This document shows, piece after piece, positions 1 to 64,000 of a stretch of DNA of 64,000 nucleotides; the stretch's first letter is position 1, and the number at the start of each line of letters is the position of its first letter. A program made the position numbers and the translations under genes. Location: positions 124,001-188,000 of the forward strand of contig CAADGI010000023.1 in the NCBI GenBank assembly GCA_900696495.1, written 5' to 3'. The notes under the pieces are model-generated. The model made no database searches. It had not been told where the DNA came from and was given only the letters and a program-made list of their open reading frames with translations. This DNA comes from an uncultured Alphaproteobacteria bacterium. GTDB taxonomy: Bacteria > Pseudomonadota > Alphaproteobacteria > Micavibrionales > Micavibrionaceae.

Positions 1-5
1 TTCGT

Positions 6-73
6 GTCATTCCGGCGAAAGCCGGAATCTGGTGGCCAACTATTTACCCGATCCCGGCTTGCGCCGGGATGAC
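6..73. repeat. Two-hairpin palindromic repeat, copy 1
   Basis: Two 8-bp hairpins separated by 22 bases. The first is ATTCCGGC-gaaa-GCCGGAAT at 9-28 and the second is ATCCCGGC-ttgc-GCCGGGAT at 51-70. The element begins with GTCAT and ends with ATGAC. It lies just downstream of the clpX stop codon. Other members are at 3086-3168, 7686-7711, 47977-48096, 56227-56285 and 61410-61523. Confidence 0.85.
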
Positions 74-80
74 AGGAATT

Positions 81-1376
<1,296 letters not shown>

Positions 1377-1524
1377 GGAAGGTTCTCTATCCCGTTATCT
1401 TTCTTTTGTTCAATCTGCCAAGCGGTGCTTCGCTGTGCAAGTCTCTTAAGATTTAAAATCGGCTTTTCCAGCTATAAAAACAAGTCCTCCGCTTTACACA
1501 TGCGTCCTTGCGCCACACCTCAAT

Positions 1525-1530
1525 TATAAT
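1525..1530 (+). promoter_or_regulatory. Probable -10 element for sufE
   Basis: A perfect TATAAT lies 40 bases upstream of the sufE start in the AT-rich divergent spacer between clpX and sufE. No convincing -35 hexamer was found at standard spacing, so this is only a tentative promoter. Confidence 0.35.
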
Positions 1531-1570
1531 ATATCTAAAGTGACGAGAAGCTTAATTCATTATAGAAATT

Positions 1571-1987
1571 ATGATGCAGGGCAGCAGCAGCCGGAATCTT
1601 GATGAAATGGTCGAAAATTTCTCCCTGTTTTCCGACTGGGAGGAACGTTATCGCTACCTGATCGATTTAGGCAGGACTTTACCGGAAATGGATAACACTC
1701 TGAAAACAGATGAAAATCTGGTGCAGGGCTGCACCTCTCGCGTCTGGATGGTGGCGGAAACCCGGGACGGGAAATTTCATTTCACGGCCGACAGCGACGC
1801 CCATATCGTGCGCGGCCTGATCGCGCTGCTGGCGGTCGCGTACCAGGATAAACCGGTGGCCGAATTAACCGGTATCGATGTCGAGGGCGCGTTTAAAAAA
1901 ATCGGGCTGGATCAGAATCTTTCGCCGAACCGCCGCAACGGCTTCTTCGCGATGGTGGAGAGAATCAAGGCGCTGGCCGAAAACTGA
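1571..1987 (+). CDS. sufE: SufE-type Fe-S cluster sulfur acceptor
   Basis: SufE accepts persulfide sulfur from the cysteine desulfurase SufS and passes it to the SufBCD scaffold for Fe-S cluster assembly. The 138-aa protein is of normal length for the family. The expected reactive cysteine is in VQGCTSRVW (Cys54), and the preceding region resembles the SufE helix that begins with a YRYLIDLGR-type segment. It stands alone, divergent from clpX, with no other suf genes in the window. Two tandem ATG codons open the frame and either may be used. Confidence 0.93.
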   Translation: MMQGSSSRNLDEMVENFSLFSDWEERYRYLIDLGRTLPEMDNTLKTDENLVQGCTSRVWMVAETRDGKFHFTADSDAHIVRGLIALLAVAYQDKPVAELTGIDVEGAFKKIGLDQNLSPNRRNGFFAMVERIKALAEN

Positions 1988-1995
1988 TTCTTTTT

Positions 1996-2076
1996 CGTCA
2001 TTGCGAGGAGCATGGCGCCGAAGCAATCCATTTTAAAAATGGATCGCCACGCCAACTGCGTTGGCTCGCGATGACG
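1996..2076. repeat. CGTCATTGCGAG-type repeat, copy 1
   Basis: The element is bounded by inverted ends, CGTCATTGCGAG and a matching CTCGCGATGACG. The centre holds AATCCATTTTAAAAATGGAT, itself near-palindromic. It fills the spacer between the convergent sufE and the tautomerase-like gene. Related copies are at 36559-36668 and, in the opposite orientation, 46801-46892. Confidence 0.8.
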
Positions 2077-2083
2077 GGTTAGG

Positions 2084-2452
2084 CTAAAGTGTCCCGCTGG
2101 CGGCCTTCATATATGTGTTTTTATCCAGCAAACGAATCTCGACGCTGAAGGAACAGTTATTGTCCTTCATCGTCTTCGGGAATTTTTCCTGCAGGAAGGC
2201 GAGGAGTTTCTCGCTCGTCTCTTTCATGATTTTTTCATCGCGCGGCATGATCGCGAGCTGGAGATGGACGAAGGCCTGGTCTTTCTTGCCGTCCGACGTC
2301 TGGTGCTTGTCATGGATGATGATGCGGCTTTTGATCTGCGTCATGTCGTAGGGGCCTGATGCCACCAGCGCGTCATGCAACTCCGACAGCAGCGCGCCTG
2401 GCGCCGGCCGGTCGATGACATTGTCTGAATATTCGAGGATCATATGCGGCAT
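2084..2452 (-). CDS. 5-carboxymethyl-2-hydroxymuconate isomerase family protein
   Basis: This 122-aa protein resembles the HpaF/CHMI branch of the tautomerase superfamily, small enzymes that isomerise unsaturated keto acids using an N-terminal proline. The sequence begins MPHMILEYSDNV, so after removal of Met a Pro1 is available as the catalytic base, followed by the typical first beta strand. The rest alternates strands and helices as in this fold. The ATG overlaps the stop of the upstream secreted protein by one base (TAATG), so the two are probably translationally coupled. No other homoprotocatechuate-pathway genes are present, so the true substrate is unknown. Confidence 0.75.
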   Translation of the reverse strand: MPHMILEYSDNVIDRPAPGALLSELHDALVASGPYDMTQIKSRIIIHDKHQTSDGKKDQAFVHLQLAIMPRDEKIMKETSEKLLAFLQEKFPKTMKDNNCSFSVEIRLLDKNTYMKAASGTL

Positions 2453-3102
2453 TATTCTGTTTTCTTCTCTTCTTCCGGCTTTTCTTCAGTTTTTTGTTCT
2501 TTTTTATCGTCGTCTTTGTCTTCGTTTTCAGCCTTTTCATCCTTCGGCAGTTTGGCCGCGCGCTCCTCGTCGGTCAGGTAATGAACGCTTTTCAAAACAT
2601 CGCTCAGCAGCTTGTCGGCATCGTCATGCGCCTCGCCGATCATTTCCGCCTCGACCGACAGCGCCGAGCCATGCCCGATCCATAGCTGCGCGATATATAT
2701 GGTCGGCAGCACGCCCGATTTTCCCTCGCCGATCAGCGCGGCTTGCTTGTAATTGTCTTCGGTGCGGTAGGTCGTGTCGAATGTCTGCACCACGCTGCGG
2801 TTCGTCATGGCGCGCAGCGTCGCCTCCATCACCTCGGCGCTGTAATGCTTGTAAATCGAGTCGTCGATCGCGTTGCAGACAACCCGGAAATTCACCGTCG
2901 AGGCCATGTCATAGACCTTGGTGTAGCTGGTCATGTCGTAACATTTCTTCTCGTCCGCCTCGTCGCATTTGCGCGCGGTGTACGGGCTGGAGGGGAACGT
3001 CACCGAGAAATCGCAGGCCGGAGGGGAATAGGTGACGGGTGTCTTTGAGTCTTCTGCATAGGCCTTAGGGAATAATAACAATAATGTCACCCCCGCCATC
3101 AT
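2452..3102 (-). CDS. Secreted protein of unknown function with acidic/lysine-rich tail
   Basis: No family was recognised. Starting at the ATG at 3102, the protein is 216 aa with a short signal peptide (MMAGVTLLLLFPKAYA, probable cleavage after AYA), a central folded region of about 140 residues with four cysteines, and a C-terminal tail of alternating Glu and Lys that is probably disordered. The reading frame stays open back to 3186, overlapping the end of hisS. That extension is encoded by a palindromic repeat (3086-3168), so the start is uncertain and the n-region of the signal peptide itself is repeat-derived. It is followed by the tautomerase-like gene with a one-base overlap. Confidence 0.65.
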   Translation of the reverse strand: MMAGVTLLLLFPKAYAEDSKTPVTYSPPACDFSVTFPSSPYTARKCDEADEKKCYDMTSYTKVYDMASTVNFRVVCNAIDDSIYKHYSAEVMEATLRAMTNRSVVQTFDTTYRTEDNYKQAALIGEGKSGVLPTIYIAQLWIGHGSALSVEAEMIGEAHDDADKLLSDVLKSVHYLTDEERAAKLPKDEKAENEDKDDDKKEQKTEEKPEEEKKTE

Positions 3103-3168
3103 TGTCACCCCCGCGAAGGCGGGGGTCTGGCCTATTAAACGCCGGATGCCCGCCTGCGCGGGCATGAC
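3086..3168. repeat. Two-hairpin palindromic repeat, copy 2
   Basis: Hairpin 1 is ACCCCCGC-gaag-GCGGGGGT (3107-3126) and hairpin 2 is ATGCCCGC-ctgc-GCGGGCAT (3146-3165), followed by ATGAC. A second partial GTCACCCCCGCC lies at 3086-3097. The element overlaps the 5' end of the secreted-protein reading frame and provides part of its N-terminal coding sequence. Confidence 0.85.
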
Positions 3169-3175
3169 AAAATTA

Positions 3176-4582
3176 TTACGTAGCATAGTATTTCTCCATC
3201 TCTTTAAGCCAGTCCTGCTCGGACGATTGTTTCCGTTCTTTCATATTCTTGACCTCCCACACGCCCGGCGCCCCATCCTTTGGTACGAACACGAACGGAA
3301 TTCCCTTTTTCTCGGCATATTCGAACTGTTTCTTCGGGTTGTTCGCCTTGTGATACATCTCGACATTGAACCCGGCATCGCGGAGTGCCTTGGCTTTTTT
3401 AGCGGAGGCCGCGCGCTCGTTTTCATCGATGAGGGTAACCAGCACATCCGTCGCCGCCACCGGGCCGACGGGAAGTTTATCCTGCTGTCTCAAACGGTCG
3501 AACAGGCGCGAGAAGCCGATCGAAATCCCGACGCCCGGCAGTTTCTTATTAATGTAGTTACTGGCCAGATCATCATACCGCCCACCGGAGCAGATGGAGC
3601 CGTAACCGGGATCGTCGACAAACACCGTCTCATAAACCGTGCCGGTGTAATAATCCAGACCGCGGACGATGGAGAGGTCGGCGACGATTGCGCCTTGAGG
3701 TAAATGGGAAAGATTTTCAAGAACGAAGGATAGCTCTTTGAGTCCTTCTCGGTAAGTTTCATTATCAATGGCAGTTCTAAGATTTTCTCTTAAAGCCTGA
3801 AGCTGTCCTTTAATGCTGTCGTTTTTTAAGCTCTCAGTCATTGTGAAGAATTTTAGAAAAACGTTAATCGATGCCCATGGCACTTTTGCATTAGATTCTT
3901 CAACTGCCTTTTTAATTAAATTCTCAAAATCAGCTTTTGGGATTTTTTCTCGTTTATCAATTATTCTAAGAATATGGGCTTGCTGTTCCGGGCTAAAAAT
4001 TCCTAAAGATTCAACAATCCCAACTACGATCTTTCTATTATTGATCCGTAACTGTATCTTCTCATTCTCCATCCCCGGCAGGGCCGCGAGAATTTCCCAG
4101 ATGATCGCCGGCATTTCCGCATCGAAATGCAGCGGCAGGTTATCCGGGTTAATCACGTCGATATCGCACTGGTAGAATTCGCGGAAACGCCCGGACTGCG
4201 GGCGCTCGCCGCGCCAGACTTTCTGCATCTGGTAACGCTTGAACGGAAACACCAGCTCGTTGAAATGCTGGGCGACGTAACGCGCCAACGGAACCGTCTG
4301 GTCGAAATGCAGCGCTAGACGCGCTTCCTTGTCGCCTTTTTCCTTGTGCAGGCGCTCGATGACGTAGACTTCCTTGTCGACATCCGCGCCGCCATCGCCA
4401 CCCTTGGCCTGGATGACATTCAACTCCTCAACGGCAGGCGTCTCGATCGAGCAATAACCGTAGGATTCAAAAACCCTGCGGATATGGTCGAGCCATTGCT
4501 GCTCGACGAGGCGCACCTCGGGCAGCCATTCGGGAAAGCCTGAAACGGGACGGGGTTTATAGATGGATTTCTTCTCACTCAT
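3176..4582 (-). CDS. hisS: Histidine--tRNA ligase
   Basis: Class II aminoacyl-tRNA synthetase that charges tRNA-His. The 468-aa protein shows the family core: an N-terminal catalytic domain with the FREFYQCDIDVI motif-2 region, the histidine-A-like motif RGLDYYTGTVYE, and a motif-3 segment GVGISIGFSRLFDR. A C-terminal anticodon-binding domain follows (VLVTLIDENE onward). The stretch coding the insertion region, at about 3720-4050, looks more AT-rich than the flanks. The gene stands alone; in many related genomes a his-tRNA synthetase-like gene lies near prfA, but here prfA is 43 kb away. Confidence 0.95.
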   Translation of the reverse strand: MSEKKSIYKPRPVSGFPEWLPEVRLVEQQWLDHIRRVFESYGYCSIETPAVEELNVIQAKGGDGGADVDKEVYVIERLHKEKGDKEARLALHFDQTVPLARYVAQHFNELVFPFKRYQMQKVWRGERPQSGRFREFYQCDIDVINPDNLPLHFDAEMPAIIWEILAALPGMENEKIQLRINNRKIVVGIVESLGIFSPEQQAHILRIIDKREKIPKADFENLIKKAVEESNAKVPWASINVFLKFFTMTESLKNDSIKGQLQALRENLRTAIDNETYREGLKELSFVLENLSHLPQGAIVADLSIVRGLDYYTGTVYETVFVDDPGYGSICSGGRYDDLASNYINKKLPGVGISIGFSRLFDRLRQQDKLPVGPVAATDVLVTLIDENERAASAKKAKALRDAGFNVEMYHKANNPKKQFEYAEKKGIPFVFVPKDGAPGVWEVKNMKERKQSSEQDWLKEMEKYYAT

Positions 4583-4636
4583 AGAGGGAGTTCTAGCCTA
4601 TTTTAACAGGCTTTTAAATCCCCCTTATGGAGACAA

Positions 4637-6058
4637 TTAAATGCGCGGCGGCTGGGCCAGCGCGGGAGTATAATTTTGCGGCGCCGAGAATTCAGAATCT
4701 TCTCGAAGGGCGTGCCCGGGTTCAGGCGCCCTGGTTCCGGTCATGAGATTTTTCTGCTGCTCGAGTTCATGGAGCATCGTTTCAAACCCGCCATAACCTT
4801 TCATTTCCTCCAGTCTGCATGTCAGGAGGCTGTCAGAACTGCGCACCTCGCGAAGTGCTTCAAATTCCGGCGGCAGAGCCATATCAGGCTTGTCCGGCAG
4901 GATATTACGGATTTCCTGCAGGGGCGGGGTTTCATCCTGGCCTCTGAAAAAATTGATGAGCCTGTCGGTGATATCGCTGGCGGCCCAGGCGCCTGCCGCG
5001 CATCCGACGATGCCGCCGGCAATGAGGCCGCCGGTGCCGCCGATCGCGTTGCCAACGCCTGGCGCCATCGTTCCAAGCGCCAGGCCGGTTGCGCCGGCCA
5101 GTTTTGCGCCGGCAACCGCACCCCCCGCGCACCCGGCAAGCATTGAAGCATCTTTCACGCCAGCTTCAGCAATTTCGCCCATGGATTTATTTTCAACGAT
5201 CGCTGTCGTTGTTTCCGGCACGGGGTTCAAGGTTTGCGCCGCCTCAAAAGCCGCGGCCTTGGCGTCGCCCCCATTCAGCAAAGTCGCGCCGCCGACCGCC
5301 GCGCCGATCCCGACATCAAAAATAATATTTTTATTTGCCTTGCCCGCGCGCCTCAGGAGGTCTTCCATGGTACCGAGTGCGCTTCCGTTTAAATCCAGCG
5401 GGCCTTTATACGTGAACTTGCCCGCTACTGAGGGATCAAGAAGACCATTCAGTTTCGCATCATGCGCCGCTGCGTTGTTTATATTGCGGGCCTCCGTCTC
5501 CAAGGCCTTGGTTTCTGCAACTTCGGCCTCGGTTAAAGGCCTTTTTTCCTTTGCCGCCTGTTCACGTATTTTCTCTGCTTGCTCGCGTAAATTATGTGTG
5601 GGCTTGTTTACTTTGAGCATATCTGCATGCTGGACCTGTATTTCAGCGATATGCCCGTTTTCTAGAACGACTTTTGTATTAATGTCTCTGTAGCCACTGC
5701 GAATGTCTGGAGTCTGATATTTGTTTTTAAAGCTGCTGACATTCATTTCTTGATGAAGGGCTGTTTGAATGGCTTCAATCTGTTTGGGGTCGTCAACGAT
5801 GAAGCGCCCGCGCACCAGGTCTTTTATCTGGCGGTGGTTTGAGTAATCGGTATTAATTTTGTTTATGGCATCTTCTTGGGTTTTTAAGGGACCCATTTCA
5901 AAGCGGACATTTTTAAATAATTCTGGATCTTTGACGCGAAGCCGTTCAAGCAGGGCATTCGCTTCTTGTTGAAGCAGTGGTTGGGATTCTTTGGCTTGCT
6001 GCAAAAGACCTTCGAGCGAAAGGTCAGGTTGAAGTTTGTCTCCCGCCATTCCCCGCAC
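4637..6058 (-). CDS. RelA/SpoT-like nucleotidyltransferase-fold protein with glycine-rich membrane segment
   Basis: 473 aa, not a standard stringent-response enzyme. Residues about 45-150 resemble a RelA/SpoT synthetase-type domain: IKDLVRGRFIVDD at 78-90 matches the D-x-x-G-R strand, GYRDIN at 122-127 matches the GYR-x-x-H region, and IAEIQVQ at 137-143 carries the expected catalytic-type Glu. A charged helical linker follows (155-200). Residues about 245-370 hold hydrophobic glycine-zipper-like runs (AGGAVAGAKLAG, GGTGGLIAGGIVG) typical of proteins that insert in membranes. There is no HD hydrolase, TGS or ACT domain. The first codon is GTG; an ATG lies three codons in. It follows the 82-aa gene by 42 bases in one transcription unit. 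A toxin or effector is a reasonable guess but unproven. Confidence 0.6.
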   Translation of the reverse strand: MRGMAGDKLQPDLSLEGLLQQAKESQPLLQQEANALLERLRVKDPELFKNVRFEMGPLKTQEDAINKINTDYSNHRQIKDLVRGRFIVDDPKQIEAIQTALHQEMNVSSFKNKYQTPDIRSGYRDINTKVVLENGHIAEIQVQHADMLKVNKPTHNLREQAEKIREQAAKEKRPLTEAEVAETKALETEARNINNAAAHDAKLNGLLDPSVAGKFTYKGPLDLNGSALGTMEDLLRRAGKANKNIIFDVGIGAAVGGATLLNGGDAKAAAFEAAQTLNPVPETTTAIVENKSMGEIAEAGVKDASMLAGCAGGAVAGAKLAGATGLALGTMAPGVGNAIGGTGGLIAGGIVGCAAGAWAASDITDRLINFFRGQDETPPLQEIRNILPDKPDMALPPEFEALREVRSSDSLLTCRLEEMKGYGGFETMLHELEQQKNLMTGTRAPEPGHALREDSEFSAPQNYTPALAQPPRI

Positions 6059-6100
6059 ACCCTGTTATTTTATTTTTTATTTTCATTTTTTTCATTCAGC

Positions 6101-6349
6101 TTAAATCAAGTGAAGTTTTTTTTGTATGCTCGATCGGTAATGATCCAGCAATTGATTGAATTCAGCTTCAGTAATGTCCCAGCAGTCATCGCCATCAAGA
6201 CGCTTGTAATGATAACTGATTTCTAGTTCCCCGGTCTCTTTGTTCGGTGCTTCTGTTCCTAGAAAATTTTCTCCGTCAGGAGACAGGATGACGCGAACCG
6301 GCATATCAGTGCCGAATCTGACATATCTGTATCTGGGTTGCTGTGTCAT
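6101..6349 (-). CDS. Small hypothetical protein upstream of the RelA/SpoT-like gene
   Basis: No family was recognised in this 82-aa acidic protein. It is predicted to be cytosolic: no signal peptide or membrane segment. The N-terminal half is rich in beta-forming residues (YRYVRFG, VRVILS) and the C-terminal half contains a helix (ITEAEFNQLLDHYRSS). It is the first gene of a probable two-gene unit with the RelA/SpoT-like gene, driven by a near-consensus promoter at 6371-6400. Such a small partner could be an immunity protein, chaperone or regulator, but nothing in the sequence proves it. Confidence 0.6.
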   Translation of the reverse strand: MTQQPRYRYVRFGTDMPVRVILSPDGENFLGTEAPNKETGELEISYHYKRLDGDDCWDITEAEFNQLLDHYRSSIQKKLHLI

Positions 6350-6370
6350 ATGCTCTTCCCGGTTTCCAAT

Positions 6371-6400
6371 ATTATACTCGATTCAGGAATATTTTTGCAA
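6371..6400 (-). promoter_or_regulatory. Sigma-70-type promoter for the 82-aa/RelA-like unit
   Basis: On the minus strand TTGCAA and a perfect TATAAT are separated by 18 bases. The predicted transcript start falls a few bases before a GGGAAGAG ribosome-binding sequence and the ATG at 6349. Confidence 0.6.
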
Positions 6401-6408
6401 AAGGCCCG

Positions 6409-6427
6409 GATTAACAATTCGTTAATC
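6409..6427. repeat. Small perfect inverted repeat
   Basis: GATTAAC-AATTC-GTTAATC, 7-bp arms, lies between the cobT stop and the promoter of the 82-aa gene. It is upstream of the -35 box and could be an operator or part of a weak cobT terminator. Confidence 0.45.
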
Positions 6428-6437
6428 TTTTCGAGCG

Positions 6438-8303
6438 CTAAGCTTCCTCGAACAAATCCGCCAATTGATCCGCCAGCGCCTTGGCCAGTTCGTCGGCGTC
6501 CGTGATGGTCAGGGCCTTTTTGTAATAGCGCGTCACGTCGTGGCCGATGCCGATGGCGGTCAGTTCGACTTTGGACTCGCTCTCGATCCAGCGGATGACA
6601 TTGCGCAGATCCATCTCCAGATAATTCGGCGGGTTGACGGACAGCGTTGAATCGTCCACCGGCGCGCCGTCGGAAATCACCATCATGATCTTGCGCTCCT
6701 CGTTGCGCGGCGCGAGGCGGTTATAAGCCCAGACGAGGGCCTCGCCGTCGATATTCTCTTTCAGCAATCCTTCCTTGAGCATCAGGCCGAGATTGCGCCG
6801 CGTCCGGCGCATGGGCGCGTCGGCGGCCTTATATATAATGTGGCGGATATCGTTGAGGCGCCCCGGGTTGGCCGGGCGGCCCGACTGCATCCACAGGTCG
6901 CGCGATTTCCCGCCTTTCCACTGGCGCGTGGTAAAGCCGAGGATTTCAACCTTCACGCCGCATCTCTCAAGAGTTCTGGCGATGATGTCGGTCGTCATCG
7001 CGGCGATGGCGATGGGCCGCCCGCGCATCGATCCGGAATTGTCGATCAGCAATGTGACCACCGTATCGCGGAACGGCATTTCCTTTTCCTGCTTGAAGGT
7101 CAGCGGCACGTTCGGGTTGGCGACGACGCGGGCGAGGCGGGCGACATCGAGAATGCCTTCCTCGAGGTCGAACTGCCAGGTGCGGCGTTGCTTGGCCATG
7201 AGCTTGCGCATCAAACGGTTGGCGAGTTTTGTGATGACGGTCTGGTGATGCCCGAGTTGCCGGTCCAGCATCTGGCGCAGTCGCGTCAGCTCATCTTCAT
7301 CCGCAAGTTCCTTCGCATCGATTTCTTCATCGAAGGCATGGGTATAAACGGTGTACAGCCCCTCGGGTCCGGGAATGTAATCCTCGTGGAAGCGCCGGTT
7401 TTCCCCGGCCGCGATTTCGCCGTCGTCCGCGCCGCCGCCTTCGTCGGTTTCCTCAAGGCCCGCCGCCGCGTCGCTCTCGGCTTCGCCTTCGCCCATTTCA
7501 TCGGAAGGGTCTATGGATTCCTTGGCCTCCTTGGATTCTTTGCCTTCTTTCGCGTCCCTTTGCGACTGGCTGTCATTGTCGCTGGATTCCTCTTCGCCCG
7601 CATCGGCCTCGCCGGGATCGAACTGAAGGGCTGTAATCAGTTTTTTTGCAAGTGTAGCAAAAGCAGCCTGGTCGTTCACAAGACTGTCATCCCGGCGAAA
7701 GCCGGGATCCATTGCGCCAAAGGAGGAATGGAAAAACTCGCCAAAATTTTTGCCGAGCTTTTCCTTCAGCCACGGCTGCCACATCTTCACCACATTCTCG
7801 GCGGAAGGGGGAATGGTTTCACCCGTAAGCGCAAGCCGCGTCATGACATGCAGCGCCTCGTTCAGCGGCACCTGTTCGCGTTCATGGGCGAGGCCGAAAC
7901 CGAGGCGACGGCACTTTTCCTCGAGCACGGCGTTAAGGTTATGCGCGACGCCCGACATGTCGCGATGGCCGATCGCCTCGACGCGGGCCTGTTCCATGGC
8001 ATTGAAGGCCTCGAGCGCGGCGCGGCTTTTCGGCGCGAGTTTGCGGTGCGTCTTTTCATCGTGATGGGCGATGCGCAGCGCCTGCGCATCGGCGCAGCCG
8101 CGAACCAGGCGGAGCGATTGCGCGTTCATGTTGTAATCCGGCAGGGGCAAACGCGGCTTGCCGGCGGTAACGACCCGGCCGATGGGCGGTTCGGAATTAG
8201 AAAAGGTTACGTCGAGATCGCGCAAACCCGCGATGGTGCGCACGCTCGCCGCTGTGGCATTCTTGAATTCCTCGAAATGAGAGCCTGTGTCGGGTTTATT
8301 CAT
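6438..8303 (-). CDS. cobT: Cobaltochelatase subunit CobT
   Basis: CobT, with the AAA+ subunit CobS, forms the chaperone-like motor that works with CobN to insert cobalt into hydrogenobyrinic acid a,c-diamide in aerobic cobalamin synthesis. The 621-aa protein has the N-terminal CobT domain, a long acidic Glu/Ser/Asp-rich linker (about residues 235-305) and a C-terminal von Willebrand A domain with the MIDAS motif DNSGSM. An ATG at 8303 ([10 protein letters not shown]) is preferred to the upstream frame. Near residues 205-215, just before the acidic linker, it contains MDPGFRRDD, which is the in-frame translation of a palindromic repeat. cobN is not in the window, and in bacteria lacking it CobS/CobT homologues may have other roles. 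Confidence 0.93.
7686..7711. repeat. Palindromic repeat half-element inside cobT
   Basis: GTCAT followed by ATCCCGGC-gaaa-GCCGGGAT (hairpin 7689-7708) matches hairpin 1 of the two-hairpin repeat family. It lies in frame within the cobT coding sequence and encodes the residues DPGFRRDD between the N-terminal domain and the acidic linker. Confidence 0.85.
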
Positions 8304-8335
8304 GGTCCTGATATAGCACACTAATTAGACATATT

Positions 8336-8364
8336 TTGCTAAAAAAGCAGCACAGTGATAAATA
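8336..8364 (+). promoter_or_regulatory. Possible promoter of the orphan between cobT and cobS
   Basis: TTGCTA and TAAATA are separated by 17 bases in an AT-rich stretch upstream of the gene at 8394, which also has a good ribosome-binding sequence (AAGAGGTG). Confidence 0.35.
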
Positions 8365-8393
8365 TTACATAACCATAACAAGAGGTGTAAAAA

Positions 8394-8756
8394 ATGTTGG
8401 GTGCGTTTGCAGTAGGAATAGGAATTGTTTTCGCCATTGCAGTGACGGGTACCGGAATTAAAGGCTGCGCAATGGACAAAAATCTAAAGAATGAATCCTG
8501 GATTAAATTGTTTGCACGCCACGCCACGGGCGGTGCCATAGATGGCTTTATCGGCGCAGGCGAGGTTATAACGGAAAAAGCCGAGGATCCCGAATTTCAG
8601 GAAAAATTTAAAAGCGGTGTAAAAAGAGGCGTAGACGTTCTCGATGAAACCGCAAAATCAACACTTGGCGCACTTACCGAGTATCTTAATGAAAAAAATC
8701 GTAAGGAGCGTGAACGAAAACAGCAGGAGCAGGAAGAGCCTGGGGCTACTCCTTAA
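8394..8756 (+). CDS. Orphan small membrane-anchored protein
   Basis: No family was recognised. The 120-aa protein has an N-terminal hydrophobic segment (residues 1-23, rich in Gly, Ala, Ile and Val) that could be an uncleaved anchor or a signal sequence ahead of Cys26. A helical middle region with GGAIDGFIGAG follows, and the C-terminus is highly charged (Glu, Arg, Lys, Gln). It has its own ribosome-binding site. It lies on the opposite strand between cobS and cobT, genes that normally adjoin, and its stop codon ends one base from the cobS stop. Composition is more AT-rich than its neighbours, suggesting a later insertion. Confidence 0.65.
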   Translation: MLGAFAVGIGIVFAIAVTGTGIKGCAMDKNLKNESWIKLFARHATGGAIDGFIGAGEVITEKAEDPEFQEKFKSGVKRGVDVLDETAKSTLGALTEYLNEKNRKERERKQQEQEEPGATP

Positions 8757-8757
8757 G

Positions 8758-9807
8758 TTAAGTAACCGCCACGTTCCTGATCGCGCTCGCGGGCAGTTCG
8801 ACATCGAAACAGCGCTGGTAATATTCCGCGATGATCGGGCGCTCGGTCTCGTCGCATTTATTCAAGAACGATAATTGAAACGCCAGCTCGCGATTTTTGA
8901 AAATCTGCGTATTCTCGATCCATGCCAGCACGGTGCGCGGCGACATCAGCGTCGACAGATCGCCATTGATGAAGCCTTCACGAGTCATGTCGGCGACGCG
9001 CACCATCTTGCTCACCATATCCTTGCCTGCATCATTGTTCAGGTTCGGGAATTTCGCGAGCATGATGTTCATCTCATCGTCGTGCGGCAGGTAGTTCAGC
9101 GTCACCACCACGTTCCAGCGGTCCATCTGGCCCTGGTTGATCTGCTGCGTGCCGTGATAAAGCCCGGTCGTATCGCCGAGACCCACCGTGTTCGTCGTCG
9201 CGAATAATCTGAATGCCGGGTGCGGGCGGATGATCATGTTCTGGTCGAGCAGGGTGAGACGCCCTTCGGCTTCCAGCACGCGCTGGATTACGAACATCAC
9301 GTCCGGGCGTCCGGCGTCATATTCATCAAATACGAGCGCGCAGGGGTGTTGAATCGCCCAGGGAAGCAATCCTTCCTTCCACTGCGTGATTTGCTTGCCT
9401 TCCTTCAGGACGATCGTGTCCTTGCCGATCAGGTCGACGCGGGAGACGTGGGAGTCGAGGTTGATCCGCACGCACGGCCATTTCAGCCGCGCCGCGACCT
9501 GTTCGATATGCGTCGATTTCCCGGTGCCGTGATAACCCTGGATCATCACGCGGCGGTTATGCGCAAAGCCGGCCAAAATCGCCAATGTCGTGTCGTGGTC
9601 GAACTGGTACGTTTTGTCGATGTCGGGGACGTTCGGGTGGTCGTCCTTGAACCCCGGCACCGCCCAGTCGACGTCGAGGCCGAAGGTTTTCTTCACATCA
9701 TATTTCGTATCGGGAATGGTCGTGTATTTGCCCGTGTTCGGCGTCAGCTGCGTGACGTCGAACGACATGGTCATGGGCTCTTTGTCTTTCTGGATTTTCT
9801 CGGCCAT
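8758..9807 (-). CDS. cobS: Cobaltochelatase subunit CobS
   Basis: AAA+ ATPase of the MoxR/CobS type, partner of CobT in the cobalt chelatase complex. The 349-aa protein has Walker [10 protein letters not shown] at residues 91-99, Walker [11 protein letters not shown] and a sensor-like ATTNTVG. The N-terminal 60 residues resemble the CobS-specific extension. The gene starts one base after the stop of the upstream J-domain gene, so the two are co-transcribed, an arrangement common in Alphaproteobacteria. The orphan gene at 8394 separates it from cobT. Confidence 0.95.
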
Positions 9808-10410
9808 TTAAACGCTCGGCAGTTCCTCAAATTTCTCGTAATTAAGCTTCAGGATTGTATAGGCCATGTTGACCGATTTGAGAAGCTCTTCCGCCTTCGG
9901 GTCTTCGCGGTTGATGTCGGGGTGGTATTTCTTGACCAGCTCCTTGTAGCGCGACTTGATCCCGGCAAGGGACAGGGGCGGCTCCAGCCCCATGATCATC
10001 ATCGCCTCGAATTCCGGCGTTTTCTTCTGTTCGCTGGTGAAGCGGTCATACTCTTTGGGCGGCTCTTCCTCGGTGAAATGATAGGCCTGCCACGCCGCGC
10101 GGCGGAGATTCTCGGCGGCCATGCCTTCATTGTCGTAGCGGCGGGTGGGGCGGTCGCCATACAGGCTGCTGACGATATGCTCCTCGACCTCCTGGCCGGA
10201 CATGCCCTGGAAGAAATTCCACGCGCTGTTGTATTCGCGCACATGGTCGAGGCAGAACCAGTAATAATCCGACAGGGCCCGGTCTTTGGGCGCCCGGTAT
10301 TCGCCGTGCTCCCGGCAGCCGGGCATGTCGCATCCCTTGGCCTTGGCGCTCGGGCGGGCCTTTTTATCCTCGAATTCGGCGGAATTGGGTTTCAGAAATA
10401 TGCGCGGCAC
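9808..10410 (-). CDS. J-domain (DnaJ-like) protein
   Basis: A 200-aa protein with a C-terminal J domain (about residues 140-195) carrying the HPD tripeptide at 163-165, the motif that stimulates DnaK ATPase. The N-terminal half has paired Cys/His residues (C28, C32, H35 and C53, H56) that may bind zinc. It abuts cobS, a conserved pairing in Alphaproteobacteria, suggesting help in folding or assembling the CobS/CobT machine. It lacks the Gly/Phe and zinc-finger domains of true DnaJ, so it is a specialised co-chaperone. Confidence 0.88.
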   Translation of the reverse strand: MPRIFLKPNSAEFEDKKARPSAKAKGCDMPGCREHGEYRAPKDRALSDYYWFCLDHVREYNSAWNFFQGMSGQEVEEHIVSSLYGDRPTRRYDNEGMAAENLRRAAWQAYHFTEEEPPKEYDRFTSEQKKTPEFEAMMIMGLEPPLSLAGIKSRYKELVKKYHPDINREDPKAEELLKSVNMAYTILKLNYEKFEELPSV

Positions 10411-10659
10411 AACCGTTTTCCTTCAATCAAGCCTATACAAATATGGTAACGCACGCCTCTTGTGAAGGCCACGGAAACCGCGATTCACAGCGATATTCGA
10501 AGCGCTTGCTCGTGAAAAAATACCTATAGTTGTAAAATAAAATACAGATGTATGCGTGAACGGCAAAAAATATGGCGATTTTGGATATAAATTTACTTTA
10601 AAAAACAATTGTTTATTAAATTACGATCATGAAATCCTGAATACAGGAGCAAATATGTA
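10411..10659. other. AT-rich intergenic stretch without a gene
   Basis: The spacer between the J-domain gene and the ribbon-helix-helix gene is 344 bases long and clearly more AT-rich than its surroundings. Apart from the promoter at 10660-10688 no RNA, repeat or conserved reading frame was seen. Confidence 0.5.
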
Positions 10660-10688
10660 TTTACACCATATAGTTGTATTCATATAAG
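10660..10688 (+). promoter_or_regulatory. Sigma-70-type promoter of the ribbon-helix-helix gene
   Basis: TTTACA and TATAAG are separated by exactly 17 bases, about 65 bases upstream of the start codon at 10755. Confidence 0.55.
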
Positions 10689-10754
10689 ATAATTCCTATC
10701 TGTTTTCTGCGTAGTCCTGCGTGAATTTTCAAACTCTTTTCAGGGAGAAACAGA

Positions 10755-11120
10755 ATGCGTGACATGAGCGGCGATTCCAGTACGGAAATTTATAAAACAA
10801 CCCTCATCAGCAAGAACATCACCGTGAGCCGGCGCAGGACCTCCGTGCGGCTCGAGCCTGAAATGTGGCTGGCGCTTCGCGACATCGCACGGCGCGAAAA
10901 ATGCACCATCCATGATATCTGCAGCCTCGTCAGCGTCCGCAAGAACGCGCGCACGTCGCTTACCGCCGCGATCCGGGTGTTCCTGATGCTCTATTTCCGC
11001 GCCGCCTCGACGGAGGAGGGACACCGCAAGGCCGGCCACGGCAATTTCGAATTCATGAAGCGCCGCGCGCGACTGGGCGAAGCCGTGTCGCAAGCCGGCG
11101 ATAAAAAAACTGTGCAGTGA
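10755..11120 (+). CDS. Ribbon-helix-helix domain protein
   Basis: A 121-aa basic protein. Residues about 18-75 match the ribbon-helix-helix type found in many Alphaproteobacteria: a short beta strand with RRTSVRLEPEMWLALRDIA, then two helices ending in TSLTAAIRVFLMLYFR. Such proteins bind DNA as dimers, and the function is probably transcriptional regulation. The target is unknown; the long AT-rich upstream region may hold its own operator. The stop codon is directly followed by the end of the convergent accA gene with no spacer. Confidence 0.8.
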   Translation: MRDMSGDSSTEIYKTTLISKNITVSRRRTSVRLEPEMWLALRDIARREKCTIHDICSLVSVRKNARTSLTAAIRVFLMLYFRAASTEEGHRKAGHGNFEFMKRRARLGEAVSQAGDKKTVQ

Positions 11121-12068
11121 TTAAAAATTGCGGCTGTAAGCCAGGAATTTTTTACGGCGGCTTTGCAGCAGCGTGGACGGATCCCACGGCGTCAAATCGT
11201 TCAGCGCTTTTTCAATCTGGTTTGAAACATTCGTAATCGTTTCTTTCTTGTGACGGTGCGCGCCGCCGATGGGCTCGCCGATAATGCCGTCCACCAGTTT
11301 CAACTGATATAAATCCTGCGCCGTGATCTTGAGGGCGGTGGCCGCTTCCTCGGCATGCGCCGCGCTGCGCCACAGAATGGACGCGCAGCCCTCAGGCGAA
11401 ATGACCGAATATATCGAGTGTTCCAGCATATAAACGCGGTCGGCAACGGCGATAGCGATGGCGCCGCCCGATCCGCCTTCGCCGATGATGACGGAGACAA
11501 TTGGAACGTCAGTGCGCAGGCATGTCTCGATGGATTTCGCGATGGCTTCGGACTGGCCGCGCTCTTCAGCGCCCTTACCGGGATAGGCGCCCGCGGTATC
11601 CACCAGCGTGATAACGGGAATCTGGAACTGCGACGCCATATTCATCAGGCGCTGCGCCTTGCGGTAACCTTCCGGGCGTGTCATGCCGAAATTATGCTTG
11701 AGGCGCGTTTCGGTATCGAAACCTTTTTCATGGCCCATGACGACAACCGAGCGGCCCTTGAAACGGCCAAGCCCGCCGAGCAGGGCGTAATCTTCGGAAA
11801 AATTCCGGTCGCCTGCCAGCGGCGTGAAGTCCGTAATGATTTCCTTCACGTAGTCGAGAAAGTGCGGACGCTCGGGATGGCGCGCAACCTGAACCTTCTG
11901 CGCGGGCGTCAGTTTTGAATAGGTCTGCTGGAGAAGCTTGTCGGCCTTGTTGGTCATCCGGCCGATTTCCTCGGCGATGTTTACCGCGCCGCCGCCGCTG
12001 CTCATGTTGCGCAGCTCGGCGATCTTGCCTTCAAGCTCTAAAATCGGTTTTTCGAATTCCAGGTTCAT
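11121..12068 (-). CDS. accA: Acetyl-CoA carboxylase carboxyltransferase subunit alpha
   Basis: AccA with AccD transfers the carboxyl group from carboxybiotin to acetyl-CoA, the first step of fatty acid synthesis. The 315-aa protein is of normal length and shows the crotonase-fold carboxyltransferase core, including TLVDTAGAYPGKGAEERGQ and IGEGGSGGAIA with the glycine-rich oxyanion loop. The N-terminal helix has the usual FEKPILELEGKI start. accD is not in the window. It lies downstream of xerD on the same strand but a terminator-like hairpin separates them. Confidence 0.97.
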   Translation of the reverse strand: MNLEFEKPILELEGKIAELRNMSSGGGAVNIAEEIGRMTNKADKLLQQTYSKLTPAQKVQVARHPERPHFLDYVKEIITDFTPLAGDRNFSEDYALLGGLGRFKGRSVVVMGHEKGFDTETRLKHNFGMTRPEGYRKAQRLMNMASQFQIPVITLVDTAGAYPGKGAEERGQSEAIAKSIETCLRTDVPIVSVIIGEGGSGGAIAIAVADRVYMLEHSIYSVISPEGCASILWRSAAHAEEAATALKITAQDLYQLKLVDGIIGEPIGGAHRHKKETITNVSNQIEKALNDLTPWDPSTLLQSRRKKFLAYSRNF

Positions 12069-12085
12069 ATCGGGGGGACCTTAGC

Positions 12086-12120
12086 AAAACAGGCAGGCCC
12101 ACACAAATGGAACCTGCCTG
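12086..12120 (-). terminator. Rho-independent terminator after xerD
   Basis: On the minus strand CAGGCAGG and CCTGCCTG form a perfect 8-bp stem with a 15-base loop, followed by GTTTT. It lies between the xerD stop and the accA start. Confidence 0.7.
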
Positions 12121-12143
12121 ATTTATTAATTCATTATGGACGG

Positions 12144-13139
12144 TTAGTTGTCCGTACCCGTTTTCGACAGCGGGTGCTTGTCTTTCACGGTTTTCTTCAG
12201 CTTGTCGCCGACGATATGCGTGTAGATTTGCGTCGTTGCAATGTCCGCGTGTCCCAGCATCTTCTGGACGGAGCGCAAGTCAGCGCCGTTCGAGAGCAAG
12301 TGCGTGGCGAAAGCGTGGCGTAGGATGTGCGGACTGACTTTGCCTTCCTCGAGGCCTGCCGCGCGGGCGAGGTCTTTCAGGAGCTGCGCGAAGCGCTGGC
12401 GTGTCAGGTGGCCGCTGTCCGAGGTGCGCGACGGGAATACCCATTTTTCCTGGCGGGTTTTCTGGTCGTCGGAACCGATGAACTGCTTGCGCACTTCAAG
12501 ATATTTCTTCAGCGCCTTCTGGGCAGGATCCGAGAGCGGAACCATGCGCTCGCGTCCGGCTTTGCCGCTGACCATCAGGAACTGGTTGCCCTGGCCGAGC
12601 GCAGACATCGGCAGACCGACGAGTTCGGAAACCCGGAGGCCTGTTGCATAAAGCATCTCGAGCAGGCAGACGAGGCGGATGCTTTCGCTGCTGCCGCCGG
12701 CGGATGCCGTCTTGATCAGGGTCGTGACATCGTTCTCGCTCAGCGTCTTCGGCAGGGTGCGGCCCTGCTTGGGGCTTTCGATTGTCGAGGTCGGGTCATC
12801 CTTGCGCACGTTCTCGGAAACCGCGAAGCGGTAGAACTGGCGCAGGGCCGAAAGACGGCGCGCGACGGTGCGCACGGCGATCTTGGATTTGTTGATGCCC
12901 TTGCTGTGAACTTTTTCGCTGAGGTCCTTCAGGTATGCCTTCAGGTCTTCGGCGGTTGCCTTGTCGATATCGGAATTTCTCTTGCTGCGGAGATACAGGC
13001 TGACATCCGCGAGGTCGCGCCAGTAGGCGTGACGCGTGTTCAACGCCGCGCCGCGCTCGGTCGTGAGCATATCAAGAAACGAATCCACCAACGGGTTAAG
13101 GTTGGGTTTCGGTAGTGCCGGGCGGCCTGGACGTGCCAT
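12144..13139 (-). CDS. xerD: Tyrosine recombinase XerD
   Basis: A site-specific tyrosine recombinase that, with XerC, resolves chromosome dimers at dif. The 331-aa protein has an N-terminal SAM-like core-binding domain and a catalytic domain with the conserved Arg (ATGLRVSELVGL), HILRHAFATHLL (H-x-x-R) and the His plus nucleophilic Tyr in GHADIATTQIYTH. The position between accA and aroK is usual for xerD in Alphaproteobacteria, which favours XerD over XerC or a phage integrase. It lies 12 bases downstream of the secreted helical protein gene and is probably co-transcribed with it. Confidence 0.92.
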   Translation of the reverse strand: MARPGRPALPKPNLNPLVDSFLDMLTTERGAALNTRHAYWRDLADVSLYLRSKRNSDIDKATAEDLKAYLKDLSEKVHSKGINKSKIAVRTVARRLSALRQFYRFAVSENVRKDDPTSTIESPKQGRTLPKTLSENDVTTLIKTASAGGSSESIRLVCLLEMLYATGLRVSELVGLPMSALGQGNQFLMVSGKAGRERMVPLSDPAQKALKKYLEVRKQFIGSDDQKTRQEKWVFPSRTSDSGHLTRQRFAQLLKDLARAAGLEEGKVSPHILRHAFATHLLSNGADLRSVQKMLGHADIATTQIYTHIVGDKLKKTVKDKHPLSKTGTDN

Positions 13140-13151
13140 TTTTAATTCTCC

Positions 13152-14900
13152 TTAATTTGTCTGGATACTTCCGAGAATTGCCGCAGCGGCAAGGTCTGAG
13201 GAGATATCCGTTAATCCCACATTACGTAAGCCTGTGCGTACATCATTGAGCAAACCGGGATAGATCTTTCCCAGTTCGGCGGCTTGAAGTACCGAGGCAC
13301 TCAGTAACACCGTTTCACCGGTATTTTTACTCAGGCTCGATTCAAGCAGATGATTCCACACAACGGTAGAAGGCATTACATAATCTTGCTTAAAAGTCAA
13401 GCCATAGTCTTTTTCATAAATTCTGCTCGCATTATCACTATTCGCAGTGGGCGTGTCAACATTTTCTATAATACTTTTCAAAAGATATCCACCGCGGCTG
13501 TTGGGGGGATAGGGCAATTTGGAGGGATTTTCAGGGTTTTGCGCCCGTTTTTTAGACCCGTTTCCAACCAGTTCGACAGCCGTCTGGAGGGCGAAAAGCC
13601 GTTGATTCGAAAGGTCTTTTTCGTCCGACGGTTGTATTCCCAAAATACGCTCGCGCCATTGCGGCGGGATGGGTTTTCCAGCCGCATTAAATATGCGGAT
13701 CGCGGTCTCCAGCTCGTCCTGGCGGGCATCGCCGGGCTCGGCCCTGGCAAGGACTTCGGCATAGGGTTTCAAGGCGCCGATTCCCAGGCGGTTTCCCGCC
13801 GCAAAGCCTTTTTTTATAGCATCCCACTCGGCCGCCTTGTCGGGCGCGTTGCTGGCGATAACGAAATAATAGCCGAGCTTTTCCCAGTCCTTCGTTGAAT
13901 CGGGAACGCGCATCGTGCCGGGATCCTGCCCCGAAGCGGGCGCGACGGCGGCTTTATACAGGCTCAGCAATTCTCCCGGCATCGCAAGGCCCCAGTCTTC
14001 CGCGGCGGCGGTGAGCATGAAACGGTCATCCGCGCTGAGGTCATCGGCAGTCAGGAGAATGCGAAGATGCGCCGGCGGAATCGCGGCGAAATCTTTCACG
14101 CCGGAATTGCCGAAGCGAATTTTATTCTGCGCCGTCAGGAATGCCTTTTCGATTAGCGGCAGCGCGTCGAACGATTTCGGATCGTACGTAATCGCCGCGT
14201 CTTTCGACGTGATGATTTCGGCGTTGCGCAAATTCAGCGCGGCGAATGTATCGATTGAGTCCTGCGACGGATTTTCCGACATCGTGACATCGCAGAACGC
14301 CAGAATTTCCTTGATAAACTTCGAATCTGCAAAAGTGCCGCGCACCGTTTCGGCTTCGACACAGGCGAGGGATTTCTCGGCGTTCAGCATCATCGCGAGA
14401 ATGCCGGCCTGCGCCAGGCGCTCATGATATGGCTCAAGCTCGTCATCGAGCGACGAATACAGATCCTGCGCCTGTTTATACGCGCCGGCCTGCGTCAGTT
14501 TTTCGAGGCGCAGCGTCAGCAGGTCGCGTCCCGGTTCCGGCGCAATATCGTTATTGATCATGGTCGAATCCGCCTGCGTCAGCAGCGCGCCGAAAATCAG
14601 GCGCTGAACGACGGGCTCGCGCGATTGAACCGGCATGTCCTGCAGCAGCGCGAGCAGGGAAGAGCGTTTGATGTCTTTCCACAAATCCTTGCCGAGGCTG
14701 CCCTCGCTGGCGCTGACATAAAGCCCGGCATTTTCAAGGGCCCTGTAATCCGCTTTTGTCGGGGCGCTTTCAGTCTTTTTGGATGGCGCGACATTGAGCG
14801 TCTGCATGTCGGTTTTGCCGGCATAGGCGGGCAGGGCCAGGAAAATGGCGCTCGCCGCGAGCAAGGCCGCGCGGACGGTGTTATTCCGTAAAGCTGTCAT
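13152..14900 (-). CDS. Secreted alpha-helical protein of unknown function
   Basis: A 582-aa protein with a clear signal peptide (hydrophobic AALLAASAIFLALPAYA, likely cleaved after AYA). The mature part is almost all alpha-helical with low cysteine content and resembles a repeat-helix (TPR-like) periplasmic protein, but no specific family was recognised. The ATG at 14900 places the signal peptide correctly; an in-frame GTG at 14912 is an alternative. It overlaps the end of a 45-aa membrane peptide gene and is followed at 12 bases by xerD. Related proteins beside xerD or aroK occur in other Alphaproteobacteria as far as recalled, but their role is unknown. Confidence 0.8.
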   Translation of the reverse strand: MTALRNNTVRAALLAASAIFLALPAYAGKTDMQTLNVAPSKKTESAPTKADYRALENAGLYVSASEGSLGKDLWKDIKRSSLLALLQDMPVQSREPVVQRLIFGALLTQADSTMINNDIAPEPGRDLLTLRLEKLTQAGAYKQAQDLYSSLDDELEPYHERLAQAGILAMMLNAEKSLACVEAETVRGTFADSKFIKEILAFCDVTMSENPSQDSIDTFAALNLRNAEIITSKDAAITYDPKSFDALPLIEKAFLTAQNKIRFGNSGVKDFAAIPPAHLRILLTADDLSADDRFMLTAAAEDWGLAMPGELLSLYKAAVAPASGQDPGTMRVPDSTKDWEKLGYYFVIASNAPDKAAEWDAIKKGFAAGNRLGIGALKPYAEVLARAEPGDARQDELETAIRIFNAAGKPIPPQWRERILGIQPSDEKDLSNQRLFALQTAVELVGNGSKKRAQNPENPSKLPYPPNSRGGYLLKSIIENVDTPTANSDNASRIYEKDYGLTFKQDYVMPSTVVWNHLLESSLSKNTGETVLLSASVLQAAELGKIYPGLLNDVRTGLRNVGLTDISSDLAAAAILGSIQTN

Positions 14901-15018
14901 GGGGGATCTCACGCGAAATTTCGGTCTGTTGGACGGGAACGTCTATGATCATGAGGGCGGCAAAACCGCCGACAAGCAGGATGGCCAGTAAAGCGAGGAG
15001 AAGTTTGCCGATTTTCAT
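14881..15018 (-). CDS. Small single-span membrane protein (45 aa)
   Basis: A short reading frame starting MKIGKLLLALLAILLVGG with one strongly hydrophobic segment (residues 5-25), then a short periplasmic-type tail with acidic residues. The stop TAA at 14881 lies inside the 5' end of the 582-aa secreted protein gene, a 20-base overlap typical of coupled genes. It runs divergently from aroK, whose start is 97 bases away. The hydrophobic pattern, positive N-terminus and gene overlap support a real gene, though its short length keeps confidence moderate. Confidence 0.6.
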   Translation of the reverse strand: MKIGKLLLALLAILLVGGFAALMIIDVPVQQTEISREIPHDSFTE

Positions 15019-15114
15019 TTTATGCCGCACTGTTTTATAGTTCCCACGCTAGGTTTTGAACGGTCAGTCACCATAAACAACCTATGGCCATAATTCAATT
15101 ATTGATTTTGAAAA

Positions 15115-15705
15115 ATGACGGATAAAACAGACGATAATTACAACACCGAAGAGGCGGTTGAATTCCTGCGCAACCACCTGCGCAGGCCCGTGGTGCTGGT
15201 CGGGATGATGGGCGTGGGTAAAACCGCTGTGGGCCGCAAGCTCGCCGGCCGTCTCGGCTTTGAGTTCAGGGACAGCGACCGCATCGTCGAGGAAAAAGCC
15301 GGGCGCACCGTCACCGAAATTTTCGACACCGACGGCGAGGAGAAATTCCGCCAGGCGGAGCGCAACAGTATATTAGAGATTCTATCGGGCGGTCCCTGCG
15401 TGCTGGCGACCGGCGGCGGCGCCGTCATGAATCCCGAAACGCGCAAGGCCATCAAAAGCAAGGGTGTGTCGATTTGGCTGAAGCTTGATCTCGCGAATAT
15501 CGTTCGCCGTCTTGAAAATGCCGATGACCGGCCGCTTCTTAAAAAAGGCGATCCGAAAAAAATTCTGCAGGATCTCATGTCCGTGCGCGAACAGCTCTAC
15601 GCCGAGGCGGACATTCACCTCGAAAGCCAGGACGGAAAAACCGCGGAAACCGTGGGAATGCTGATAAATTCATTGTACGCCCACGTGAAAAACGATACGG
15701 TTTGA
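15115..15705 (+). CDS. aroK: Shikimate kinase
   Basis: Phosphorylates shikimate at the 3-hydroxyl using ATP, fifth step of chorismate synthesis. The 196-aa protein has the P-loop GMMGVGKT at residues 30-37, the shikimate-binding DSDRIVEEKAG segment and the glycine triad ATGGGAV. The N-terminal extension of about 25 residues is common in alphaproteobacterial AroK. The aroB start follows five bases after its stop, so aroK-aroB-corC forms an operon. Confidence 0.96.
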   Translation: MTDKTDDNYNTEEAVEFLRNHLRRPVVLVGMMGVGKTAVGRKLAGRLGFEFRDSDRIVEEKAGRTVTEIFDTDGEEKFRQAERNSILEILSGGPCVLATGGGAVMNPETRKAIKSKGVSIWLKLDLANIVRRLENADDRPLLKKGDPKKILQDLMSVREQLYAEADIHLESQDGKTAETVGMLINSLYAHVKNDTV

Positions 15706-15710
15706 TCGCC

Positions 15711-16877
15711 ATGGAAACCAAGATCGTCACAGTCAAGCTCGACGCCGCATCCTATGAGATTTATATCGGTTCAGGCCTGCTGTACCGCGTGGTTGATTTC
15801 GTGCCGACCGAGGCCGACGGCAAGTCGGTTTTCATCGTTTCAGACACGCATGTGCGCAACTATGCTGAATCCATCCAGACCATGATGCTTCAGAACGGCG
15901 CGGCGAAGGCCGAAATCATGGTTCTGCCGAGCGGCGAAAAAACGAAATCCTTCAACCAGGTCGAAAAAATCCTCGACTGGATGCTGGCCGAAGGCATCGG
16001 GCGCGATTCCATCGTCTTCGCCGTCGGCGGCGGGGTAATCGGTGATGTCACGGGTTTCTGCGCCTCCATCGCCATGCGCGGCGTGCGTTACATACAGGTG
16101 CCTACCACGCTGCTCGCGCAGGTCGACAGTTCCGTCGGCGGCAAAACCGGCATCAACACGCGGCAGGGAAAAAATCTGGTCGGCAGCTTCTACCAGCCCG
16201 CCGCCGTCATCGCCGATATTCAAACTCTGCGCACGCTGCCGCGCCGCGAACTTCTCGCCGGCTATGCCGAGATCGTCAAATACGGCCTCATCAATGATTC
16301 CAATTTCTTCAACTGGCTCGAGCAAAAGGGCGCCGCCGTCTGCAATCTCGAGGATGACGCCGTTTCGCATGCGATTGAAACCAGTGTCGCCGCAAAGGCG
16401 CGCACGGTTCAGGCCGATGAAAAGGAAAGCGGCATCCGCGCGCTGCTTAATCTCGGCCATACATTCGGCCACGCGCTCGAGGCCGCCGCGAAATATGACG
16501 GCCGCCTGCTGCATGGCGAGGCGGTGGCCATCGGCATGGTTATGGCGTTCGATCTGTCTTCGCGCATGGGAATATGCCCCCGCGCGGATTACGAGCGCGT
16601 CGAGCAGCATCTTCTCGATATCGGCCTCCCGACGCGCGCATCCTTTGTCGAGCCGGCCATCAGCGCCACGGTTGACGGCCTGATCGATATCATGAGTCAC
16701 GATAAAAAAGCGGCCAAAGGAAAAACGAAATTCATATTGGCGCGTGGCATCGGCGATGCGTTCGTCACCGGGGATGTGCCGGAAAACCTGCTGCGCGAGG
16801 TTATTAAAGACTCGCTCGGCCAGGAAGGAGCAGGAACCAAGGGACGATGGAAATCAGCGTTCTCCTTTCACTCGTAG
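15711..16877 (+). CDS. aroB: 3-dehydroquinate synthase
   Basis: Converts DAHP to 3-dehydroquinate, using NAD and a divalent metal. The NAD-binding glycine motif VGGGVIGDVTGF, the substrate loop GGKTGIN and metal-ligand motifs GHTFGHALE and LHGEAVAIGM are all present. ATG at 15711 (METKIVTVKL) is preferred; an in-frame TTG at 15702 overlaps the aroK stop. At 388 aa it is slightly longer than usual because the C-terminus runs 31 bases into corC, and the last residues (GRWKSAFSFHS) look like read-on sequence. Confidence 0.96.
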   Translation: METKIVTVKLDAASYEIYIGSGLLYRVVDFVPTEADGKSVFIVSDTHVRNYAESIQTMMLQNGAAKAEIMVLPSGEKTKSFNQVEKILDWMLAEGIGRDSIVFAVGGGVIGDVTGFCASIAMRGVRYIQVPTTLLAQVDSSVGGKTGINTRQGKNLVGSFYQPAAVIADIQTLRTLPRRELLAGYAEIVKYGLINDSNFFNWLEQKGAAVCNLEDDAVSHAIETSVAAKARTVQADEKESGIRALLNLGHTFGHALEAAAKYDGRLLHGEAVAIGMVMAFDLSSRMGICPRADYERVEQHLLDIGLPTRASFVEPAISATVDGLIDIMSHDKKAAKGKTKFILARGIGDAFVTGDVPENLLREVIKDSLGQEGAGTKGRWKSAFSFHS

Positions 16878-18136
16878 GAATTTTCATTCTTCTTATCCTC
16901 GGCGCTTTCTTTTCCGCGTCCGAAACCGCGCTGACGGCTGCCTCGAAGGCGCGCATGCATGCCCGCGAGAAAGAGGGCAGCAAACGCGCCGGCCTGATCA
17001 ATAAAATACGCAAGAAAAAAGACCAGATGATCAGCGCGATGCTGCTCGGCAATAATTTCGTCAATACGCTTGGCGCGGCGCTCGCGACTGGAATTTTGAT
17101 CAATATATTTGGCGAAGTTGGGATTTTCTATGCAACCGCCATCATGACCGTTCTCATTCTGGTCTTTGCCGAAATTTTGCCCAAGACCTATGCCGTCCAC
17201 CACGCCGAAAAATTTGCGGTGCGTTATGCCTATGTGATCAATTTCTTTATCCGCATTTTTTACCCGGTTACCCAGGCGCTGGCCTGGATTGTGCGGCTGG
17301 TGCTGAAGCTGTTCAATATCGACATTGCCAATTCTTCGGCGGGCTCCCAGCACGAACTTCTTCGCGGCGTCATTGACATGCATCGCGGCTCCGGAGAGGA
17401 AATCACGCGCCAGCGCCAGATGCTGCGTTCCATTCTTGATCTCTTCGAGGTCACGGTCGAGGACATCATGATCCCGCGCCAGAATGTTTTCATGATCAAC
17501 AGCGACCTGCCGACCCATGAAATCGTGGAGGAGGTGCTGCAAAGCGCCTATTCGCGTCTGCCGGTGTGGAAAGACAGGCAGGAAAATATTGTCGGCGTCA
17601 TCCAGATGCGCTTGCTGCTGAAAGCCCTCAGGGACAATGACGATGATATATCCAGGGTCGATCTTGATACGGTCATGCTCGAGCCGTGGTTTATCCCCGA
17701 AACCACCAGCCTGCATGACCAGCTCCAGGCTTTTCGCGAGCGTAAGGAGCATTTCGCCACCGTTGTCGACGAATACGGCACTTTCGTCGGCATTGTGACG
17801 CTTGAGGATATCCTGGAGGAGATTGTCGGCGAGATCGATGACGAAGCCGACGAAACCTTCACGGGCGTCAAGCGCGGCAAGGGCGGTTCGTATCTCGTGG
17901 ATGGCAGCGTCACGGTGCGCGAGCTCAACCGCGAATTCGAATGGCAATTGCCGGATGAAAACTATTCAACGGCCGCGGGGCTGGTCTTGTTCGAATCCGA
18001 AACGATTCCCGAAGTAGGCCAGAAATTCCAGTTTCACGGGTTAAAGTTCGAAATCATGAAGCGTGACCGCCACCGCATCGCGCGCTTGCGCATTACGCCG
18101 CCGAAATCTTCTAAGAAATCTGGCGGGAAGAAATAG
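16847..18136 (+). CDS. HlyC/CorC family transporter (DUF21-CBS-CorC)
   Basis: A 429-aa inner-membrane protein of the CorB/CorC family linked to magnesium or cobalt ion efflux. It has an N-terminal DUF21 membrane domain (hydrophobic segments at about residues 5-25, 65-85, 90-110 and 130-150), two CBS nucleotide-binding domains (about 205-330) and a C-terminal CorC/HlyC transporter-associated domain (about 345-425). It overlaps the end of aroB by 31 bases; this aroK-aroB-corC order is common in Alphaproteobacteria. Its end overlaps the convergent aldo/keto reductase gene by 26 bases. Confidence 0.93.
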   Translation: MEISVLLSLVGIFILLILGAFFSASETALTAASKARMHAREKEGSKRAGLINKIRKKKDQMISAMLLGNNFVNTLGAALATGILINIFGEVGIFYATAIMTVLILVFAEILPKTYAVHHAEKFAVRYAYVINFFIRIFYPVTQALAWIVRLVLKLFNIDIANSSAGSQHELLRGVIDMHRGSGEEITRQRQMLRSILDLFEVTVEDIMIPRQNVFMINSDLPTHEIVEEVLQSAYSRLPVWKDRQENIVGVIQMRLLLKALRDNDDDISRVDLDTVMLEPWFIPETTSLHDQLQAFRERKEHFATVVDEYGTFVGIVTLEDILEEIVGEIDDEADETFTGVKRGKGGSYLVDGSVTVRELNREFEWQLPDENYSTAAGLVLFESETIPEVGQKFQFHGLKFEIMKRDRHRIARLRITPPKSSKKSGGKK

Positions 18137-18893
18137 CGCGCGCCACCGCCGCGGCATTTTCCTGCAGGTGACTGGTATTGATCGTCCCGATAATCACTGA
18201 ATCGACGCCCGGATGGGAAAACGCGAATTCCATCGCGCCGTTTATATCTGTGTTATGCCCGCTCGCCAGCGCTTTCTTTAGAATGACGCTCTTGCCTTCC
18301 AGCGCCGCATTGTCGAGCACGGCCTTTTCCTCCGTATGATCCTGTGTATAGGTCATCATGACGACATCCATGATGTCTATGGCCTTGATTCCCCCCTCGA
18401 CCGTTTTCGTCGAAGCGCCGATTGCCCGCACCATGCCGGATTTTTTAAACTCCTGCATTTTGCCGATCAGTTTGTCGTCGGAAAGAATCCGGTTGTCCGA
18501 TCCATCCGAGTGAATGAGAAAAACATCCAGGTAATCCGTCTGCAGCCGTTTCAATGTGCGCTCCAGGCTTTCGGCAAAATGCGCAGGGCTGAAATTATAA
18601 CGGGATTTTCCGTTTTCGAATTCCTCGCCCGCCTTGCCGATGATCGTCCAGTCCTGCCGCCTGCCCTTCAGCAGATTGCCAAGCCGCTCCTCGCTCGTGC
18701 CGTAGGCGGGGGCGGTGTCGAGCGTGCTGATGCCGAGCGCCTGCGCCTGTGATAAAAGACGGGTGAGGGTATAATCGTCCGGCAGTTCAAACCCGGCCGG
18801 GTATTTTACGCCCGCGTTGCGCCCGAATTTCACGGTGCCGAGCCCGAGACGTGAAAGGCTTACGCCTGTCTGTCCGATTTGTCTTTTATCCAT
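18111..18893 (-). CDS. Aldo/keto reductase
   Basis: A 260-aa member of the aldo/keto reductase superfamily, NAD(P)H-dependent TIM-barrel oxidoreductases. The catalytic tetrad can be seen as Asp (STLDTAPAYG), Tyr in the same motif, Lys (TIIGKAGEE) and His (VFLIHSDGSD). It is shorter than the usual 300-330 aa. ATG at 18893 (MDKRQIGQTG) fits the family N-terminus. It overlaps the preceding FAD oxidoreductase gene by 34 bases and the convergent transporter gene at the 3' end. The substrate is unknown. Confidence 0.88.
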   Translation of the reverse strand: MDKRQIGQTGVSLSRLGLGTVKFGRNAGVKYPAGFELPDDYTLTRLLSQAQALGISTLDTAPAYGTSEERLGNLLKGRRQDWTIIGKAGEEFENGKSRYNFSPAHFAESLERTLKRLQTDYLDVFLIHSDGSDNRILSDDKLIGKMQEFKKSGMVRAIGASTKTVEGGIKAIDIMDVVMMTYTQDHTEEKAVLDNAALEGKSVILKKALASGHNTDINGAMEFAFSHPGVDSVIIGTINTSHLQENAAAVARAISSRQIS

Positions 18894-19984
18894 TGCGCCT
18901 TTTCCCATGGGGGCTGAGCATACGAAACTTCCGGCAGGAATGACCAGTCCGAATGGTTATGCGAAGGGGAGATGTTCTGGCTGGCGAGTTCCTCGACGAT
19001 TTTATCCGCCATCATCGGCGCGAAGGTCAGCTTCGTCGGCCATGCATAAAGCCTGTCGCCCTTGTTATGCAGGACGGGCGTATCGGGCAGCGCGCCCACG
19101 CCCGGTTTTGCCTCGATCCGGTCGATCGGCAGCACGGCCAGTTCGGCGTCGTTTATCTCCGTGAGCGGCATGTATTTCTTCAGCGCGTCAAACATCGCCT
19201 TGTAGACATCGTCGGGATTTTCATTTTTGCCGCGCTCCGCCACCTGGCCGCCAAAATACCAGACCAGTTCGCCGTCTTTCGTCTCGTGCGTGGTGATCGT
19301 CGCCGCCGGCTTGTCCGATGCGCCCACCAGGTGCACCCACAGCGGGAAGGGCGCATTTTTCAATAACCCCATCAGCAACGGCCGGCGCTGCGTCTCGATG
19401 CCCGATTCATCATTGCCCTCGGCGGCTGTATAAATATGTTTCGCCGCCTTCACGCCGTCGGCGGATTTACGGATGCAGCTCATGTATGGCTCGGCCAGCG
19501 TCCGCACGACGGAAGGAATATCCAGAACAGGCTCGCCCATATCCACCAGCGATCCTTCGAATCCCGTGACCGAAATCTCGGGCGGCCATTTTATTTTTTC
19601 GACTTCGGTGCCGAAAAAACTTTTTGCGCCGATTTTCAAAATGCTTCCCATCACGCCCTTGGGGATCATCATGTATTGTGTCTCGGCGGAACGTTTCGCC
19701 TTCGATAAATCGACCGGCCCGCTGCCGCTCAGCGCCTCACGCCACACTTCCGGCATGGCGCTGATCTCGCGGGCGAGGGCGTTGATCTTGCCGCCGATCG
19801 CGTATTTCAGGCCGGAATGGATAATACCCTGCGAAGCGATAGTCTGCACGCCGCCGATGGCGTTCGGCTCGACCAGCAGCGCGTCATAGCCGAGATTTTT
19901 TAATCTCGCCAAAGTCCAGAGGCCGGCGATGCCGCCGCCATGGATGATTATATCTGCCCTTAGATTTGTGTCTCGTTCAGCCAA
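18860..19984 (-). CDS. FAD-dependent oxidoreductase
   Basis: A 374-aa protein with an N-terminal dinucleotide-binding motif (IIHGGGIAGLWTLARL) of the DAO/FAD-dependent oxidoreductase type, and a C-terminal substrate domain. The sequence around residue 45 (GGVQTIASQGIIHSGLKYA) resembles the glycerol-3-phosphate dehydrogenase/L-2-hydroxyglutarate oxidase-like group. The substrate cannot be told. It overlaps the alpha/beta hydrolase upstream by 25 bases and the aldo/keto reductase downstream, so the three probably form one operon. Confidence 0.82.
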   Translation of the reverse strand: MAERDTNLRADIIIHGGGIAGLWTLARLKNLGYDALLVEPNAIGGVQTIASQGIIHSGLKYAIGGKINALAREISAMPEVWREALSGSGPVDLSKAKRSAETQYMMIPKGVMGSILKIGAKSFFGTEVEKIKWPPEISVTGFEGSLVDMGEPVLDIPSVVRTLAEPYMSCIRKSADGVKAAKHIYTAAEGNDESGIETQRRPLLMGLLKNAPFPLWVHLVGASDKPAATITTHETKDGELVWYFGGQVAERGKNENPDDVYKAMFDALKKYMPLTEINDAELAVLPIDRIEAKPGVGALPDTPVLHNKGDRLYAWPTKLTFAPMMADKIVEELASQNISPSHNHSDWSFLPEVSYAQPPWEKAQWIKDKSDRQA

Positions 19985-20835
19985 TGTCTAATATCCTTGA
20001 TCTGGTTCGGCGCCATCAGCGACGGCACATGCCCGCAATCCTTGTATTGAACTAGTTTCAATTGTTCGCCGGTAAAGCGCGTCTGCATTTCGCTTATGAT
20101 CGGTTTGGTCAGCACCTCCGATTTTTTGCCGTGAATGATCATGACCGGGCATTGTATAGAATCCCACGCCGGCCACAAATCCTGCTCGCCGATCGGTTGC
20201 TCGCCGAAAACCACGGAAATATTCGGATCGTATGAATAAGTGATGGAACCGTCATCCAGCGCGCGGGCATTATGTTCGGCCATCAGTTTCCATTGCGCAT
20301 CGGTGACAGGCCCCCAGGTCAGCCCGCGCGTCTCGCGCATGCGTTTTTCAAGATCGGCGATCGTGCCGAATGTATAGTGTTTTGAAATGACCATGTGAAT
20401 GAAATCGAGCGCCGCCTGCGGCACGATGGGCCCCACGTCGTTCAAAATCATCCGGCGGATCGGCGTGTCCTTCATGCCCGCAAGACGGATGCCGAGCAAC
20501 CCGCCGAGCGAAATCCCGATCCAGTCGACGCTGTTCGGCTTGTTGACGCCCAGATGCGCGAGCAGGGCGATCAGGTCATCGCAATATTGCCGGTAATTAT
20601 AATCCAGCGGCTCGGGCAGGAAATCGCTGCGCCCGCGCCCCGGCAAATCGACGCAGATCAGCCGCCGCCCGTCATTGACCAGTTCCTCGGCCAGGATGTC
20701 GAAATCATGACCGTTCCCGGTTAGGCCGTGAACGCAGATGATCGGCACGGCATTTTCCGGCCCCCAGTCATTGTAAACAATCCGGTGGGAACCCTTCGAA
20801 TTGACGCCAGTTATGTGTTTTTCAACAAAACCCAT
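19960..20835 (-). CDS. Alpha/beta hydrolase
   Basis: A 291-aa hydrolase of the alpha/beta fold. The oxyanion/HG motif CVHGLTGNG, the nucleophile elbow GISLGGLLG and the late His in DCGHVPSLM are visible; an acid residue is expected in the IHGKKSEVLT region. There is no signal peptide, so it is cytoplasmic. It is the first gene of a three-gene overlapping set with the FAD oxidoreductase and aldo/keto reductase, which hints at a shared small-molecule pathway, but the substrate is unknown. Confidence 0.88.
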   Translation of the reverse strand: MGFVEKHITGVNSKGSHRIVYNDWGPENAVPIICVHGLTGNGHDFDILAEELVNDGRRLICVDLPGRGRSDFLPEPLDYNYRQYCDDLIALLAHLGVNKPNSVDWIGISLGGLLGIRLAGMKDTPIRRMILNDVGPIVPQAALDFIHMVISKHYTFGTIADLEKRMRETRGLTWGPVTDAQWKLMAEHNARALDDGSITYSYDPNISVVFGEQPIGEQDLWPAWDSIQCPVMIIHGKKSEVLTKPIISEMQTRFTGEQLKLVQYKDCGHVPSLMAPNQIKDIRHWLNETQI

Positions 20836-20850
20836 AATTTCCTGTAAAAT

Positions 20851-20879
20851 TTGACATAATAAATAAACTCTTTTATATT
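20851..20879 (+). promoter_or_regulatory. Near-consensus promoter of the 183-aa orphan
   Basis: TTGACA and TATATT are separated by 17 bases. The -35 context TAAAATTTGACA and a nearby ATAAACTCTT also occur in the promoter at 33704-33731 of another orphan gene. Confidence 0.7.
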
Positions 20880-20903
20880 ACCCGCATTCTTGAAAGGTGG
20901 CAG

Positions 20904-21455
20904 ATGGCCGACGAGGTTCAAACACATTTTGCAGACTCTTCCTCAGGCGATGAAGAAGCAGACGTCATGAAGCATTTGGCTAAGCTTGTTCCTGCGCTGA
21001 AAGTATTAGAGCGTTACGCCCATCACGATGTAAAGGGCGCCAGCATCAGAAAAACCTTCGATTATCTCAGTTTCCGAGCCCGGTTGCAGCCTTTGGTAAA
21101 ACACAATGCCACGACCGGGGCCCTTGAATTCAAAACCGGAGGAGAGGAGCAGCATGAAAAAACCATGAGTAACATGCAGATCCACGAAGAGTATAACAGG
21201 TGGAATTCTATGGCTTCGGACTCATTCAGTGAGGTTCTGATCCCAAATTTAATTGATTCTTATTCCGCATATCCCGAAGTGGTGGGCGCTTTTGAAACGA
21301 TCAAAGATAGCCTTGCACACGAAAAGGCAATTAAACAATTCTACAGAAACAATTTCAGCCCGTACCAGATCGCGCTCTTCAAAGAAGACTTCAAGCAAAA
21401 ATGCCTTGGTGAACAAAAACCCGGCAACGCAGCCGGTCTGACTAAAGAAATCTAG
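20904..21455 (+). CDS. Orphan hypothetical protein
   Basis: No family was recognised in this 183-aa protein. It appears cytosolic and largely helical, with an acidic N-terminus ([11 protein letters not shown]), a basic middle part and several aromatic residues in the C-terminal half. A good ribosome-binding sequence (AAAGGTGG) precedes the start, and a near-consensus promoter lies 50 bases upstream. It is more AT-rich than secA or the hydrolase gene beside it. Its end overlaps the convergent secA stop by 4 bases. Likely lineage-specific. Confidence 0.65.
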
Positions 21456-24202
21456 GCCTTCTGGGCGATATTCCCGTGGCAGTGCTTGAATTTTTTGCCT
21501 GAGCCGCAGGGGCAGTCGGCGTTGCGCTGAACCTTGCCCCATGTTTCGGGGTCATCCTTATCGAATTTGCGCTTCTGCGGGAAAGGCTCGACGCGCTTTT
21601 GTTGTGCGCCTTGTTTCGCGCGCGGACCCGTACCCATCAACGCGGGGTCCTGTCGTCCTTCCTGCGTTTTCTGCGGCGGGGCGGAACCGGGCATGATGAC
21701 GCCGATGCGGTCTTCGCCGACATTCACCTCGACCAGCGAAAGCATCATCGTGATCGCCTCGCGCATCTGGCCGAGCATGGTTTCGAACATGCCGAACGCT
21801 TCGGTCTTGTATTCGTTCAGTGGGTCGCGCTGGCCGAAGGCACGGAGGTTAATCCCTTGGCGTAAATGATCGAGATTGAGCAGGTGCTCTTTCCAGTGCT
21901 GGTCGAAAATCTGCAGGACGATGCCTTTTTCAACGCGGCGCCAGTTCTCCGGGCCCGCATTGGCGATCTTCGACGCGAATTTTTCATCCGCCGCCTTGAT
22001 AATGCGCTCCTGGATTTCTTCATCGGCGATGCCTTCTTCCCTGGCCCAGTCGGCCACCGGCAGGTCGAGGCCAAGCAGGCGCATGCATTCAGCGTGCAGG
22101 GTATTGATGTCCCATTGCTCGGCATAGGTGCCGTGCGGGATTGTGGCCCGCACCGTGTCCTCGATCGTCTGGTGACGCATGTCGCGTACCAAATCTTCAA
22201 TTGAATCGGCTTCCATGATTTCGCGGCGCTGCTCATAAACAACCTTTCTCTGGTCGTTCATGACGTTGTCGAATTTCAGCAGGTTTTTCCGTACCTCGAA
22301 ATGCATGCCCTCGACCTTCGCCTGCGCGCGCTGGAGCATTTTTGAAATCAGGGGGTGTTCGAGCGCTTCGCCTTCCTGCAAACCGATGCGCTTGTTGCCG
22401 AGCAGGGCCTCGAGCTTGTCGCCCGCGAAAATTCTCATCAAATCATCTTCGACCGAGAGGAAGAACATCGTAGCGCCGGCATCGCCCTGGCGTCCCGAAC
22501 GGCCGCGAAGCTGGTTGTCGATACGGCGCGATTCATGGCGCTCGGTGCCGATGACGTAAAGGCCGCCGGCTTCCTTGACGATCTGCTTGTCGCGCGCGAC
22601 CTCGGAGCGGATGCGGTCCGCCGCGCTCTTCCATTCATTTTCCGGCAGATTGGGATCGATTTCATGCGCGATGCGCATGTCGGCATTGCCGCCGAGCTGG
22701 ATGTCCGTGCCGCGGCCCGCCATGTTGGTGGCGATGGTGACGGCGCCGGGGCGTCCGGCCTGCGCGATGATCTGCGCTTCCTGTTCGTGATAGCGTGCAT
22801 TGAGAACGTTGTGCTTGATTTTGACTTTCTTCAGCGCGTCCGAAAGCTTTTCCGATTTGTCGATGGAAACCGTGCCGACAAGAACGGGCTGCTGTCGCTC
22901 CTGCGCATCGCGGATCAATTCAATAATTGCCTGGTCTTTTTCCTTCAACGATTTGTAAATCTTGTCATCGTAATCGAGGCGCGCGACCGGCACGTTGGTC
23001 GGGATCTCGACAACGCCGAGATTGTAGATTTCCTGGAATTCGGCGGCTTCGGTCAGCGCCGTGCCGGTCATGCCTGCCAGCTTCGGATAGAGACGGAAAT
23101 AATTCTGGAACGTGATCGAGGCCAGCGTCTGGTTCTCGGTCTGGATGCGCACGCCTTCTTTCGCTTCGATCGCCTGGTGCAGGCCCTCGGACAATCTGCG
23201 GCCTTCCATCATCCGGCCCGTGAATTCGTCGATCAGGATGACGCGGTCGTCCTTGACGATGTAATCGGTGTCGCGGTGGAAGAGCCTGTGCGCGCGCAAC
23301 GCCTGGTTCACATGGTGCACCAGCGCGATGTTCTGGATGTCATACATGCTGCCTTCGTTCAGCAAGCCATGCTGGCGCAGTAATTCTTCAGCGCGTTCCT
23401 GGCCTTCCTCGGTCAGGACCACGGTTTTATGTTTTTCATCCTGCTCGTAATCCTGCGCCGTCAGCGAGGGGATGAGTTTGTTGACCGAAACATACAGCTC
23501 GGTCGAAAGCTCGGACGGGCCGGAAATAATCAGCGGCGTCCGCGCTTCGTCGATCAGGATCGAGTCGACTTCGTCGACGATGGCGAAATTGAACGGCCGC
23601 TGAACCATTTGTTTCAGCGAGTACTTCATATTGTCGCGCAGGTAATCGAAGCCGAGCTCGTTGTTCGTGCCGTAGGTCACATCGGCGGCATAGGCGTCGC
23701 GGCGTTCCTGATCCGACAGGTTCGTGACGATGCATCCCGTCGTCAGGCCCATGAAACGGTAAATCTGGCCCATCCAGTCGGCGTCGCGCTTGGCGAGGTA
23801 ATCGTTGACCGTGACCACATGCACGCCCTTGCCGGTCAGGGCGTTCAGGTAAACGGGCAGGGTGGCGACCAGGGTTTTACCTTCACCGGTCTTCATTTCG
23901 GCGATATCGCCCTGATGCAGGACCAGGCCGCCGATCATCTGCACGTCATAATGACGCTGGCCCAGGACGCGCTTGGCGGCCTCGCGGGTGACGGCGAAGG
24001 CCTCGTGGAGCATGCCGTCCAGCGGCTCGCCGTTCGCAAGTCTTTGGCGGAAAAGGGTTGTTTGGCTTTGAAGCTCGGCATCGCTCATGGCCTCGAACCG
24101 GGGCTCAAGCGCATTGATCGGCGCAATATGTTTACCGAGGATCTTCAGCTTCCGGCCGTTGGACGAGCCGAAAATCTGGGTGGCGAGGTTCAAAATCATC
24201 AA
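21452..24202 (-). CDS. secA: Preprotein translocase ATPase SecA
   Basis: SecA is the ATPase that drives secretory proteins through SecYEG. The 916-aa protein shows nucleotide-binding motifs ([24 protein letters not shown]), the helicase-like second domain ([10 protein letters not shown]) and a C-terminal zinc-binding SEC-C tail with CPCGSG and a downstream Cys-His pair. The full length is normal. It stands alone on the minus strand with its own promoter at 24238-24266. The ends of secA and the orphan gene at 20904 overlap by four bases. Confidence 0.97.
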
Positions 24203-24237
24203 GTCTCCGGGGATCCCCCTCTGAATTCAGTGGTCTT

Positions 24238-24266
24238 GATATAGGACGCCCGTAAATCCCCGTCAA
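24238..24266 (-). promoter_or_regulatory. Promoter of secA
   Basis: On the minus strand TTGACG and TATATC are separated by 17 bases, 36 bases before the secA start. Confidence 0.6.
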
Positions 24267-24284
24267 TCATTGATTAAAGCACCC

Positions 24285-24313
24285 TTGAAAAGGGGTATCC
24301 CTTTCGCTAGTCT
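24285..24313 (+). promoter_or_regulatory. Possible promoter of the parvulin gene
   Basis: TTGAAA and TAGTCT are separated by 17 bases, divergent from the secA promoter and about 60 bases ahead of the parvulin start. Confidence 0.4.
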
Positions 24314-24373
24314 CCAGAAACATTATCCCCGAGCGGATATGTCCAATTTCAACTATAGGGAATTCCAGAAGCC

Positions 24374-25399
24374 ATGTTTAATCGCAGATCATTCCACAGT
24401 GAATCCGGCAACACAGCCCTTATCGTGCTGGCCGTTATTGTCGTCGCCGCTATCGGCGGCCTTGCTTACTTTTCCGGCAAAATCGGAAAAGAAGGCCCCG
24501 CGGCGGACAACTCTGCTATTACGGCCGCCGCCGCCCAGACTGCAACCGCCGCGGCGCCTGCTGCCGACCCCAACGCCCCCGAGGCGAAACCTCCGGTTCT
24601 CAAGCCCGGCAACCCGGTCGTCGCCAAGATGAAAGGCGGCGAAGTCACGCGCCTTGATGTTTTCAACTTCATCCAGGATCTGCCCCCGCAGACCCGCCAG
24701 ATGCCGCTTGAGCAGCTCTACCCGCTGGCGTTGGAGCAGGTCATCAACAGCCGCATCATCGCTGCCAAGACCAAGAACGTAAACCTGGACAACGACGAGG
24801 AAGTCAAAAAGCGCCTCGCGGCCGCCAAGACTGAAATCGTCCGCGGCGTTTACATCGAGAAACAGGTGAACGAGAAAGTCAGCGAAGACCGCCTGAAGTC
24901 CGTTTATGACGAGTATGTCAAGAATTTCCCGGACATCCAGGACGTCAAGGCCCGCCACATCCTCGTGAAAGAGGAAAGCAAAGCCAAGGATATCATCAAG
25001 CAGATCGAGGGCGGCGCGAGCTTTGAAGAACTCGCCAAGGCGAATTCGACCGACGGCACCGCCCAGAATGGCGGCGACCTCGGTTACTTCGCCAAAACCG
25101 ATGTCGTTCCGGCATTCGGCGAGGCGGCGTTTGCCCTGAACGCCGGTGAATTCACCAAGAAGCCCGTCAAGACGGATTTCGGCTATCACGTCATCAAGGT
25201 TGAGGAAAAGCGCAAGCGTCCCCCGGCCTCTTATGACGACATCAAGCCGTACCTGGAAACGCAGGTCCGCCGCCAGATTCTGGATGAAACCATCCAGGCA
25301 TGGCGCAAAGAGGCCGATATCCAGCGCTTTGACATCAACGGCGATGCGATCGAACCTTCCGCAGGCGAACCCGCACCGGCGGAGCAGCCCAAGCAGTAA
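24374..25399 (+). CDS. Membrane-anchored parvulin-type peptidyl-prolyl isomerase
   Basis: A 341-aa protein with an N-terminal membrane anchor (residues about 15-35, TALIVLAVIVVAAIGGLAYF), an Ala/Pro-rich linker, a SurA/PrsA-like helical region and a parvulin (PpiC) domain at about 190-285 including ARHILVK, FEELAKANS and GGDLGYF. It probably acts as a chaperone for exported proteins in the periplasm, fitting its position divergent from secA. It ends in an Ala/Glu/Pro tail. A strong terminator follows. Confidence 0.9.
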   Translation: MFNRRSFHSESGNTALIVLAVIVVAAIGGLAYFSGKIGKEGPAADNSAITAAAAQTATAAAPAADPNAPEAKPPVLKPGNPVVAKMKGGEVTRLDVFNFIQDLPPQTRQMPLEQLYPLALEQVINSRIIAAKTKNVNLDNDEEVKKRLAAAKTEIVRGVYIEKQVNEKVSEDRLKSVYDEYVKNFPDIQDVKARHILVKEESKAKDIIKQIEGGASFEELAKANSTDGTAQNGGDLGYFAKTDVVPAFGEAAFALNAGEFTKKPVKTDFGYHVIKVEEKRKRPPASYDDIKPYLETQVRRQILDETIQAWRKEADIQRFDINGDAIEPSAGEPAPAEQPKQ

Positions 25400-25420
25400 T
25401 CCTGCCTCTTAAAGATACGA

Positions 25421-25453
25421 AAAAGCCGCAAATTAAGTTTTGCGGCTTTTTTT
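25421..25453 (+). terminator. Rho-independent terminator after the parvulin gene
   Basis: AAAAGCCGCAAA and TTTTGCGGCTTTT form an AT-flanked GC stem with a short loop, running into a T tract. It lies 22 bases after the stop codon and is a strong match to an intrinsic terminator. Confidence 0.85.
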
Positions 25454-25473
25454 ATCGTGCTAAAACCAACTTT

Positions 25474-25923
25474 ATGAGCTGCGCCGATGCCCTTGCAAAA
25501 CCCAGGCCCGAAAGCCCGCACGGTCTGAAAATCGTGCTGGTGGCTGCCGCCGCGCTCGTCGATCCGCAAAACCGCATTTTAATCGCGCAGCGCCCCGAGG
25601 GAAAATCCATGGCCGGCCTGTGGGAATTTCCCGGCGGCAAGGTGAACGAGGGCGAATTGCCGGAATTCGCGCTCATGCGCGAGTTGGAGGAGGAACTCGG
25701 CATCGAAACCCGCCCCGGCTGTTTTCTACCCGCCGCTTTTGCCTCGCATACTTATGAAGACTTTCACCTCCTCATGCCGCTCTTCATCTGCCGCGCCTGG
25801 AAAAACGTGCCGCGCGCAAAGGAACACAGCGCGCTCAAATGGGTAAAGGTCCATGACCTGAATGATTATCCCATGCCGCCCGCCGATATTCCCCTGATCG
25901 CCACGCTGCTCGAGGTGATCTGA
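25474..25923 (+). CDS. mutT: 8-oxo-dGTP diphosphatase MutT-type Nudix hydrolase
   Basis: A 149-aa Nudix hydrolase that removes oxidised dGTP from the nucleotide pool. The Nudix box G-x5-E-x7-R-E-x2-E-E-x-G is in GGKVNEGELPEFALMRELEE, preceded by the MutT-like GRGLWEFPGG-type segment (here AGLWEFPGG). Its stop overlaps the ATG of the next gene by one base, so it is co-transcribed with the methyltransferase. Sequence alone does not distinguish MutT from related NTP hydrolases, but the WEFPGGK core favours it. Confidence 0.88.
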   Translation: MSCADALAKPRPESPHGLKIVLVAAAALVDPQNRILIAQRPEGKSMAGLWEFPGGKVNEGELPEFALMRELEEELGIETRPGCFLPAAFASHTYEDFHLLMPLFICRAWKNVPRAKEHSALKWVKVHDLNDYPMPPADIPLIATLLEVI

Positions 25924-26669
25924 TGTACCGCTCGGCCTACGATTTAAAATCCTTTTACAACACCAAGGTCGGACGCATGGTCCGGCGCATATTACAGGAA
26001 CGCATCCGCGAGTTCTGGCCGGAGACGCAGGGCCTACGCGTGCTGGGTTGCGGCTATGCCACGCCGTATTTGCGCCTGTTCATGGATAATAGCGAGCGTG
26101 TCCTGGCCGCGATGCCGGCCGGGCAGGGCGCGCATCACTGGCCGTACAATCATCCCGGCGACGATCACAACCTTGTCTGCCTGGCGGAAGAGGCGGAACT
26201 GCCGTTCGAAACCTCGTCCATCGACCGCGTCATTTTAATTCACAGCGTCGAGTTCTCCGAACACCTTCAGCAAAGCCTCGCGGAAATCTGGCGCGTGTTG
26301 AAATCGAACGGGCGCCTGCTGGTCGTGGTGCCGAACCGCTCGGGCTTCTGGGCGCGCGCCGACTGGTCGCCGTTCGGGCAGGGCACGCCCTACAGCGCGT
26401 CGCAGATCATCCATTACCTGCGCGATAACCAGTTCATCCATGAACGCACCGACAAGGCCCTGTTCATGCCGCCGGTGAAATTCGCGCCGCTTCTGAAATC
26501 GGCCGGGTTTTTTGAAAATTTCGGCCGTCATTATTTCCCCTTCGGCAGCGGCGTGCACATGGTCGAGGCCACCAAGCAGGTCTATGCCAAGGCCGGGCCG
26601 GGCGAGGGGTCGAAAGTCACCGTCCGCCGCCGCGGTTACGTGCCCCGCGCCGTTCCCGGCGGGGTTTAA
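25923..26669 (+). CDS. Class I SAM-dependent methyltransferase
   Basis: A 248-aa protein of the class I methyltransferase fold. The SAM-binding region is around residues 38-48 (LRVLGCGYATPY), and a later motif (SSIDRVILIHSVEF) matches the usual acidic and strand 4 elements. The typical glycine-rich motif I is reduced to GCGYA, so the SAM site is somewhat divergent. The N-terminus is of the YDLKSFYNTKVGRMVRR type seen in alphaproteobacterial homologues. Substrate unknown. It starts on the mutT stop codon. Confidence 0.82.
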   Translation: MYRSAYDLKSFYNTKVGRMVRRILQERIREFWPETQGLRVLGCGYATPYLRLFMDNSERVLAAMPAGQGAHHWPYNHPGDDHNLVCLAEEAELPFETSSIDRVILIHSVEFSEHLQQSLAEIWRVLKSNGRLLVVVPNRSGFWARADWSPFGQGTPYSASQIIHYLRDNQFIHERTDKALFMPPVKFAPLLKSAGFFENFGRHYFPFGSGVHMVEATKQVYAKAGPGEGSKVTVRRRGYVPRAVPGGV

Positions 26670-26710
26670 CCATTTGATTTAAAGCCTGAACGGCTGTAGA
26701 ACATCAACCC

Positions 26711-27598
26711 ATGTCACTGGACGAAATAAGAAAGAAGATCGACGCGCTGGATAACCAGATTCACGACCTGCTCATGGAGCGGGCCGACCTGATCATCGGC
26801 GTCACCGAGGAAAAAAAGAAGAACAATATCCCGGTCGTCCAGCCCGCGCGCGAGGCCGTCATGATCCGCCGCCTGCTGGCGCGCCACCGCGGCCCGCTGC
26901 CCGAAGCCGCCATCGTCGGCATCTGGCGCGAACTGGTCGGCGCGGTTTCCCTGCTGCAGACGGGTCTGAAGGTTTCCGTCAGCGCCGCGCCGAATGACGC
27001 TTATTGCTGGGACATGGCCAAGAATTATTTCGGCACGGTGCTGCCGATCACCCGCGCAACCAATTCCCTCATGGCGCTGGCCGGCGTGCGCGAAAACGAT
27101 TCCAACTTTGCCGTCATGCCCTGGCCGCAGGACGGCGAACAGGCGCCGTGGTGGCCGTTCCTCGTCAATCAGAAGGAAGACCGCATGCGCATCGTCTGCG
27201 CCTTGCCTTACGGGTCGAAAGAACAACAGATGACCGCCATCCGCGACCGCGCTCTGGTCATTTCCAAAACCGATTTCGCGCCCTCGGGCGAGGACCACAG
27301 CTTCATCGCGCTGGAAATCGACGGCGCCGTCAGCCGCGCCAAAATCCAGGAAATTTTCAAATCCGCCGACCTCGAGCTCACCGCGATCAATACATTGGCG
27401 GGCGCGTCGGGCGGCCGGACCATGCACTTCATAGAGGTCAACGATTACATCAGCGAGAAAGACACGCAGCTCGAGCGCGTTGCTGAAAAATTCACCGGCC
27501 AGAACGCGCTCTGCACCTCGCTGGGCGGTTATCCCGTGCCGCCGGTTTTTAAAGTCGCGCAGGCAGCGCCCGAAGCTGAAAAGAAAACAGGCACGTGA
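26711..27598 (+). CDS. Chorismate mutase with divergent prephenate-dehydratase-like/ACT C-terminus
   Basis: A 295-aa protein. Residues 1-90 are an AroQ-type chorismate mutase domain (LDEIRKKIDALDNQIHDLLM and the IWRELVGAVSLLQ helix), converting chorismate to prephenate. The remaining 200 residues resemble a shortened prephenate dehydratase-like lobe followed by an ACT-like fold (FIALEIDGAVSRAKIQEIF). The TRF motif of a functional dehydratase is not seen, so that activity is doubtful. Its stop overlaps the tyrA start (TGATG), so prephenate is passed to TyrA in one operon. An aminotransferase (hisC type) often found between the two in relatives is absent. Confidence 0.85.
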   Translation: MSLDEIRKKIDALDNQIHDLLMERADLIIGVTEEKKKNNIPVVQPAREAVMIRRLLARHRGPLPEAAIVGIWRELVGAVSLLQTGLKVSVSAAPNDAYCWDMAKNYFGTVLPITRATNSLMALAGVRENDSNFAVMPWPQDGEQAPWWPFLVNQKEDRMRIVCALPYGSKEQQMTAIRDRALVISKTDFAPSGEDHSFIALEIDGAVSRAKIQEIFKSADLELTAINTLAGASGGRTMHFIEVNDYISEKDTQLERVAEKFTGQNALCTSLGGYPVPPVFKVAQAAPEAEKKTGT

Positions 27599-28551
27599 TG
27601 TTCGAAAAAGTCACCATTATCGGCCTGGGTCTGATCGGCTCCTCCATGGCGCGCGCGATCCGCAATTCGGGAATCGCGAATACCGTCGTCGCCGCCGACA
27701 TCAGCGCGGAAGTCTGCAAAAAAGTGATCGAGCTCGGCATCGCCGACGAAGTGACGGATGACATTCGCCGCAGCGTCATCGGCGCGGATATCGTTGTCGT
27801 ATCGACGCCCGTCGGCGCTGTCTCTGCTGTGGCCGAACAGATCGGGCCGGCATTGAAGGCCGGCGCAGTGGTGACCGATGTCGGCTCGGTCAAGCAGGCT
27901 GTTATTGACGCGCTGAAACCGCACATGCCCGACAGCGTTCATCTCGTGCCCGGCCACCCGATCGCGGGAACGGAACATTCCGGACCCGAAGCGGGCTTCG
28001 CCGAACTCTTCGAAAACCGCTGGTGCATCCTGACGCCGCTGCCGGAAACCGACATCCGCGCGGTGGAAAAGATCACGGCGCTGTGGGAAGCGTGCAAATC
28101 GCGCATCGAAATCATGGACCCGCAGCACCATGATCTCGTGCTCGGCATCACCTCGCATTTGCCGCACTTGATCGCCTACACAATCGTTGGTACGGCAAAC
28201 CAGCTCGAGGACGACATAAAGTCCGAAGTCATCAAGTTTTCCGCCTCCGGCTTCAGGGATTTCACAAGAATTGCGGCGTCCGACCCGACCATGTGGCGCG
28301 ATGTGTTCCTGAGCAACCGGCCCGCCGTGCTGGAAATCCTCCAGCGCTTCACGGAAGACTTGACCGCAATGCAAAAAGCAATCCGCAAAGGTGATGGAAA
28401 ATTCCTGTTCGATTTTTTCAGCAATACGCGGCATATCCGCCGCCAGATCATTGATCTTGGTCAGGCCAATTATGTTGCGCCGGGGGGCGGGCAACAGGAA
28501 GGGACGCCACCGGTAGAGGCCCCGCATAAAGCGTCTGGCCATTTTGGGTGA
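27598..28551 (+). CDS. tyrA: Prephenate/arogenate dehydrogenase
   Basis: NAD(P)-dependent oxidative decarboxylation of prephenate (or arogenate) in tyrosine synthesis. The 317-aa protein begins with a Rossmann motif (IIGLGLIGSSMARA), followed by VSTPVGAV and the substrate region HPIAGTEHSGP. The ATG at 27598 overlaps the chorismate mutase stop; an in-frame GTG precedes it. The last 35 residues are encoded on the opposite strand from the C-terminal end of the plsC fusion, a 104-base tail-to-tail overlap. Confidence 0.93.
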   Translation: MFEKVTIIGLGLIGSSMARAIRNSGIANTVVAADISAEVCKKVIELGIADEVTDDIRRSVIGADIVVVSTPVGAVSAVAEQIGPALKAGAVVTDVGSVKQAVIDALKPHMPDSVHLVPGHPIAGTEHSGPEAGFAELFENRWCILTPLPETDIRAVEKITALWEACKSRIEIMDPQHHDLVLGITSHLPHLIAYTIVGTANQLEDDIKSEVIKFSASGFRDFTRIAASDPTMWRDVFLSNRPAVLEILQRFTEDLTAMQKAIRKGDGKFLFDFFSNTRHIRRQIIDLGQANYVAPGGGQQEGTPPVEAPHKASGHFG

Positions 28552-29920
28552 TCGGCAGGCCGACCTGGTTCGTGCCGCCCGCCATCAGGCTCAATCCCGC
28601 ATTCGTAAACAGCGCTTCGTTGTGCTTCAGAATCCCCAGTTCCGCCAGGTGACCGATGAACGGCGAAAAATTGGTCAGCAACACATTCATCTCCACTTTT
28701 GGCACGGGCTCTTGTCTTAAATCAATCGTGCCTTTCGCGCTGCCTTCGAAATCCCGCCAGTTCAGGTAGCTGTCATGAATTTTTATTTTTCTGCCGTTAT
28801 AACCGACCCATGCCTCAAGAGAATCGAAAGCGAGCGGCTGTGACCATTTATGCGACTGGACTGTAATAATCCCGGTTTTCACATGCACGGCGGCAAAAGG
28901 CAGCGGCCACGCCGACATCACGAGATTTTCAATGCGCAATGATCCCTCGGGCGAGCGCACGGAATCTTCCGCGATTGAAATACGAACGGGCCCGGGATAA
29001 CCGCTAACGACAGGCTCGGCATGAATGCGCTCGGTCTCGACGACATCCTTGAGAAACGCCACATACATCTCCAGTGCCTTTTTCGACGTAAACGACCACG
29101 CCCAGCTATAGCCTGCGAATAAAACCGCAAACGTAACGGCCCACCCGATCGCCTTTTTCATGGGCGCAGGCTCTTCCGCCAGCGCCGCCGCGCGGGCCTC
29201 GTTCATCAGCCGGTTGGATTCCGTTTCGATCTTGTCCTGCAGGTCGCGCATCAACTCCTTGCGGTGCCTGCCGGGCGCAATCGGCGGAAAAAATTCAAAT
29301 ACCACCTTGCCCGGACTTTTCAGCCAGCCACCGCGCGGCCAGAACAGCCCGCTGTTCAGCGCCATGGGGATGATCGGGAGCTTCGTTGCTTCCTGAATGC
29401 GCGCGATGCCGGATTTATACGGTTTGTCGCTCGGCGTTTCCTCAGGCCGCACGCGCGTGCCCTGCACGAAAATCACGATGGGCCGTCCGGCCTCGGCCAT
29501 CTGCACGCCGCCGCGCTCGATGGATTTCAACGCGCGTTCCGGCGTACCGCGATCGATGGCAATGACGCCCGATTTATTCAGATACCATCCCCACAATGGA
29601 ATGGAGAGCAATTCTTTCTTGAGGATGATGGCCGGATCGGACAATAAAATCCGCAGCTTGATTGTCTCATAGGGCGATTGATGCTTCGCCGCGACGATGA
29701 ACGGGCCGTTCTTCGGCAGATGTTCCCGCCCGCGCACTTCGTATGTCAGGCCCAGCAGCGTATATTCCAGGAACGTCACCACGTAAATCCACAGCCGCAC
29801 CATGCCGGTGAAAAACGGACGCGGCAGAAACAGAAACGGAATGTAGAAAACGCACATCACCAGCGTCACGCTGAAAAAGGCGATATTGAATAGAATCGAG
29901 CGCGGCCAGGAACGTTTCAT
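28448..29920 (-). CDS. Fusion of lysophospholipid acyltransferase (PlsC-type) and DUF2125
   Basis: 490 aa with two parts. Residues 1-245 are a 1-acylglycerol-3-phosphate acyltransferase: N-terminal membrane segments (10-32, 42-60), motif I HQSPYE at 80-85 (H-x4-E rather than H-x4-D), motif III-like FVQGTRVRPEE at 151-161 and a C-terminal proline motif. After a short linker, a second hydrophobic anchor (258-275) and a DUF2125 region (about 280-480) follow. Met254 looks like the former start of a separate DUF2125 protein, so loss of a stop codon may have fused the genes. The first part would make phosphatidic acid at the inner membrane; the role of DUF2125 is unknown. ydcF overlaps the start by 4 bases. 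Confidence 0.85.
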   Translation of the reverse strand: MKRSWPRSILFNIAFFSVTLVMCVFYIPFLFLPRPFFTGMVRLWIYVVTFLEYTLLGLTYEVRGREHLPKNGPFIVAAKHQSPYETIKLRILLSDPAIILKKELLSIPLWGWYLNKSGVIAIDRGTPERALKSIERGGVQMAEAGRPIVIFVQGTRVRPEETPSDKPYKSGIARIQEATKLPIIPMALNSGLFWPRGGWLKSPGKVVFEFFPPIAPGRHRKELMRDLQDKIETESNRLMNEARAAALAEEPAPMKKAIGWAVTFAVLFAGYSWAWSFTSKKALEMYVAFLKDVVETERIHAEPVVSGYPGPVRISIAEDSVRSPEGSLRIENLVMSAWPLPFAAVHVKTGIITVQSHKWSQPLAFDSLEAWVGYNGRKIKIHDSYLNWRDFEGSAKGTIDLRQEPVPKVEMNVLLTNFSPFIGHLAELGILKHNEALFTNAGLSLMAGGTNQVGLPITQNGQTLYAGPLPVASLPVARPPAQHNWPDQDQ

Positions 29921-30495
29921 CGCAGGGCCGAAATCGATATGTCGAGCAAGCGGAATACGCTTTTGTGGTATTCCTCGAAAAGGATGTGCCAGAATTTTTT
30001 ATCCGACGGCGTGATATCCGGCTGTAAAATCGGGTGGACGATGATTTTCACATCCGGCAGGGCCGAGCGGAATTCCAGCGCCGCGCGCGGCATGTGATAA
30101 TTCGACGTCACCAGCCGGATCGTTTTTATATTTTTCCCTGCGGCCCATTCTTTTGCCTCGGCGGCATTTTCCGTGGTGCTGTTCGCTTCATAACCGAGAA
30201 TGATGCAGCATTCGGGCAGGGGTTTCGTGCCTGTATAACGCCCTGTGATTTCGGCCTGCGTCACATCATCATGTACGCCCGTGATGAATAGTTCCGGCGC
30301 CAGGCCTTCGGCAAAAAGATCGAGCCCGGTTTCAATACGGTCTTTCCCGCCGGTGAGAACGATAATGGCGTCGCTATGCGCCGCGGGGCTTTGCGGCTTG
30401 ATCAGGAAAACGCCGGCCGTGAACGCGCCAAGCCCGAACAGCCACGTGCACGGGATGAAAACCAGCAAAAAAAAGATTAATTTGAGAAGCCACAT
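29917..30495 (-). CDS. YdcF/ElyC-family (DUF218) membrane protein
   Basis: A 192-aa protein starting MWLLKLIFFLLVFI, with one N-terminal membrane segment followed by a DUF218 domain (DAIIVLTGGKDRIETGLDL, LVTSNYHMPRAALEFR). Members of this family influence envelope carbohydrate metabolism. The reading frame stays open 438 bases further upstream but that region encodes low-complexity basic residues and is antisense-type sequence of ftsX, so the ATG at 30495 is correct. It sits between ftsX and plsC, an arrangement common in related genomes. Confidence 0.88.
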   Translation of the reverse strand: MWLLKLIFFLLVFIPCTWLFGLGAFTAGVFLIKPQSPAAHSDAIIVLTGGKDRIETGLDLFAEGLAPELFITGVHDDVTQAEITGRYTGTKPLPECCIILGYEANSTTENAAEAKEWAAGKNIKTIRLVTSNYHMPRAALEFRSALPDVKIIVHPILQPDITPSDKKFWHILFEEYHKSVFRLLDISISALR

Positions 30496-30506
30496 GCCCT
30501 GCAGTT

Positions 30507-31460
30507 TTACGGCATCAGGGACAGGGAGCGCAAGACCGTAAACCGGGCCGTCAGGGCCGCGATTCCGCATGCGACAAGGGGCAAGGCGGCGACGGCCACC
30601 GTATGAACCGCACTGGCGCTGAGCGCCGGGAGCATAAGCGCCGTATCCCCGCCCGAAACGAGTTTTATAGTAAATAGCACCGCTGCCGCCGTCAGCGTGC
30701 CGAGCAAACTGCCCTGCAGGGCGATGGTGAGGGCATGGCGCTGGAACTGGCGCACGATATATTCGTCGTTTGCGCCCATCAGGTGAAGAAGCTCGACATC
30801 GGCCTTGTGCACGGCGATGCGCGAGCGTATGGCGCCCGCGATGGCGGTCACGGTGGTCGCCGCGATAATAATGACAACGACAAACGCGGCGAAACGCAGT
30901 GACCCGATCATTTTCAGCAAACTCTGCAGCCACGCTTCATGTGTATCGATGACAATCCCGGAATCCACCACCTTTATATCCGCCGTCATTTTTTCCATCG
31001 CGGCAGGCTCGGATGAATTCAATTCAACCGAAATCAGGCCGGGCAGGGGAATATCCTGCAGCGGCGCATCCTTGCCCAGCCACGGCTCGACGAGATTTTG
31101 AATATCTTGGTCGTCCAGAACGTCGGCGCTTTTAACGATCGGCTCATTCCTCAAAACCGCTTCAACCTGCTTCAGCAGCGAGGCCATGTCATCTTTGTTA
31201 CGCAGATCGCCGTTTTCTTTTTCAGCCGGAATTTCGATGGTCAGTTTGTTTTCAAGACCCGAAGACCAGCGCTGCGTCATGGAATCCAGCGTGAACGAGC
31301 CCACCAGCGCCATCGCCGCCAGAAAACTCATGAGCGCGATCAAAAGCCGCAGGAAATTCGTGCCTTCGTCCTTATTCAGCGGCAGATCGTACCGCCCGCG
31401 CCCGATCGCAACGCCAAGCCGCCGGTCCTTGGTGAAAAAATCGCGGAAAGGAATTTTCAT
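30507..31460 (-). CDS. ftsX: Cell division protein FtsX
   Basis: Permease-like partner of FtsE that couples cytoplasmic ATP hydrolysis to activation of peptidoglycan hydrolases at the septum. The 317-aa protein has a first membrane helix near residues 35-57, a large periplasmic domain and three further membrane helices (about 190-215, 240-260, 285-310). The last part aligns with the FtsX permease core. The start overlaps the ftsE stop by one base, confirming the ftsE-ftsX operon. Confidence 0.9.
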   Translation of the reverse strand: MKIPFRDFFTKDRRLGVAIGRGRYDLPLNKDEGTNFLRLLIALMSFLAAMALVGSFTLDSMTQRWSSGLENKLTIEIPAEKENGDLRNKDDMASLLKQVEAVLRNEPIVKSADVLDDQDIQNLVEPWLGKDAPLQDIPLPGLISVELNSSEPAAMEKMTADIKVVDSGIVIDTHEAWLQSLLKMIGSLRFAAFVVVIIIAATTVTAIAGAIRSRIAVHKADVELLHLMGANDEYIVRQFQRHALTIALQGSLLGTLTAAAVLFTIKLVSGGDTALMLPALSASAVHTVAVAALPLVACGIAALTARFTVLRSLSLMP

Positions 31461-32158
31461 CAGTAAACCCCCTCGATCTTACGGCGCAAGGAACTGCGTG
31501 TTTCCTCGACACGCAAACCGCCCATTTCAAGAATAAGGCGCGAATGCCCGAATTTTTCCATGATCGCATGGTTGTGCGTGGCGATGACAATCGTCGTGCC
31601 CATGCGGTTGAGCTGTTCAAATAAATTCATCAGGCGAAAGCCGATTTCATCATCAAGGTTTCCGGTCGGTTCGTCGGCGAGCAATAATTTCGGGCGACCG
31701 ATCACCGCGCGCGCGATGGCCACGCGCTGTTGTTGTCCGCCAGAGAGCGTAAGCGGCAGCGCGTTCTTGTAATCGCCAAGCCCGACCCATTCCAGTAATT
31801 CGCCGACATTGTTCCGCGTTTCTTTTTCCGGGCGGCCCATAATCCGAAGCGGCAGCGCGACATTATCGAACGCCGAAAGATGCGGCAGCAACCGGAAATC
31901 CTGGAACACGACGCCGATGCGTTGCCGTAAACTCCAGAGCTGTTTGCGCTCCAGCTTGTTGATGCTCTGGCCGAACATGCTGACCAGCCCGCGCGTGGGC
32001 TTGCGGCCCAGATACATCAGCGAGAGCAGGGAGGTTTTGCCCGCGCCGCTGGCCCCGGTCAGGAAATGGAACGACCCGGGTTCGAGGGTGAAATTGATAT
32101 CACTCAGAACTTCCGGCCCGACGCCGTAACGCAATCCTACAAACTCAAACTTGATCAA
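31460..32158 (-). CDS. ftsE: Cell division ATP-binding protein FtsE
   Basis: ABC-type ATPase of the FtsEX divisome complex. Walker A GASGAGKTS, the signature LSGGQQQR and Walker B LLLADEPTGN are present. At 232 aa it is normal length. It overlaps ftsX by one base and the upstream helical secreted-protein gene by four bases, so the three are likely translated in series. Confidence 0.95.
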   Translation of the reverse strand: MIKFEFVGLRYGVGPEVLSDINFTLEPGSFHFLTGASGAGKTSLLSLMYLGRKPTRGLVSMFGQSINKLERKQLWSLRQRIGVVFQDFRLLPHLSAFDNVALPLRIMGRPEKETRNNVGELLEWVGLGDYKNALPLTLSGGQQQRVAIARAVIGRPKLLLADEPTGNLDDEIGFRLMNLFEQLNRMGTTIVIATHNHAIMEKFGHSRLILEMGGLRVEETRSSLRRKIEGVY

Positions 32159-32913
32159 GGTTCTGTACCGGTTTTTTCATTTTTCAGGTGAGATATTTCC
32201 CGCGGCTTCTGCGCATCCAGAACATACTGAAGCGCCTCGGCCTTTTTATAAGGGTTGGTGATCGCCTGCGCGGCCTTCAAGGCATCGTCCAGTTTCTTGT
32301 CATCCGCCAGGATCTTGCTCACCGTGCCATAGGCCTTGTTCCGGAACGCCTCGCTCATGATGAACTGGATGCTCTTGCTGGCCGAGCCGTAATCGCCTTT
32401 TTCGGCCTGTATCTCGGCGGTTTCGGCATAAGCCTTGTGCCGGAGCGCCTCGTTCTCCATTTCCGAGGCCGTTTTCCACGCGCCGTCATTATCCCCGGCA
32501 AAGGCCTGCGACATGGCGATATAAGTCAGGGCGATGGCATAGGAAGGCGGGTGCGTGATTTTATCCGCCGCCGCCCGGAGTTTCTGGAAAATGTCGGCGT
32601 ATTGTTCCTTGGAAAGATTATTATCCGCCGCCGCCATGCCGATGCCTCGAATCGTCATCGCCTTGGTGTCCGGCGTCTCGATCTTTTCGATAAGAGCGAT
32701 GGCGCCGTCCGTGTCGCCGTCAAAAGCCAGTGTTTTCGCCAGTTCCCGGTAGGTCTGGTCGCGCCAGGCCACGGTTTCGATCTTCCCGGCTGCCTCGCGC
32801 AAGGACTCGATAACGCAGGCCCGGTCGTTCAGCGCGCATTCGGCGGCCCTGACCGGCGCTGCCGGAATTACAGAAAGGGCCAAAAGGAAATAGATCGCTT
32901 TGCTTCGTGGCAT
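32155..32913 (-). CDS. Secreted helical-repeat (TPR-like) protein
   Basis: A 252-aa protein with a signal peptide (AIYFLLALSVIPAAPVRAA, probable cleavage after RAA). The rest consists of regular antiparallel helices with Ala-rich turns such as YRELAKTLAFDGDTDGAIA and YAETAEIQAEKGDYGSA, resembling tetratricopeptide repeats. No specific family was recognised. It overlaps the start of ftsE by four bases, so a role near the division machinery is possible but only suggested by position. Confidence 0.75.
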   Translation of the reverse strand: MPRSKAIYFLLALSVIPAAPVRAAECALNDRACVIESLREAAGKIETVAWRDQTYRELAKTLAFDGDTDGAIALIEKIETPDTKAMTIRGIGMAAADNNLSKEQYADIFQKLRAAADKITHPPSYAIALTYIAMSQAFAGDNDGAWKTASEMENEALRHKAYAETAEIQAEKGDYGSASKSIQFIMSEAFRNKAYGTVSKILADDKKLDDALKAAQAITNPYKKAEALQYVLDAQKPREISHLKNEKTGTEP

Positions 32914-32992
32914 TTGTTCATACCTTGCCGTTGCGGGCGGCAGCCCGTATAAATAAAAGAGAACAGGATTAACGTAAGAGATCAGCGCCTTT

Positions 32993-33676
32993 ATGATACT
33001 GACCTGCCCGCAATGTGCAACACGTTACCTGCTGCCTGCCCACACGCTCGCGCCGGACGGACGCCGCGTTAAATGCTCCTCCTGCCACGAAATCTGGCAC
33101 CAGCTTCCCGATATCTCGGAAATGGAAACCGCGAAGGAGGGCAGCTTCGAGGAAATCCCGCACGGCGTGCGCCCGCTGCCCGATGGCGCGAACCTTCCGA
33201 TTTTACAGGAAGAGGAACTCCCGCCGCCTAATCCGCGCGATCGCATTTTCGGTTTTGCCGCCGCCGCCGCTGTGTTTTTCGTTATTTTCGGCGGGTTGCT
33301 GATGTTACAGGGCCCGGTTGTAAAAAAATGGCCGTTCAGTAAATCCTTTTACGCGATGTTGGGTCATCACTTCCCTGTGCCGGGTGAGGGGCTGGATTTC
33401 GATGCCATCGCCGCCTCCGCCGAACCTGATTCAGCGGGCGAGAAAATTTCGATCACCGGCAAAATCATGAACCCTACCACGAACGACGAACTGGTCCCGA
33501 TGATCGAGGCGCAGATGCTGAACGAAACCGGCGAGGTGCTCGACCGCTGGGTCATCCGCCCGCCCGCGCCGACCGTGACCGCGCAGGGCGACCTTTCCTT
33601 CAGCACCGATTACCTGATCGCCACGCCCGGCGCGGCCCACAGCATCAATCTGCAGTTTATTCCTGCGCAGAATTGA
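32993..33676 (+). CDS. MJ0042-type zinc-ribbon membrane protein
   Basis: A 227-aa protein beginning with a zinc ribbon: Cys5, Cys8, Cys28 and Cys31 in CPQC and CSSC. A membrane segment follows at about residues 80-102 and then a periplasmic beta-rich domain (about 125-225) of the DUF3426/FxLYD type (ISITGKIMNPTTNDELVPM). The gene diverges from the secreted TPR-like/ftsE/ftsX set, its usual position in many Alphaproteobacteria. The function is unknown; a cell-envelope role is likely. Confidence 0.85.
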   Translation: MILTCPQCATRYLLPAHTLAPDGRRVKCSSCHEIWHQLPDISEMETAKEGSFEEIPHGVRPLPDGANLPILQEEELPPPNPRDRIFGFAAAAAVFFVIFGGLLMLQGPVVKKWPFSKSFYAMLGHHFPVPGEGLDFDAIAASAEPDSAGEKISITGKIMNPTTNDELVPMIEAQMLNETGEVLDRWVIRPPAPTVTAQGDLSFSTDYLIATPGAAHSINLQFIPAQN

Positions 33677-33703
33677 AATTTTATGTCTTTTTTGCCATAA
33701 AAT

Positions 33704-33731
33704 TTGACAGCTATTGAAGGCTTATTATATA
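33704..33731 (+). promoter_or_regulatory. Near-consensus promoter of the 69-aa orphan
   Basis: TTGACA and TATATA are separated by 16 bases (or TATAAA by 18). The sequence TAAAATTTGACA is identical to that preceding the 183-aa orphan at 20851, and ATAAACTCTT occurs in both. Confidence 0.65.
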
Positions 33732-33780
33732 AACTCTTCCTCACGTAATTGAGCAATAATCAGGACTTAAAAGGAAAAAA

Positions 33781-33990
33781 ATGAGCGATATCGATTTCAG
33801 CCGTCCACTCGGTGTGGAAATGAAACTGGCGGCAGCACTTGAACCTACAGCAGCGCCCCCTGTTCAAGAAGAGGCAGTATCTGCACCTGCGGAAGAGCCC
33901 GTACCCTCTCCGCTCAGATATGAGCCAACTCCGGTTCCGGTCGGCGTATTCATCTTTCCGGTCGCGAAGCCGAAAGCCGAGCCCGCTTAA
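33781..33990 (+). CDS. Small proline/alanine/glutamate-rich orphan protein
   Basis: A 69-aa protein with no recognised family. It begins MSDIDFSRPLGVEMKLAAAL, then is dominated by Ala, Pro, Glu and Val (predicted disordered) with a short hydrophobic VGVFIFPVA segment near the end. A purine-rich sequence (AAAAGGAAAA) precedes the ATG, and a strong promoter lies 50 bases upstream. It overlaps the convergent TIGR02302 gene by 4 bases. The promoter and ribosome site support expression. Confidence 0.55.
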   Translation: MSDIDFSRPLGVEMKLAAALEPTAAPPVQEEAVSAPAEEPVPSPLRYEPTPVPVGVFIFPVAKPKAEPA

Positions 33991-36545
33991 AACTGCCTGA
34001 GCAGTCTCTTGTAATAATCGAGTTCCTCATCGGGCCGGTCAAGCTCGCCCGAGCGGTTGCGCAGCAGCTTTAAAATCTCCTGCGCTTTTTTTCGCTCGGC
34101 CTCGTCCGGAATTTTCACCGGCGAGCCGAATAAACCGTTCCGTTTCCCGTCGCCGCCATAAGGCCGCCCGAGCGGGTCGAACTTCATCCCGCCGCCCATC
34201 ATCGAAAATCCGATCATCTGCTGCATCCGGGCGGCGAATTGCTGGCTGAGCTGTTTCTGGGCTTGCTGTAAATGCTCGAGCGCTTTCTCCTGATGCGGGA
34301 TGGATGCCCCGGGATCGTTCTCGCCGAGCGCCGCGCTCGAGCCGCGCATTTCCTGTTCCGCCAGCCCCATATTCTCCGGAATTTCATCCAGCACTTCACC
34401 GGCTTCCTGCATCAATGTGCCGAGTATGATGCGCAGCGCTTCTTGTTCCGTGCGGTGCTGGCCGGTGTTCATAACAATGGACGGGGGTTTGGCGGGCGCT
34501 TCCGGCGCGGGCGGCATGTCATCCATCTTCCATTCCTCGGGAAAATTTTCTTCCTGCAGGTTTTCCCCGAATCCGAATTCATTTTTCAAATTCTCCAGCG
34601 ATCTTGACTGGCTTTTCGTTTGTTCCAGCAAATCCTTCTGCCGGTCGATAAGCTGCTGCAGTTCATTGATGCCATCGCTCATCATTTGCATGTCCTGCGG
34701 CATCGGCGCCGCCATCGACGGGTCCATCATATCCATCAGCCTCTGCAACTGCGCCATCATTTCCTGCGCGGCCTTTTTATCGCCCGCCATCATGCGCGCC
34801 TCGAGCTGCTCCATGAAATTCGCGAGCGATTCCGGGTCGATCGTCCGCGCCATCATCTCCGGCGACATCATCGGGAACTGCTGGCCTTCGGCCATGCGCT
34901 TTTGTATCTCGCGCGCCATCTCCGTGAAATATTCGGTCATCGCGCCGCGCAAATCGCTCATCAGTTTCTGGATTTCCTCCTGTGTGGTGTCGGGATTTTC
35001 CAGCGCCTTTTCCAGCGCGCGCTGCGCATCGCGCAAATTTCGCGCCGCGATGCTGATTTCGCCGCCCTCGATTCTAAGCGCCGTGTCCCAAAGCAAATCC
35101 ACGACATCTATCGCGTTCTCGCGCGAAGGCGGATCGGCCCAGTACAGATGCGACGCCGCCGCGCGCAACGCCAGGAACACCGTCTTGTCGTCGAGATAAA
35201 GTCGGGGCCGCACCATGAGCAATTCAATCTGCTGCGTCAGCTCCTTATAATCGCTCTCGGGTTTCAGGATTAAGCGTTTCCTGATCTCGATGATTTTCTT
35301 CGCGATAGGGTGCTGGAACGGCCGCTCCGGCAGGGTCATGATGATCGGTTCCGCAGCCGCCTTTTGCCCCATCCCGTCCTCGGCGCTGAATGTAATGCTC
35401 ACCGGCTGCCCGGCCCACGCATGCGCGGTCAGGTCGTAAACCGGCTGGATCGGCAGTTTCGTATCCGGCGGCGACATCACGATACGCGATTCATTCACGG
35501 GCTCGCCGAGCGGCGAACCGCTCATGCTCTGGTTCAACGTCATATTCATGATCACGCTCTTGACGCCGTAATCATCCTCGACCTCCAGGGGAAAACGCAT
35601 CGGCCCGTCATGTGTGATTTCCACGCTTCCTGCGCCGTCGATATGCGGCGGGCGGTCGGGAACGATTTCATACGGCCACGCCGCGCGGGTGAAAAAACCC
35701 TGCTTGACGTTCAGCACATGGCCGGGCGGCACCGGCGCCTCGAGGATGAAATTTCCCTCGTCGGTTTCTGTGAAAGTGAGGTTATTGTCCTTGCCCGTCA
35801 CAACCAGCCGCGGCACGCCCGCGCCGCCGCGCACTGTGATCTTCAGCGTACTGCCCGCCGGGATATTGAGGACATTGTCGTCGCCATTGCCCTTGATCAC
35901 GAGCGGCCGTAGCCCGGTATAGGCGGGCGGCGTCACCCACAGCGAAAGCCTGTCAGGGCTTTCCGCGTTATTTCCAAACCGCAGGGGCGTTAGGCCGACA
36001 TAAATTCTCTCGTTCCATGCCGGTCCCGCCGCGTAAATCCCGAGCGCGAAAAATAATAAAACGCCGAGCCGCGCCGCATAGGGATCGCGCGCCGCCATGA
36101 AGGCTTTGGGTTTGCCATGCCGGATAATGCCGAGCAGGGCCATGAGGCGGATTCGCCCTTCCTCCCACAGCCTGCGCGTGTTCGATCGCTGCGGGTTGGC
36201 GAGGGAATCCTGCATCGCGGCGAGAGGACGGTGGCGCAGCTCGCTTTCCTGCTCGATGCGGCGGTCGATATCGCCCGCCCGCGGCCAGTGAAAATGCCGA
36301 ACATCCCTCCAGGCGAAATAAAAAATCCCCGCGATGAAAAGAAAAAAAATACCGACCGCGCCCGTAACGCCGAAAAAAGTCTGAATCTGGAACAGCCACA
36401 GCCCGCCGAAAAATCCCGCCCATGTCAGGATGCGCCAGCCCGCCGCCGTCAGCCGCTCCGCCAGCAGCGATACAAGCGTGCGCAGCCGCGTGCGTCCAAG
36501 CCGCGCGGCGAGGTGTTTGTTTTTGTAGTCGAACGGGTCAAGCAT
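33987..36545 (-). CDS. TIGR02302 family membrane protein (DUF4175)
   Basis: An 852-aa protein conserved across Alphaproteobacteria. It has two or three membrane segments in the first 190 residues, a beta-rich periplasmic middle (about 200-420) and a long C-terminal coiled-coil/methionine- and glutamine-rich region (about 470-780). The function is unknown; the position next to lysA and the membrane topology suggest an envelope role. It precedes lysA in the reverse direction with a CGTCATTGCGAG repeat in the gap. Confidence 0.88.
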   Translation of the reverse strand: MLDPFDYKNKHLAARLGRTRLRTLVSLLAERLTAAGWRILTWAGFFGGLWLFQIQTFFGVTGAVGIFFLFIAGIFYFAWRDVRHFHWPRAGDIDRRIEQESELRHRPLAAMQDSLANPQRSNTRRLWEEGRIRLMALLGIIRHGKPKAFMAARDPYAARLGVLLFFALGIYAAGPAWNERIYVGLTPLRFGNNAESPDRLSLWVTPPAYTGLRPLVIKGNGDDNVLNIPAGSTLKITVRGGAGVPRLVVTGKDNNLTFTETDEGNFILEAPVPPGHVLNVKQGFFTRAAWPYEIVPDRPPHIDGAGSVEITHDGPMRFPLEVEDDYGVKSVIMNMTLNQSMSGSPLGEPVNESRIVMSPPDTKLPIQPVYDLTAHAWAGQPVSITFSAEDGMGQKAAAEPIIMTLPERPFQHPIAKKIIEIRKRLILKPESDYKELTQQIELLMVRPRLYLDDKTVFLALRAAASHLYWADPPSRENAIDVVDLLWDTALRIEGGEISIAARNLRDAQRALEKALENPDTTQEEIQKLMSDLRGAMTEYFTEMAREIQKRMAEGQQFPMMSPEMMARTIDPESLANFMEQLEARMMAGDKKAAQEMMAQLQRLMDMMDPSMAAPMPQDMQMMSDGINELQQLIDRQKDLLEQTKSQSRSLENLKNEFGFGENLQEENFPEEWKMDDMPPAPEAPAKPPSIVMNTGQHRTEQEALRIILGTLMQEAGEVLDEIPENMGLAEQEMRGSSAALGENDPGASIPHQEKALEHLQQAQKQLSQQFAARMQQMIGFSMMGGGMKFDPLGRPYGGDGKRNGLFGSPVKIPDEAERKKAQEILKLLRNRSGELDRPDEELDYYKRLLRQF

Positions 36546-36558
36546 GTTATTTGCATTC

Positions 36559-36668
36559 CGTCATTGCGAGGACCCCGGGTCCCGACCCGGGGGACGAAGC
36601 AATCCATTTTTAAAGTGGATCGCCACGCCGCCCAAATTTATTCTAGATTTTGACGGCTCGCGATGACG
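36559..36668. repeat. CGTCATTGCGAG-type repeat, copy 2
   Basis: The inverted ends CGTCATTGCGAG and CTCGCGATGACG bound the element. The internal parts ACGAAGCAATCCA and TGGATCGCCACGCC match the copy at 1996-2076, with an added CCCGGGTCCCGACCCGGG palindrome. It occupies almost all of the gap between lysA and the TIGR02302 gene. Confidence 0.8.
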
Positions 36669-36670
36669 CG

Positions 36671-37942
36671 TTATTTTAACCAGTCAGGAACTAAATCTTT
36701 GCTAATTATATCATCATAACTCTGGCGCGGACGAATAACGGCGCTTTGGTCGCCATCCACCATGATCTCGGCGGGCAGGGGCCGCGTGTTGTAATTCGAC
36801 GCCATGCTGAATCCATAAGCGCCCGCGGAACGAATAACAACCAGATCGCCTTCGCGCACCTCCGGCATTTCGCGGCCCGTCGCGAACGTGTCGCCCGTTT
36901 CGCATACCGGCCCGACAACGTCATAGATTTTCTTCGCCGCGTTACGGTTCTTCACCGGCTCGATCCCGTGATAGGCCTCGTAGAGCGTCGGGCGGATCAA
37001 ATCGTTCATCGCCGCGTCCAGCACCAGGAAATTCCGGTCCTGCGTTTCCTTGACGTATAAAACCCTCGTCAACAACACGCCCGAATTGCCGACGAGATAG
37101 CGCCCGGGCTCCATAACAATTTCGGTATCCAGCGGCAGAATAATATCCCGCACCCACGCCGCATAGGCATCAAGGTCGAGCAGTTTCTCGTCATTATATT
37201 GAATCGGGAATCCGCCGCCGATATCGAGGCGCGCAACCGCAAACCCTTCCTTGCGCAGGTCGCCAACCAGCGCCGGGAGTTTCGCGAAGGCTTTCTCAAA
37301 CGCCTTCACATCGAAAACCTGCGAGCCGATATGGATGGAAAGGCCGAGCGGCTCCACATTCTTCATTGTCTTCGCCATCGTATAGGCGCGGAACACGCCG
37401 TCGGCGGAAAGGCCGAACTTGTCGCGCTTGCGGCCCGTGGAAATTTTCGAATGCCCGCCGCCGCTGACATCCGGATTTAAACGGAACACCACCGGCGCTT
37501 TTTTCTTCATCTCGCCGGCGATTCTGTCGATGAATTCCAGCTCCGGCAGGGACTCGACATTGAACTGCCTTATGCCCGCTTTCAGGCACGCCTCGACCTC
37601 ACTGCGCTGTTTGCCGACGCCCGTCGAAACTCTTTTCTGCGGGTCGAACCCGGCCTTCAGGCCCCGGCGCAATTCACCTTCGGAAACAATCTCCAGCCCG
37701 CTGCCGATCCCGTTCAGCAAACTCAAAACCGCGACATTGCTGTTCGCCTTGCACGCGTAACAGAGCAAAGGCTGCCGGTTTTTCGGCAATGCCTTCGCCA
37801 TGGCATTCTTCAGGGCATCGAACTGCCCGCGTATATGGTCGGCGCTATATATATAGGTGGGCGTGCCATGCTCGCGCGCGAGTTCCTCGAGGGACACGCT
37901 CCCGGCGCTTAAGATGTTCTTTTTTTCAATAAATCCGGCCAT
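36671..37942 (-). CDS. lysA: Diaminopimelate decarboxylase
   Basis: PLP-dependent enzyme that converts meso-diaminopimelate to L-lysine. The 423-aa protein has the PLP-lysine region CYACKANSN, the glycine-rich phosphate-binding loop LDIGGGFPI, a PGRYLVGNSG motif and the C-terminal CETGDTFATGR active-site cysteine region. Its ATG overlaps the stop of the lptM-like gene by one base (TAATG), as is common in this class. Confidence 0.96.
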   Translation of the reverse strand: MAGFIEKKNILSAGSVSLEELAREHGTPTYIYSADHIRGQFDALKNAMAKALPKNRQPLLCYACKANSNVAVLSLLNGIGSGLEIVSEGELRRGLKAGFDPQKRVSTGVGKQRSEVEACLKAGIRQFNVESLPELEFIDRIAGEMKKKAPVVFRLNPDVSGGGHSKISTGRKRDKFGLSADGVFRAYTMAKTMKNVEPLGLSIHIGSQVFDVKAFEKAFAKLPALVGDLRKEGFAVARLDIGGGFPIQYNDEKLLDLDAYAAWVRDIILPLDTEIVMEPGRYLVGNSGVLLTRVLYVKETQDRNFLVLDAAMNDLIRPTLYEAYHGIEPVKNRNAAKKIYDVVGPVCETGDTFATGREMPEVREGDLVVIRSAGAYGFSMASNYNTRPLPAEIMVDGDQSAVIRPRQSYDDIISKDLVPDWLK

Positions 37943-38109
37943 TATCTGATGATTTTCACCGCGTCAGCGCCCGGATCGGTCCTGGTATTGGGGTAAACAC
38001 GCGGAAAATCGCCCTCATTCGCCCCTTCCGGCGGGTCGACATGCGACGGCTTGATCCCGCAGCCCGCCAGCAGGGCCATGCTTATGGCCAATATGGTGAA
38101 TTTCCGCAT
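37942..38109 (-). CDS. LptM-like small lipoprotein
   Basis: A 55-aa lipoprotein starting MRKFTILAISMALLAGCG with lipobox LAGC; the mature part is short with a Pro-rich segment and DFPRVYP near the middle. This matches the small lipoprotein (YifL/LptM type) that precedes lysA in many Proteobacteria and helps mature the LPS translocon protein LptD. The start at 38109 is chosen because it places the signal peptide; the frame is open 45 bases further upstream. It overlaps lysA by one base. Confidence 0.8.
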   Translation of the reverse strand: MRKFTILAISMALLAGCGIKPSHVDPPEGANEGDFPRVYPNTRTDPGADAVKIIR

Positions 38110-38252
38110 TTTTGCCTCTTCATTAAAATCTATAGCCCAAAGCCCTAAAAGCAAAGCGGGATATGGGATTAAACCCTGAAAAAATGTACAATCCGGGGGG
38201 TAAGGCCCTCCGCCTTAGCCTTTCTTAAAGCCTTCTATGGGACAATCGGACA

Positions 38253-39548
38253 ATGCAGGACAGCGCCGCCGCAACTGCGGCTGAAAAAATAACGCAGGAT
38301 CAACTGGATGCCATGGTCGGGCTGCACACCCGCTTCCTCGAAGGAAGGGTCGGGGGCCGCCGCGCCACCCTCAAGAACACCGATCTGAGCCTGCTTTCCC
38401 TGCGCGGGCAGGACCTCCGCCAGGCCAGTTTCATCGGCTGTGTCATGGTCGGCATGGACCTCGCTGACGCCGTTTTCCAGGAATCCTCGCTTTATGCCTG
38501 CGACCTCAGCCATTCCAACCTTCACCGCACGAATTTCATCCGGGCTGACCTGCGCGGCGCCCGCATCGAAAACGCCAACCTCGAAGGCGCCGACCTTGAG
38601 AAGGCGGATTTGAGGGTAGGCGGCCTCGCCGAGGATGGCTCCCAATATGACAGCGGCCAGGCCGTGAATTTCCGCGGCGCGAATTTAAGCGGCGCGAAAC
38701 TCGCGGGCTCCATGGCGACCCGCGCCGATTTCTCCGATGCCATTCTCGCAGGCGCCAACATCGCCAACGCCGATTTCCGTGGCGCGCAGCTCGAGGGCGC
38801 GGATTTGTCCGACGCCGAAGTCGACGGCGCGAAATTCAACGGCGCGAACTTGAAATCCGCGATCATGACCGGCATCGAGATGAAAAATTTCAACGCCAAG
38901 GACGTCGACATGTCCGGCGCGATCACCGACGAAAATATCGGCACCTCGATCGCCGCGCTCGAACAGCCTTTGCCGAAACTGGTCGAGGATCACCGCGCCT
39001 GGGTGGAATCGGCGGGCAAGAACGGCAAGCAACTCGATTTAAGCGGCGTCGACATGCGTCAACTCAAAACCCTCAAGCAGGAAAAAATGACCGCAATTAA
39101 AGCCGAGGGCACGAAATTCTTCGGCATGAATCTCTACAAAATCGAATTGCAAAGCGCGACGCTCGACGGTTCCGACTTTAGAAATTGCGACCTCGAAGAA
39201 GCCGACCTGCGCGGCTCCAGTTTCAAGAACGTCAATCTTTCCCATTCAAAACTCCGCCGGGTGAATGGAAGCCCTCTCATGTTCGGCGCGAGCGGGCAAA
39301 CCCGCCGCTTCAGCCCCTGCGATTTTGCAAACGCGAAATTCCGCTACAGCGACCTTTCCGGCGCGCAGCTCCGCAGCGCGGTCTTCACCGGCGCGGATTT
39401 GTCCTACGCGAATTTATCGGGGGCTGATTTGCGGGATGCCGATTTCACCGGCGCCGCCATGACCGGCACCAATCTCGACGGCGCGCAGACCGAGGGCGCG
39501 AAATTCGACCGCGCCGGAAAATTATTCAGGATACCATCAGATAACTAG
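38253..39548 (+). CDS. Pentapeptide-repeat protein
   Basis: A 431-aa protein dominated by pentapeptide repeats of the A-(D/N)-L-x-x form, for example ANLEGADLEKADL and GADLSYANLSGADL, in two blocks (about residues 60-215 and 290-420) separated by a charged helical stretch. Such repeats form right-handed quadrilateral beta helices. The N-terminal 55 residues hold a conserved-looking PilZ-like-free helical segment. There is no signal peptide. Function unknown. It diverges from the lptM-lysA pair and its end overlaps the convergent orphan set by 4 bases. Confidence 0.88.
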   Translation: MQDSAAATAAEKITQDQLDAMVGLHTRFLEGRVGGRRATLKNTDLSLLSLRGQDLRQASFIGCVMVGMDLADAVFQESSLYACDLSHSNLHRTNFIRADLRGARIENANLEGADLEKADLRVGGLAEDGSQYDSGQAVNFRGANLSGAKLAGSMATRADFSDAILAGANIANADFRGAQLEGADLSDAEVDGAKFNGANLKSAIMTGIEMKNFNAKDVDMSGAITDENIGTSIAALEQPLPKLVEDHRAWVESAGKNGKQLDLSGVDMRQLKTLKQEKMTAIKAEGTKFFGMNLYKIELQSATLDGSDFRNCDLEEADLRGSSFKNVNLSHSKLRRVNGSPLMFGASGQTRRFSPCDFANAKFRYSDLSGAQLRSAVFTGADLSYANLSGADLRDADFTGAAMTGTNLDGAQTEGAKFDRAGKLFRIPSDN

Positions 39549-39955
39549 GAGCGGTTCGGCGCAGGATTATAATGAACGCTCATTTTCAGTTCATCATTTC
39601 TAATCACAGGGCTTTCTTTAAACAGGGCGGGAATGCCTGCTTCATCTTTAAATCTGTCATTTAAAAACCTCACGGATTCATGGATGGCACTGTAATTATC
39701 CGGACGTGGCGATTGGTTGAAAATATCAACCGTGCTGCCATCCGCCAGCTTTAGATTCCATGTTTCGCGCCATGTATAAGGCACCTCGGGCGGCGGAGCT
39801 ATGAAGTAACTCTCAAATCCCAGCGCCATGAAGGTTTTCCGAAGAGCCCCAGGCTCCGGCGCATTCGCCGAGGGTGTAAGAGCCTTGTAACTGCTATATT
39901 CTGGAGGACGGCTGCCGCCGCCATTTCGTTGTCTGCTGATTGTACGTTGTCCCAT
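39545..39955 (-). CDS. Orphan paralog 3 of a tandem family
   Basis: A 136-aa protein without a recognised family. A low-complexity Ser/Arg/Gly start (about 25 residues) is followed by a domain with GF, a Trp-containing strand (ETWNLKLADG), a FLNDRF helix and a final strand (ELKMSVHYNP). This pattern is shared with the two genes upstream, which points to homologous domains. Its ATG overlaps the stop of the 249-aa gene by one base, so translation is coupled. Confidence 0.65.
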   Translation of the reverse strand: MGQRTISRQRNGGGSRPPEYSSYKALTPSANAPEPGALRKTFMALGFESYFIAPPPEVPYTWRETWNLKLADGSTVDIFNQSPRPDNYSAIHESVRFLNDRFKDEAGIPALFKESPVIRNDELKMSVHYNPAPNRS

Positions 39956-40704
39956 TACTTTACTCCCGGTACCGGCACTGGCTCGTTTTCAAAATCAGTA
40001 ACAAGTTGGTAGATTAATGTTTCATTGTCTGTATAGATTTCATTGCGTATGCCATAAAGCTTATGCGATTTAATATCCTCCAACAGGTGGCGGATCATAT
40101 CGCGGTGCTCTTTGTCGAGTCTGTTGAATGTAATTATTTCTTTTGCATGGCCTGATAATACTTTCGACCATGTTTCTGAAATTTTTTTGCCCCCTATAAC
40201 AGGCGCGTTATCTCTTACGAAACCTTCATGTTTCAGGAGGCTTGTGATGTGTTTGCGGTTTCGTGCGCTCGTCTCGCTTCTCATCTCAGGTGATAACGGC
40301 GAGACGCGAATGGCAACTTGGCCGCCTGCATCTCTGAAGGAGCCATTATCATATGCGCGTAAAGGTTTAAATTTATTCATTACAGCGCCATGCTCGAAAC
40401 GTTGAGTAAGAAAGTCAGCGGCGCCTTTGACGTCCCAGTTTTCTTCAACCGAGGGAGAAGGAGAGGCATAAACAGTTATGACGGCCTTGTCTGTTCTTTT
40501 TTTCCAGGCATTCCAGACGGAAGCTTTTGGGTGAACTTCACGGGGGCGGTGCCTGAGAACGCTTTTTACTCTGGACGGATGCTCGCTTTTTTCAGCCTCA
40601 TCACGCATATCCGGCTTGGAGAAAACCTTTGTGAAACCGTAGACGCTCAACACCTTATCAAGGCGGGCAAAGGCTTCTTCATTCGTAATAACTGCTTGGT
40701 CCAT
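39955..40704 (-). CDS. Orphan paralog 2 of a tandem family, two domain copies
   Basis: A 249-aa protein. Two copies of the same unrecognised domain appear: copy 1 (about residues 7-130) with YGF, WNAWKK, FLTQRFEHG and QVAIRVSP; copy 2 (about 137-240) with EGF, ETWSKVL, DIKSH and a last strand IYQLVT. The first copy carries a basic insertion (about 40-60). It lies 30 bases downstream of the 123-aa gene and overlaps the 136-aa gene. No signal peptide or membrane segment. Confidence 0.65.
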   Translation of the reverse strand: MDQAVITNEEAFARLDKVLSVYGFTKVFSKPDMRDEAEKSEHPSRVKSVLRHRPREVHPKASVWNAWKKRTDKAVITVYASPSPSVEENWDVKGAADFLTQRFEHGAVMNKFKPLRAYDNGSFRDAGGQVAIRVSPLSPEMRSETSARNRKHITSLLKHEGFVRDNAPVIGGKKISETWSKVLSGHAKEIITFNRLDKEHRDMIRHLLEDIKSHKLYGIRNEIYTDNETLIYQLVTDFENEPVPVPGVK

Positions 40705-40734
40705 GTTTTGCTTTAATAAGATTGTGGTCGCCGA

Positions 40735-41106
40735 TTACTCGTGGGCTGAATGGGGCTGGATATAAATGGCAACCTGGCTCGCGCCGCCCATAAAAATACG
40801 CATATGGCTGCCATTTCCGAGAAGGTCGGTTTTTGATTCATTTTCGAAAACGCCCGACAGGTACTGGAGATCTTTATCGATCGCGAGGGCTTCTTTTCGT
40901 GGATCGATACGAACGACAATGTCGAATGTTTGGCCCAGCTGTTCGCCGGTTTTCGTCCAGATAAAGGCATCGGATTGCCCGGAAATTTTCTGGGTCGCGC
41001 TTCGTCCAAACCCGTACGCGCGCATTTTTTCTTCCAGGATACCCCTGACTTCCGGACGGCTTAAGGTCCTGGAATAATAGGGTATTTCATTTTTTTGCGC
41101 ACTCAT
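40735..41106 (-). CDS. Orphan paralog 1 of a tandem family
   Basis: A 123-aa cytosolic protein, first of the three. It has the shared pattern: helix RGILEEKMRAYGF, strand with FIWTKTGEQ, strand TFDIVVRID, helix LQYLSGVFEN and final strands MRIFMGG and VAIYIQP. A near-consensus promoter is at 41139-41167. The function is unknown. Confidence 0.65.
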   Translation of the reverse strand: MSAQKNEIPYYSRTLSRPEVRGILEEKMRAYGFGRSATQKISGQSDAFIWTKTGEQLGQTFDIVVRIDPRKEALAIDKDLQYLSGVFENESKTDLLGNGSHMRIFMGGASQVAIYIQPHSAHE

Positions 41107-41138
41107 TTGGCCCCCTGATTAAGTCCTGTCAGGCGGCA

Positions 41139-41167
41139 AAATTACGACAGATTTACGATTATGTCAA
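41139..41167 (-). promoter_or_regulatory. Near-consensus promoter of the tandem orphan family
   Basis: On the minus strand TTGACA and TAATTT are separated by 17 bases, ending about 30 bases before the start of the 123-aa gene. The -35 lies right at the end of etfA. Confidence 0.6.
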
Positions 41168-42097
41168 CTATATCTTGCTTTCCAGCTCGGGGATGATCTG
41201 GAACAAATCGCCGACCAGCCCATAATCGGCGATGCCAAAGATCGGCGCTTCGCCGTCTTTGTTAATGGCGACAATGATTTTCGAGTCCTTCATCCCCGCC
41301 AGGTGCTGGATCGCGCCCGAAATCCCGATGGCTATATAAAGGTCGGGGGCGACGATCTTGCCCGTCTGGCCGACCTGGTAATCGTTCGGGACATAACCCG
41401 CATCCACCGCCGCGCGGGAAGCGCCGACGGCAGCGCCGAGCTTGTCGGCCAGCTTCTCGATGATCGCGAAATTTTCTTTCGATCCCACGCCGCGCCCGCC
41501 GGAAATGACGATTTTCGCCGCCGTCAGTTCAGGCCGCTCCGATTTCGAAAGCTCCTGGCCCGCGAAGGAGGAAAGGGTGTTCGGCGTCGCCGTGTTGATT
41601 TCGTTCACCACGCCCGACCCGCCGGAATTTTTGACGGCATCAAAATTCGTCGGCCGCACGGTCATGACTTTGATTTTATCCGACGACTTCACCGTCGCGA
41701 TCGCATTGCCCGCGTAAACAGGCCGCTCGAACGTCTCGGCATCGTGAATGGCGATGACATCGGAAATCTGCTGAACGTCCAGCAGCGCCGCCGCGCGCGG
41801 CAGGACATTTTTCCCGTGCGTCGTCGCCGGCGCGAGGATATGGCTGTAATTTTTTCCCTGTTCGTGGAGCAGGGGCGCGATGTCTTCCGCGAGTTGATGT
41901 TCCAGCGGCGAATTGTCCGCCTTCAGAACTTTCGCGACGCCTTCGCATTTCGCGGCTGCATCTGCGACCGCCCCGCAAGCCGCCCCGGCCACGAGAACAT
42001 GAATCTCTCCGCCCAGTTTCTTCGCCGCGCCGATAACATTCAGCGTCGCGGGTTTCAGGGTTTTGTTATCGTGCTCAGCGAGGACAAGAATAGCCAT
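41168..42097 (-). CDS. etfA: Electron transfer flavoprotein subunit alpha
   Basis: ETF alpha/beta carries electrons from acyl-CoA and other dehydrogenases to ETF-quinone oxidoreductase. The 309-aa protein has the N-terminal nucleotide-fold domain and the C-terminal FAD-binding domain with [11 protein letters not shown], the [16 protein letters not shown] stretch and [12 protein letters not shown]. Separated from etfB by 100 bases including a palindromic element. An hbd gene often follows etfA in related genomes; here the orphan family follows. Confidence 0.95.
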
Positions 42098-42139
42098 GTG
42101 TTAATCCTTCATAAAAAATAAAACGCCAAGCGCGCTACG

Positions 42140-42190
42140 AACACGACGACAACACGCGCGACGCGTTGCGTTCTTTGCGGTCGTTGTGTT
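42140..42190. repeat. Imperfect inverted repeat between etfB and etfA
   Basis: AACACGACGAC (42140-42150) and GTCGTTGTGTT (42180-42190) pair with one mismatch, enclosing a GCGCG-rich core. A similar layout (AACACAAAG/CTTTGTGTT) occurs at 54738-54800. It may be a terminator-like element or a repeat. Confidence 0.45.
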
Positions 42191-42197
42191 TAAAAAT

Positions 42198-42962
42198 TTA
42201 TAAAACCTTTGCTTCATTCTTTAATTTATCAATCAATTCATCGACTGTTTTGACCTTGATGCCGCCCTTGCGTTTCGCGGGCTCGGCGACCTTCACGATT
42301 TTCAGGCGCGGCGCGATATCGACGCCGAGCGCGGACGGCTCGATCGTTTCCATCGGTTTTTTCTTGGCCTTCATGATATCCGGGAGCTTCGCGTAACGCG
42401 GCTCGTTCAATCGCAGATCCGTCGTGATCACCGCCGGCGTTTTGAGCGACAGCGTCTCAAGGCCGCCGTCGATCTCGCGCGTCACCTTCAATGAACCGGA
42501 TTCAATATTCAGTTTCGACGCGAACGTGCCCTGCGGCCATCCAAGAAGCGCGGCGAGCATCTGACCAGTCTGGTTTGAATCATCGTCGATCGATTGCTTG
42601 CCCATGATGACGAGATCCGGCTTTTCTTTTTCCACGAGCGCCTTGAGCATTTTCGCGACGGCGAGCGGCTCGACACCGCCCAGATCCGTCGGCGCATCCG
42701 TCTTGACTAAAATCCCGCGGTCGGCGCCGATTGCCATCGCGGTGCGCAGTTGTTCTTCCGCCTTCGCCGGTCCGATCGACACGACGACCACTTCCGTCGC
42801 CTTGCCGCCCTCCTTCAGGCGCACGGCTTCCTCGACGGCGATTTCGTCGAACGGGTTGACCGACATTTTGACATTGGCGAGATCGACGCCCGTGCCATCC
42901 GATTTGACGCGGACCTTGACGTTGAAATCGATAACCCGCTTCACGGGGACGAGAATTTTCAT
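42198..42962 (-). CDS. etfB: Electron transfer flavoprotein subunit beta
   Basis: The 254-aa AMP-binding subunit of ETF. The N-terminus [19 protein letters not shown] and the [14 protein letters not shown] and [17 protein letters not shown] segments are characteristic. Upstream lies the HIG1 protein gene, and 100 bases downstream is etfA, consistent with one operon. Confidence 0.95.
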
Positions 42963-42974
42963 GAGTGAACTCTT

Positions 42975-43172
42975 TTAGGTTTGGGAAGAAATATAGGCGA
43001 GGGCAAGCATGGCGAGCGCCACACCCTGAAGGATAACACGGGCGCGCATCAGTTTGTTACCGTATTTTTGGTTGAATTCGCCGCCTTTGACCATCGAGAC
43101 GATGCCGATCACCAGCACGGCGAGAACCGAAAGCAAAGCCAGGCCAAGGCAGACTGACAAAAAACCACTCAT
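42975..43172 (-). CDS. HIG1-domain twin-transmembrane protein
   Basis: A 65-aa protein with two hydrophobic helices (about 5-27 and 46-62) joined by a basic loop FNQKYGNKLMRARV. This matches the small HIG1-type (twin transmembrane) proteins located beside etfB in Alphaproteobacteria. Mitochondrial HIG1 proteins associate with respiratory complexes; whether this one does is unknown. It lies 12 bases before etfB. Confidence 0.8.
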   Translation of the reverse strand: MSGFLSVCLGLALLSVLAVLVIGIVSMVKGGEFNQKYGNKLMRARVILQGVALAMLALAYISSQT

Positions 43173-43250
43173 GTTAAAAAGCTAGAAGATTCATCCCGTC
43201 CTGGCCAGCCCCGGCCGGGAATTTTCCCACACAATTTTCATAAATATGAC

Positions 43251-43985
43251 TTATGTGGCCTGGCCGGTTATAAAATAATTCACGCCGGTATCGTTCCCGG
43301 AAATTTTGAATTCACCGCTTAGAGGGCTCAGGACAAGGCCGCTGATATTTTTCGGCTCGATGCCCGCCGTGCGCATATGGCGCGCAAGCTCCGAGGGCTT
43401 CACAAAGCGGCGCCAGCTGTGTGTTCCACGTGGAACAATGTTAAATACATACTCCGCCGCGACGATGCCGAGCGCAAAAGATTTCGGCGTGCGGTTAAGT
43501 GTCGAGAAAATCGCAAGCCCGCCGGGCTTAACGAGTTTCGAAATAGTCCTCACAAACTCTGCCGGGTTGTCGACATGCTCGATAATTTCCAGCGCGAGGA
43601 CGGCGTCATACTTTGTTTTCAGGTTTTCCGCCGCGCCGTTCCGGTAATCAATCGTCAATCCCGATTGCGCGGCATGTTCTTGCGCCGTTTCGATGGCCAC
43701 CGGGTCGGCATCGATACCCGTAACCTCGGCACCCAGCCGGGCCAAGGGCTCGCACACGAGACCGCCGCCGCATCCCACATCCAAAATTGAAAGCTTTTTA
43801 AAGGGGGTCAGGCTGATGTCGTCCAGCCCGTAATGTTTGCAGATCTGGTCCCTGATATAGCCCATCCGCGCCGGATTCAGGCGGTGAAGCGGGGCGAACG
43901 GCCCTTTTTCATCCCACCAGCGCGGGGCATCCTTTGAAAATTTGTCAATTTCGGCTTTTCTTATACTGCTGGACATATCCGGCAT
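43251..43985 (-). CDS. ubiG: Ubiquinone biosynthesis O-methyltransferase UbiG
   Basis: Carries out both O-methylations in ubiquinone synthesis. The 244-aa protein has the SAM motif LDVGCGGGLVCEPLARLG, the EIIEHV strand and the FSTLNRTPKSF and LPRGTHSW-type (here VPRGTHSW) C-terminal motifs. It diverges from lysC, the usual alphaproteobacterial arrangement. The start could also be the internal ATG four codons on. Confidence 0.95.
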   Translation of the reverse strand: MPDMSSSIRKAEIDKFSKDAPRWWDEKGPFAPLHRLNPARMGYIRDQICKHYGLDDISLTPFKKLSILDVGCGGGLVCEPLARLGAEVTGIDADPVAIETAQEHAAQSGLTIDYRNGAAENLKTKYDAVLALEIIEHVDNPAEFVRTISKLVKPGGLAIFSTLNRTPKSFALGIVAAEYVFNIVPRGTHSWRRFVKPSELARHMRTAGIEPKNISGLVLSPLSGEFKISGNDTGVNYFITGQAT

Positions 43986-44014
43986 CTGTCTTGTAATAAA
44001 TACCGTCTTTATTA

Positions 44015-44077
44015 ACGCGAAGAAGCGAAGAAGCGAAGAAAAATATTAAAAAACTTCGATACTTCGGGTCTTCGCGT
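44015..44077. repeat. Large imperfect hairpin of CGAAG repeats
   Basis: ACGCGAAGA (44015-44023) pairs with TCTTCGCGT (44069-44077). Inside, repeated CGAAG units face CTTCG units. The element fills the ubiG-lysC divergent spacer, ahead of the lysC start at 44099. It could influence either gene or be a mobile repeat. Confidence 0.55.
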
Positions 44078-44098
44078 AAAAAATATTTATGGATATTT

Positions 44099-45328
44099 AT
44101 GGCCTTAATTGTAGCAAAATTCGGCGGCACGTCCGTTGCAGACGTCAGCAAGATCAAGGGCGCCGCGGCCAAAATCGCGCGCGAGGTCGAACGCGGCCAT
44201 AAGGTTGCCGTAGTCGTCTCCGCCATGGCCGGCGTCACCAACCAGCTCGTCGATTACTGCAACCAGGTCGATAAACTGCACGACACAAGCGAATATGACG
44301 TGGTGGTGGCGAGCGGCGAACAGGTCACCTCCGGCCTTATGGCCATGACCCTGCAGAAAATGGGCGTCAAGGCGCGCTCATGGCAGGGCTGGCAGCTTCC
44401 GATTGTGACGAATGACGTCCACAGCAAGGCCCGCATCTCCGAAATCAAGACCGCCGAACTGCTCAAAAGCCTGAACGCGGGCGAGGTCGCGGTTATCCCG
44501 GGCTTCCAGGGCATGACCGGCAATGGCCGCGTCACCACGCTGGGCCGTGGCGGGTCCGATACCTCGGCCGTCGCCGTCGCCGCCGCGCTGGAGGCCGACC
44601 GCTGCGACATCTATACCGATGTCGACGGCGTCTACACGACCGACCCGCGCATCGTGCCGCACGCGAAGAAAATCGATAAGATTTCATATGAGGAAATGCT
44701 GGAACTGGCGTCTGTGGGGGCGAAAGTCCTCCATATCCGCTCGGTGGAAATCGCCATGAAAAAGGATATCCCGATCCAGGTCCTGTCCAGTTTTGAAGAC
44801 CATGTCGGCAGCGACCTGCCGGGAACACTTGTCACACGCGAGGAGGATATCGTGGAACAGCAACTCGTTACGGGCGTGGCCTACACACGCGACGAAGCCA
44901 AAGTCACATTGCTCGGGGTGCCGGATGTCCCCGGCGTCGCCGCCAAAATCTTCAGCCCGCTGGCCGATGCCGCGGTGAACGTCGACATGATCGTCCAGAA
45001 CGTCTCGCCCGATGGCAAATACACCGACATGACTTTCACCGTGCCGCGCGCCGACCTGCCGCGCGCGATCCAGACCATCAAGGCCCTGAAAGATCTGAAA
45101 TACCGGGAACTCCAGACCTCCGACACGGTGGCCAAGGTTTCCGTCGTCGGCATCGGCATGAAAAGCCATTCCGGCGTTGCCAATACAATGTTCAAAACGC
45201 TGGCCGAAAAATCCATTAACATCCAGGTCATCTCGACTTCGGAAATCAAGATCAGCGTCCTGATCGAGCAGGATTATGTCGAGCTGGCCGTCCGCTCGCT
45301 CCATGCCGCCTACGGGCTTGAAGGCTAG
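44099..45328 (+). CDS. lysC: Aspartate kinase
   Basis: Phosphorylates L-aspartate, the entry step to lysine, methionine and threonine. The 409-aa protein has the kinase signature KFGGTSVADVSK, the GRGGSDTSAVA glycine motif and two C-terminal ACT domains (about 265-405), typical of feedback-regulated lysine-sensitive enzymes. It diverges from ubiG with a long hairpin between the two. Confidence 0.96.
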   Translation: MALIVAKFGGTSVADVSKIKGAAAKIAREVERGHKVAVVVSAMAGVTNQLVDYCNQVDKLHDTSEYDVVVASGEQVTSGLMAMTLQKMGVKARSWQGWQLPIVTNDVHSKARISEIKTAELLKSLNAGEVAVIPGFQGMTGNGRVTTLGRGGSDTSAVAVAAALEADRCDIYTDVDGVYTTDPRIVPHAKKIDKISYEEMLELASVGAKVLHIRSVEIAMKKDIPIQVLSSFEDHVGSDLPGTLVTREEDIVEQQLVTGVAYTRDEAKVTLLGVPDVPGVAAKIFSPLADAAVNVDMIVQNVSPDGKYTDMTFTVPRADLPRAIQTIKALKDLKYRELQTSDTVAKVSVVGIGMKSHSGVANTMFKTLAEKSINIQVISTSEIKISVLIEQDYVELAVRSLHAAYGLEG

Positions 45329-45334
45329 GGGCGT

Positions 45335-45362
45335 TTGACTTTCCATTTCCGCCCGTTAAAAT
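45335..45362 (+). promoter_or_regulatory. Promoter of the 129-aa orphan
   Basis: TTGACT and TAAAAT separated by 16 bases just after the lysC stop, 40 bases ahead of the start at 45403. Confidence 0.5.
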
Positions 45363-45402
45363 GACGGAAAGAATAAGAAAACCGCCACAGGGAGATTAAA
45401 AG

Positions 45403-45792
45403 ATGAAGAAAGCCGAAACACAAACTGTTCCTCAAACAGTGGATATGAAAGAGGCTTCCGAAAAAGTTCGCGCTTTCGTGCTAAAAGGATATCCTGGATT
45501 AAAGCCTCAGGGAGAGGGTGTATATGGACATCAATACAAGCCCGGCTCGCCAATTAAAGGTCCGATTTCGCCGGAACTTCTCCCGATGCAGATCGGCTAT
45601 TTTACAGGCGAGAAAGTAGTCGTTGTTAGCGATGCGACCGGGCATGAACTGGTGGTAAAACCTTTCTTTGCCGCAGCCGCCGCGGCGGATTCCATATCGC
45701 CCCGCCAATCGACGGTATCCCTGGTTGTCTCTCCGGCAGTTCTGCCTCCCCCGGTAGTCGAACACCATTCGCAGCCTGTCGCAACCGCTTAA
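45403..45792 (+). CDS. Orphan hypothetical protein with Ala/Pro/Val-rich tail
   Basis: No family was recognised. The 129-aa protein has a helical start (EASEKVRAFVLKGYPG), a Gly/Pro-containing middle (GVYGHQYKPGSPIKGP), a beta segment (EKVVVVSDATGHELVVKPF) and a low-complexity Ala/Val/Pro end. It has no signal peptide. A GGGAG ribosome site and the promoter at 45335 support expression. It lies between lysC and the RodZ-like gene, a position taken by ptsP in some relatives. Confidence 0.6.
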   Translation: MKKAETQTVPQTVDMKEASEKVRAFVLKGYPGLKPQGEGVYGHQYKPGSPIKGPISPELLPMQIGYFTGEKVVVVSDATGHELVVKPFFAAAAAADSISPRQSTVSLVVSPAVLPPPVVEHHSQPVATA

Positions 45793-45849
45793 GAATTTCA
45801 TATAACGCGCTGGAATATGTGCAATTAATGCACTATTGTTACGGTTGTT

Positions 45850-46782
45850 ATGGGACAAGCAGCCGTGAGCGAACAGCAACAGCCTGATCATTTTCATACG
45901 GATTTAAGCGTAGGGGAAATTCTCCGCCGCACGCGCATTCATTATGAACAGAGCCTGCCGGATATCGAGCGGGCGCTGCGCATCCGCGCCTCCCAGCTCG
46001 AAGCCCTTGAAAACGGCAATTACGCCATGCTCCCGGGCCGGGTTTATATCATTGGATTCATTCGCTCTTATTCCGAATATCTCGGGCTGGACGGCGACAA
46101 GATGGTCAACCTGTTCAAGAAACAGGTCGGCGGCCGCGAAACGCCCAGCCCGACCATGAATTACCCCGTCATGGCTTCCGACACGAAAATGCCCCAGTTC
46201 TGGCAGATCGGCGTTTCCGTTGCCGCCGCTGTGGTGATTTTGGCCGTCTGGTTCGGCACGCGCGGCGAAGACCGCACCGCCGTCACCGAAGTGCCCCCGG
46301 TCGCGGAGAGCGCCGCGCCCGCTGCGACCACCCAACCGGAAACACCGGCAACCGCCCTGGAAACTGCCGGGCAAACTGAAACAACCCGGCAGGCCATGCC
46401 CCCGCAACCCGCGCCGGTCCAGAACGCGCCGCCGCCCGAACCCGCCGTGCCCGGAACAGCCACGGCCGCCGCCGCGCCATCCGCCGATACGGCCGTTCCG
46501 CCTCCGAAAGAGGAGGGCATCATCCTGAACATCAATGAAAACAGCTGGGTCGAAATCCGCGGCAAGGATGGCAAATCCATCGTTTCGCGCGTATTGCAGG
46601 CAGGCGACCGCTATTACGTCCCCGACCGCCCGGACCTCACCATTTCGCTCGGTAATTCCGGCGGCGTGACGCTCGAGGTCGACGGCAAGAAACTCAAGCC
46701 CCTCGGCGCGCCGGGCGAGGTTAAACGCAACGTCCCTCTCGACATGGCCTTCCTGAAAAAGAACTACGGACAAGGCGATTAG
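45850..46782 (+). CDS. RodZ-like helix-turn-helix/DUF4115 membrane protein
   Basis: A 310-aa protein with an N-terminal HTH domain (about 18-85; [20 protein letters not shown]), one membrane helix (about 115-135), a Pro/Ala/Thr-rich linker (about 145-215) and a C-terminal DUF4115 beta domain (about 220-300; [16 protein letters not shown]). This is the RodZ architecture, a cytoskeletal partner of MreB that maintains rod shape. GTG six codons in could be the real start. A CGTCATTGCGAG repeat follows before prfA, where ispG often lies in relatives. Confidence 0.88.
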
Positions 46783-46800
46783 CTATGATCATTGCCTTGT

Positions 46801-46892
46801 CGTCATCGCGGGCCACCGAAGGTGGCGTGGCGATCCAGCTGGAAAGCAACATGACTCTGGATTGCTTCGTCACTTCGTTCCTTGCGATGACG
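46801..46892. repeat. CGTCATTGCGAG-type repeat, copy 3 (reverse orientation)
   Basis: On the reverse strand it reads CGTCATCGCAAGGA, then CGAAGCAATCCA and TGGATCGCCACGCCACC, ending CCCGCGATGACG. It lies directly upstream of prfA and supplies the spurious upstream in-frame codons of that gene. Confidence 0.8.
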
Positions 46893-46903
46893 AGGTTAAA
46901 AGT

Positions 46904-47968
46904 ATGTCTTTAAGGGAAAAACTGGCGTCCATAAAGGCGCGGCATGAGGAACTTGCGGCTTTGATGTCGGCGGGCAATCTCGGCGGCGACAAATTCGTAA
47001 AATACTCGCAGGAATATTCCTCGCTGACGCCCGTCGTCGAGGCCGCGACCGAATACGAAAAGGTGCTCAAGGAAAAAGAAGATCTCAATGAAATGCTGGA
47101 TGACCCGGAAATGCGCGATATTGCCTCCGGCGAGATGAAGGAGATTAATAAATTAATCCCCGAGCTCGAGCAGAAACTGAAACTCGCGCTTATCCCGAAA
47201 GACGAGGCCGACGCCAAAAACGCCATCCTTGAAATCCGCGCCGGCACCGGCGGGCAGGAGGCCTCGCTGTTCGCGGGCGATCTGTTCACGATGTACAAGG
47301 GCTATGCCGGGAATATGGGCTGGAAATTCGAGGTCCTGGAACTTTCGGAAACGGATATGGGCGGTTACAGCAAGATTATTTCACAAGTCACCGGTCATAA
47401 CGTATTTTCCCGTCTCAAATACGAATCCGGCGTTCACCGCGTCCAGCGCGTTCCGGAAACCGAGGCGCAGGGGCGCGTGCATACATCCGCCGCCACCGTC
47501 GCCGTTCTGCCCGAGGCCGAGGATGTCGACATCGTCATCAACCCGGCGGATTTGAAAATCGACACCTACCGCTCGCAGGGCGCCGGCGGCCAGCACGTCA
47601 ATAAAACCGAATCCGCCATCCGCATCACCCACATCCCGACGGGAACCGTGGTCGAAATGCAGGAGGAACGCTCCCAGCATAAAAACCGCGACAAGGCCAT
47701 GCGCATCCTCAAAACCCGCATCTATGACCAGCAGCGCCAGAAGCTGGATGCCGAACGGGCAAAAGACCGTAAAGACCAGGTCGGCTCCGGCGACCGCTCC
47801 GAGCGCATTCGCACCTACAACTTCCCGCAGGGCCGCGTGACCGACCACCGCATCAACCTGACGCTCTACAACATCGACGATGTCATGACCGGCAAGGCGC
47901 TGAACGAAGTGATCGAGGCCCTCATCACCGAAGACCAGGCCGCCGCGTTGGCGACTTTAGAAAGTTAA
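46904..47968 (+). CDS. prfA: Peptide chain release factor 1
   Basis: Recognises UAA and UAG stop codons and triggers peptide release. The 354-aa protein has the codon-recognition PxT motif (RVPETEAQG) and the GGQ loop ([12 protein letters not shown]) that PrmC methylates. The ATG at 46904 ([10 protein letters not shown]) is chosen; a longer frame back to 46862 is encoded by a repeat. It is followed by prmC with a repeat in the gap. Confidence 0.97.
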
Positions 47969-47976
47969 AAAACCTT

Positions 47977-48096
47977 CGTCATTCCAGCGAAAGCTGGAAT
48001 CCATGGAAAGATTGAGAATAGTCTATACAATTCAGCGCAAATGGTTGGATGGATCCTGCCGCAGTTTACCCCTGCGTAGGCAGGGGCAGGGATGAC
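47977..48096. repeat. Two-hairpin palindromic repeat, copy 4
   Basis: Hairpin 1 ATTCCAGC-gaaa-GCTGGAAT (47981-48000) shows a paired G-C to A-T change relative to copy 1, keeping the stem. Hairpin 2 CCCCTGC-gtag-GCAGGGG (48069-48086) is followed by GGGATGAC. The 68-base spacer is longer than in the others. It fills the prfA-prmC gap. Confidence 0.8.
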
Positions 48097-48100
48097 GATT

Positions 48101-48943
48101 ATGCAGTTGGCAGAAATTTATCAGCAAATAATCCAAAAAATGACAGAAGCGGGCATTGAATCGCCCGCCCTCGAGGCCCGCCGCCTGATCAAACGCCATT
48201 TCAACATCGACTGGGCTGAAATCGTCGCCAGCCCGGCTAAAACCCTGCCGGACACAACAGCCCTCGAAAACGACCTGCGCCGCCGCCTGTCCGGCGAGCC
48301 GCTCTCCCGGATCGAGGGCGTCCGGGAATTCCGCGGCCTCGAATTCACGCTGGGCCCGGACACGCTGGACCCGAGGCCCGAAACCGAGATCCTCGTCGAC
48401 TGGGCCCTCGAATTGTTTCACGGGAAACATCCGGAGCGGATTCTGGACCTTGGCACCGGCACGGGCTGCATTCCCATCTGTTTGCTGAAGGAATGGCAAG
48501 CTACGCGCGGGCTCGCCACCGACATCGCCCCCGGGGCGCTCGAAATCGCCCGCAGGAATGCCGAAACGCATAAAGTCGCCGACCGTCTCGACTTCCAGCT
48601 TGCTGACTGGGGGCAGGGAATCGAGGGCCGGTTCGACTTGGTTGTGTCGAATCCGCCCTACATTCCCGAATCCGGTATCGGAATCCTTCAAAAAGAGGTG
48701 CGGAATCACGATCCGATTCTGGCCCTGGACGGGGGATTCGACGGCCTGCAAGCCTATGGCAAGATTTTTTCCGCGCTTTCCCGCCTGTTAAAACCGGCCG
48801 GAAAAGCCCTGTTCGAGATCGGCGCCGGGCAAGAGGCCGATATTGAGCGACTCGCGGGAAAATATAGGATTCGCATCGAGGCCGTACGCCCGGATTATGC
48901 TGGAATTACAAGGGTTGTGGAAATCTCCAATGGGGATAAATAA
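48101..48943 (+). CDS. prmC: Peptide chain release factor N5-glutamine methyltransferase
   Basis: Methylates the glutamine of the GGQ motif in release factors. The 280-aa protein has the SAM motif LDLGTGTGCIPICLL and the NPPY active-site motif (SNPPYIPESG). An ATG at 48101 (MQLAEIYQQI) is preferred over one nine bases upstream that derives from the repeat end. It lies in the conserved prfA-prmC-DUF4167-clpB order. Confidence 0.95.
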   Translation: MQLAEIYQQIIQKMTEAGIESPALEARRLIKRHFNIDWAEIVASPAKTLPDTTALENDLRRRLSGEPLSRIEGVREFRGLEFTLGPDTLDPRPETEILVDWALELFHGKHPERILDLGTGTGCIPICLLKEWQATRGLATDIAPGALEIARRNAETHKVADRLDFQLADWGQGIEGRFDLVVSNPPYIPESGIGILQKEVRNHDPILALDGGFDGLQAYGKIFSALSRLLKPAGKALFEIGAGQEADIERLAGKYRIRIEAVRPDYAGITRVVEISNGDK

Positions 48944-48989
48944 AAAAAAGCTTGCGCGCCCTGCTTGTTAAAAAAGCCCCGGGCGGTAG

Positions 48990-49108
48990 GTTGGACTGGT
49001 TCCGACATCTTGAACTGCTGGTGCTGTTCCGGACGGAAATTGGAAAACCCAACATATGGTATTTGGGGGTGCCAGAATTCACCTAGGGCTGGTCATGTCC
49101 TGGTGAAT
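48990..49108 (+). ncRNA. Possible structured leader upstream of DUF4167
   Basis: The 227-base gap between prmC and the DUF4167 gene contains nested stems: GTTGG 48990-48994 with CCAAC 49049-49053, TTCCG 49000-49004 with CGGAA 49034-49038, and a separate hairpin at 49077-49108 (ATTCACC-t-AGG with CCT-GGTGAAT). It ends about 60 bases before the start codon. It could be a regulatory leader or a small RNA; no known family was matched. Confidence 0.3.
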
Positions 49109-49170
49109 CAGGTAAGGTGTACGTGTATGCCAAAAATAGAAAAAGATTAACACAAACAACGGATAAAGCT

Positions 49171-49629
49171 ATGAGACACGGGACTACAGGCAGACGCCAC
49201 CGTCATAGGGGCAACAATAACAATAACGGTAATAATGGTGGCGGCCGCAGGAATAATGGCGGCGGACACCATAGAATGCAGGTCTTTGACAGCAACGGCC
49301 CGGATGTACGTATCCGCGGAACGGCGCACCAGGTCTGCGAAAAATACCTTACCCTGGCAAAAGATGCGGCCGCCGCGGGCGACCGGATCGTCGCCGAGAA
49401 CTACCTTCAACATGCCGAGCATTATCAACGCATTATCAACTCTTTTGAAGAAGATGTGCGCCAGCAATCCGGCGGATTCCAGCGTCCCGGCCAGAATACG
49501 GCAGGGGAGCCCAACGGCAACACCAACAGGGATGATTTAGCCTTGCCCGCCAGCATCTTGGGCGGCAATGCTAATGCAAAACCTGCGGAAGCTTCAGCCC
49601 AACGTACGGGCGAACTGACCACGGCCTGA
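49171..49629 (+). CDS. DUF4167 domain protein
   Basis: A 152-aa protein beginning with a basic, Asn/Gly-rich low-complexity region (RRHRHRGNNNNNGNNGG), then the DUF4167 core (about residues 35-110; VFDSNGPDVRIRGTAHQVCEKYLTLAKD-type) with a YLQHAEHYQRI helix, and a disordered tail. Found between prmC and clpB in many Alphaproteobacteria. The RG/N-rich start suggests RNA binding, but no function is known. The start at 49171 is used; the frame is open upstream. Confidence 0.88.
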   Translation: MRHGTTGRRHRHRGNNNNNGNNGGGRRNNGGGHHRMQVFDSNGPDVRIRGTAHQVCEKYLTLAKDAAAAGDRIVAENYLQHAEHYQRIINSFEEDVRQQSGGFQRPGQNTAGEPNGNTNRDDLALPASILGGNANAKPAEASAQRTGELTTA

Positions 49630-49664
49630 GACGGCTTCATTTGAATAATTCTGCGTAATAATCG

Positions 49665-49692
49665 GGCGGCCTTTCAGCTGCCTTATTTTTTG
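49665..49692 (+). terminator. Rho-independent terminator after DUF4167
   Basis: GGCGGC and GCTGCC form a 6-bp stem with one G-U pair and a 6-base loop, then a T-rich run (TTATTTTTTG). Thirty-five bases after the stop codon. Confidence 0.65.
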
Positions 49693-49822
49693 TAATTTAT
49701 TTCAATAAGTTAATTTATTTTCTTAAACTAAAATATCAACTAAAACCGGTGTGATAATATTGGCTTTTATGTCCATATGAAAATAAAGGGAATAGCAATA
49801 AACAGCGCCTAAAATAAGAAAA

Positions 49823-49842
49823 GCCCGGCATATTGACCGGGC
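49823..49842 (+). promoter_or_regulatory. Small hairpin in the clpB leader
   Basis: GCCCGG-catattga-CCGGGC lies 25 bases ahead of the clpB start. It could act in translation control or as a weak terminator; low certainty. No clear heat-shock sigma promoter was identified. Confidence 0.3.
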
Positions 49843-49867
49843 CGCGGTTTAAATTACTATCAGTGCC

Positions 49868-52489
<2,622 letters not shown>

Positions 52490-52575
52490 GCTGCCCTGCG
52501 TTGATTAGGAGGCCGTTTTTAGGTACATTAAGGGCTGTTCTTTCTGCGTTTCCCGCCAGTCCAGGCCCTAGTTCA

Positions 52576-53397
52576 ATGCTCAAAAGATTTCTGCTCCTCG
52601 GCGTGCTCGCCAGCCTTTCGTCCTGCGCCTATACGCTGGACAAACAGATCCAGGACATCACCGTCGTCACGCCGGGGGCCGAGGACGCCGTCTGCTACAT
52701 GTATGTCGACGGCCTGCGCTATAAATTCTTCCCGCCGCAGACCATGAACATCACCAAGTCGCGCCAGGACCTCGTGGTCGACTGCCTCGCGCCGCAGAAC
52801 CGCCGCCGCAAGGTCATAATCGAACCGACCTTGTCCGAGCATGCGCCGCTGAATGTCACCAACGGAATCATCCCGGGCACCACATGGGACATCGCCTCGA
52901 ATTCCATGTTCACCTATCCGGATGTGGTAACCGTCGATTTCACCAGCGCCCAGCCGATGCCCGAGGCGCTGCCCGCCCAGAACAATCCCGACATCCGCCA
53001 GCCCGAGGATTACGACCTCGAGGAATTCACCTCCGGCCTGCCGCGCCTGAACTCCGACCGCGGCGCGACCAGGCCGCAACTTCTGCGCCGCGGCGGCAAG
53101 CCTGCGCCTGAGGTTTCCTATACGAGCAGCGGCATAACACCGCATACCGGCCCCGGCAAACCCGCCGACAAGGCCGATAGCATCGGCAGCGTGATCGATG
53201 GCCTGACGACGCCGTCGAAACCCCTGACGGCTCCTGCGCCGGAACCTGCGCCGGCGCCCGTCGCGGCACCGGCCGCAACCGCTCCTGCGTCTGACCCGAA
53301 CGCCGTCGGCCCGATTGCGCCGTACCCGTTAAAGGCCAAACCCGCACCGGCAGGCGAACAATCCGGCCCGCCGATTCCGCTGGCGCCGGAAAAATAA
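52576..53397 (+). CDS. Putative lipoprotein with Ala/Pro-rich tail
   Basis: A 273-aa lipoprotein: signal peptide with lipobox LSSC (MLKRFLLLGVLASLSSCAY). The N-terminal 110 residues after the Cys form a beta-rich domain (VCYMYVDGLRYKFFPPQ), and the last 120 residues are low-complexity Ala/Pro. The frame is open back to 52270, but that part is in clpB in another frame, so the ATG at 52576 is right. No family was recognised. It precedes the Mur ligase gene by 17 bases and is probably co-transcribed. Confidence 0.78.
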   Translation: MLKRFLLLGVLASLSSCAYTLDKQIQDITVVTPGAEDAVCYMYVDGLRYKFFPPQTMNITKSRQDLVVDCLAPQNRRRKVIIEPTLSEHAPLNVTNGIIPGTTWDIASNSMFTYPDVVTVDFTSAQPMPEALPAQNNPDIRQPEDYDLEEFTSGLPRLNSDRGATRPQLLRRGGKPAPEVSYTSSGITPHTGPGKPADKADSIGSVIDGLTTPSKPLTAPAPEPAPAPVAAPAATAPASDPNAVGPIAPYPLKAKPAPAGEQSGPPIPLAPEK

Positions 53398-53414
53398 AAT
53401 TCTAAAATCCATTC

Positions 53415-54737
53415 ATGTCAGTCGATAAAAGCTATTTTTTCTGCGGCATCGGCGGCAGCGGCATGATGCCTCTCGCCGCCATCCTGCGCGCGCAAGGCGC
53501 GGGCGTGACCGGTTCCGACCGCGCCTATGACAAGGGGGATTCCAAAGACAAATTCGCGCGGCTGGAAAAACTCGGCATCAAGCTGGTGCCGCAGGATGGA
53601 AAACATGTGACGGGCGATATGCTGGTTGTTTCCAGCGCCATCGAGGATTCAATTCCAGACGTTGCCGCCGCAAAAGCGAAGAAAATTCCCATTCTCAAGC
53701 GTGCCGAATTGTTGACACAATTATTCAACGCGCATGAAACGCGTATCGCCGTTGCAGGCACCAGCGGCAAATCCTCCGTCACGGGCATGATCGCGACGAT
53801 GCTGGAAGGGTGCGGCCTCGACCCGACCGTCATGAACGGCGCGGTGATAAAGAATTTTGTCGAACCCGGCAATATGCGCGTCGGACAGGGCGGCGTGTTC
53901 GTCACCGAAACAGACGAAAGCGACGGCACCGTCGCGCTGTTCAACCCGTCCGTGGCCGTCATCACCAATATCACCCTCGATCACAAGGGATTCGATGAGC
54001 TGGAAAAACTCTTCGGCGAATTGGCCGGGAAGGCGGGCATCGCGGTTCTGAATATGGACGATGAGCGCGTCGCAAAACTGAAAACCGGAAAAGCGATCGG
54101 TTTCAAATTAAGCGACGCAAAAAACATAAAATATTTACCGGGCGGTGTTTCATTCGATTATGAAGATCATCCTGTCAAACTCAAAACCCCCGGCGAGCAT
54201 AATGTCATGAATGCGCTGGCCGCCCTCGGCGTGGCCAAAGCCCTGGGCCTCGATACAAAGAAGGCCATTGCCGCTCTCGAAAAATTCGAAGGCATCAGGC
54301 GCCGCTTTGAAATCGTCGGCGCGAAGAACGGAATCACCGTTATCGACGATTTCGCGCATAACCCCGATAAAATCGCCGCAACTCTCAAAACGCTGAAACA
54401 GTTTCCGGGTCGCCTGATCGTCATGTTCCAGCCGCACGGCTTCGGCCCGCTGAAACTCATGGGTCGTGAAATCGCCGCCGCTTTCAAAGATAATTTAGGC
54501 AGGGACGATATTCTGTTGATGCCCGAAGCCTATTACGCCGGTGGTACGGCGGACCGCTCCGTCACGGCCAAAGATGTCGTGGAATGGGTGGGGCCGCAGG
54601 CGCAATGGTTTGAAAAACGCAGCCTCATCGCGCCCGTCATTCTCTCAAAAGCCCAAAGCGGCGACCGCGTCATCATCATGGGCGCACGCGACGACACGCT
54701 CAGCGATTTCGCAAAGGAAATATTGAAAAATTTGTAA
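53415..54737 (+). CDS. Mur ligase family protein (MurC/Mpl-like)
   Basis: A 440-aa ATP-dependent ligase of the Mur family. N-terminal FCGIGGSGMMPLA resembles the UDP-binding region of MurC/Mpl; the P-loop is AGTSGKSSVTG, followed by the carbamylated-Lys region (ETDESDGTV) and the C-terminal domain (IDDFAHNPDKIAATL). This places it near UDP-N-acetylmuramate-peptide ligases, either MurC or the recycling ligase Mpl. No other dcw genes are near, so a recycling role is more likely. Confidence 0.8.
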   Translation: MSVDKSYFFCGIGGSGMMPLAAILRAQGAGVTGSDRAYDKGDSKDKFARLEKLGIKLVPQDGKHVTGDMLVVSSAIEDSIPDVAAAKAKKIPILKRAELLTQLFNAHETRIAVAGTSGKSSVTGMIATMLEGCGLDPTVMNGAVIKNFVEPGNMRVGQGGVFVTETDESDGTVALFNPSVAVITNITLDHKGFDELEKLFGELAGKAGIAVLNMDDERVAKLKTGKAIGFKLSDAKNIKYLPGGVSFDYEDHPVKLKTPGEHNVMNALAALGVAKALGLDTKKAIAALEKFEGIRRRFEIVGAKNGITVIDDFAHNPDKIAATLKTLKQFPGRLIVMFQPHGFGPLKLMGREIAAAFKDNLGRDDILLMPEAYYAGGTADRSVTAKDVVEWVGPQAQWFEKRSLIAPVILSKAQSGDRVIIMGARDDTLSDFAKEILKNL

Positions 54738-54800
54738 AACACAAAGATCACTAAGTTAAACAAGGTTTCTGCTTTATCGAATTTTGTGTCGCTTTGTGTT
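54738..54800. repeat. Inverted repeat AACACAAAG/CTTTGTGTT
   Basis: The 9-bp arms are perfectly complementary and enclose about 45 AT-rich bases between the convergent Mur ligase and aminopeptidase genes. It may be a bidirectional terminator or a member of the same type as 42140-42190. Confidence 0.5.
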
Positions 54801-54806
54801 AAAGAT

Positions 54807-55241
54807 TTATTTTTTATATTTTTCTTCTAAAAGAGAAAACACCGCGCGTAACCCGCAATCGGCCCCGCCGCGCGGGCGGCCCGGCTTGCCGATATGCTCC
54901 CATGCATAGGTATCAATGTGAATCCAGTCGGGTTTGCCGGTCAGAAAGCGTTCAAGAAACAGCGCGCTATACATCAGGTCCCCCGGCACGCCGGAACTGT
55001 TCTGCATGTCGGCCACCGCGCTGTTATTGTGGATTTGATAAGGCTGCCACAGCGGCATGGGCCAGAGCGGGTCTTCGGCCATGAAGGAAATTTTCTTCAG
55101 TTGATCCGAAATTTTATCGTTGTTCGTAAAGAAGGCGGGAATGTCGGGGCCAAGCGCCGCGCGCGCCGAACCGGTCAGCGTCGCGTAATCGATCAGCAAT
55201 CCCGGCTTGCCCTCGCAGGCATACGTCAGCGTATCAGCCAA
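54807..55241 (-). CDS. Leucyl aminopeptidase, C-terminal part (frameshifted)
   Basis: The 144-codon frame continues the M17 leucyl aminopeptidase that starts at 56197. Its first residues LADTLTYACEGKPG are the expected continuation of NTDAEGRL, and LIDYATLTGSARAALG is a typical M17 segment. A single base seems missing at 55240-55242 (a run of three A on the plus strand where four would restore the frame). It has no ribosome-binding site of its own. Confidence 0.8.
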   Translation of the reverse strand: MADTLTYACEGKPGLLIDYATLTGSARAALGPDIPAFFTNNDKISDQLKKISFMAEDPLWPMPLWQPYQIHNNSAVADMQNSSGVPGDLMYSALFLERFLTGKPDWIHIDTYAWEHIGKPGRPRGGADCGLRAVFSLLEEKYKK

Positions 55242-56197
55242 ATCAACCGCCCCTCGGCGTCCGTGTTGGTGTTCTCCACCGTCAAACCTTTGCGGCTTTT
55301 GAAAATATCACCGGGACGGAAGGAATGGCCGTCGACGGAATTTTCCACCGCCGGAATCAAAATCCGCAGCCGCACTTTTAACTTGGCACTCATGATCAAA
55401 TTGCCGAGCGCCAGCGCATGCGCCGCGCCGCCCATATCCTTTTTCATCAGCGCCATGTTGCCGGTCGGCTTCAAATTCAGCCCGCCCGTATCAAACGCCA
55501 CGCCCTTGCCGACAATCGTAAGCTTCGGATTTTTCGGATTGCCCCAGTTGATGTCGATCAGCCTCGGCCTGCGCGGCGAGCCGTCGCCCACCGCGTAAAT
55601 CAGCGGGAAGTTCTTCGTCAGCAGGTCCCTGTCTTTAATGACGGATATTTTCGCGCTGTGCGCGCCAGCCAGTTTGCGCGCCGCCGCCTCGATCTCTGCC
55701 GGCCCCATATCGTTCGACGGCGTGGTGACAAGATCACGCACCATGAACACGGATTCGACCAGCGCCTTGACGCGCTTCTTGTCGGCCTTTTTATTCCACA
55801 CCAGCGCGGGCGTTTTGCCCGACGGCTTTTTGTAAGCCGAAAACTCATACCCCGCGAGCGCCCAGCCCATATAGGCGTTCTCCAGGTCCTTCACGTCAAC
55901 GCCCTGCAGGGAAAAACTCGCGCTTTTGATAAAATCGGCGGCGAAGTTTTTGCGGATATAATCGACCGCCGGGGACAGGGCATAAACCGAGAAGGGCATG
56001 CCGACCCCTGCGACAATGCCGCCGGGAATCAAAACCACCGCCCCGGCGCGGCCCGTATAGCCCAGATTCTTCATCCCGGCCTTCACGTCCCTGGACTGCT
56101 TTTTCAGCCATGCCGGAAAGCTTTTCTCCGTCACGACATGGACGGCGATATCGGTTTTGCGCTTTTTATCGAGGAGGAACGAGGCGAAATTGGTCAT
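55226..56197 (-). CDS. Leucyl aminopeptidase, N-terminal part (frameshifted)
   Basis: M17 (PepA/PepB-like) metallo-aminopeptidase removing N-terminal residues from peptides. This part holds the N-terminal domain and most active-site residues: Lys/Asp in GKGVAFDTGGLNLKP, Asp in MKKDMGGAA, and NTDAEGR at the end. The reading frame then shifts and stops after WLIR. The ATG at 56197 (MTNFASFLLDKK) is chosen; the frame continues upstream into a palindromic repeat. Together with the C-terminal part the protein would be about 460 aa, normal for the family. Sequencing error or recent mutation are both possible. Confidence 0.85.
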   Translation of the reverse strand: MTNFASFLLDKKRKTDIAVHVVTEKSFPAWLKKQSRDVKAGMKNLGYTGRAGAVVLIPGGIVAGVGMPFSVYALSPAVDYIRKNFAADFIKSASFSLQGVDVKDLENAYMGWALAGYEFSAYKKPSGKTPALVWNKKADKKRVKALVESVFMVRDLVTTPSNDMGPAEIEAAARKLAGAHSAKISVIKDRDLLTKNFPLIYAVGDGSPRRPRLIDINWGNPKNPKLTIVGKGVAFDTGGLNLKPTGNMALMKKDMGGAAHALALGNLIMSAKLKVRLRILIPAVENSVDGHSFRPGDIFKSRKGLTVENTNTDAEGRLIWLIR

Positions 56198-56226
56198 GGT
56201 TAATTTATAGCCGTTTTTTCCTTCAT

Positions 56227-56285
56227 CGTCATCCCCCGGCTTGACCGGGGGATCCATGGATTCCCCGCTTGCGCGGGGAACGACG
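56227..56285. repeat. Two-hairpin palindromic repeat, copy 5
   Basis: Hairpin 1 ATCCCCCGG-cttga-CCGGGGGAT (56231-56253) and hairpin 2 TTCCCCGC-ttgc-GCGGGGAA (56261-56280), preceded by CGTC and followed by CGACG. It sits in the divergent spacer between the aminopeptidase and DTW genes. Confidence 0.85.
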
Positions 56286-56304
56286 CCAGAGGTATCGTCC
56301 CGCC

Positions 56305-56922
56305 ATGGACGATATCTGCCCTAAATGCGAAAAGCTTGTGAAGCTCTGCGTCTGCGATGCGGTCACACCGGTGGATAACCGCATCTTCGTCCTGATTCTG
56401 CGCCACCCGCAGGAACAGGACCGGAAATTAGGCACCGCCAAAATCGCCACGCTCCAGCTTAAAAACGCCGCGCTCAAAACCGGCCTGTCATGGGCGAATT
56501 TGTCCAGGGCTTCCGGCATCCCGGACTCCGACCCGAAAAAATGGGGCGTGCTCTACCTCGGCACCGCGAAAACGTCGCAGCCTTTGCCGCCCGCGCCGTT
56601 GACCGTTCTCAACAGGAAGGGCGGCGTCGCCGGGGATCAATCCGTTCTTGACGACCTTGTGGGCATTATCCTGCTCGACGGCACATGGCAGCAGGCCAAG
56701 GCGCTGTGGTGGCGCAATGCCTGGATGCTGAAATGCCGCCGCCTGGTGCTCCAGCCGCCGAATGTCTCGCTCTACGGTAATCTGAGAAAAGAACCGCGCA
56801 AGGAAAGCGTTTCGACCATCGAGGCCGCCGCCTATACGCTCGCCGCGCTTGAAAAGGATGACAGCCTCGCGGAAAAAATCCTGCCGCCCTTCAAGCTGCT
56901 CCTGAAAAAGGCGCGCGCATAA
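56305..56922 (+). CDS. DTW-domain tRNA-uridine aminocarboxypropyltransferase-like protein
   Basis: A 205-aa DTW-domain protein. Members such as TapT add the aminocarboxypropyl group of SAM to uridine 47 in tRNA. The N-terminal CPKCEK and CVC cysteines and the DGTW motif (LLDGTWQQAKAL) are visible, along with a late RKESVSTIEAAAY. ATG at 56305 (MDDICPKCEK) is chosen; the longer frame is repeat-encoded. It ends just before a terminator shared with the convergent lipoprotein gene. Confidence 0.88.
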   Translation: MDDICPKCEKLVKLCVCDAVTPVDNRIFVLILRHPQEQDRKLGTAKIATLQLKNAALKTGLSWANLSRASGIPDSDPKKWGVLYLGTAKTSQPLPPAPLTVLNRKGGVAGDQSVLDDLVGIILLDGTWQQAKALWWRNAWMLKCRRLVLQPPNVSLYGNLRKEPRKESVSTIEAAAYTLAALEKDDSLAEKILPPFKLLLKKARA

Positions 56923-56926
56923 AAAA

Positions 56927-56951
56927 GAGAGCCCGCTCTCCGCGGACTCTC
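56927..56951. terminator. Bidirectional terminator-like hairpin
   Basis: GAGAG-c-CCGC-tctcc-GCGG-a-CTCTC forms a hairpin with one internal mismatch between the convergent DTW and lipoprotein genes. A short run of A precedes it and T follows. Confidence 0.55.
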
Positions 56952-56967
56952 GCTTTCACTTTGTCTC

Positions 56968-57255
56968 TTAGTAACGGTCTTCCGTCGTGGTGGTGGATGT
57001 TTTCGACGTCGACTTGTTGAACAGGCCTTTCGGGTCCGTGCTCTTCTCGGTCTCGGTCGTCGCTTTTTTGTTGCCGTATTTGTCGACCTCGACATTGGTC
57101 GTGGTCGTTTTCTCGTGAGCCGTGCCTTGCGAGTCCACCGATTTCGAGGTGCTCTCATATTTGCCCGGCGGCAGGTCGGTCGCACGCTGGGTGCAGGCCG
57201 GCAGGGCCATCACGGCAAACGCAGCGGTCAATAATGTTAAACTCTTGGCATTCAT
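56968..57255 (-). CDS. Small lipoprotein with Lys/Thr/Ser-rich body
   Basis: A 95-aa putative lipoprotein: signal MNAKSLTLLTAAFAVMALPAC with lipobox LPAC (Cys21). The body is polar and low-complexity, rich in Thr, Ser, Lys and Glu, and ends TSTTTTEDRY, so it is likely unstructured. No family was recognised. ATG at 57255 places the signal peptide; an upstream frame to 57336 is not needed. Confidence 0.75.
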   Translation of the reverse strand: MNAKSLTLLTAAFAVMALPACTQRATDLPPGKYESTSKSVDSQGTAHEKTTTTNVEVDKYGNKKATTETEKSTDPKGLFNKSTSKTSTTTTEDRY

Positions 57256-57390
57256 GGTTAATCTCCAATATTTTTTATCGTTCTGCCCCTTCAAACGCGT
57301 GAAAACAGGATGTTGTTCCCATCGGCCAAAAACCATTGTGGAAACAATTGATAATCCTGAATCTTTCTGTTATTTAATGCGTTCCAGATC

Positions 57391-57550
57391 CGGAGACGTG
57401 GCCGAGTGGCTGCCCGCGCGCGAAGGCGCGCAAAATAAAGGGTGGCCCGGGCTGATGATCCGGATTAGTGCGGAGACGTGGCCGAGTGGCTGCCCGCGCG
57501 CGAAGGCGCGCAAAATAAAGGGTGGCCCGGGCTGATGATCCGGATTAGTG
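57391..57550 (+). repeat. Two tandem 80-bp units with 5' tRNA-Ser fragments
   Basis: Two identical 80-bp units (57391-57470 and 57471-57550) each begin with C plus the first 21 bases of the tRNA-Ser gene at 57552. Both continue with a GC-rich palindrome (GCGCGC-gaag-GCGCGC), an AAATAAAGGG linker and GGCCCGGGC, and end GATCCGGATTAGTG. The real tRNA follows as a third start in the same spacing but then diverges from the repeat. Strictly identical units suggest a recent duplication. Confidence 0.9.
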
Positions 57551-57551
57551 C

Positions 57552-57643
57552 GGAGACGTGGCCGAGTGGCTGAAGGCGGCAGGTTGCTAACTTGTTGTAC
57601 GGATTAAACCGTACCGGAGGTTCGAATCCTCTCGTCTCCGCCA
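57552..57643 (+). tRNA. tRNA-Ser (anticodon GCT)
   Basis: A 92-base class II tRNA with a 7-bp acceptor stem GGAGACG/CGTCTCC, an anticodon loop TTGCTAA (anticodon GCT, for AGC/AGT codons), a long variable arm GTACGG-attaaa-CCGTAC, T arm GGAGG-TTCGAAT-CCTCT, discriminator G and an encoded CCA. All arms pair correctly. Confidence 0.96.
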
Positions 57644-57684
57644 TTTTATAAAACCGGGTTAAAGCCCGGTTTTATAAAATGGCG
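57639..57684. repeat. 20-bp perfect palindrome across the tRNA-Ser 3' end
   Basis: The sequence CGCCATTTTATAAAACCGGG and its perfect inverted complement enclose a 6-base loop TTAAAG. The left arm includes the last acceptor base, discriminator and CCA of tRNA-Ser, so the stem competes with the mature 3' end. It could serve as a terminator or processing signal. Confidence 0.85.
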
Positions 57685-57786
57685 CAGAGGAGGGAGCTGA
57701 AGACCCCTCCCGGTTCGACAATTTTCTTAACAAGCGCAGCGCAGGCGGGCGCACCAAAGTAATCCTCTTTTTTACATGGATGTTAG

Positions 57787-58383
57787 ATGCAACCAGATCA
57801 TGTTGGCTTTTTAGGGCTTGGCGCCGAAGATTGGATTGCTTTATTTACAGTAGTTCTTGCAATAGCGACTATTCTTTTAGCAGTGTTTACAGCTAAATTG
57901 TGGAGCTCTACTAAACAATTGGTAGAGGGAGCTGATAAAACTGCGCAACGGCAACTGCGTGCGTATGTTTGCGTGTCAGGTGCAAATATATTGCCCACGC
58001 AAACTCCCGATGTTTTTTATATAAGAATTCAAATAAAAAATGTTGGCATGACTCCGGCATATAAATTTGTGGGTCATCTAAACGCAGAAATTTGCAATTT
58101 TCCTGGAGTTCCTAATTTAAACTTGCCAATTCCGCCCTTGGAAAGTAAGTCAACTGTCGGAGCTGATCAAACAATGGACATAAATCTTTTTTATAGAATA
58201 TCCGCGGCTGATTGGCAGGCTATTCAAGCAAGAACAAAGGCGATCTACGCATATGGTCGTTTAGATTACGAAGACATTTTCGGTAACCAATGGTACACAA
58301 ATTACCGCGCTGCAAGGGGGCGCACGGACAATCTTCCTGAAGGCCTTCTGGCGGCTTGTGAAGAAGGGAATGAGGCAACTTAA
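57787..58383 (+). CDS. Low-GC orphan membrane protein downstream of tRNA-Ser
   Basis: A 198-aa protein with one membrane helix near the N-terminus (WIALFTVVLAIATILLAVF, about residues 16-35) and a cytosolic or periplasmic domain containing KNVGMTPAYKFVGHL. No family was recognised, though similar single-span proteins of this form are found in many Proteobacteria. It is clearly AT-richer than its neighbours with a different codon pattern, and lies between tRNA-Ser and the VOC gene. That suggests horizontal gain next to a tRNA, but no integrase is seen. Confidence 0.7.
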   Translation: MQPDHVGFLGLGAEDWIALFTVVLAIATILLAVFTAKLWSSTKQLVEGADKTAQRQLRAYVCVSGANILPTQTPDVFYIRIQIKNVGMTPAYKFVGHLNAEICNFPGVPNLNLPIPPLESKSTVGADQTMDINLFYRISAADWQAIQARTKAIYAYGRLDYEDIFGNQWYTNYRAARGRTDNLPEGLLAACEEGNEAT

Positions 58384-58390
58384 AAATTAA

Positions 58391-58864
58391 TTATCCCTCC
58401 CTATAAGCCTTCTCAAGCTCCGCGATATCCAGCTTCACCATCTTCATCACCGCCTGCATGACCCTGTTCGTGGTGTCCTGGTCTTTGTCATTCAGCCATT
58501 TCTCGATGATGCGCGGCACCACCTGCCATGAAAGCCCGAATTTATCCGTCAGCCAGCCGCATTGTTCCATCGAGCCGCCGGCCGAAAGCTTGTCCCAGTA
58601 ATAATCGATTTCCTCCTGCGTGTCGCACGGCACCATCAGGGAAATCGCATGATTGAATTTGAATTCCGGCCCGGCGTTGAGCGCCATGAATTCCTGTCCC
58701 ATCAATTCGATCGTAATCGTCAGGACTGTGCCTTCGGGCATGTGCATGCCGGGACCGTAATAGGCGGTGCTCAGGATTTTGCCGTCCTTGAACACGGACA
58801 TGTAAAATTCGACGGCCTCTTCGGCATTGCCGTCGAACCACAGGCAGGGGGTGATCGTTTTCAT
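58391..58864 (-). CDS. VOC/PhnB-like family protein
   Basis: A 157-aa protein of the PhnB-type vicinal oxygen chelate (glyoxalase-fold) family. It opens with ITPCLWFDGNAEEAVEFYMSVF and has the LMGQEFMALNAGPEFKFN and YWDKLSAGGSMEQCGWLTDKFG segments usual for these proteins. Often annotated as 3-demethylubiquinone methyltransferase-like, but the true function is unknown. It follows the terD-like gene on the same strand by 28 bases. Confidence 0.9.
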   Translation of the reverse strand: MKTITPCLWFDGNAEEAVEFYMSVFKDGKILSTAYYGPGMHMPEGTVLTITIELMGQEFMALNAGPEFKFNHAISLMVPCDTQEEIDYYWDKLSAGGSMEQCGWLTDKFGLSWQVVPRIIEKWLNDKDQDTTNRVMQAVMKMVKLDIAELEKAYREG

Positions 58865-58892
58865 CGCGTTTCTCCTTGTTCAGGAGAACAGC

Positions 58893-59504
58893 CTAGGCTT
58901 TCTCCAGCAAGGAAGATAGCGCGCCATTCGGCCTCTGCAAGGCGGAAATGTCGATATAGGTGCTGACATTATGAATGTTCCAGCCTTCATCCTTGCGGTA
59001 GATGCTGGCGAATGCGAAAGCCGATTTCGCCTTGCCCTCGAGATGGGTGAGCGGCGTGACGAGGAAATTGTGATTGCTGTAGCCGTCCGCGAGCCTGATC
59101 TCCGGCGAGTCGATCTCGCCGAACGTGTGGCCGCTTTTGATCGAGGCGACGAACATGATGTAATGAATGGACGGGTCGAGCTTCAGCAGTTCGACCGAAA
59201 CCTGTTCGTCGTCGCCGTCGCCTTCGCCGGCGATGTTGTCGCCGCTGTGATAGATGCGGCCCGATCCGTCCGCCGCGTAACCGGGCAGGGATGAAATCGT
59301 GCCGAGCAGGTTTTTATGCTCGTCGAATGTCAGGCAGGCGAGATCGAGATCGTGATTGAGCTTTTTGATACCCATGGCCGCGCCGAGCTTTTCTAGTATT
59401 CCGGCCTCTTCATGCGGCTCCCAGCCGAGGCCCGCAAGAACCCGGTGTTCGGCTTTCCTGGTTACGTTAAGGGGGCAGTGCTCGCCTTTTTCAAGTCTCG
59501 GCAT
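58893..59504 (-). CDS. TerD family protein
   Basis: A 203-aa TerD-domain protein. Typical segments: LDLACLTFDEHKNLLGTI, IYHSGDNIAGEGDGDDEQ (the calcium-binding acidic loop) and VASIKSGHTFGEIDSPEIRL. The N-terminus starts with a conserved KGEHCPLN region and LAGLGWEP. TerD proteins bind calcium and are linked to tellurite and stress responses. Here it stands without other ter genes. Confidence 0.88.
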   Translation of the reverse strand: MPRLEKGEHCPLNVTRKAEHRVLAGLGWEPHEEAGILEKLGAAMGIKKLNHDLDLACLTFDEHKNLLGTISSLPGYAADGSGRIYHSGDNIAGEGDGDDEQVSVELLKLDPSIHYIMFVASIKSGHTFGEIDSPEIRLADGYSNHNFLVTPLTHLEGKAKSAFAFASIYRKDEGWNIHNVSTYIDISALQRPNGALSSLLEKA

Positions 59505-59629
59505 GGCTGTAAAATCCTTTAAATTCAGCCCGATCCAAGGCCAAGCCGGGGCAAAGCCTTGTTTAAACTACTATTTTAGAAGATGATGGCTTAAGAATTG
59601 GTATTCATATTCTGGAAATTGGCATTGCA

Positions 59630-60880
59630 ATGCAAAAAATCAGGGATTTTCTCCAGCGCGAACAGGTGGATAAGGCCACGCTCCTGACCGTCATCGTCGC
59701 GGCGCTCGGCTATTTCGTCGATATTTTCGACCTGCTGATGTTCAGCATCGTCCGCGTCCAGAGCCTGAAAGGCATCGGCGTGCCGGAAGACCAGATTCTC
59801 GAAACCGGGATATTCCTCATCAACACGCAGATGGCGGGCCTGCTGGTCGGCGGCATCGTCTGGGGAATCTGGGGCGACAAATTGGGACGCATCTCGGTCC
59901 TGTTCGGTTCGATCCTTCTCTATTCCGTCGCCAATATCGCGAACGGTTTCGTGCATAGCGTCGACATGTACGCACTGTTCCGTTTCATCGCGGGCGTCGG
60001 CCTCGCGGGCGAACTGGGAGCAGGAGTGACGCTCGCCTCGGAATTATTCCCGCGCGCATGGCGCGGCCTCGGCACCACCTTCATCGCCTCCATCGGCGTG
60101 CTCGGCGCGGTGTTTGCGGCTTTTGTCGCGGAAATGACCGACTGGCGCACGGCCTATATCATCGGCGGCGTCATGGGCCTCGCGTTGCTGCTTCTCCGTA
60201 TCAACGTCCGTGAATCCGGCCTCTATGAAAAAATGGCCAAGGGCGCGCAAAATGTCTCGCGCGGCAATTTTCTGATGCTGCTCACGAACGGGAAACTGTT
60301 CGTGCGCTATCTCGCCGTCATCCTCGTCGGCGCGCCGCTCTGGGGTATCGTCGGGCTGTTCATCACCTTTACGCCGGAATTCGCCAGGGATTTCGGCATG
60401 AGTGAAATTCCCAAGGCTGGCACCGCCGTGCTGGCCTGCTACGCGGGCCTGTTCGTCGGCGACGCGCTCAGCGGCATTCTAAGCCAGTTACTCCGCAGCC
60501 GCCGCAAGGCCGTGGCTTTATGCCTCATCTTCATGAGCGCCTCCATCGCCGCCTATGTCCTCGCGCCGCATGAAACCTTGTTCGAATATTACAGCCTCTG
60601 CTTCCTGATGGGCGTCGGCGCGGGCTACTGGGCGATGTTCGTGCAGATGGGCGCCGAGCAGTTCGGCACCAACATCCGCGCCACCGCCGCCACCTCCATC
60701 CCCAACATGGTGCGCGGCTTCATCATCCCGATGAGCGGCGCGTTCCACTTTCTCATTCCGTATACAGGCGTGACGATGGCAGGGGTGACGGTTCTCGCGG
60801 TGATGATCTCGCTCGCCTTCGCCTCTCTGCTCGTCCTGCGCGAAACGTTCCACGAAGACCTGGATTACGTCGAGATTTAA
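59630..60880 (+). CDS. MFS transporter
   Basis: A 416-aa permease with about 12 hydrophobic segments. It has the MFS loop 2-3 signature (WGIWGDKLGRISVL) and a later loop repeat (SQLLRSRRKAVAL), suggesting a sugar/metabolite-type MFS protein. The substrate is unknown. A four-base overlap joins its 3' end to that of the convergent mraZ. Confidence 0.88.
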   Translation: MQKIRDFLQREQVDKATLLTVIVAALGYFVDIFDLLMFSIVRVQSLKGIGVPEDQILETGIFLINTQMAGLLVGGIVWGIWGDKLGRISVLFGSILLYSVANIANGFVHSVDMYALFRFIAGVGLAGELGAGVTLASELFPRAWRGLGTTFIASIGVLGAVFAAFVAEMTDWRTAYIIGGVMGLALLLLRINVRESGLYEKMAKGAQNVSRGNFLMLLTNGKLFVRYLAVILVGAPLWGIVGLFITFTPEFARDFGMSEIPKAGTAVLACYAGLFVGDALSGILSQLLRSRRKAVALCLIFMSASIAAYVLAPHETLFEYYSLCFLMGVGAGYWAMFVQMGAEQFGTNIRATAATSIPNMVRGFIIPMSGAFHFLIPYTGVTMAGVTVLAVMISLAFASLLVLRETFHEDLDYVEI

Positions 60881-61335
60881 GTATAGTCGTTCGTGAGGTC
60901 TGACATTGCGTTATTGAAGCGCTCTGTCTGCTGGGCTTGTTCGCCTCCCCATTCTTTTGCCGTCCAGACTTCAAAACGGTTGCCGCGCCCGACTATAACC
61001 AGATGAGGATCCGCCGCATCCCGTTCCGTCAGCGCTCTTCTCAAATCGACTGGAATGCAAATGCGGCCTGCATTGTCGATCTTTACGAAAGTCAGAAGAG
61101 GCATCAGGTCCGCTCTTTTTTCTTCCGGAACCTTGGCCAGTTCGCTTGGTGGAAAAAGAAAAATGCGTTTTTTATCCGGCGCCAGGTGGATCATGAAGCC
61201 ACGCGCTTCCGGATCGGCATGAGGCTGGCGATGGCCGGAGGGTACGAGAATACGCCCTTTATCATCCATGGTTACAGGCGATGTGCCATAGCAGCCAAAA
61301 ATTTTCGTCAGATCGCCGCGGTTTTCTTTTGTCAT
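60877..61335 (-). CDS. mraZ: Transcriptional regulator MraZ
   Basis: A 152-aa protein with two SpoVT/AbrB-like half domains: PVTMDDKGRILVPSGHR (about 15-50) and FVKIDNAGRICIPVDLRRAL (about 80-110). MraZ represses the division/cell wall cluster in many bacteria. It normally precedes rsmH and ftsL, but here it is followed by a convergent MFS gene. The ATG at 61335 is preferred; a longer frame passes through a repeat. Confidence 0.88.
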   Translation of the reverse strand: MTKENRGDLTKIFGCYGTSPVTMDDKGRILVPSGHRQPHADPEARGFMIHLAPDKKRIFLFPPSELAKVPEEKRADLMPLLTFVKIDNAGRICIPVDLRRALTERDAADPHLVIVGRGNRFEVWTAKEWGGEQAQQTERFNNAMSDLTNDYT

Positions 61336-61409
61336 AACGGAAACATTATAACATGCGGCCGGAATGGGCAACAAAATTACGGTTTTATGGGTATTGTATC
61401 GCAGAAAAT

Positions 61410-61523
61410 CGTCACCCCCGCGCAGGCAGGGGTCCGGCAATAACTAAAGCGCGCGGCAAGAACCGCGCACATTATGGATCCCCGCCGTTCAAGCGCGGCT
61501 GACGCCGCGCCGCGGGGATGACG
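61410..61523. repeat. Two-hairpin palindromic repeat, copy 6 (expanded)
   Basis: Hairpin 1 ACCCCCGC-gcag-GCAGGGGT (one mismatch) starts with CGTC. The second arm pair ATCCCCGC and GCGGGGAT encloses a nested GCGCGG-ctgac-GCCGCGC hairpin and is followed by GACGG. It lies between mraZ and gatB. Confidence 0.75.
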
Positions 61524-61572
61524 GAAAGAAGGGGATATTTCAAACTGATACAATATCATTTTATGAGTAAAA

Positions 61573-63027
61573 TTAGAGGCTTAATTTCTTTTTCAGCAGC
61601 TCGTTGATAATATTCGGATTGGCCTTGCCCTGCGATTTTTTCATCACCTGGCCGACGAAAAAGCCGAACAATTTGTCCTTGCCGGAACGGTAGGCCGCGA
61701 CATTGTCCGGGTTCTCGGCAATCACCTCGTCGACGATTTTTTCAATCGCGCCGGTGTCGGTGACCTGCTTCAGGCCTTTTTCCTCGACAATCTCGGCCGG
61801 GTCTTTCCCGCTCTTATACATCTCGGCGAAAACATCCTTGGCGATCTTGCCGGAAATCGTGTTGTCGGAAATCAGGTCGATCAGCGCGCCGAGCTGCCCC
61901 GCGGCGATCACGGAATCCGTAATCGATTTGCCGTCCTTGTTCAGCGCGCCCAGCAATTCATTCAGCACCCAGTTCGCCGCCATCTTGCCGTCGCGCCCCT
62001 TGGCGACGATCTCGAAATAATCCGCCCGCGCGCGCTCCGCGATCAAAACATTCGCGTCATAAGCCGACAGCCCGAAATCTTTCATGAAGCGGTGCTTCTT
62101 CTGGTCGGGCAGTTCCGGCAGCGTCTCGCGCACGCGCTCGATCCAGCTATCCGCCAAGTGAAGGGGCAGGAGGTCGGGATCGGGGAAATAACGGTAATCA
62201 TGCGCTTCTTCTTTTGAACGCATCGAGCGCGTCTCGCCCTTGGCCGGGTCCCATAAACGCGTTTCCTGATCGATCTTGCCGCCGCCCTCGATGATCTCCA
62301 CCTGGCGCTGCGCTTCATATTCGATGGCCTGCTGCACGGCCTTCAGCGAGTTGACGTTTTTCACCTCGCAGCGCGTGCCGTATCCGGCGCCGGGCTTGCG
62401 CACGGAAATATTCACGTCGGCCCGCATCGAACCTTCTTCCATGTTGCCGTCGCACGTATCGAGGTAACGCAAAATCATGCGCAGCTTCGAAAGATAGGCG
62501 GTGGCCTCGTCGGGGCTGCGGATGTCCGGCTCGGACACGATTTCCATCAGCGCGCAGCCCGAGCGGTTCAAATCGACATACGATTTCGTCGGGTGCTGGT
62601 CATGCACCGATTTTCCCGCATCCTGCTCAAGGTGCAGGCGGGTAATGCCGATTGTTTTTGTCGTGCCGTCGGGCAGATCGATTTCAATTTCTCCCTTGCC
62701 GACAATCGGGTGCAGGAACTGCGAAATCTGGTAGCCCTGCGGCAGGTCGGGGTAAAAATAATTCTTCCGCTCGAAAACGGATGTCTTGTTGATCTTCGCA
62801 TTCAGGCCGAGCCCCGTGCGGATGGCTTGCTCGACGCAATATTCGTTCAGGACCGGAAGCATGCCCGGCATCGCCGCGTCGACCAGCGACACCTGCGAAT
62901 TCGGCTCCGCGCCGAATGAAGCGGCCGCGCCGGAGAAAAGCTTGGATTCGGCGATCACCTGCGCATGGACCTCCATGCCGATCACCACTTCCCACGTGCC
63001 TTGTTCGCCTTGAATCTGGTATGTCAT
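61573..63027 (-). CDS. gatB: Aspartyl/glutamyl-tRNA amidotransferase subunit B
   Basis: GatB of the GatCAB complex transamidates Glu-tRNA-Gln and/or Asp-tRNA-Asn. The 484-aa protein begins [13 protein letters not shown] and has the [15 protein letters not shown] and NVSVRKPG-type (here NISVRKPG) segments and a C-terminal YqeY/GatB helical tail with [15 protein letters not shown]. gatC and gatA are not adjacent. ATG at 63027 is preferred; two in-frame TTG codons lie before it. Confidence 0.96.
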
Positions 63028-63040
63028 CAACAATCCTTTT

Positions 63041-63120
63041 CCCTCACCCGTCCTCGCTTATCGCTCGGACACCCTCTCCCTTAAGGAGAGGGAGGGCCCC
63101 GCGAAGCGGGAGGGTGAGAG
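63041..63120. repeat. CCCTCACCC palindromic repeat
   Basis: Outer arms CTCACCC and GGGTGAG enclose the hairpin CCCTCTCC-cttaa-GGAGAGGG (63072-63092) and CCCCGC-gaa-GCGGG. This is a different type from the GTCAT elements. It lies upstream of gatB. Confidence 0.75.
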
Positions 63121-63159
63121 ACACCATAATGACAGGAAATAATACTGTCCAGTCGGGGT

Positions 63160-63864
63160 TTACTGCTTGAAAGCCCCGTGCTGCTGGATGCAGCCCGTAA
63201 AGGTCGCATTGACCTGGGCCTGGTATTCCGGGCTGTTCAGGAACGCCCCCAGCGGGTCCATGTCCGACGGGTTGGCCGCGAGTTTCTGCGCCAGGATCGG
63301 CTGGGCGTTAACCGCCACATAGGCCGCCATGTTCTGCGCCAGGCACCCGCATATCGCCTCGCCATTGATCGCTTGCCCGCCTTGCGTCTGTTTAAGCTTG
63401 TCCTGATAGCTGTTGCACTGGTTCATCAGCAGCGCCCGCGAGGGATATTCCATGCAGGGGGCGTAAACGTCGGTCACCATGCGGTTTCTCTGGACCTGTC
63501 CCTCGGGCGTGTCGGTCGTCATGGTCTCGACTTCCTCGACCGTCATTTTTTCCTGAAGCTTTGACGCCGTGCACGCGCACAGCATCCGCAGATCGTCGCC
63601 CTTCAGAATTTCATTTTTCTTTTTCAGGCAGTTTTCGTTGTAACGCTTGGCAAAACTTTCGATAGATTCCTTCTCGGTCTGCGCAGCCTGCGGCGTTGGC
63701 ATCTGCTGCATCTGCGGGGCAGGTTGCGGCGCCACCGGCTGCTGGGCCGCCTGGGGCACATCGGGCAGGGCGTTATCCTTCACCGGCTTGTTGAAGATGT
63801 CGGTGGCCATGGCGGGAAAGGCCGCGAAGGCCACAACCATGGCAATGATCAAAAATGTTCTCAT
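63160..63864 (-). CDS. Secreted cysteine-rich protein of unknown function
   Basis: A 234-aa protein with a signal peptide (MRTFLIIAMVVAFAAFPAMA, cleavage after AMA). A Pro/Gln-rich linker follows (about 30-62), then a helical domain with eight cysteines, including CAC and CGC pairs (LCACTASKLQ, AICGCLAQNM), probably disulfide-bonded in the periplasm. No family was recognised. The C-terminal segment resembles the end of the partial gene at 63902, so they may be paralogs. Confidence 0.75.
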   Translation of the reverse strand: MRTFLIIAMVVAFAAFPAMATDIFNKPVKDNALPDVPQAAQQPVAPQPAPQMQQMPTPQAAQTEKESIESFAKRYNENCLKKKNEILKGDDLRMLCACTASKLQEKMTVEEVETMTTDTPEGQVQRNRMVTDVYAPCMEYPSRALLMNQCNSYQDKLKQTQGGQAINGEAICGCLAQNMAAYVAVNAQPILAQKLAANPSDMDPLGAFLNSPEYQAQVNATFTGCIQQHGAFKQ

Positions 63865-63901
63865 AGGTTGATTGTATCAAAAACCGGGGCGGGCACAAAC
63901 G

Positions 63902-64000
63902 TTACTTGAAGCCGTACGACTCGGTCATGACGCATTGCTCGAATTGCCAGCCGGACTGGCGCTCGAAATCCCTGCTGCCGATAATATGGGCCAATGGGTT
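63902..64000 (-). CDS. Partial gene at the window edge, possible paralog of the preceding secreted protein
   Basis: Only the last 32 codons and stop are present, ending QFEQCVMTESYGFK. The spacing F-x-x-C-(V/I) and terminal GFK/AFK resemble the end of the 234-aa protein (TFTGCIQQHGAFK). The gene is cut by the window boundary and runs upstream on the minus strand. A family cannot be named. Confidence 0.5.
   Translation of the reverse strand, partial: NPLAHIIGSRDFERQSGWQFEQCVMTESYGFK

Follow-up and report, generated by a model that had tools for sequence, protein, structure and literature searches.

Two described systems are close to the palindrome that is analysed here. The first is the CGTC-1 class of REP elements, which have a CGTC, TGTC or CCTC tag, an 8-bp stem starting with AT, a 4-base loop and mostly a CCA tail, and which form pairs mostly with the tags outside (HH) (Di Nocera, De Gregorio and Rocco, 2013, PMC3733652). 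In the accessible part of that paper, the list of CGTC-1 hosts includes Micavibrio aeruginosavorus, intragenic REPs are reported in several species and no associated transposase was found. The second is the palindromic elements (RPE) of Rickettsia, among which the same text identifies R. conorii RPE-6 as CGTC-1 and RPE-4 as CGTC-4. Different RPE groups have been found at the same sites in Rickettsia genes, and an ATGAC motif was noted; the part of that study available to us weighs insertion hotspots against one diverged insertion, favouring a common origin while keeping hotspots possible (Matsutani and colleagues, PMC3767692).

In the stretch of DNA under study (the window, 64,000 nt in all), a perfect 8-bp stem starting with AT, with a loop of 4 bases (7689-7708) and a short unpaired tail CCA (7709-7711), lies within a cobT ORF that has strong Pfam matches (CobT, 1.1e-63; CobT_C, 8.8e-95) and is 621 aa long when counted from ATG (Table 1). 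As an earlier note on this DNA had claimed, the palindrome sits in frame, encodes DPGFRRDD and leaves the frame intact. Going by its published description, the CGTC-1 REP has the same tag type, stem, loop and tail as the cobT copy, and it has in common with the wider family of this genome the outward-tag pairs (45/45 here) and the intragenic copies, the cobT copy itself being single; there is no defining difference between the two, and on sequence grounds the genome's repeat fits the CGTC-1 family. RPE-6 and RPE-4, which belong to another lineage and are likened here by description, are likewise in-frame palindromes in unrelated genes, and the parallel with Rickettsia drawn in the earlier note is a close one, RPE-6 being equated with CGTC-1 in the accessible text of PMC3733652. 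The mark of an RPE-type insertion, that is, an insert missing in orthologues with the frame kept, was found in CobT, ArgC, AnmK and DusA. An in-frame palindrome in cobT is thus a known kind of event, described in Rickettsia and in other bacteria. GTAG REPs, or REPINs with RAYT, also have an inverted hairpin pair as their dispersed unit, but their tag is of the GTAG type, whereas it is TGTC/CGTC here, which places the present family outside that group.

Table 1. Parts of the cobT element, its gene neighbourhood, further family members in the window (positions) and in-frame copies elsewhere in the genome (locus handles)
Feature	Position or locus	Strand	Basis or type
Tag TGTC, unpaired	7685..7688	+	sequence; a variant of the CGTC REP tag
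Hairpin stem ATCCCGGC / GCCGGGAT, loop GAAA	7689..7708	+	sequence, family matches, RNA fold
CCA tail and putative spacer-like remnant CCATTGCGCCAAAGGAGGAATGG, second hairpin absent	7709..7731	+	inferred from spacers of 45 pairs
DPGFRRDD codons, CobT residues 199-206	7686..7709	-	translation
cobT, cobaltochelatase subunit, 621 aa, frame intact	6438..8303	-	Pfam; solved relative 9uka_G
CobS-like AAA ATPase gene adjoining cobT	8758..9807	-	Pfam CobS_N 7.7e-09, AAA_5 2.5e-11
Family hairpin pair, tags outward, spacer 20 nt	7..72	.	repeat survey
Family hairpin pair, spacer 17 nt	3105..3167	.	repeat survey
Family single hairpin	47979..48001	+	repeat survey
Family single hairpin	61412..61434	+	repeat survey
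DinG-like helicase	L078		in-frame hairpin pair
AnmK	L083		in-frame single hairpin
ArgC	L111		in-frame hairpin pair
Dxs	L122		in-frame hairpin pair
YgfZ/CAF17-like protein	L126		in-frame hairpin pair
ELM1-like protein	L130		in-frame hairpin pair
DusA	L141		in-frame hairpin pair

The palindrome is dispersed in its own genome, where a 24-mer of the cobT copy has 69 matches (<=3 mismatches), 11 of them exact, with 0 for a reversed-pattern control, and where a degenerate family pattern has 182 matches (<=2 mismatches; control 0); within the window, a generic palindrome gave 4 matches (<=3 mismatches) against 0.88 expected. At <=1 mismatch, the family pattern is matched 144 times in the own genome (G000), 26 and 46 times in two congeners from the same genus (G001 and G002, respectively) and at least once in 11 of the 17 genomes searched; of the 14 genomes outside the genus, 6 have no match at this threshold. 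In a survey of 114 places, 133 of the 182 hairpins counted were covered and grouped into 88 units; 43 of these are single hairpins and 45 are pairs, with tags outward in every pair and spacers of 13-23 nt (21 pairs), 28-31 nt (10), 40 nt (1) or 48-51 nt (13). In most of the family copies listed, TCA is preceded by TG or CG, and tails that are CGG, GGG or TGG-like are also present among the other copies. The earlier note had assigned the cobT palindrome to a two-hairpin family; membership holds, but the copy in cobT consists of one hairpin followed by ~20 nt of spacer-like sequence. Downstream of its CCA comes CATTGCGCCAAAGGAGGAATGG, which is similar to the spacer of a hairpin pair, and then no second hairpin, and the cobT copy is probably half of a two-hairpin unit.

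The pair at 3105-3167 is at the very start of an ORF for a predicted secreted protein in G000, as is its counterpart in G002 (L231/L232), and the repeat could supply start codons there. Another pair (L106) is located between a putative groES and a putative groEL gene.

A CobT match is present in 53 of 58 genomes, the own genome included, from which the 29 best relatives were taken and joined by 12 records to give 41 CobT rows (at least four of these rows repeat a genome by coordinates). The earlier note had proposed to look for a gap in close relatives, with the same residues in relatives as the refuting outcome, and a gap is what was found: both congeners, whose CobT proteins are 90% identical to this one (88% by blastp), are without 39 nt, or 13 aa (net), at the element site, and PGFRR occurs in 0/41 relative rows. 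Because the site is empty in both congeners and the residues are missing from all relative rows, sequence comparison supports the view that the cobT segment is an insertion of the dispersed palindrome; transposition itself is presumed, the congeners having diverged too far for its exact ends or any target duplication to be placed. The excess over most relative rows is smaller, ~10 residues, because those rows have 6 residues in 16 columns, and the solved CobT 9uka_G, which aligned over 10-620, has two short gaps at the element (5 residues in total). An AlphaFold2 model of CobT from 12 sequences, weak overall (mean pLDDT 59.5, pTM 0.40), puts pLDDT below 50 at 195-205, between a helix at 187-193 and helices at 207-210 and 212-225, and a low-confidence linker (231-329) comes after the element site. 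What had been described as a position between the N-terminal domain and the acidic linker can thus be refined to a segment among predicted helices, ahead of that linker.

CobT is not the only protein concerned, since at least eight of the 88 surveyed units lie in frame in conserved genes of G000. The further in-frame copies that the earlier note had proposed to look for are there, in seven other conserved genes (Table 1), and its suggestion that such elements can add peptide segments to proteins in this genome is supported. Six of the eight inserts are pairs, and those of AnmK and CobT are single hairpins. The host proteins, which have no evident function in common, were named from Pfam matches and solved relatives, the names DinG and YgfZ being in part presumptive. 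A codon-score screen flagged 12 of the 88 units as in frame, of which five were accepted as insertions, and the copies in ArgC, YgfZ and DusA escaped it, one flank of each falling short of the threshold; the seven other flagged units (L086 at 1201, L094, L101, L103, L106, L138 and L145) have intervening stops and were read as neighbouring genes. Examination of 29 ORFs running across hairpins (the two longest per hairpin kept) led to eight being accepted, a number which is a lower limit because the remaining ORFs were judged by eye to be antisense or N-terminal extensions. Among the 10 ORFs scanned with Pfam, those of L087 and L119 gave no match, and that of L086 was set aside, the element lying upstream of its enoyl-CoA hydratase domain.

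For five of the hosts, a search for orthologues in G000 and 13 other genomes found Dxs, DusA, AnmK and YgfZ in 14/14 and ArgC in 10/14. Both congeners have an empty site in ArgC (net 63 nt), AnmK (51 nt) and DusA (93 nt). At least eight in-frame palindromes are present in one Micavibrio relative, four of which (CobT, ArgC, AnmK, DusA) sit at sites that are empty in both congeners. Not every copy is recent, since Dxs has an insert in each of the three species G000, G001 and G002 (the G001 copy being degenerate, by reading of the sequences) and the DinG-like insert is common to G000 and G002. In the latter case, compared by means of a G002 repeat locus (30 of the 46 G002 matches were covered), the insert peptide is 22/27 identical between the two species against 370/397 and 268/284 in the flanks (638/681), that is, less conserved than its flanks (Fisher p 0.03).

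The reading that we consider quite likely is that the cobT element is a selfish CGTC-1 hairpin dimer, moved by a trans-acting enzyme and tolerated where the frame is kept in a loop. A CGTC-1 REP would spread in the form of two inverted hairpins whose TGTC/CGTC tags face outward, presumably moving as DNA via an enzyme acting in trans. One copy would have entered cobT, most simply after the lineage had split from the two sequenced congeners, and would have kept the frame in a loop between helices, with a net gain of 13 aa over these congeners; the second hairpin would be missing from it, one hairpin and part of the spacer being left. Frame-breaking insertions would be removed by selection, and in-gene copies would survive where the frame is open and the loop tolerant; of the six reading frames of the consensus hairpin, five are open and the sixth ends in TGA. 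The peptide added to CobT may thus be a tolerated passenger. As for the enzyme, a search for PF01797 (Y1 transposase) gave no match in G000 (a 25-contig assembly), G001 or G002 and hence no RAYT candidate in the own genome, and this family is matched in 3 of the 17 genomes searched.

Less expected than the in-frame REPs themselves is what the Dxs and YgfZ loops hold in another genus. In G013, which belongs to that genus, a repeat of a different family, GATCCCTCGACTKCGCTCGGGATGAC, occupies the same two loops; it has 13 matches in that genome (<=3 mismatches; control 0), two of which are the Dxs and YgfZ sites, and it is matched three times in G000, twice in G001, three times in G002 and once in G006, with none in G008, G009 and G012. 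Reading of the sequences adds another CGTC-1-like insert at the same loop in DusA of G013, and a third, single-hairpin type of insert in YgfZ of both congeners. This recalls Rickettsia, where gene sites are shared by different RPE groups and an ATGAC motif was noted (as far as PMC3767692 is accessible); the available part of PMC3733652 does not describe the Dxs/YgfZ loops being used again by a second family in a different genus. A tentative reading, for which the case is real and which we would not yet bet on, is that in core enzymes (Dxs, YgfZ, DusA) particular loops serve time and again as docking or swapping sites for different GTCAT/ATGAC-ended repeat families across genera, the loops being hit repeatedly, or an old palindrome being replaced, in different lineages. 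The chance that two of 13 copies meet eight sites within 15 nt is roughly p ~1e-6, rising to ~1e-4 when insertion is allowed in only a tenth of the genome, both values being post hoc and assuming independence. Against this, CobT, ArgC and AnmK have no loop reuse in the rows read, and common sites would be expected just as well from a single ancestral insert that later diverged or was replaced through recombination. The Dxs loop may also simply be tolerant, since two (L157, L159) of the other 10 genomes, none of which has a palindrome there, have a few extra residues. With a second family that is dispersed in the genome carrying it, the present case favours, though not decisively, the entry or exchange of repeats at loops that are preferred or tolerant. 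If loops do serve in this way, loop sequences of core enzymes would be repeatedly rewritten by mobile hairpins. The Dxs/YgfZ case offers a concrete test of hotspot insertion versus one diverged ancestral insertion, the two alternatives weighed in the available text of PMC3767692.

That the insert is instead kept by selection, because the hairpin acts in the cobT mRNA or because the peptide has been put to use, seems unlikely to us. The cobT segment does fold at -21.3 kcal/mol (z -2.33), but 8 of 200 shuffles fold equally well and any such palindrome folds; REPs near genes have been proposed as RNA elements (in the part of PMC3733652 at hand), and the Dxs and DinG-like inserts are kept in related species, but the DinG-like peptide is, as described above, less conserved than its flanks and the eight host proteins have no obvious function in common. 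Roles for the hairpin as RNA, or for the added peptide, are possible but unsupported. That the palindrome arose by chance within normal CobT sequence, or that the congeners lost residues of ancient origin, can be dismissed as extremely improbable, since the segment has the exact family consensus with tag and tail, family controls are 0, PGFRR is in none of the 41 rows and both congeners have the gap.

To return to the selfish hairpin, which we favour, two of its hosts also carry in-frame extra segments of other kinds. DusA has a second one, LPLPEGEGDP-like, in G000 (L141/L174) and G001 (L176), not in G002. Among 245 loci, its pattern matches only DusA of G000 (L026, L141 and L174 being one place) and of G001 (L176), and there is one 1-mismatch site in the window; because matches are confined to these places, a dispersed nature of this second insert is unsupported. 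AnmK of G000 (L083) carries PPHPPSSHRGEGRGEGG, another kind of in-frame extra segment, absent in both congeners.

The window holds other features worth recording. An ORF near cobT (4637-6058) has a RelA_SpoT domain match (1.1e-07), and another dispersed inverted-repeat family, with CGTCAT/ATGACG-like ends, is found at 1995-2076, 36582-36632 and 46801-46893. An Rfam search of the window returned a tRNA match only. Finally, at 57391-57643 an 80-bp unit is present in two perfect tandem copies, followed by the beginning of a third that runs into tRNA-Ser (gct) at 57552-57643; this is a partial tRNA duplication.
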